This document shows, piece after piece, positions 1 to 26,635 of a DNA stretch of 26,635 nucleotides. The position numbers and the translations under genes are program-made. Origin of the DNA: Coemansia sp. RSA 922 (Eukaryota; Kickxellomycota; Kickxellomycetes; Kickxellales; Kickxellaceae); contig JANBQS010000200.1 of the NCBI GenBank assembly GCA_027577415.1, positions 1 to 26,635 of the forward strand, written 5' to 3'. The notes below the pieces were generated by a model. It had not been told where the DNA came from, did no database searches, and saw only the letters and a program-made list of their open reading frames with translations. Every line of letters starts with the position of its first letter. Position 1 is the first letter of the stretch.

Positions 1-1432
1 AACGTGTGCCTGCACCAAAAGCATTTACAAAGCTTATTGTCTGTCGTGCCAGCGGGAAACCCCACGAGATAGTAGTCAGGGTGTATGTAGGCCGACTTTG
101 TCAGCGGTCGTTCGGGTGGCCACATAGGTTTGAAAAAAAAAAGAATATAGAATATTTATATAGTTAGTTTGCGAGGTGAAAAAGAAAAGAATAAGATGGC
201 ACGTTCGTGGTTCAGGTAGGCGGGAGTATATAGTCTATTTATACTATCGAGAGACACGCTCTCAAGTACCTTGAAAAGGCAAAGCACAAAAGAAATAAAG
301 GGAAGGATGAGCGCAATAGCAATCGTGAAGGAAATTACCATAAAAAGGGGTGTATAACAAAGGACGGGCTGTTATTCCATGCAGGCAGACAGAGCAGCGT
401 GCTGCATGCATATCGCCTCTTGCTGTTTCAATTGCCGAGTGGTGTTACCCATATGCGTAGTCTCACATGATGCCATTCCAAGTCTGTTATTCCGCATGCG
501 ACAATTTAATCACTATTGATAAATTACTGGGGGGCTCTGTCAGACGTCGGAGCGGGCTGAAATGAACCGATTCACACGTGGGACCGAATGGGCTCGGTCC
601 GCAATTTCCAGCCCATGTTGAGTGCGGGATTTGGGCAGAGGTCGTATTGTGATTGGACAAGACCAGTGGAAATAAAAAAAATAGCGGAGAGGATGAACAC
701 AAAGCCCAACATCGTGATCAGAGAAGAAAAAAAAAGGTCCGAGTGTAAATCTCCTCAGTAACTGAATAAATATTTGGTGCTCTGAAAACGCACCATTTGT
801 CTAACTGTGAGTCGGCCCACTGATTCGCTAGCTTCACATGGGCCGCGGATGACTGAGAGAATCTCGATTTAGTGCCCCCTCCTTCCCTCTCAGCCCTCTT
901 TTCGCCACCCTCTATGCTTAAAAATTCATTGGTTCCAACGAAGTCAAGAGGGGGAGGGCGAGAGAAATAGGGCCGAGGCATTTGGGTGAACATGGTCCAG
1001 AATCTCATATAAAGTAAAAATATAAGCGGTCCATCCCTCCTCTTTTCATGCCATTGATTTTATTGCGGAGGATTTTTTTTGGTGCACTATGCAAAAAGGG
1101 GGCTCAGGGAAAAAAAATACCCTACACGGTATTGCGCACAAAACACCCCAACGCTTGCTACCCTAAATTACAAGATGAAAACTTGTTGAGTGTGGCCAGT
1201 ATGAACGGAACAAAAAAAACGGCTTTCACATTTTTGTACTAGAACTATAAAATGAATTGATGCTGCCGCCGCCCCCACTCTCCTTGTTCAGTACAAAACT
1301 CCAAATTGTCTCCTTTTTACGCCTTTTAACTTTATTTTCTCCTTACGACTGCTGTGTAGAACTCTGTTGATCGGATTATTCTACCGCAAGTATACCACAC
1401 ACACAAAAAAAACTCTTTAACGACATAAAAAA
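1..1432. other. gene-poor upstream region
   Basis: No convincing gene is visible here on either strand. Open frames are all under about 100 codons, their translations are low-complexity or lack any recognisable domain, and none has a convincing start context. The DNA has many A/T tracts and CT-rich patches. The last 200 bases are probably the promoter and 5' leader of the secreted CAP protein gene. A tail of an upstream gene transcript could also lie here, but nothing in the sequence shows it. Confidence 0.5.
1246..1252 (+). promoter_or_regulatory. candidate TATA box of the CAP gene
   Basis: TATAAAA lies about 180 bases before the ATG of the secreted CAP protein and is followed by pyrimidine-rich leader sequence. 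It is the best TATA match close upstream on this strand. In AT-rich fungal intergenic DNA such matches arise by chance, so the call rests only on motif and position. Confidence 0.3.
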
Positions 1433-2218
1433 ATGGTCAAGATTACTTCTCTTCTTACAGCCGCGCTCTTTGGTGCCGTTGCTATGGCTATGCCCGTTGC
1501 CAAACCTGATGTGGTGGTTGTTACTGTGTACAAGACTGCTGTTGCCGTGCCCACTCCCGTCAACAACGTTGTTATCAAGACTGTATATGAGACCGTCTAT
1601 GCTCGTCCCGCGGATAAGGCTGAACCCTCTGCCTCTCTGATCCCACACAAGCCCCAGCCCGCCCCCGTTGTGTCGGCTGCTCCCGCCCCGGCCCCAGTCT
1701 TGAGTGTTCCTCCCGTGGTTGCACCCCCCGTTGCCCCGACCAAGACCACCGCCGCTCCCACTCCTACCCGCGCACCTGTGGCTCCTGCTCCTGCTCCCGT
1801 TCCTACTCGCGCACCTGTGGCTCCCGCCCCTGCTCCTGTCCAGCCCCCATCGAGTGGCAACTGGCAGAGCGAGATGCTTAGCCAGGTCAACGCCGTGCGT
1901 GCTCGTGCTGGTAAGGCGGCTCTTACTCTGAGCTCGCAGTTGAACTCTGTTGCCCAGGCTCACTCTCAGTATATGAGCTCGACCCATGATATGACCCACT
2001 CGAACCCCGGTGGATCTCTCGGTACTCGTGTCGGTGCTGCTGGCATCAAGTGGAATGGAGCTGCTGAGAACATTGCATGGAACCAGAAGACTGTCTCCCA
2101 GGTCATGGATGCATGGACCAAGAGCCCCGGACACTACGCTAACATGGTCGGTGACTATACTAGCGTTGGATTCGGTGAAGCTAACTTGTACTGGACTCAA
2201 GATTTTGTCAAGAACTAA
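1433..2218 (+). CDS. secreted CAP/SCP-domain (PR-1-like) protein
   Basis: A 261-residue secreted protein. Residues 1-19 form a classic signal peptide (Lys, then a hydrophobic run ending Ala-Met-Ala). Residues 20-140 are a low-complexity Pro/Ala/Val/Thr spacer with two copies of a 13-residue Pro-Ala repeat, probably O-glycosylated. From about residue 142 to the end is a CAP (SCP/PR-1) domain: the signature His/Glu/His positions are visible in THSNPGG, AAENIAWN and SPGHYANM, and it closes with a YWTQDF strand. The domain resembles the short bacterial/fungal SCP form more than the cysteine-bridged yeast Pry form, since no cysteines are seen. CAP proteins of yeast bind sterols or fatty acids and act outside the cell; the ligand here is unknown. 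The ATG is preceded by an A-rich leader. The stop is 63 bp from the convergent SH3 gene stop. Confidence 0.9.
   Translation: MVKITSLLTAALFGAVAMAMPVAKPDVVVVTVYKTAVAVPTPVNNVVIKTVYETVYARPADKAEPSASLIPHKPQPAPVVSAAPAPAPVLSVPPVVAPPVAPTKTTAAPTPTRAPVAPAPAPVPTRAPVAPAPAPVQPPSSGNWQSEMLSQVNAVRARAGKAALTLSSQLNSVAQAHSQYMSSTHDMTHSNPGGSLGTRVGAAGIKWNGAAENIAWNQKTVSQVMDAWTKSPGHYANMVGDYTSVGFGEANLYWTQDFVKN
1763..1840 (+). repeat. two tandem 39-bp repeats in the CAP gene
   Basis: Two adjacent in-frame 39-base units (1763-1801 and 1802-1840) encode PTRAPVAPAPAPV twice, in the Pro/Ala linker between the signal peptide and the CAP domain. They differ at only a few bases, mostly third codon positions, so the duplication has been kept in frame. 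Copy number in such repeats often varies between strains and changes linker length. Confidence 0.85.
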
Positions 2219-2281
2219 AATGAAATCTATTTTTTTCACTAATGCAAGTGACTTTACATATAAATACAATAATGAGTATAA

Positions 2282-2620
2282 CTATTTACGCATGTTGAGG
2301 AGCATCTTGGGAACACGAGTGGCAATTCTGTTGTCCATAAAATTGTAGGGCTCGGTCAGTACAGGGAAGAAATAACCGTAGCCTTTGTTCTTATAATAAC
2401 TCTTGACAACTGTGCCCAACCACCATTTGGGATGAGTGTCGCCGTTGCGCTGTACGCGAATAATATCACCCTTACGCACGGACAAAATACCTTTATACTG
2501 TGAGTCAAAGTTGGTATGAGCGATGACAAAGTTTGTATCCACAGTCAAGTCGTGACGGTTGCGGTTGAGTGCAGGGCGAGAGACGAGACGAGTATAACGC
2601 TTCTTGAAAGTGGCAGTCAT
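2282..2620 (-). CDS. small SH3-domain protein
   Basis: A 112-residue protein dominated by one SH3 domain (about residues 30-95). SH3 hallmarks are visible: an LSVRKGDIIRV strand pair matching the usual L-x-F-x-x-GD-x-I motif, the double Trp at 66-67 followed by LGTV (usual WW/W-x-G/A-x), and GYFFPV near the usual F-P-x-x-Y-V. The N-terminal ALYDY motif is replaced by a weaker FVIAHTNFD. The first 25 residues are Arg/Lys-rich. SH3 domains bind proline-rich peptides; no partner or second domain is visible, so a specific role cannot be given. It is convergent with the CAP gene. The ATG at 2620 has an A-rich upstream leader. A larger gene with unseen upstream exons cannot be excluded. Confidence 0.75.
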   Translation of the reverse strand: MTATFKKRYTRLVSRPALNRNRHDLTVDTNFVIAHTNFDSQYKGILSVRKGDIIRVQRNGDTHPKWWLGTVVKSYYKNKGYGYFFPVLTEPYNFMDNRIATRVPKMLLNMRK

Positions 2621-4024
2621 TGTAATTGGAATAAAAAAGTGAAGAATAAATACAAGAAATGAAAAAAAAGTGTATAGCAGAATTTACAAGTGAGAAGAAG
2701 AAAAAGATGTAGTGATAGTTGTGTGAGTAAGAAGATGAAGAAGAAAATGGAGAACATGGGCCATAGACTTGGCTTTTTATGCCAAGACCCAAGACCTCGT
2801 GTGAACAAAAAAAAAAGGTATTTTGAAAAGAGAATATTAAAAAGACCATTTCTTGCTTACCAGCCTTTTTAGTCTATTGCAATGCATGCATTTTACAATG
2901 GCGGAAGAATCTAAAAAGATCACTTTGTTTTTTTGTGCCAAAAACCCTCCTTTTCCTCTTTTATTGCTCTAGAGAAAAATAAAGAGCAGAAAGGACCCTT
3001 ATTTCTTTCATACAATTACAGCTCAGCAGCAATAAGAGCTACAAATTAAAAAGGAAAGAGATGCCTTTTTTTACTTTCAAAACTTCAGCTTGTAAGAAAG
3101 AAAGGGTTAAAAAAACGTGCGCGTTAAGGAAAAGAAAAGAGAGGACACGTTCACAAAAAAAGGAGTTGATTCGATTAGTATGAATAATCCAGCTGCCAGA
3201 CTCACAAGTTTCCAATTTATACGTGAGTATGAGCAGCAGAATTGCCAATTGAGTCGACAGTACACTAAGAGTATACTTTTATTTATTATTGGTTCTGACT
3301 CACTGACATATTTGTAGTTCATTTATTACTAGGGTTGTCACTACTGTGTTTAGTTGTCAATCGATTGGGATGTGTGTTTATTTCTGAACCGCTGCAAGAG
3401 CGGATGTTTGTTCGGGAAGAGGCGGACTAGGAGGGTTCTTGTTTCCACACAAACGTGTGTGAAGAGCAGTGACTTGTAAGCGAGGCAATAGAAAAAGAGG
3501 GGAAACCTTTTCTGAAAAGATCTGTACAAAGACCAGCCAAGTAAAGCAGAGACCGCTTTTGTTTTGAGAGAGAATCATTGTAAGTTGTTTACAAAGAACT
3601 TGCCAATCTTTTATAATTTGCATCATGTCGGAACGTTAAAAAGAACCACAAAGAGAGCCCAGAGATTTGTTTTGAAGTTGGAGGGAGCCAAGCAAAATAC
3701 TCTCTTTATAGAAAGTTCAAAAGGGGGGAGCCAAGTCCTGGAAAACCAAACTGAGTGGGTGTATCTCCTTGAGTAAAGAAATAAATAAAGGTAGTTGCCA
3801 ATCTCTCTCCACAATACAGTCTGGTTTACATATTCAAACTCCATCTTTATAAACTATCTAGTTCTTGGCGCCAATCCATTTAAAACTCTAGATGATACAA
3901 ACTACATTTTTTTCTTGGCATTAAAAAAACATATTCCTGATAAATAGCCATAGGAAGGGAAGCAAGTTTTTGTTTTAAAAAGTACATCATTATTATCACC
4001 TGTTATATATATATATTTTTCCAA
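2621..4024. other. AT-rich intergenic region, no gene seen
   Basis: About 1.4 kb between the divergent SH3 (-) and SANT (+) genes. It contains many A and T tracts, a perfect 12-base palindrome AATGCATGCATT at 2881-2892, and an alternating TA tract just before the SANT gene start (about 4003-4016). Small open frames on both strands have low-complexity translations with no recognisable domain. It is presumably promoter and untranslated leader for both genes. Confidence 0.5.
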
Positions 4025-4507
4025 ATGGACACGTATCAAGAATTTATCGCAGAACTAAGCAACGAAGAGCGCCAATCAATACAATATTTAGTCACTACAC
4101 ATTCGGCATCGATGAATCTCAGTGAACTCCGCTCATTAGTACTATTGGAACACCCACTGTGCGCAGAACAAGACGTACATGAAGAATTCGTTCGCTGTAT
4201 TATCAACACTAAGAATATATCATCCGAATCGGAGAGAGTCAAGGAAGAGTTTCGAATAAACGCAGTGCTACGCAAACCCAATGAGCCTAAAGTAACGAGT
4301 AGGAATTGGTCAGACAAGGAGACTGAATTGTTGAATAGTTATTTGGCTAAAAACAAAGGCCGAAAGAACTGGGTTTTATGTGCTAAGCTTATTGGTACAA
4401 AGACTAGTATACAGTGTAAGGCCAAGTACAATAACTCCAAAGTAGAGACTAATAGGTCTATGAGTAGTGAGAGTGTTAGCAAGAGTTCTTTACAATACAT
4501 ATTATAG
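4025..4507 (+). CDS. SANT/Myb-like domain protein
   Basis: A 160-residue protein with one SANT/Myb-like domain at about residues 91-138. The aromatic core positions are visible as W95 (RNWSDKE), W116 (KNWVLCAKLI) and Y135 in place of the third Trp, with the usual spacing of a three-helix Myb repeat. The N-terminal 80 residues look helical and acidic, with no recognised domain; the C-terminus is Ser-rich. Such proteins act in the nucleus, binding DNA or histone tails, but the target is unknown. A single divergent repeat suggests SANT-like binding rather than a classical R2R3 factor. The stop codon lies four bases from the stop of the convergent Cdc4-like gene, so the two transcripts must overlap. 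The ATG follows an AT-rich leader. Confidence 0.8.
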   Translation: MDTYQEFIAELSNEERQSIQYLVTTHSASMNLSELRSLVLLEHPLCAEQDVHEEFVRCIINTKNISSESERVKEEFRINAVLRKPNEPKVTSRNWSDKETELLNSYLAKNKGRKNWVLCAKLIGTKTSIQCKAKYNNSKVETNRSMSSESVSKSSLQYIL

Positions 4508-4511
4508 TTGT

Positions 4512-7379
4512 TTAAATATCGAAGTCCAAAATATCGAAATACGTAACGTCATTACGGTTAACAGCAGCCACACACCGTTTGCTGTCAAACCTGACCTGCC
4601 ACACACTAGTCAGATTCGACAATAAATCTCTAACAAACAGGCCTGTTCGTACGTCCCACAGTTTAACGGTGTTATCAGCGCCACTGACGATTTTAGTTCC
4701 ATCGTGCTGGAAACACGTAATAGCGCTGGTATGCCCTCTCAGCACCGCGCGATCAGTACGCAGCAGGTCCATGCCCATGTGGCCTGGGTTATTAAGCTGC
4801 TGGTGCAGTAACTGGTCGTGCCCTCGTTGCTGCATTTGTAATTGTTGCAGGACGTTTATTTGCTGGAGATTCGCCGCAGCAGCCTGCGCGGCAGCAGCAG
4901 TGACGCCCGGCTGCTGCTGCGCTTGGTTGGCAGTAGCCGCAGCGGCGGCGGCAGCGGCGGCGGCTATGTGGTTAGCTAAGACGGCGTTGGGACCAACGTT
5001 ATGCAGATGCTGGAACGGATTAACCGCAGGCGCAGCAGTGGCAGCAGGCACAAGGTCGCCGGCAATGTTGCTGAAGGGACGGGGCCGCATGGGGTGCATC
5101 TCCTGCGCACAGGCAGCAGAGCCCTTTAATGGGTGATCCCAGATCCTCAGAGTCTGATCAGCACCCGCCGACACCAGCGCCGAATGATCCAACGCCAAAA
5201 GACCCACAAGCGTCATGTGTCCGCGGAGTATCCGCAGGCACGCGCCAGAGTCCCAGTCCCAGACGCGGATGGTTCCGTCCATGGACCCGGAGAATATCAG
5301 GTGCATGTCAGTATCCAATTCCAGCGCATAGACCTTGGACGTGTGGCCGTCCAGTTGGTGACGCAGCGTGCCGGTGGTGGCGTCCCATACGCGAACAGAG
5401 TTGTCGTAGGATCCGCTTACTACCATGTTGCCAAACCCAGTCACCGTGCGCACAGAGTCAGAGTGACCCGCCAGCGTGTGCAGCAAATAAGGGTTGGCCC
5501 GAGCCGGAATAGTAGGAGCGGCCTGGCGCTGGCGGACACGCGCAGCTGTGACTGACTCTGGAAGCATATTGTCTCGAGACTCAGCAGTACGTCGTGCCTC
5601 GCGTATCGCCCGATAGTCATCGTCAGTAGGTTCGTTTTCAGCAGGAACGTCATCGTCATCGACTACCATGCTCTCTGGTTCGGCCGACGGCGCAGCACGG
5701 CGCAGAGGAAAGGGCTTGTCCAGCTTGGGGCTAGGCAGCTTCCACACGCGCAACGTAGTGTCCCTCGACCCCGTGACGACCAAGGGCTCGCTCGGCTCGT
5801 AGCGGACAGGCGCGCCCCTTGCCCGCTCAACAGGCGTCCGCACATCTGTGGGCAGCAGTATCTGCAGGCATCTGATGGTGCTGCCATGGCCCAAAAACAC
5901 ATGAGTACACTTGCCATCCTCCAGATCCCATACTCGCACCGTGCGATCCGTGCTCCCGCTTACCACGGTGTTGCCGACAACAGCCAGGGCCCACACTCCG
6001 CCCTCGTGGCCGACCAGGCGGCGGACCATAGTGCCAGTGGCCAGCTCAAAGACAAAGATGTCCTTCGTGTCCAGGCCCACCACGACATGCGTGCCGGTCC
6101 ACTCGACGCACGTGGCCACGGCGCCCTCGGGGCACGCGAAGCTCTGCTGGCGGCAGCGGCCCTCAGCCCAGTTGCGGTCCAGCTTGTACCCGCGGGCATA
6201 CAGGGCCTTGAAGGGATTGCCCTCGGGCGGCACTGTCGCCAGGAGGTCGCGCGCCTCGGCGACAGCGGCGGCGGTGGCTGGGCGTGGAGCCAGGCACGCC
6301 ACGCTCAGCTCGTCCGGCGACAGACGCGTCAGACCCTGCGTGGGCGGCGCAGGGCCCAGTCCGAAATGCGGGAGACACAGTGAGTGGGCGCGTGACGGCT
6401 CCGGCACGTACTTCGCGTCGGCCAGGCGGGCCCGCCACACGGCGCGGCTGCCGTCGGCCACTGCGCGCCAGCGCTTTGACACGCAGGCCGAGCGGCACAG
6501 CGTCCGCGCGTCCATGAAGCGCAGCACGTGATGGGCCACCTCGGCGGGCAGCGCGCCAATGAAGTCGCGGTGCAGCACGGGCAGCACCACCTGCGCGGCG
6601 AACTGCAGCGTGGGCCGGGGAGTACGCCGCAGGAGCTGGAACAGAAGATACGCCTGCACGGGCCCCGGCAGCTGGTCGTATGTCGATATTAACTCTGGCA
6701 GGCTGTACATGGCCGCCAGTCCGCTGCCACGCGCCTGGGGCGACAGCAGCGGCGAGGGGAGCGGCACTCGGCCCTCGCTGTCGTCGTCGCTGGGGCTGCG
6801 CCGCCGGGGCTCGGGCGACCCCCGCCCAGCGCGGCGGTGGCCGTCGGCCGGCGGGCTGCTGCTGCGCCTGTGCCTTGTGTGATGCCGCTGCTCCTTCAGC
6901 TGCCGCGCGTCGTCGTGCGTGTACAGCGGCGTCATCGCCCGCGGCACGTCCTCGCCGCTAATCCCAGCCAGGACATCCTACTGATAAATCAAGTGAAATT
7001 AGCACTACAATGGGTGTCATGTGGGCACGGGCAGTGTATAGCATGCACCTACTTTGTTGAGGGCACAGGCAGTGTAGCATGCACTTACTTCGTCCTGGCG
7101 CTCGCCCGCGTGCTGCTGCGAAATAAACAGCTGCTGCCCGTCCATTTCCACGGCAAACTGCTCCAGCGCCGGCGGCGCCGCCACGTGTGCAAGCGGATAC
7201 ATTTCGGGCGCCAGTCGCGTCACGTCAATGCGCGGCAGGCTGACTGGCGGGTATGTGGTCACCGTCGTTGTAGTCACTGTCGTCGTAGTCACCGTCTTTG
7301 CCGACAGCTGTGGCATATCCCGCGCCCTGCTAAAAGTGAACAGCTCGTTGCCTGCGCTTCCGTCGTCTGCTGCTTCCAT
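4512..7379 (-). CDS. CDC4: Cdc4/Fbw7-type F-box WD40 substrate receptor of SCF
   Basis: Substrate receptor of the SCF ubiquitin ligase, which recognises phosphodegrons on cell-cycle regulators. The spliced model is exon 7379-7089 (97 codons), intron 7088-6978, exon 6977-4512, giving 918 residues; phase is 0 and the second exon is open directly from the splice site. Exon 1 carries the Thr/Val-rich stretch (28-42) followed by YPP and PxxYPLA, familiar in fungal Cdc4 proteins. Then come a dimerisation-type helix region (about 187-230), the F-box (about 238-279, LPAEVAHHVLRFMDARTL) and WD40 blades from about 385 to the end. Three arginines matching the phosphate-binding residues of human FBXW7 (R465, R479, R505) are present at about 466, 502 and 607. 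An acidic insert (about 512-592) and an Ala/Gln-rich insert (about 717-839) interrupt the propeller. The spliced start could lie further upstream (see the 7534 entry). Confidence 0.9.
6978..7088 (-). other. intron of the Cdc4-like gene
   Basis: A 111-base intron read on the minus strand. It begins GTAAGT (7088-7083) and ends TTTATCAGTAG at 6978, with a branch-like GCTAAT about 30 bases before the end. The nearer CAG at 6983-6981 cannot be the acceptor because it would leave an in-frame TAG as the first codon; the next AG restores the frame. A near-perfect duplication of the donor region lies inside the intron (7023-7057 against 7061-7093). Confidence 0.8.
7023..7093 (-). repeat. tandem duplication of the 5' splice-site region
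   Basis: Two near-identical units, 7061-7093 and 7023-7057, sit side by side across the first base of the Cdc4 intron. Each carries a potential splice donor: GTAAGT at 7088 and GTAGGT at 7052. The stretch between the two donors is 36 bases, exactly 12 codons and stop-free, so using the second donor would add 12 residues without changing frame. Confidence 0.8.
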
Positions 7380-7428
7380 AGGCGACGGCGGGTGAGCCGG
7401 GCCAGCTGCTGCCTGTTGATGCGGGTCG

Positions 7429-7534
7429 CTAAGAAGAAGAAAAAGAAAAACGGAGTATTTAAAACAAGTTACACAGAGAATGAGAAAGATACTTTAAATA
7501 AATGAACACGCGAGCTGTACCTTTGTCGAAACAT
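7429..7534 (-). other. possible additional 5' mini-exon and intron of the Cdc4-like gene
   Basis: On the minus strand, an ATG at 7534 begins a 14-base mini-exon (7534-7521) followed by GTACAG. A strong acceptor, a long CT tract ending TTCTTCTTAG, sits at 7429. Joining the two puts the ATG in frame with the downstream coding exon with no stop between, adding 21 residues ahead of the Met at 7379. The donor is only moderate and the -3 base of the upstream ATG is a T, so this could equally be a 5'-leader intron with translation from 7379. Confidence 0.4.
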
Positions 7535-7674
7535 TTACGCGACTAGTACAATAAAATATAAAGAAAAAATAAAAATAAAAAATAGAAAAAAGAATTTACC
7601 AAGACAAAACAAAAACAAGCGTCAAAGCTCCTCACAAAAAAAAGGCTCTGTTGTGGCCACGTGCCTAATCTTAA

Positions 7675-9729
7675 TCACAAGTGGCGTCTCAATTTATCAA
7701 CAAACGCCGACATGTCCTCTCGTTTAATCTCCAGCACCGTCGAGTCAAAGAAGCCCTGTCTGACGTCAGCGCCCAAGTCCTGCGCCACGGCCTCAAACAC
7801 CATTCCGAACTGGTTCCTCGACTCACCGGCAAACTGGCTTCCATTAAAAGCCGCCCCTGCCACCTGCGGCCTCACCAGTCCTTGTCCCATGGGCGTAATA
7901 CCAAGCACCAGTAGTTTGTCGTCTTCATGCGGCGCAACAATGATAAAAGGGAGTCGGCTCTGCGCCACTTTACTGCGCTCCCTCAACGTCTGCATAAGGA
8001 ACAGCGCCAGCTGTCTTAGTGCAAACGCACTACCAAATACCGTGTTGTTCTCCATGCCGACCATTGCCAGTCGGAATGACCTAAGAGTCTTGACTGCCTG
8101 CCGCTCTAGCATCATAACTCCCTGGCCTACGACAAGTCGCTGCATTTCCATCGCGCCCTCCAGCCCGCGTTTGAGCACTGAGAACTGCGCCAACGCATCG
8201 TACGCCGCGTAAAATCCACTCTCAAGTCCCGTCGCTCCATCAGGCTGCAAAAGCGCCAACAGTGCTTGTACCATGTCGCCACCTGAAAGGCTGGATTTGC
8301 GCCACCCGTAGTTACGCACAAACCCTCGGTAAGTAGCATCAGCCATATCGTAATCAGCTCCGATCTCAGCCATACGCCGATACAATTGAGTCTTGAGTTC
8401 AGGCGCCAAATGCACAAATGGCGCTCCAGCCTCAGCCTTTGATAACCCCAATTTGGCTACTAGCAGGTCTAACCGGGACCGACCTCTTGACGACCAAGTA
8501 GCTAGGCGTCGGGCTACAAACGGGCTGTACTGCATGGCGTTGGCCAAAGACCAGTGACGAAGCAATGTGAACTGCAGCTCGGCTGATTCCATTATGTCCG
8601 TTGACTGCCGAGCCGCGATCTTGGAACTCGTTAGCAGTCCTGCTTCGGCTGCGGTTGATACTCCGGCTCGTGCCTTGAGATATCCCTCGTCGTCTTCTTC
8701 CTCCACTATATCCAAATACGGGTTAAACACCCCACTGTCACCTGGATACCCCAGCTGGCTGTCTAGGAGTGCCTGTGACGATGATGACGACGACGAAAAG
8801 TTTACCGACCGCCGAGCGTCACCCGCAGCCGCCTTGTCGCGGCTATTGCTCACTGCTGGCATGCTGCTACTGACTGATACGCGACGCGACAGGTCTCGCA
8901 TACGACTAACTACTAGCGCGTACCCGTTATCGTCTATCTGGTGCAATAAATACTGGCTGGTAGCGCCGACAATCGCCCACCACACGAGGTCGGCCGATGG
9001 AGGCATCCCCAGTTGCTCGGCCAACATCAGCATACTAACTGCACACGACTGTCCGTAGTAAGAGCCTTGCGCATAATACGCCTGAACTAACGTCTGGTGG
9101 TACTGACGTAGCTCACGTTTCTTGGCTCTCTGTTCCTGTACTTTAATAAACTCTTCAGGATCCATTCCAATCTTACGCTTCTTTTTCGAGGTCACATCAT
9201 CGTCGGAATTGCGTTTCCGACCAGTATCCTCATCATCGCTGTCACTATCGTCGTCGTCGTCACTGGCGTTATTTCCAAACTCTATATCCTCAAAAGCTTG
9301 TCGAAGTTCACCCATATTATTTTCTACATCGCCGTCATCCAAACACTGTACTTGCTCATTCCAATACACGTTATATAGATTGAATGGTCGATGACTATCG
9401 ACAATAAGTACGTTCAGTCCGTCGCGTAGGCTGACTAAATCCTGGATATCGACCTGTGCTCCGCAGTTGAGAAATACTAGTGACCGAATTTGCAAATTGC
9501 TCTCTATCAGTGTCGTGTTCATCAGAGTAATGTCCGCGTAGTTGTTGACTGGTATGATTTTGTGGCCCACAGAGTCCCTTTTCAGTAGTGTGGTTAAAAG
9601 TCGGAGCGCGCAAATGCCATCAACGTCGATAGAGGCAAATATCAGAACCGAGGTACCCGTAGTATGTGTGGCTCCATCTAGTATGCGTCGGTACGCGTCT
9701 TCGTAGTGTGTGCTTGATATATAGACCAT
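7675..9729 (-). CDS. CDC45: DNA replication initiation factor Cdc45
   Basis: Cdc45 joins Mcm2-7 and GINS to form the CMG replicative helicase in the nucleus. The 684-residue product shows the family's RecJ/DHH-derived N-terminus: TSVLIFASIDVDGICALRLL (about 26-45), then the conserved DSHRP motif at 111-115 with NLYNVYW. A long acidic Asp/Ser stretch (about 153-180) is followed by a KKKRK cluster (182-186) that may act as a nuclear localisation signal; Cdc45 proteins typically carry an acidic insert here. Further conserved segments are YYAQGSYYGQS (about residue 220) and the C-terminal PFIIVAPHEDDKLLVLGI. Length is similar to the yeast protein (650) and longer than human (566). It lies about 140 bp upstream of the Cdc4-like gene on the same strand and is divergent from Med17, with two MluI cell-cycle boxes in the shared promoter. 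ATG at 9729. Confidence 0.95.
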   Translation of the reverse strand: MVYISSTHYEDAYRRILDGATHTTGTSVLIFASIDVDGICALRLLTTLLKRDSVGHKIIPVNNYADITLMNTTLIESNLQIRSLVFLNCGAQVDIQDLVSLRDGLNVLIVDSHRPFNLYNVYWNEQVQCLDDGDVENNMGELRQAFEDIEFGNNASDDDDDSDSDDEDTGRKRNSDDDVTSKKKRKIGMDPEEFIKVQEQRAKKRELRQYHQTLVQAYYAQGSYYGQSCAVSMLMLAEQLGMPPSADLVWWAIVGATSQYLLHQIDDNGYALVVSRMRDLSRRVSVSSSMPAVSNSRDKAAAGDARRSVNFSSSSSSSQALLDSQLGYPGDSGVFNPYLDIVEEEDDEGYLKARAGVSTAAEAGLLTSSKIAARQSTDIMESAELQFTLLRHWSLANAMQYSPFVARRLATWSSRGRSRLDLLVAKLGLSKAEAGAPFVHLAPELKTQLYRRMAEIGADYDMADATYRGFVRNYGWRKSSLSGGDMVQALLALLQPDGATGLESGFYAAYDALAQFSVLKRGLEGAMEMQRLVVGQGVMMLERQAVKTLRSFRLAMVGMENNTVFGSAFALRQLALFLMQTLRERSKVAQSRLPFIIVAPHEDDKLLVLGITPMGQGLVRPQVAGAAFNGSQFAGESRNQFGMVFEAVAQDLGADVRQGFFDSTVLEIKREDMSAFVDKLRRHL

Positions 9730-9790
9730 TTTGTAACTAATAATATGGATTCAAGACGAGGAGAAAGAAAAGAAGAAAAACGAGAAAGTA

Positions 9791-9809
9791 ACGCGTATTA
9801 GGAACGCGT
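9791..9809. promoter_or_regulatory. paired MluI cell-cycle boxes (ACGCGT)
   Basis: Two exact ACGCGT hexamers at 9791-9796 and 9804-9809, 13 bp apart, lie 62-80 bp before the Cdc45 ATG and about 140-158 bp before the Med17 ATG. ACGCGT is the binding core of the MBF (Mbp1/Swi6, Cdc10 complex) G1/S transcription factor of fungi, and the motif is palindromic, so it could serve either gene. Cdc45 is the more likely target because replication genes are standard MBF targets. Confidence 0.7.
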
Positions 9810-9948
9810 AAACTTTTATGTGGTTCGATTATATTTTTTTGAGAGCCGAGTCAATATCCAAAATAGGAGGGATAATGGATCGCACTACTTTTGTCTTTTT
9901 TCTTCTCACTTTTAGCATTTTATAATTCCACTCTCTTTCTTTTTATCA

Positions 9949-12588
9949 ATGCCGTCGGGTACTTTGCGCGTGCCGCTCGAGAGCATGGCCTCTCAATTCA
10001 CTGTGAATGAAATCGACGCACAAGGCAGTGTCACACTTCAGCCCCACCTCAGTGCACAAGAAGAAATGGCCCAACAGATTGGACAACTCTGGGACACCTA
10101 CAACAATTTCCAAGGACTACCCTCCCTCCCCGACACCGACGACACTGATTCCGATAGCAAATCTACCGGTGACGAAGAAGAAGATGACGCCGTTGACCTC
10201 CTAACTACTACAGCCGACAATAACGACGAAAGTGCTGATATGGATGCCTATATGGTTCGCGCCAAAGTACACGAGCAATTGACGTTGGCGCAGTCAGAGA
10301 TCCAAGTATCTTTGGATATGGTTCGTTTGTTGTTGGCTGCCAAGAAGCGCGCGGCTCGTGGTGACGTAACGAGTGGTGGGCAGGCATCTTTGGCTAAACA
10401 TGATCAGGCTATTAGCTCTACTGCGTTTGCTGCACTGGTCGGTGGAGATATTGGTACTGAGGTCACTGTAGGCGGACTACCATTCCCCGTTGGCATGGTC
10501 GATACGGTAAAGACCGAGCGACGCGCACAAATTAGTTCAGAGCAGCAGACTAATGAGCTTAAATTTGTCCTGGGCGCAAAGTACCGCCAAATGGGAGAAG
10601 CCGCTGACACTCTACTATTGAGCTCTCAGCGGCTGCAGACTATGGCTAGAGGCGAATCGGGGTTTTGGCGTACGGCATTTGAGTTACGCAGACGCAACTG
10701 GGTCGTTCAGCAGCAGCGCCAGTTAATGACTTCTAAGAGGATGCCTGTCTATGGCGACCGCTATTTCGTGAGATACGGGTATGCCGATGCTGGGTCTTCT
10801 TTTTCCGAAGACGGCTTGGCTGAAATATTGCGACCCAGCGATGATAATGATAGCTCATTGGCTGATGACGAGGAGGACGTTGTTATGCAGTCGCCTCCGG
10901 AAAGCGTATCAAGCCAGCTCACACCCCTTAGTAAGCTTGGTACGAAGACAGCGCCGTTGTTTATTCCTAGTAGCGACCGGCGTCGCATGCAAGTGCGCTT
11001 ATTTGCCGATGAACAGAATTCGTTGGCTGGGCTTGCTGATAGCAGCGATTACTGTGGCAGCCCCCTTCATCCTTCGGCTCTTGATCGCACGCATGCTCGA
11101 CTGCTGTCAGCACGGCGTGCGCTGTTTGACAGAGAATTGTACCACCGACTGTGCAAAGAAGCGCGAGTTTTGGATCTGGGCTCAGTTCGCTCCACTGTTA
11201 CTTCTGCCGACCCTCCGGGCATCCGCGATATCCTCGTTACCACACTGAGTCGCGACAATATGGATGTGCGAGTTGAGTGGATGCTCGATGATACAAATAA
11301 CAGCGAAATACCGGGTAATGACTTTGTCGCGTGGCAGAGCGAGTACTATGCTGGACTTGCGCTTGCCATGGCCGCTATGCATCAACGTCGTTTGCATCGC
11401 GAGGTTAAGCATTATTATTTGGGTGCTAATCTCGCTAGCCGCGCACTTGTCACTGCTAATAGCGGACGTGCCCCGCCGCCGCCCGATGCCTTTGCTAACG
11501 TTCCTGTTGTGCCTACCTCTGCCGCCCAACCGCCAGTGGCGCAGAGCCAGGTGGCAACTGGAGCTGCTACTCCATTGGCCGTGAGTGCGGCGCCGAGTGG
11601 TTCAGAGACGGCTGCTAGTGGCAGTGGGTCTCCCGCTGCTGCTGCCGTTGTAGCTGGTAGCGCGGAGTCGACTGCGGCTGAGGCTAGTGTTGGTACTACG
11701 TTTACTGTGGCGCGTCCCGACTTGCTTATCTTGGCGCCAGTACTACAGGGTATGCAATTCGCTAAATGGCAACACATCTTGTCTGCTCACACACAGCGCG
11801 CCTGTACGGCTTGGCGACAACTGACTGGCGAGCCGATCGAAGTCATCACACACTTTGCGCGGTCTTACCAGACACCCGACAGTAAATTGTCGGCCCGAGA
11901 TACCCGCAACCTACGTCAACTCTGCACTACTACATTTACTGATAATGATGGACCTGTGGCGAGTAGCGAGGGGATGGCCTATGTTATTCGTATGCGATTC
12001 CAGGGTGGTTCTATAATGGCCTTTCGTGTTGACTCGTCGGGTAACCTTGTATTTATCAAGGGATACTTTCCACCATCAACTGATACACCAACGTCGCTAC
12101 CTGATCAGATCTCTATCCATCGTGTGTTCCGTATTATACCTATGGCCGGACTATCAGAGTTTGTTGATCAGTTGCGTCGCGAAATGCAGTCGCTTGTGCT
12201 TTTACGTGTCGCTTCAGCTTTGTCAAAGTGTAGTTATCAGCGTGTGGGTAAACGTTGTCAGATGGGTCAGTGGTATGTACATCAGGCTCAGCTCTGTGCT
12301 GTTGGCGAGTGTTGGGAGGGCGCTAGACATAGACAGATTATTGCTGTACCTTGCTGGGATGAAGACTCTTCGGTTACTGGTGCTTGGCGTTTGTCTCTGG
12401 CATTTGGTCCCAAACATCCGACTGTATTCGACGCTATTCCACCACTCTCTGATAATGGATCGGATAGACCGCGTGTTCCTTGGACCACCGTCTACCCACC
12501 AATCCTGGGTTCGTCAATGGCTCTGGAGATATCGAATCTCAAAACATTTGAAGAACGACTATTACAAGTTCTCATATCATCCTTCTAA
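9949..12588 (+). CDS. MED17: Mediator head-module subunit Med17
   Basis: Med17 (yeast Srb4) is the scaffold of the Mediator head module and contacts RNA polymerase II during transcription initiation. The 879-residue product matches the family's layout: an N-terminal segment (about 24-55) with HLSAQEEMAQQIGQLWDTY, an acidic linker (60-98), the helical region KVHEQLTLAQSEIQVSLDMVRLLLAAKKR (about 106-133), and the core block LKFVLGAKYRQMGEAADTLLLSSQRL followed by FWRTAFELRRRNWVVQ and the strand DRYFVRYGYADAGSSF. Most distinct is an Ala/Ser/Pro-rich linker (about 510-580) before the C-terminal half. It is longer than yeast Srb4 (687) mainly because of the low-complexity inserts. Two in-frame Met codons lie close together at the start; the first (9949) is chosen. 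Identification is by pattern, not alignment. It shares a divergent promoter with Cdc45. Confidence 0.8.
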   Translation: MPSGTLRVPLESMASQFTVNEIDAQGSVTLQPHLSAQEEMAQQIGQLWDTYNNFQGLPSLPDTDDTDSDSKSTGDEEEDDAVDLLTTTADNNDESADMDAYMVRAKVHEQLTLAQSEIQVSLDMVRLLLAAKKRAARGDVTSGGQASLAKHDQAISSTAFAALVGGDIGTEVTVGGLPFPVGMVDTVKTERRAQISSEQQTNELKFVLGAKYRQMGEAADTLLLSSQRLQTMARGESGFWRTAFELRRRNWVVQQQRQLMTSKRMPVYGDRYFVRYGYADAGSSFSEDGLAEILRPSDDNDSSLADDEEDVVMQSPPESVSSQLTPLSKLGTKTAPLFIPSSDRRRMQVRLFADEQNSLAGLADSSDYCGSPLHPSALDRTHARLLSARRALFDRELYHRLCKEARVLDLGSVRSTVTSADPPGIRDILVTTLSRDNMDVRVEWMLDDTNNSEIPGNDFVAWQSEYYAGLALAMAAMHQRRLHREVKHYYLGANLASRALVTANSGRAPPPPDAFANVPVVPTSAAQPPVAQSQVATGAATPLAVSAAPSGSETAASGSGSPAAAAVVAGSAESTAAEASVGTTFTVARPDLLILAPVLQGMQFAKWQHILSAHTQRACTAWRQLTGEPIEVITHFARSYQTPDSKLSARDTRNLRQLCTTTFTDNDGPVASSEGMAYVIRMRFQGGSIMAFRVDSSGNLVFIKGYFPPSTDTPTSLPDQISIHRVFRIIPMAGLSEFVDQLRREMQSLVLLRVASALSKCSYQRVGKRCQMGQWYVHQAQLCAVGECWEGARHRQIIAVPCWDEDSSVTGAWRLSLAFGPKHPTVFDAIPPLSDNGSDRPRVPWTTVYPPILGSSMALEISNLKTFEERLLQVLISSF

Positions 12589-12730
12589 CTAAACAATTTT
12601 TGCAATATGATATAAAAAAATTTTACTTTGGAGAAGACATTACAAAGAAGAAGAAAAAAAGTATTTTTTATTAGAGGTCATTAGAAAAGAAGGGGTAGCC
12701 TTTTTTTGTATGTGCCCCAGGCTATTTCAC

Positions 12731-13270
12731 TTAGAAAGCTGGGCAACGGGGAACGGGAATAGTCGGCGATGGCGTAGGAGGTGTGTAAGGAGGTAAAGTC
12801 GGGGCGGTCAATGTAGGCGATTGCGATTCTTCGGTCACCGTAGATACTGACGACAACGAGGACTGGGAGGGGATGCTTGAGGGAGTGGGAGAATAGGGAG
12901 CTTCTTCATCATCTGAGCTCAGCGAAATAACCGATGTGCTTGAAGGCGATTCGGAAGTAATAGCAGAAGAGAAAATTTCCTCAATCTTGCTGCTTGCCCA
13001 AGTCGTGTACCAAGTAGACGAAGAATCCCATTCCGAAACCTCACTAGGATAAGAGGGCACCGCGTTGGTAGGAATGGATTCATCGCTTGACGGCGTACTG
13101 GAGAAAATACCCTCAATTCTGCTACTTTCCCAAGTCATATAGCAGGAACTCTGCGAGTTCTCTGTACCGCATACCGCTGGAACTGAAGCTGGAATAGGTG
13201 GCGGGTTGAGAGGAAGTGCGGCGACAAAGCTGATGGCCAAAAGAACGGTTGCGAACAATGTAAATTTCAT
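12731..13270 (-). CDS. small secreted Ser/Thr/Pro-rich protein
   Basis: A 179-residue protein of unknown function. Residues 1-19 form a signal peptide (MKFTLFATVLLAISFVAA), so it is probably secreted or wall-bound. The rest is rich in Ser, Thr and Pro and likely O-glycosylated; the C-terminal third is a run of TPPTPSP-like motifs, with no GPI-anchor signal. Two copies of a T-W-x-S-S-[RK]-I-E-x-I-F-S-S motif (residues 46-58 and 90-102), each preceded by an aromatic-containing pair, stand out. Three cysteines (34, 43, about 176) are present. The stop is 142 bp from the convergent Med17 stop. An effector or adhesin-like wall protein is possible, but nothing proves either. Confidence 0.7.
   Translation of the reverse strand: MKFTLFATVLLAISFVAALPLNPPPIPASVPAVCGTENSQSSCYMTWESSRIEGIFSSTPSSDESIPTNAVPSYPSEVSEWDSSSTWYTTWASSKIEEIFSSAITSESPSSTSVISLSSDDEEAPYSPTPSSIPSQSSLSSVSTVTEESQSPTLTAPTLPPYTPPTPSPTIPVPRCPAF
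12965..13144 (-). repeat. duplicated TWxSSxIExIFSS coding motif
   Basis: Two coding segments of the secreted protein, at about 13144-13097 and 13012-12965, encode nearly the same 16-residue unit, 44 residues apart. The DNA is only moderately similar while the protein motif is well kept (Trp, Ser-Ser, Ile-Glu, Ile-Phe-Ser-Ser). That suggests an old duplication held by selection. Confidence 0.7.
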
Positions 13271-14064
13271 GATTTATCTAATAGAGTATCGTTGCCTGAA
13301 CGAGAAAAGGAGTATGTCAAATAAGGGGGGTGGAGAAATGAAGAGGGGGGAAGATGAAAAGTTTAGGAGACCGAAGTGATTATACCGAGTTTTTGTATAG
13401 CGCGGGTCCAGCCTGCTTCAATAAAAAAATGGTAATAGAGGGGTAAAAATGCAAGTAGGAATGGATATGAGTGTTAAAAAATGCTGACGAAAAAAGAAAG
13501 AAAAAAAAAACCGGTGGAGACAGCCGTCCCTATATCTGTGTTTTGGACGTTCGTCCCTTGCCACGCGCACTCCATAAAACGAGGAGCGACAAGATAGTGT
13601 AAAGCACTGTTCTTTCTAGAAGGGACGTCTCTCTCTCTCATCTTTGTAGCAGCTCTTTTTATTTCGCCTCGCGCTCAGAATAGATCTGCCAAGATTGCTT
13701 CTGTTCATGCTTTGTGAGTGAAAAAAATGCCTCGCACATCATTTTTTAAAAAGTCTCATTTGGGGAGATGTGTAAACATGGCTTGCTCACAAATAAAAAA
13801 GTGTGAGGGATCGTCGCTAGAAAGAAGTGAAGCAGGTTGAATAGCTGTATTTGTTTCGACCACTGTGCATACACGCGGTCCCAAAGCCAAGATCCACATT
13901 AATGCGGGATTACCTCACTCGTAGGTCATTCTGGGATATCTGGACAATCACCCTCCCCCCAACTGAGAAGAGTAGTGAGGTGCCAATGACACCTCAATTT
14001 CAGACATGTTATCATTGATGTTTAATGCAATAAGCTAAAATAGCAAAGTAAAGGATAAAAATAA
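13271..14064. other. intergenic region, no gene seen
   Basis: About 0.8 kb upstream of the secreted-protein gene and downstream of Vps28, both on the minus strand. I see no coding region, tRNA or repeat family. Poly-A runs, a CT-rich patch (about 13625-13645) and an inverted pair CGTCCCTT/AAGGGACG (about 13549 and 13620) are present. It probably holds the promoter of the secreted protein gene. Confidence 0.45.
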
Positions 14065-14682
14065 TTACTCGTGTGAGTCTAAAATGTTTTTAAAGTCAGA
14101 GTAGGCTTGCTCGACCTCAAACAGCAGCTGGCGAGCCTGTTCCTCGTCTAGCTCGTCGCTGGCCTTCATCTTGTTCAAGCGGATAAGCCAGTCCCTAAAG
14201 CTAGCCTTCCAGCGGTAATCCGGAGGCAGAAACGAAGCCGCATTGACACTCTGCAAAAGGTCAGTTAACAGTGGATGCAGCTTGTCGACCGAAGTCATGT
14301 TCATACTCAGGGCGTCCATAGTAGTGATAAAGTCTTGAACGGTCTTTGCGACAAGCTTTGCGTTGTTTCCACTCGGGCCGCTAGCAGTTCCATGCTCAAT
14401 CGTGCTGGGTACTCCGACTTCCAAGCGACGAAGAGCTGCCGAACAACTGAGTCTGTATTGTTGCGTAAACTTTGTTAGGTCCGGGTTGTTGACCATCTGG
14501 GAGACTGTCTTGCACTGTAGGAGAAGCTTGTTACACTCGGCTGTGTACTCTGTGGCGGATATCGAGTCATGTGCGAATGCCCGCTCTAGGTGTTCTAGGG
14601 ACATTACAATGGCATACAGAGCTGCTTTGTTCTCATATACCTCGCGCTCGGCCGACGTGTTGTAGAGTTTAATTTCGTCCAT
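14065..14682 (-). CDS. VPS28: ESCRT-I subunit Vps28
   Basis: Vps28 is a core subunit of ESCRT-I, which sorts ubiquitinated membrane cargo into multivesicular endosomes. The 205-residue product begins MDEIKLYNTSAEREVYENKAALYAIV, matching the conserved Vps28 N-terminus, with HLERAFAHDSISATEYTAECNKLLLQCK following; this half binds the Vps23/TSG101 and Vps37 headpiece. After a short Ser/Gly-rich linker (about 120-130), residues 132-205 form the four-helix C-terminal domain (DFITTMDALSMNMTSVDKLHPLLTDLLQS and FRDWLIRLNKMKASDELDEEQARQLLFEVEQAYSDF) that contacts ESCRT-II. Length is close to human Vps28 (221). A longer frame starting at 14733 would add 17 hydrophobic residues; I chose the Met at 14682 because homology begins right there. 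It is divergent from the UPF0658 gene. Confidence 0.95.
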   Translation of the reverse strand: MDEIKLYNTSAEREVYENKAALYAIVMSLEHLERAFAHDSISATEYTAECNKLLLQCKTVSQMVNNPDLTKFTQQYRLSCSAALRRLEVGVPSTIEHGTASGPSGNNAKLVAKTVQDFITTMDALSMNMTSVDKLHPLLTDLLQSVNAASFLPPDYRWKASFRDWLIRLNKMKASDELDEEQARQLLFEVEQAYSDFKNILDSHE

Positions 14683-15082
14683 TATTATAATATAAAAAAG
14701 AATATGAATAGTTGGCGATATGTTTAGGTTCAATACAATCCCGCCCGTCTATCACACCGTGGGCCAGGTGAAGTGACGTTTGGGACTTTTTTTTTTGCGC
14801 CTTTGTACCACCTGATTGGCATTCGTTCTTTGGGGGAGAGAAAAATAGTCGCCTCCCCACCAAGCCGCAAGTCTCTTCTTTTTTCAGCAAGATTCTTTTT
14901 ATTTTTTTCCTTCAGTCAATTCAACTTTTTTTATTTTATTCTTTGCTACGGTTTTTTTTGGTTTGGGTTGTTTACATTTTGAGCGTGCAGCTGGACTGAC
15001 AATCTCTCACATAACTATTACTTTCTTTAAAGACACACGCACACGCGCAAATTTGGCTCGGTAGTAGCTCACATTTAATACA
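14683..15082. other. divergent promoter region between Vps28 and UPF0658 gene
   Basis: A 400-bp region between two divergent start codons. It is rich in T tracts on the + strand (about 14785-14960), typical of nucleosome-depleted fungal promoters, and includes TGACGT at about 14772, a CRE/ATF-like core. No coding sequence is seen. Small open frames on the minus strand here overlap T/A tracts and are not credible. Confidence 0.5.
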
Positions 15083-16096
15083 ATGGCGATTAGCGAGAGC
15101 CTCCAAAAGATGCCGCTCGCAGGCAAGGTGTGCTGCTGCTTTGCCGCTCTGCAAGCGCTGGCGGTAATAGGACTGGAGACGTCGATTCTAGTTATAGTAT
15201 TACAAAAGATGGAGAACGTCTTTGCCAGTTGGTCGAGCGACAAGGGCGTGGCAATATACTTTTTGCTGCTGGTGATAGCGTCGCTGTTTGGGCTGTTCTT
15301 GATGGTGGGCGGCGTGATGAACGGCGACACAATCCAAATAATCGGGTTCTGCCTGTTCAACCTGTTTGCCATGACACTGGCTATATTCCGGTTCTACCAA
15401 GTGCGCACGTGGATTCAGGCTGACATTTTCGTGGGGTTCGAGGTGTACCCTATGGTTAAAGACATTATGGTGGCGAGTATCGGCGTAATGGCGGGCATGA
15501 CGGCGGTGTTTGGTATACTGGCGTACCTGTTGTACATTGCGTTTGGCTGGGAGATTTACAAGCGCGTTGGCGCCGACTTGAAGATTCGCCGCATGTATGT
15601 GAACTACCGCACGCTGGTGTTCTTATTGAAGATTGACTTTTTTGTCTTCCTTGGCTTCGCCGTGTCATACATCATCTTGGTTCTAAAGTCGTCGGACCCC
15701 GAGTTTGGCATCACCGTGGCATTTGTGCCAGTGACTCTGTCGGTGCTCGTCCTGGCGTTCTGGGGCTTGCGCCGTGAGTCGGTGGCTACCATGTGGACGT
15801 TTATCTTTTTGCTCTGCGGCAGCACGGCATACTTTGTCTACAAGTGCGCCCGTATGTACGACCCCAAGCAAGAGGCAAAGTTTTTGACTCAGCGTCCGAT
15901 GATGACCTACTACACGGTTATTTCGCTAGTCGTCATCTCTGCGACGCTGCACCAGGCGGTCTCTTGCTTGGCCAACTTTGGCTATGGCTTGAAGGAGCGT
16001 ATCGAAATCACGCGCGGCAAGCGTAGCGACATGGAGCAGATCCAGGACTACTATGTTAATGCTGCTGGCGACCGCCGCATGAACTTGGAGGGATAG
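15083..16096 (+). CDS. UPF0658-type Golgi multi-pass membrane protein
   Basis: A 337-residue polytopic membrane protein. About eight hydrophobic helices can be drawn, near residues 17-41, 57-80, 85-105, 126-157, 178-200, 207-226, 232-253 and 274-299, with charged loops including GADLKIRRMYVNYRTL between the fourth and fifth. The N-terminus starts just before the first helix, and the C-terminal tail is polar (QIQDYYVNAAGDRRMNLEG). The layout and the FGWEIYKRVGADLKIRRMY loop resemble the UPF0658 family of fission yeast and zygomycetes, whose S. pombe member is placed in the Golgi; molecular function is unknown. Identification is from memory of family pattern. The open frame is complete and intronless. 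It is divergent from Vps28 and is the last conserved gene before the accessory region. Confidence 0.7.
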   Translation: MAISESLQKMPLAGKVCCCFAALQALAVIGLETSILVIVLQKMENVFASWSSDKGVAIYFLLLVIASLFGLFLMVGGVMNGDTIQIIGFCLFNLFAMTLAIFRFYQVRTWIQADIFVGFEVYPMVKDIMVASIGVMAGMTAVFGILAYLLYIAFGWEIYKRVGADLKIRRMYVNYRTLVFLLKIDFFVFLGFAVSYIILVLKSSDPEFGITVAFVPVTLSVLVLAFWGLRRESVATMWTFIFLLCGSTAYFVYKCARMYDPKQEAKFLTQRPMMTYYTVISLVVISATLHQAVSCLANFGYGLKERIEITRGKRSDMEQIQDYYVNAAGDRRMNLEG

Positions 16097-17471
16097 AAAA
16101 GTCATTTATAGTCCCTTTTTTTGAATTATCGTTGCTTGTGCTTTTATATTCTTCCTATATCGTTATTCCATTTTGACTTAAAGGCAAGCGCGGCAGAGTA
16201 GATTAGCGCAGTCATTCGAAAGGCTTTAATTGCCATGGAACAACACAGATGACTAGTGATTGAAGTTAATGTTTATTGGTTTGTTACTAAGAAACTGTGT
16301 AATGGTCTATTACCATTATATTGGTATACCCGTCAGGCAGCACTATTATAAGGTGTCTACGTTTCAATGTAGTGGCAGCTTTATCCCCAATCGTTATTTA
16401 GGCACTGTGTTTGCTACAATTAAAAAGAGAAAGCATGCATGCTTGTGCATAGAGTGGCAGACATACCTCAAAGTAGACTTTGGACATTGCACTATTGGGC
16501 TGCTGTGAGTGAGAAACAAAGTGAGTGTCTTTATTCCCATTCCTATTTTTGGCATTGACCTTGAGAATATAAAAGAGTGATTGTATGTTTATGTGCACTG
16601 TGGAAGATATTTTTCATGCTGCAAACAACAGACGCCAGTTTTTGCATGGGTGCTTGTGAGATGCAGATTTGCATGACATACTGTCACTAAAAATAGCAAG
16701 AGAAGACAATTTTTTTACATGATGTGTGTATTTATCACTGTATTCGCAAAAGGCATGGATGTTCCAGAACAAGAAAAAAAGAAGCTCTGTTTGCAGATCC
16801 TGGTGCAATGCCAATTTTGAGCAACATGGAGGTTGTTTTGGTGCAACTACACTAGCAAGCTCTCTTGCAACAGAGTGAATATCTTGCACAGGTCTGAGGC
16901 TGCCAGGGGTTATAAATGGAGCACTTTTGGCACCCAAATTGATTTAGTTTTCCTTACCTTTTCTTTATCCTTTTCTAGGTCATTGTTTTGAGTGAATCCA
17001 TCAATCCTCAGTGTCAGCCTGCCAGTACACTACTACTGTCAGAACTGGTTTCAGTGGTGCACCTATTTGGTTAATAGCCAAGGCACAGGGAGGTACTGCT
17101 GCTATTATTATTTTAGTGCTGACACTTGCAATAGTACCTGCGATTGCTAACATTGACACTCAAGACTTGGTGCAAGTTGTCCACAAGGTGCCCAATTTTT
17201 TTGCTACCCTCCAAAATTACACCATACTGACTTTTGCAGCTTTTTTTCACAGATATCACTCGCCAGCATGAGGGCCAATTTTAAAGATCCCTCGTAGTTC
17301 AATTTTCTATTATAGTGGCTGATATTCACGAATTTAATATATTCCAGAAGCAACTACCACACAAGTATATTCAACCAAGAGAGATATTTATCCAGCAGCC
17401 AACCTTTAGCAAAAAAGACACAAACCCTCTACACATATAGGCTTAAACTATTAAACTCCATAACTGAGCCC
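16097..17471. other. AT-rich region without a gene
   Basis: Nearly 1.4 kb with no convincing gene. It contains a perfect 14-base palindrome AAGCATGCATGCTT at 16431-16444. A weak hydrophobic open frame on the + strand (about 17011-17271, no ATG start) reads like a membrane segment but is probably chance or a relic. It may hold the decayed remains of a mobile element, but no terminal repeats or motifs are visible. It marks the change from compact conserved genes to accessory DNA. Confidence 0.45.
16431..16444. repeat. 14-bp perfect palindrome with GCATGC core
   Basis: AAGCATGCATGCTT is a perfect 14-base palindrome in non-coding DNA. Its core octamer TGCATGCA also occurs at 403-410 and inside the palindrome at 2881-2892, each time outside genes. 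It may be a transcription-factor site or chance. Confidence 0.4.
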
Positions 17472-19142
17472 TTACAGGACCCATTCGACTTGTACTAGCC
17501 TTTGCTGATAGTTGCTGTAAACAGGCAGTTTGGATATGCAACTATAAGCCATCTCTATAGACCTTGTATATGCCTCACACCTCACCTTAGCCATCCTTGG
17601 ACACAACAGGCTCAAAATCTGCCCTATATGAGTGGCAATTATTGGCTCTGAACACGGGCATAGTGTAACTGCTACTAACTTGGACATGGGCATATAGTTA
17701 TTCTCGCAAAGCCGTGCCAAGCTATTGTGATTTGCCACGCATTCAAGAGTCACCTGCGCCTCTTTTGACTCTTCTATTGGTGCATCTAATAACAAATGTG
17801 TTAGATTAGGTGTACACCTCAAAATTGAGATATAATCTAGAACTGACAAATCAATTTTAGATAGCTTGAGAGTAGCTAAGCAACGAGCTATGCTTGAGCT
17901 GCAAAGCTTGCTCATATAGTTGTCCTTGTTGATACAATGCCCCAATTCAAAGTTCATGCACCGGACGTTTGATCCACCGTTAATAGCAAACTCTAGAATC
18001 TTGCGCTCAGCATCTGGTTCAGATACCTCACCATTATAGTAAATATCAATGCTTATATTCTTCAGTCTTGGGAACTTTGTTTGAATATTGCCTTCAATAT
18101 TGGGAATAAACAAATATTCATTAACTACTGGCCAAATTTCGATATGTTCCAGTGTCTGATTATTACCGCGAAACAGTATATCATTGCCAACACAGTTTAA
18201 TCCAGTCAACTTTAGTCTAGTAAGTACTGGAAATGGCGCACCATCTAATAGCAGGGCACGTTCATTGTCTCTTATTCCGCCGTGGATGAGTGTCAGGGAC
18301 TTGAGAATAGGGTACACTATGAGTGCTCCATCACCAGTGATGACAATATCTCGAAAGAAAAGCCGATTTTCAAACGTGACCTTGAGTCCAATTAGTGTTG
18401 AAGAATTTAGGCATATCAGCTTGGCGAATAGATCAGAATCATAACATTCATAATACGAAATCTTTGTTAATCCTGTCAAGGGTGGCAAACCGCCCACGAT
18501 GAAATTGTCTTCACTAAAAGAGTAGCCAATCTCCTTTTTGTTGACTAACAATAACGCAACTAGCTGTTTTAGACCTGTTGGTGCCACCGACCTCGCCTGG
18601 TTAAAACATTTACTGTTATCAAAATGTAGAGCACTTGTATTTGGGAACATTTGGTTTAGCCTTTTAGCAAACAGTGTAATGTTTGCCTCGCATTCTTCGT
18701 CACTTGGTAGCATTTGCATGTTTCTAGCTGATAGATGCAACTTAATATAATTGACATTGACAAATCTAGAATTTTTAAACATTGGTGAGTCCATTACTTT
18801 CCATGCCGTTCCATCCACCACATCAGCATAGTGAACGTTCATTTTGACCGACTTTACATACTTCTGAGCATTGTTATCAATAGAAAACTCGATTGTATTA
18901 GCAAGCTTATTAGTTTCTTGCTTGGCTATATTGCTGTACACGTCAATGTCAAATATAGCAAGAGCACTCAAAAATGGTAAGCAAGCCAATCTCCATTGCG
19001 ACGAAATTTGAGAATACTTTACCACTTCAGAGAGGTCAAAATCACAACCATATGCAATAGTATGATGTTTCTTAGGGTTGAATTTTCCATGTTGTGCTAT
19101 ATTTCTAATCAAGTGTTCAGGAAGTGTGTCGAGCTCGAACAT
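17472..19142 (-). CDS. F-box/LRR-like protein
   Basis: A 556-residue protein whose N-terminus, FELDTLPEHLIRNIAQ, followed after an insert by LSEVVKYSQISSQWRLACLPFL, has the pattern of an F-box (residues about 2-60), the Skp1-binding segment of SCF ligases. The rest is a run of irregular leucine-rich repeats (for example LTGLTKISYYEC, LKSLTLIHGGI, LTRLKLTGLNC, LKNISIDIYY, LATLKLSKIDL, LTHLLLDAP), which would form a curved substrate-binding scaffold. It probably selects proteins for ubiquitination; the target is unknown. Large families of such rapidly diverging proteins are common in some zygomycete-grade fungi. An in-frame extension upstream (to 19460) starts without an ATG and reads as low-complexity; I chose the Met at 19142 because the F-box begins there. 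The body is intact and intronless. Confidence 0.7.
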   Translation of the reverse strand: MFELDTLPEHLIRNIAQHGKFNPKKHHTIAYGCDFDLSEVVKYSQISSQWRLACLPFLSALAIFDIDVYSNIAKQETNKLANTIEFSIDNNAQKYVKSVKMNVHYADVVDGTAWKVMDSPMFKNSRFVNVNYIKLHLSARNMQMLPSDEECEANITLFAKRLNQMFPNTSALHFDNSKCFNQARSVAPTGLKQLVALLLVNKKEIGYSFSEDNFIVGGLPPLTGLTKISYYECYDSDLFAKLICLNSSTLIGLKVTFENRLFFRDIVITGDGALIVYPILKSLTLIHGGIRDNERALLLDGAPFPVLTRLKLTGLNCVGNDILFRGNNQTLEHIEIWPVVNEYLFIPNIEGNIQTKFPRLKNISIDIYYNGEVSEPDAERKILEFAINGGSNVRCMNFELGHCINKDNYMSKLCSSSIARCLATLKLSKIDLSVLDYISILRCTPNLTHLLLDAPIEESKEAQVTLECVANHNSLARLCENNYMPMSKLVAVTLCPCSEPIIATHIGQILSLLCPRMAKVRCEAYTRSIEMAYSCISKLPVYSNYQQRLVQVEWVL

Positions 19143-19558
19143 TGTAGCAACTAGAATAGGTGTCTGACGCTCAAGGTAAAGATCAAGGGATATTGATGAC
19201 ACTGAAGAATAAAAAAAATAATGGTGATTGTTTAGAGTAGGCAAAAAAAGGAATACACCTGTTGGACATGGATAAAAGTTTGAATAGGCTGTCATGCTTT
19301 TCTTAAAAGAGCTGCTCGTAAAAAGCTTTGACAGTGTAGCTGCAAAGCAAAACTCAAAAGAGCTCTTTTTGAGGTAGGCAAAAGGCAGCAAGCAAAGCTC
19401 TTCATTTGGCGAAAGGATAACAAAGGCAGCACCTTTATGTATTGACCGTGTGTTAGACAAGCAGCGTGCTCAGTATAGGCTATTACTCGAGTAGTAGAAA
19501 ATGATGCTGATATGTTCCATAAATTGGCGTACTGGATTTGTCATGATTTGAATAATGG
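19143..19558. other. upstream region of the F-box/LRR gene
   Basis: The minus-strand frame of the F-box gene stays open for about 106 codons beyond its ATG, up to a TTG at 19460, but the translation is low-complexity and lacks F-box character. A pyrimidine-rich stretch ending TTCTTCAG before the ATG could be a splice acceptor of a 5'-leader intron. A near-perfect palindrome centred on GAGCTC lies at 19353-19373. No other feature is seen. Confidence 0.4.
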
Positions 19559-20690
19559 CCACAGTTCTTGTCCATACAGGGCTCTAATACAACAACGTCG
19601 TCATCATCTCCTAAAAGTTATCTCCCAGTTGTTTCCTTTGTAAACCCTGCTTCGATGAACCCCCGAAAGCCTAGTTGTGGAGTATCACCCGCTGCTGCGC
19701 CAGCCAACAAGAATAAAGAGATAGCCAACCTTTCTCAATCAATAAAACGACTGACTCTTGCTGCAACCGCCGTAGTCGAGTTTTCCCTTATATAAATACA
19801 ATCCCTGACTACCTATACTTTGACAACGCTTAAACTAAGCAGCTAGCCAATCTCAATGCAAGCACACTAAAGTAGTCAACTGTCAGAAACGTCGACGAGG
19901 TGGACTTGCGCACTATAATCCACAACTCTGGCGGTCTATAGAAGTTTGACAAAAATGGTACTGGTTGTCATGGATACCCCTGTCGATGCGACCTGGGCTG
20001 TTACTGGTGACGGAAGGTCTCTACAGAAACTAGTCATCCAAATTAGAGAGCTCATGAGGAACATTCTTGGCAGATTCAATTTGCTTAGTCGCAGCGGCAT
20101 CCTGCATATGATGCTCTTATATTTAGACAGGCTAGCGCACATATTTTTTACAGAAAATCAATAGTGGATTGGAGGAGACTAATAATTTATTTCAGTGGAG
20201 CAATACAGATAACGAACATATGCTGAGCGCTATGGAAACTACTTTGAGCACCTCAGCTCTCTGGGGATTGTAATTTTACTACCTTCCGCTCGATGCTTGT
20301 GATATACTCTCGATTATTTCAATGATTACAAGCCTAGTCCCTCTCTCGCGTGCAACATCGAAGGAGCTGTGCCAACTGCTGACGTGTTACCAGTGAGCAA
20401 GAACCCGAATACACCGTAAGAAGTATCACTCCTTGAATTGCAACATTAGACGACGTTACGCTCTAGAAGATGGTAATGACGACAACAAAGTCAAAAGAGA
20501 TAAATTGGCAGAGTAGATAACAGTTGTTGCTGTACCAATCGCCGGACATTGTCTTAACATTAAGCATACCGCTCTTGCCAGTGAGCAACGACCATGCACA
20601 GTGTCGGAATATTTTTTACTTGAATTTGGTTTGCCAATCCTTTTTGCGCGGAAATCCATGTGTACTTTGTAATATCTATCCAATCCATTT
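19559..20690 (+). pseudogene. decayed protein-coding region of unknown family
   Basis: Several stretches on the + strand read like real protein but are broken by stops and frame changes, and no start-to-stop frame exists. Segments: 19568-19795 (disordered, Ser/Pro/Ala-rich, then a Lys/Leu helix), 19955-20163 (containing VVMDTPVDATWAVTGDGRSL and RELMRNILGRFNLLSRSG), 20222-20416 (AERYGNYFEHLSSLGIVILL, one in-frame TGA), then a one-base frame change to 20418-20672 (KKYHSLNCNIRRRYALEDG through TVSEYFLLEFGLPIL, one in-frame TAG at 20514). The last segment faintly recalls a PAZ domain (RRxY followed by TVxEYF), so a dead Argonaute is one possibility, weakly supported. The four segments may belong to one gene or to more than one relic. 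Introns could explain part of the breakage. Confidence 0.45.
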
Positions 20691-20809
20691 TGATAACTTT
20701 ATATTGGTTTCCTATTAATATTTACTTATCAACAGGCAATATCTATGTTGGAGATAAATAAAAAATAATCGTTGAAAGCACACTGGCGAGAAACAAAAAA
20801 TAATTAGTG

Positions 20810-20960
20810 AAACATAATTTTTTTTTTTTAATTTTTTACAAAAATACCAACCCTGTTTGTTAGTTAGCCGCCTACCGGCATCGAACCCCATCCACCAGGG
20901 TAAGTGGTAGTGGCACTTCCAAGCCATTGCAACAACGTGTATGTACGTATTGGCACGTAC
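20810..20960 (-). mobile_element. possible tRNA-derived SINE-like element
   Basis: On the minus strand, an RNA polymerase III B-box-like GGTTCGATGCC (20887-20877) lies about 39 bases downstream of an A-box-like TGGCTTGGAAG (20926-20916), close to the spacing in tRNA genes. The sequence then runs into an A/T-rich tail with long A tracts (about 20840-20819). A proper T-stem cannot be drawn around the TTCGA loop, so this is not a functional tRNA. The combination suggests a short interspersed element, but no target-site duplication was found. Confidence 0.35.
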
Positions 20961-21221
20961 CTTGCTACCCACTATGACTCAGCAGCTAGTTTGTAATGTC
21001 AAGAAGCTTGCCTATTTATGCTACAACCCCGCAAACCTGCTTACGTCACCAGCCAATTGTAAAAAAATAAATTTATTCCCTTGTGCGGCCCCTCAAGGTC
21101 CGGTTAGAAGGGATGCCCACCTAGTCCTTTCTCTAGTAATTTTATTCATCGCTTGAATGTTGCGCCAAAATGAATAAATAAATATAAAAGCCCAATTGTA
21201 AAAAACAATAGCACAAGGCCA
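20961..21221. other. intergenic segment between SINE-like and LINE relics
   Basis: No gene is seen. A short open frame on the + strand (about 20941-21156) has no recognisable domain. The stretch is likely old mobile-element or background accessory DNA. Confidence 0.35.
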
Positions 21222-21910
21222 ATAACCAACTGTATTGGGAGTATTTGGGTCGATACATGTCTAACTGCGGCATAGGAGAAATATACTGTTGCCTCGTATT
21301 ATCGATATACAAGAGTAGCACGGATGATGTGAAGTTTGGCTCCTGGACTGTGACAGGTATTCGGACCTGTCAAGGCCTTTGACTGGGTGACCCGCTTATA
21401 CCATTGCTCTACAACCACATCGCCAAGCCCCTTCTACGCTAGTTCCGCAAGCACCCTGTGGGCATCAGACAGCCTGGTTACACGCTCCATGCTATTGCCT
21501 TTGCCGATGATATCACCGACGCACAATCCTCTGAGGACGATTTGACAGCATTCCGCAATGCAATAAAGCTACGCAGTCACACTTCGAATGCCAAATAAAA
21601 CGATGGCTAAACAGAGATGCTGCACATTGGCAACACAATATTCGCACCGTCTGGTATCCCTATTCTCCCAGATTGAACCATTACCAGGTACTTGGGAATT
21701 TACTTTTCCAAGGACGGCATCGCCACAGGACACATGGGGTGGATGGTATGACATCATCACCCTGCATAAGAAAGCTGGGCAGCCTCGGGTTCCTACTCTT
21801 TGTGAAGCAAAAATAAGCTATCTTTGCTCAGTTCATGGCAAACATGTCGTGCCAGAAGGATACTCACTGGTGGGAGGTCGCAGCTCAATGGGTCTTTTAC
21901 CAAGGGCAGA
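21222..21910 (+). mobile_element. degenerate non-LTR (LINE) reverse-transcriptase fragment
   Basis: One reading frame from about 21222 to 21760 shows ordered hallmarks of a LINE reverse transcriptase: a YKSSTDDVKFGSW segment, GIRTCQG, GDPLIPLLYN (21386 on), the catalytic AFADDI block with its two aspartates (about 21497-21514), LHIGN, and RYLGIYFSKDG (21686 on). At least five in-frame stops interrupt it (in the CQG-GDPL junction, after PLLR, after SNAK, shortly after that, and before TITRYLG). Beyond about 21720 similarity continues weakly with further stops or frame changes. No endonuclease domain, start or 3' tail is recognisable. The element is a 5'- and 3'-incomplete dead copy; the enzyme would have copied element RNA into chromosomal DNA. 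No other copy lies in the window. Confidence 0.85.
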
Positions 21911-22332
21911 GCCAAAAGAACATGAACTCTTCATGATATGCTAGAGATTGACTTGGCCAATAGCCGACTGTTACTTTATTTTGTCGCGATGACTTGACTA
22001 AACTTTACACGTTTCTTCCTTGTATGACAGTTGGAATGCTTGATGAAAGTAAGCATGAGGACCTGAAGAGAGCCCCACGCTATGCGTTTACTGCATCCAG
22101 ATAGGCGATTTAATCCCTCTTTAGCCAGTAGTTGTTTACGAAAATATCATGAATCTTCTTATTCTTATTACTCTATTGCTCTATTTAAATGATCAACATG
22201 TACTTGTCGATCGTAATGACAAGCCCCCCATACAACGTCATCATCATGCTTCACTTTTTTATTGTCAGAAATATTTCACTTTAAAGTAGTTGTCGCTATT
22301 TACTTCTAGTTTGTGTTATTTTGGCCAGAAAG
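21911..22332. other. region between LINE relic and membrane-protein gene
   Basis: No gene is seen. The first part may be the 3' remainder of the LINE relic (short protein-like pieces with stops). The last 200 bases are AT-rich and include CAT-CAT repeats near 22238, and probably hold the promoter of the downstream membrane-protein gene. Confidence 0.4.
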
Positions 22333-24750
22333 ATGCTGCTATCGTTACTCGCTACTGTGCTAGCTCTGCTGACCCAGCTAGCTCTCGGAGCCGACGACAG
22401 TGACGACAGTGGCAAGGTCGCTGTCAACCAAATGGACCTCCTAGGCGGCACGACGGGACTTGTAGCACTGACAGCAGCACTTATCCAAATTCTGCCATCT
22501 CCAGTCCAGCTGTGTGAGCGCAGATTGCAGCGGTTCCTCGACTGGCTTAAGAGCAGCATCGAGGACGACTTTTGCGTATCGCTCTACACATGCACTAACA
22601 AGTGCCACACACAGACGTATGAGCCGAACTCCGAGTCGATGCGCCGTCGCATCTTGACAAGTATCGGCGAGGCGGACTCAGTTGGCTGCATAGGCAATGA
22701 GCACTTGTCGGTAGATGAGCTTGTCACTATTATTCAGACAGGCAGTAACGCCAAAACACTACTTGAACTGGCGGAACTGGCTAGGTACCCAGAGATGGGC
22801 AAGCTCCGACGCGCAATTCGCACTGTGTATTACTCGCCTACCAATGGGCGTAGTGTTATTGTCGTTCAGTGGACGGGTTTTTTGTTCTGCGGTCTGGCAT
22901 ACTGGCTCGTGTCTACGGGGATTCCGCCAGCGTGGAGACAGTTTTGGCGCGTCATATTCAACTTTGTACGTCGTATTCGTCGGCTTACGCCTATTCATGG
23001 CAGCGCAGAGAGAGCTGGATTGGACTATCGTATGGCTGATTTAGCGCGTCATCGAACTTTGTTCCAGCATGTGCCTTGGATTCGCTATGCCCTCTACTAT
23101 ATGTTGTCGAATATGGCTAATCGCACGCTCAGTGCTCGCAGTTGGAGTATTGACGAGAATAAGGCTGATGTTGATAGTCAGCCGACTGAGCCTAATGAGA
23201 GCTCGCCTGTTTTTGGCCACGCGATGCTGGGCGAGCGCCGGTTAGTTACACGCATGGCCGCTGACGAATGCTCGGCAGCTCGGCTGCTGTACTCCAACGC
23301 ATTGCACAGCTTGCGCGTCATCTTGTTGTCCGAGACCGTTGCTTATGTGCCGCCCTACTTGCTTACTAGCTCATTTCGCATGGTTCGTCGGAAGCTCGCC
23401 AAGACTATGCTGGTGGTGACTCACAGCGACCTGGACGCAGTGTACCGCTCGCTGTTTGGCGGAGTTGGCAGTGACCATTCGCCTAGTGCTTACATGTTGG
23501 GTGGTAATACAGGCGGAGATCAGGTCAAGAACGAAGCGGGTGGCAGGACCTATGCACACGCGGCCTATGACCTGTTGCTTAAGCGACTGCAGTCCAAACT
23601 GGGTCGACAGATTACTAGTGGCTGTGAGATATACGTACTCCTTAACCTCACGATGCTGCCTTTGCATCATCGGTCGACTGGCAGCATCTCGGCGGCCAGC
23701 TCTGCAAGCAGTACTGAACGGCCACAGTTTGAAATTGAGGGTGTGCAAATACCAGACGACTTGCTAAGGAAGCTTATAATTGGGCGCGACACCACGGGTG
23801 CCTTTATATTCGAGCTTTTGACGCTGTTCAAGTCTACAGACATTTATTGGGGCTCGACTATCTGGCTGCTCTACTTGCTGCGCACAGTATACGGCGCCTT
23901 TTCTGAAACGGATCTAACGGCCAGCGATGAGGAGACAGGTAAAAGCACATTTATGACCATTCGAACCGAACTCAAGCTTCTCTGTTTCTCGCCGTTCCAG
24001 CCCCGCTTCGGAGTTCCTGGGTCAGATATTCCCGACTACGTTATTGGCCGCCAACACGACCTACATGAACCATTGGGTAGCTGGGACGTTTTAAGTGACA
24101 TTGATTACTGTAATTCGGTGCCCGCCTGGTGTACTTGCACTGGTCATTGTCCTGGAATATGTACGTTGATCGTCAATGAGCTGGATATGAATATTTTAGT
24201 ACCTAGGTACTTTACCACGCCGTATGCTTTTCGCATGAGCTTTCCGCGAGGACCCGGACCGGATGCCGAATTTACAGCATTGCGCCTAGTCTGTGCAACC
24301 AACTGGGACATTCAAGAAGAGTACGCACTTTTGACGCTCAAAGAGTACAGAGACAGTACTCAGCAGCCAAGTGGTAATCAGAATGCGCGACTTGACCAAA
24401 CGACTTTTGACCTTAGCGATATCTTGTACAGCAAGGCGGCCGTGGTTGTCGTTATACACGGTGGCTCGATCATGGTGCACAAATTAAACACGGATGCGGC
24501 TAGTGGAAAATGGCCCCTTAACCTTTGGTGTCGACCGTTGGTGCAGAGCTTGTTGAGTGGTGACCGCATTATTGTGCCCAAAGTCATAGCGCTAAAGTTG
24601 GAGCCCGTAGATGCTTTCACTGAGCAAGTCGGCAAGGAAATCACCCTGTCAGACAGTCGGCTGCGATACATGACAATGCAAGCGGCAAAGACGCCACGTT
24701 CGCTTGGAATACCCTTTAGAAGCCACGGGCCGATGTCTAAAGCAGCATGA
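22333..24750 (+). CDS. unrecognised large membrane/secretory-pathway protein
   Basis: An intact 805-residue open frame from the ATG at 22333; an upstream in-frame TTG at 22321 would only weaken the signal peptide. Residues 1-19 are a strong signal peptide (MLLSLLATVLALLTQLALG), followed by an acidic stretch (DDSDDSGK). A hydrophobic segment lies near 36-56 and a clear transmembrane helix near 174-196, followed by a basic stretch (RRIRR). Before the helix, cysteines at 81, 87, 91 and 119 suit the secretory lumen. The remaining 600 residues look globular, with a cysteine cluster at 593-610 (five Cys plus His) and a hydrophobic strand AAVVVVIHGGSIMVH near 700. I recognise no family. It stands 191 bp upstream of, and on the same strand as, the Crinkler-type NTPase, with similar GC content and no introns, which suggests the two travel together. 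Confidence 0.75.
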   Translation: MLLSLLATVLALLTQLALGADDSDDSGKVAVNQMDLLGGTTGLVALTAALIQILPSPVQLCERRLQRFLDWLKSSIEDDFCVSLYTCTNKCHTQTYEPNSESMRRRILTSIGEADSVGCIGNEHLSVDELVTIIQTGSNAKTLLELAELARYPEMGKLRRAIRTVYYSPTNGRSVIVVQWTGFLFCGLAYWLVSTGIPPAWRQFWRVIFNFVRRIRRLTPIHGSAERAGLDYRMADLARHRTLFQHVPWIRYALYYMLSNMANRTLSARSWSIDENKADVDSQPTEPNESSPVFGHAMLGERRLVTRMAADECSAARLLYSNALHSLRVILLSETVAYVPPYLLTSSFRMVRRKLAKTMLVVTHSDLDAVYRSLFGGVGSDHSPSAYMLGGNTGGDQVKNEAGGRTYAHAAYDLLLKRLQSKLGRQITSGCEIYVLLNLTMLPLHHRSTGSISAASSASSTERPQFEIEGVQIPDDLLRKLIIGRDTTGAFIFELLTLFKSTDIYWGSTIWLLYLLRTVYGAFSETDLTASDEETGKSTFMTIRTELKLLCFSPFQPRFGVPGSDIPDYVIGRQHDLHEPLGSWDVLSDIDYCNSVPAWCTCTGHCPGICTLIVNELDMNILVPRYFTTPYAFRMSFPRGPGPDAEFTALRLVCATNWDIQEEYALLTLKEYRDSTQQPSGNQNARLDQTTFDLSDILYSKAAVVVVIHGGSIMVHKLNTDAASGKWPLNLWCRPLVQSLLSGDRIIVPKVIALKLEPVDAFTEQVGKEITLSDSRLRYMTMQAAKTPRSLGIPFRSHGPMSKAA

Positions 24751-24941
24751 GTTTTTATTTTTAGGACAATAGAAAGACAAAAGGGATGTCATGGTTTTTT
24801 TTGCACATGTTCAATGCAGACATGACAGTCGTGCATATCGTCTCTCCCCCTTTATTTCTATTATCTATGGAACTCATGTTCTTGTATCTTTCATTTCCAC
24901 TATTTTTCTACAATTATTTTTCTTGTACTCTATATTATATC

Positions 24942-26635
24942 ATGTCAATGTTCGAGTCGCAGCAGCTTGGAACGGCAGGGGCCACATTGCAGCTATTGCG
25001 CGGCTACAGCGCTGACCCAACTTACAGCGCACTAGTTACCAAGCGGCGAGAGTACCTGCGCAGTTTAGACACTGAAAAGCTTCTGGGCAGCGATATACCA
25101 CAAGTAGCTAGACTGCCTGACATGGCGCTGTCAACCAGTGGAGTTACCAGTGAGCAATACATACAGATGCTGCTACGTCCATCGGTCGTCAAGCGTCATT
25201 TGCAGCCCACTGGCAAGCTCCAACGGTTCCTCAACGCAGGCCCACCACCAGTGTTGGCGATGGGTACGGGTCTCGTCAGAAGATTAGATACAAGACGAGC
25301 TGCTCCAAGTACAGTGGCGCTTGACAACGTATTGTACTTTACAGGCTGCGCTGGCACTGGCAAGAGTCACGTATTGAGAGAGCTTGCTGCTCGTGCTATA
25401 CACAATAGCACTAATGTGCGTGTCGTTTATATTGCTGACTGTCAGGCTTGGGCGGCACTGGAGGACTGGGCTCAGGTATCTTACTTGGCGGCGGCTATCA
25501 GTCTGGGGTTTGGGGCGGACGATGAGTTTAATGCGAAAGTGTTTCAAGCACTATCGTCGGCGGAGATGACGGACCCCGGGATGCTGGCACTTCAGCTCCT
25601 CAACTCTGTTAACAGCTTTTGCAAGGCTCGTGAGGATGAAAATGGCCGACTACTTCGAGTTTTGTTCTGCGTCGACGGGTACTCTGGACAAATACCGGTG
25701 ATCAGCAATATTGTCCAGGCTATTGCCCAGCGTTCCGACGTGTTTTTCTTGGCTCTGGCTACTACCGCCAACGAGTATATCCCGGCATTTTCTAATGCTG
25801 CTGCTCGCATTCCGCCACAGTACAAGGAGGACGAGGTTCAGGCCATACTGGCTCATTATATGACCGAGTCGTTTGACACAATGGCTAGAGAGCGCTTGGC
25901 AGAGAAAGAGTCGCTTGTGCGTCACCTGGTATACCAGAATACAGCATTTCACCCGGGAGATATGGCGCTATTGTTTGAGCGAGCTGCTGGTGCTTCGGAT
26001 TTTACAGACTTTAGCAAGCGCATCAGAGGCTTTACTACCGACTACTCTGGACTAGACAACGAGACGTTGCTGGGCAGCGGACTGGACCGTACGTGTCTGC
26101 GACCTGTGCTTTCTGAGAGCGCGCATCAGTTTGCCGAGGCCGTATTCCGACTATTCTTTAAGCTTCCAACGGATCAGGGTTCGGGGGATGTCAAGGGTCT
26201 GCAGAAATGTGGGGTACAGGCCGAGTACAATGCTCATTTCCAAATGTTCTCCGCCGATGAGCGTGGCCAGGGGTCGCCTAGCGAGCTGGAGTTTGTATCG
26301 CCGAGACGGGCCAATTATGTATTCGACCAGGTTTCCAAGGACGCCTGCGTGTTTACTACAGTGAGTAAGAGACTGGGCTTGGGCGGCCGTGGTCGATATG
26401 AAATGGCTTTTGCCTGTCTGCTATGGATGCTGCGTCGTGAGGGTATGGACTTTTTGGAATCTCGCGGTACCTACGACCACCGGCTATTCGGAGCTGCACC
26501 TAAAACGCGCGAAGATATTCGGCTGGATTCCTTGCGGCCCTTTGCCCATGGTGTCAGCACTGTTGGGTACTACTCTGCTGCCAACTCTGCCAGTGCTTGT
26601 GGTCCCATGCGAGGCCTGGACTTTGTGACGTTCCA
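24942..26635 (+). CDS. Crinkler/RHS-type P-loop NTPase, C-terminus cut by the window
   Basis: An open frame of at least 564 codons from the ATG at 24942 to the window edge, with no stop. Residues 1-120 are a variable N-terminal region with no signal peptide. The P-loop is GCAGTGKSH (about 135-143), followed by RVVYIADCQAW, a form of the VVYIPDC strand of fungal Crinkler (CRN) NTPases; the Walker B strand is VLFCVDGYSG with Asp 245, then FLALATTANEY, the usual sensor-like strand. Around residue 485, GRGRYEMAFACLLWMLRREG looks like the first helix of the restriction-endonuclease-fold nuclease that often follows this NTPase in CRN proteins; its catalytic residues would lie beyond the edge. CRN proteins are host-directed effectors in oomycetes and some fungi, and in free-living fungi may act in inter-fungal conflict. 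Family assignment is by motif pattern only. Confidence 0.7.
   Translation, partial: MSMFESQQLGTAGATLQLLRGYSADPTYSALVTKRREYLRSLDTEKLLGSDIPQVARLPDMALSTSGVTSEQYIQMLLRPSVVKRHLQPTGKLQRFLNAGPPPVLAMGTGLVRRLDTRRAAPSTVALDNVLYFTGCAGTGKSHVLRELAARAIHNSTNVRVVYIADCQAWAALEDWAQVSYLAAAISLGFGADDEFNAKVFQALSSAEMTDPGMLALQLLNSVNSFCKAREDENGRLLRVLFCVDGYSGQIPVISNIVQAIAQRSDVFFLALATTANEYIPAFSNAAARIPPQYKEDEVQAILAHYMTESFDTMARERLAEKESLVRHLVYQNTAFHPGDMALLFERAAGASDFTDFSKRIRGFTTDYSGLDNETLLGSGLDRTCLRPVLSESAHQFAEAVFRLFFKLPTDQGSGDVKGLQKCGVQAEYNAHFQMFSADERGQGSPSELEFVSPRRANYVFDQVSKDACVFTTVSKRLGLGGRGRYEMAFACLLWMLRREGMDFLESRGTYDHRLFGAAPKTREDIRLDSLRPFAHGVSTVGYYSAANSASACGPMRGLDFVTF

What the first reader, a model, noticed from the sequence alone, without database searches (positions are those of the whole stretch)
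22333..26635. Tandem membrane protein and Crinkler-type NTPase: candidate two-gene system
Seen: two long intact intronless genes in the same direction, 191 bp apart, at the right of a relic-rich accessory region. The first has a signal peptide, a transmembrane helix and no recognised family; the second has a CRN-like P-loop, Walker B and the start of a possible nuclease domain. Known: CRN/RHS-class proteins pair an NTPase with a nuclease effector and are implicated in genetic conflict. Inference: the membrane protein may deliver, sense for, or restrain the NTPase. Nothing else links them yet.
Basis: partly seen in the sequence, partly recalled or inferred. Interest (0 to 1): 0.75.

Follow-up and report, generated by a model that had tools for sequence, protein, structure and literature searches.

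The report
Two neighbouring Coemansia orphan genes
Two real genes of the fungus Coemansia lie side by side, one for a membrane protein of unknown kind and one for a probable ATP-driven switch protein, but nothing beyond ordinary close packing shows so far that they work as a pair.

The parts
22333..24750 (+). Gene 1: 805-aa membrane protein of a family found here only in Coemansia
   Evidence: Open frame; 13 of 13 homologues are Coemansia; no Pfam family at E<=1 for this protein; dN/dS 0.17 between haplotypes
22333..22389 (+). Gene 1 predicted signal peptide, hydrophobic residues 1-19
   Evidence: Hydropathy 2.08 over 19 residues; above 1.4 in 10 of 11 relatives with an N-terminus
22438..22494 (+). 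Gene 1 predicted transmembrane helix, residues 36-54
   Evidence: Hydropathy 1.82; above 1.4 in 13 of 13 relatives with letters there
22855..22911 (+). Gene 1 second hydrophobic stretch, residues 175-193, doubtful as a membrane span
   Evidence: Hydropathy 1.82 here; above 1.4 in 10 of 14 relatives, below in P0018, P0020, P0022 and P0024; basic on both sides
24130..24162 (+). Gene 1 cysteine cluster, C600, C602, C606, C610
   Evidence: Cys in 12/12, 12/13, 11/13 and 12/13 sequences with a letter in the column
24751..24941 (+). 191-bp spacer between the two genes
   Evidence: 8 mismatches in 182 aligned bases and 4 indels (6, 4, 1, 1 bases) against the other haplotype
24942..26635 (+). Gene 2: AAA+/STAND-type ATPase, first 564 of about 685 residues; the rest lies beyond the contig end
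   Evidence: dN/dS 0.29 between haplotypes
25344..25367 (+). Walker A, residues 135-142 (GCAGTGKS)
   Evidence: G135, C136, G138, G140, K141 and S142 invariant in 10 of 10
25659..25676 (+). Walker B strand, residues 240-245, ending in D245
   Evidence: L241, F242, C243 and D245 invariant in 10 of 10
26259..26279 (+). Conserved ERGxGSP motif, residues 440-446, after the ATPase
   Evidence: E440, R441, G442, G444, S445 and P446 invariant in 10 of 10; 428-530 is the best conserved of eight blocks compared
26619..26621 (+). D560, near the start of the C-terminal alpha/beta domain
   Evidence: Invariant in 10 of 10; the domain is modelled at moderate confidence from about residue 563

Best explanation
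Two independent Coemansia-restricted genes, each seen once per haplotype, that are neighbours because the locus is densely packed. Gene 2 encodes an AAA+ ATPase of the CDC6/ORC-STAND clade, close in fold to DAP3 and plausibly to the CR-ATPases. Its Walker A and B motifs are intact (shown in sequence), so it most likely binds ATP and uses ATP-dependent conformational change to control a C-terminal module, made of a conserved helical block and an alpha/beta domain, that acts on nucleic acid (inferred from the clade; cytosolic or nuclear location also inferred). Gene 1 encodes a secretory-pathway protein with a cleaved signal peptide, one membrane helix and a large, probably cytosolic, cysteine-containing domain (topology inferred from hydropathy and charge). 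No physical or functional link between the two is shown.
Against: The order gene 1 then gene 2 is kept in both haplotypes, and both families occur at least in C. aciculifera and C. thaxteri, so a conserved pair is not excluded. By dN/dS gene 1 exceeds 4 and gene 2 exceeds 5 of 6 neighbours tested, as shared conflict genes might. The nucleic-acid role rests on clade analogy only. No Pfam match of gene 2 relatives reaches its curated cut-off. The gene 2 model is poor over residues 365-562 and the gene 1 model is unusable (mean pLDDT 39.9). The spacing background is one contig only.
Confidence: 0.6

Rival explanations
1. A functional two-gene system: gene 1 is a membrane receptor or anchor and gene 2 is the STAND switch with a C-terminal effector domain, a fungal parallel to membrane-linked NLR-like defence.
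For: Adjacent, same strand, same order in both haplotypes; both faster evolving than most tested neighbours; weak P-loop matches of gene 2 relatives to nSTAND3 (10 of 10, best E 0.012), nSTAND6 (1 of 10, E 6e-4), mad8 (E 3e-4) and Avs2 (best E 0.0016, 2 proteins scanned).
Against: The two copies are alleles, not independent instances; the spacing is ordinary for the locus; gene 1 relatives found in C. reversa, C. guatemalensis, RSA 1085 and RSA 1933 with no gene 2 relative found there, though by word-limited searches.
Confidence: 0.12
2. Gene 2 is a true CR (Crinkler-RHS) protein: CR-ATPase plus helical linker plus REase-type nuclease, with the classical header lost or replaced.
For: Fold nearest the chains read as DAP3, and CR-ATPases are described as near DAP3 and RNA12 (PMC8195603 passages). 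NTPase + HTH + REase is the layout of most Phytophthora CRN C-termini (PMC5289972 passages). The model's order of three strands, two helices, strand over residues 540-638 fits a REase core loosely, the first strand lying in the poorly modelled part; D560 is invariant.
Against: No PF20147 or RHSP match at E<=1 in any of 10 members. The C-terminal 157 residues have only insignificant matches (Pfam best E 0.087, PDB best E 0.68). None of the 11 always-acidic columns after residue 365 is followed by lysine two residues on. Only two matches in the genome, one per haplotype (counts there are lower bounds), whereas a section heading on R. [quoted passage not shown]
Confidence: 0.25
3. Gene 2 is a housekeeping organellar STAND ATPase, a paralogue of mS29/DAP3 or RNA12 with a new C-terminus.
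For: The top 21 structural rows are all mitoribosome chains.
Against: Genes of both families exist elsewhere in the genome; profile comparison with the genome's own DAP3-family protein aligns 28 columns around Walker A only (hhalign probability 0.4 of 100); no DAP3 or RNA12 Pfam match at E<=1 in any of 10 members. A mitochondrial targeting signal was not tested.
Confidence: 0.1

Closest known systems
Mitoribosomal protein mS29/DAP3 (STAND clade; the protein name of the PDB chains is recalled)
   Different: 11-19% identity in the top 21 structural alignments, an extra C-terminal half, and a separate DAP3-family gene in the genome
CR (Crinkler-RHS) ATPase-nuclease proteins
   Same: Same broad part of the STAND clade if the DAP3 match and the published account are taken together; ATPase followed by further C-terminal domains
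   Different: No Crinkler header, no nuclease motif found, one match per haplotype
NLR/Apaf-1-type STAND switches and Avs2/nSTAND3 defence ATPases
   Same: P-loop AAA+ fold; weak matches at the P-loop region
   Different: No sensor repeats, TIR, Sir2 or other known effector domain among the Pfam matches of 10 members or the PADLOC matches of 2

Membership tests
CR (Crinkler-RHS) proteins | P-loop ATPase of the CDC6/ORC-STAND clade near DAP3 | tested here: met
   AF2 model residues 42-348 match mitoribosome chains read as mS29/DAP3 best, then ORC and NLR; shared with non-CR families, so not diagnostic
CR (Crinkler-RHS) proteins | Crinkler-type Ubl header (PF20147) | tested here: not met
   No match at E<=1 in any of 10 members; none in the genome, but that search's 14 controls rang nowhere. 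Other header types exist
CR (Crinkler-RHS) proteins | C-terminal REase-superfamily nuclease with catalytic residues | tested here: inconclusive
   No significant Pfam or PDB sequence match; D560 invariant, no D/E-x-K at the 11 always-acidic columns; the fold of this part was barely tested
Retrotransposon hot spot proteins (RHSP) | PF07999 match | tested here: not met
   No match at E<=1 in any of 10 members; none in the genome, controls silent
mS29/DAP3 | PF10236 match | tested here: not met
   No match at E<=1 in any of 10 members; the DAP3-family gene is on C745
RNA12/YME2 | PF10443 match | tested here: not met
   No match at E<=1 in any of 10 members; the RNA12-family gene is on C700
Two-gene membrane protein-NTPase system | Conserved adjacency in independent genomes | not testable with these tools
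   The genome has no relatives held here; the only second copy is allelic
Two-gene membrane protein-NTPase system | Spacing tighter than the local norm | tested here: not met
   189 bp on C9 is third smallest of 13 same-strand gaps; smaller are 69 and 175 bp, the next larger 210, 297 and 307 bp

The most novel reading that the evidence does not exclude
A Coemansia-specific, vertically kept two-gene surveillance module: a membrane-anchored protein paired with a CR/DAP3-like STAND ATPase that carries a new C-terminal effector domain, kept as one copy per haplotype rather than as an expanded effector family.
Probability: 0.1. Interest if true: 0.65.

Novelty: new member of a known kind. Interest (0 to 1): 0.28.

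Why it matters
If gene 2 is a CR/DAP3-like STAND ATPase kept as one gene per haplotype across Coemansia, it is a non-expanded member of a clade known partly for secreted effectors, and a way to ask what such ATPases do inside the cell that makes them. Gene 1 is a membrane-protein family found here only in Coemansia, with no family assigned.

Tried and rejected
Independent duplication as evidence for a pair: rejected, because CDC45 (99%), Med17 (98%) and the entire contig C200 are doubled in step, and eIF3-zeta is also found twice. DAP3 and RNA12 families were each matched only once, so the doubling is incomplete or partly unassembled; a diploid, a hybrid and a mixed culture were not told apart.

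Gene 2 as the DAP3 or RNA12 gene itself: rejected.

Locus-tag numbers in source names as a proxy for adjacency: led nowhere, because the names shown for the two families came from different strains.

Fold of gene 1: model too poor to search.

The Crinkler and RHSP family searches of the genome found nothing, but their 14 controls rang nowhere.

One isolated C-terminal match there, IMS in P0006 (residues 594-671, E 0.017, below cut-off), is taken as chance.

Literature: searches for Coemansia with Crinkler and Coemansia with NTPase returned 0 papers in the held library; Crinkler with Zoopagomycota returned 3 and Crinkler with early-diverging fungi 1, of which one, PMC10234402, was looked into (passages). 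Zhang et al. 2016 (Transposons to toxins) is not held (its DOI was recalled); its content is taken from passages of PMC5289972 and PMC8195603. Also seen as passages: PMC6131194, PMC12931631, PMC7159879 (nothing useful). Other papers were seen only as search listings.
Full report
Setting. The window is contig C200 of a 20.4-Mb, 960-contig genome. All named protein relatives of the two genes are from Coemansia (9 of 10 and 13 of 13), a genus of Kickxellales, so this is taken to be a Coemansia genome; the cluster of the C9 copy of gene 2 is named Coemansia sp. RSA 922 and its longest contig has the length of C9, 80,814 bases.

Gene 1 spans 22333-24750 (805 aa) and gene 2 starts at 24942, 191 bp later, and runs off the contig. 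Full-length gene 2 is 687 aa on contig C9 and 685 aa in P0003. Shuffling the bases of the gene 1 region 1,000 times gave a longest stop-free stretch of 330 codons. Substitutions between haplotypes are concentrated at third positions, and dN/dS is 0.17 (gene 1) and 0.29 (gene 2), against 0.04 (WD40/F-box gene), 0.05 (CDC45), 0.06 (DUF7789-like ORF), 0.10 (Med17) and 0.23 (CAP-domain gene); the sixth neighbour, ORF 17475-19460, gave 0.56, but from overlapping joined pieces that include a distant paralogue, so that value is unreliable. dS is 0.09-0.12 for gene 1, gene 2, WD40, CDC45 and Med17, and 0.04 and 0.07 for the DUF7789-like and CAP genes.

The second copy is not an independent pair. Contig C9 carries the same two genes in the same order. 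But all of C200 aligns collinearly with C9 (1-19582 at 94%, 19841-26635 at 92%, with a short 85% piece between), and CDC45 and Med17 are duplicated along with it. eIF3-zeta is also present twice. The other haplotype appears to resume on C115, whose first 10 kb match C9 from the end of the adaptor gene onward. DAP3 and RNA12 families were matched once each, so the doubling is not complete in the assembly. The simplest reading is two haplotypes or two close strains, with the pair at one locus.

The spacing is ordinary. On C9 the genes run on one strand in the transcription order gene 1, gene 2, LEA_2-like (E 0.0075, below cut-off), adaptor medium chain, M28 peptidase, with gaps of 189, 390, 210 and 69 bp. 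Among 13 same-strand gaps between non-overlapping ORFs of 200 aa or more on that 80.8-kb contig, 189 bp ranks third; these ORFs are mechanical, not curated genes. A wider background from other contigs was asked for and not granted.

The C-terminal half. Residues 428-530 are the best conserved of eight blocks compared (mean majority fraction 0.80), with invariant ERGxGSP and SPRR motifs. Eleven columns after residue 365 are always acidic, D560 among them, and none is followed by lysine two residues on in any of the sequences. Residues 531-687 of the C9 copy have only insignificant matches (Pfam Cep192_D5 E 0.087; PDB E 0.68 and 8.3) and residues 365-530 no Pfam match at E <= 10. A nuclease is possible and not shown.

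Gene 1. Thirteen homologues, 13 of 13 Coemansia, down to 35-38% identity in C. reversa, C. guatemalensis, RSA 1085 and RSA 1933. Among 14 proteins (P0001 and the 13) there are two stray Pfam matches, in one member each (E 0.12 and 0.21); P0001 and P0024 have no NCBIfam or PADLOC match at E <= 1. The N-terminal hydrophobic stretch is above 1.4 in 10 of 11 relatives that have an N-terminus, the helix at 36-54 in 13 of 13, the stretch at 175-193 in 10 of 14. The latter is flanked by basic residues on both sides (6 K/R and 1 D/E in 150-174; 10 K/R and 3 D/E in 194-245), so I infer one membrane span with most of the protein in the cytosol. Cysteines 87, 119, 313, 600 and 654 are conserved in all sequences that have a letter there (13/13, 14/14, 14/14, 12/12, 11/11). 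The AF2 model is not usable.

Does anything tie the two together? For: same order in both haplotypes, both families inside Coemansia and both seen in C. aciculifera and C. thaxteri, both faster evolving than most tested neighbours. Against: alleles only, ordinary spacing, a gene 1 family with relatives in four Coemansia lineages where no gene 2 relative was found. The last point is weak, because gene 2 diverges faster and the searches are word-limited. The decisive test, synteny over the Coemansia assemblies, could not be run here.

Verdict. Real genes; gene 2 a lineage-restricted STAND-clade ATPase, gene 1 a lineage-restricted membrane protein; functional pairing unproven and at present not favoured.

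Noticed in passing
L007:7382-8140 (C9:31381-32139) and L014:7730-8794 (C9:79730-80794), both on - strand: Two ORFs in stretches 88% alike at DNA level, each with a zinc-ribbon match to PF07282 (Cas12f1-like TNB; E 7e-4 and 1e-4, both under Pfam's cut-off), with fragments near C9:20759 and C9:24485: perhaps Fanzor/TnpB-like mobile elements; no blastn match in the window at E 1e-5.
   Followed up: partly
window:17475-19460 (-): Large ORF much more divergent between haplotypes (80% protein identity over 639 residues) than the other neighbours tested, with a distant paralogue further along C9 (25% identity); no Pfam match at E<=0.01; looks like an F-box/LRR-type family (impression, not tested).
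   Followed up: partly
P0019 (Coemansia sp. 'formosensis'): Shorter, more changed copy of the gene 1 protein in a species that also has a closer one (P0017); many R-to-H, C, Q or W changes, suggestive of C-to-T decay of a duplicate (seen by eye in the alignment; not tested).
   Followed up: no
whole genome G000: The assembly holds two haplotypes or close strains for part of the sequence: CDC45, Med17 and eIF3-zeta matched twice, DAP3 and RNA12 families once; dS about 0.1 in five genes.
   Followed up: partly
window:15083-16096 and C9 ORFs at 21101-22201, 32447-33277 and 34330-35133: Several similar-looking multi-span membrane ORFs near the pair (by eye); the first has a weak DUF7789 match (E 1e-4, under cut-off), the last has no Pfam match at E<=0.01; possibly a local family.
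   Followed up: no
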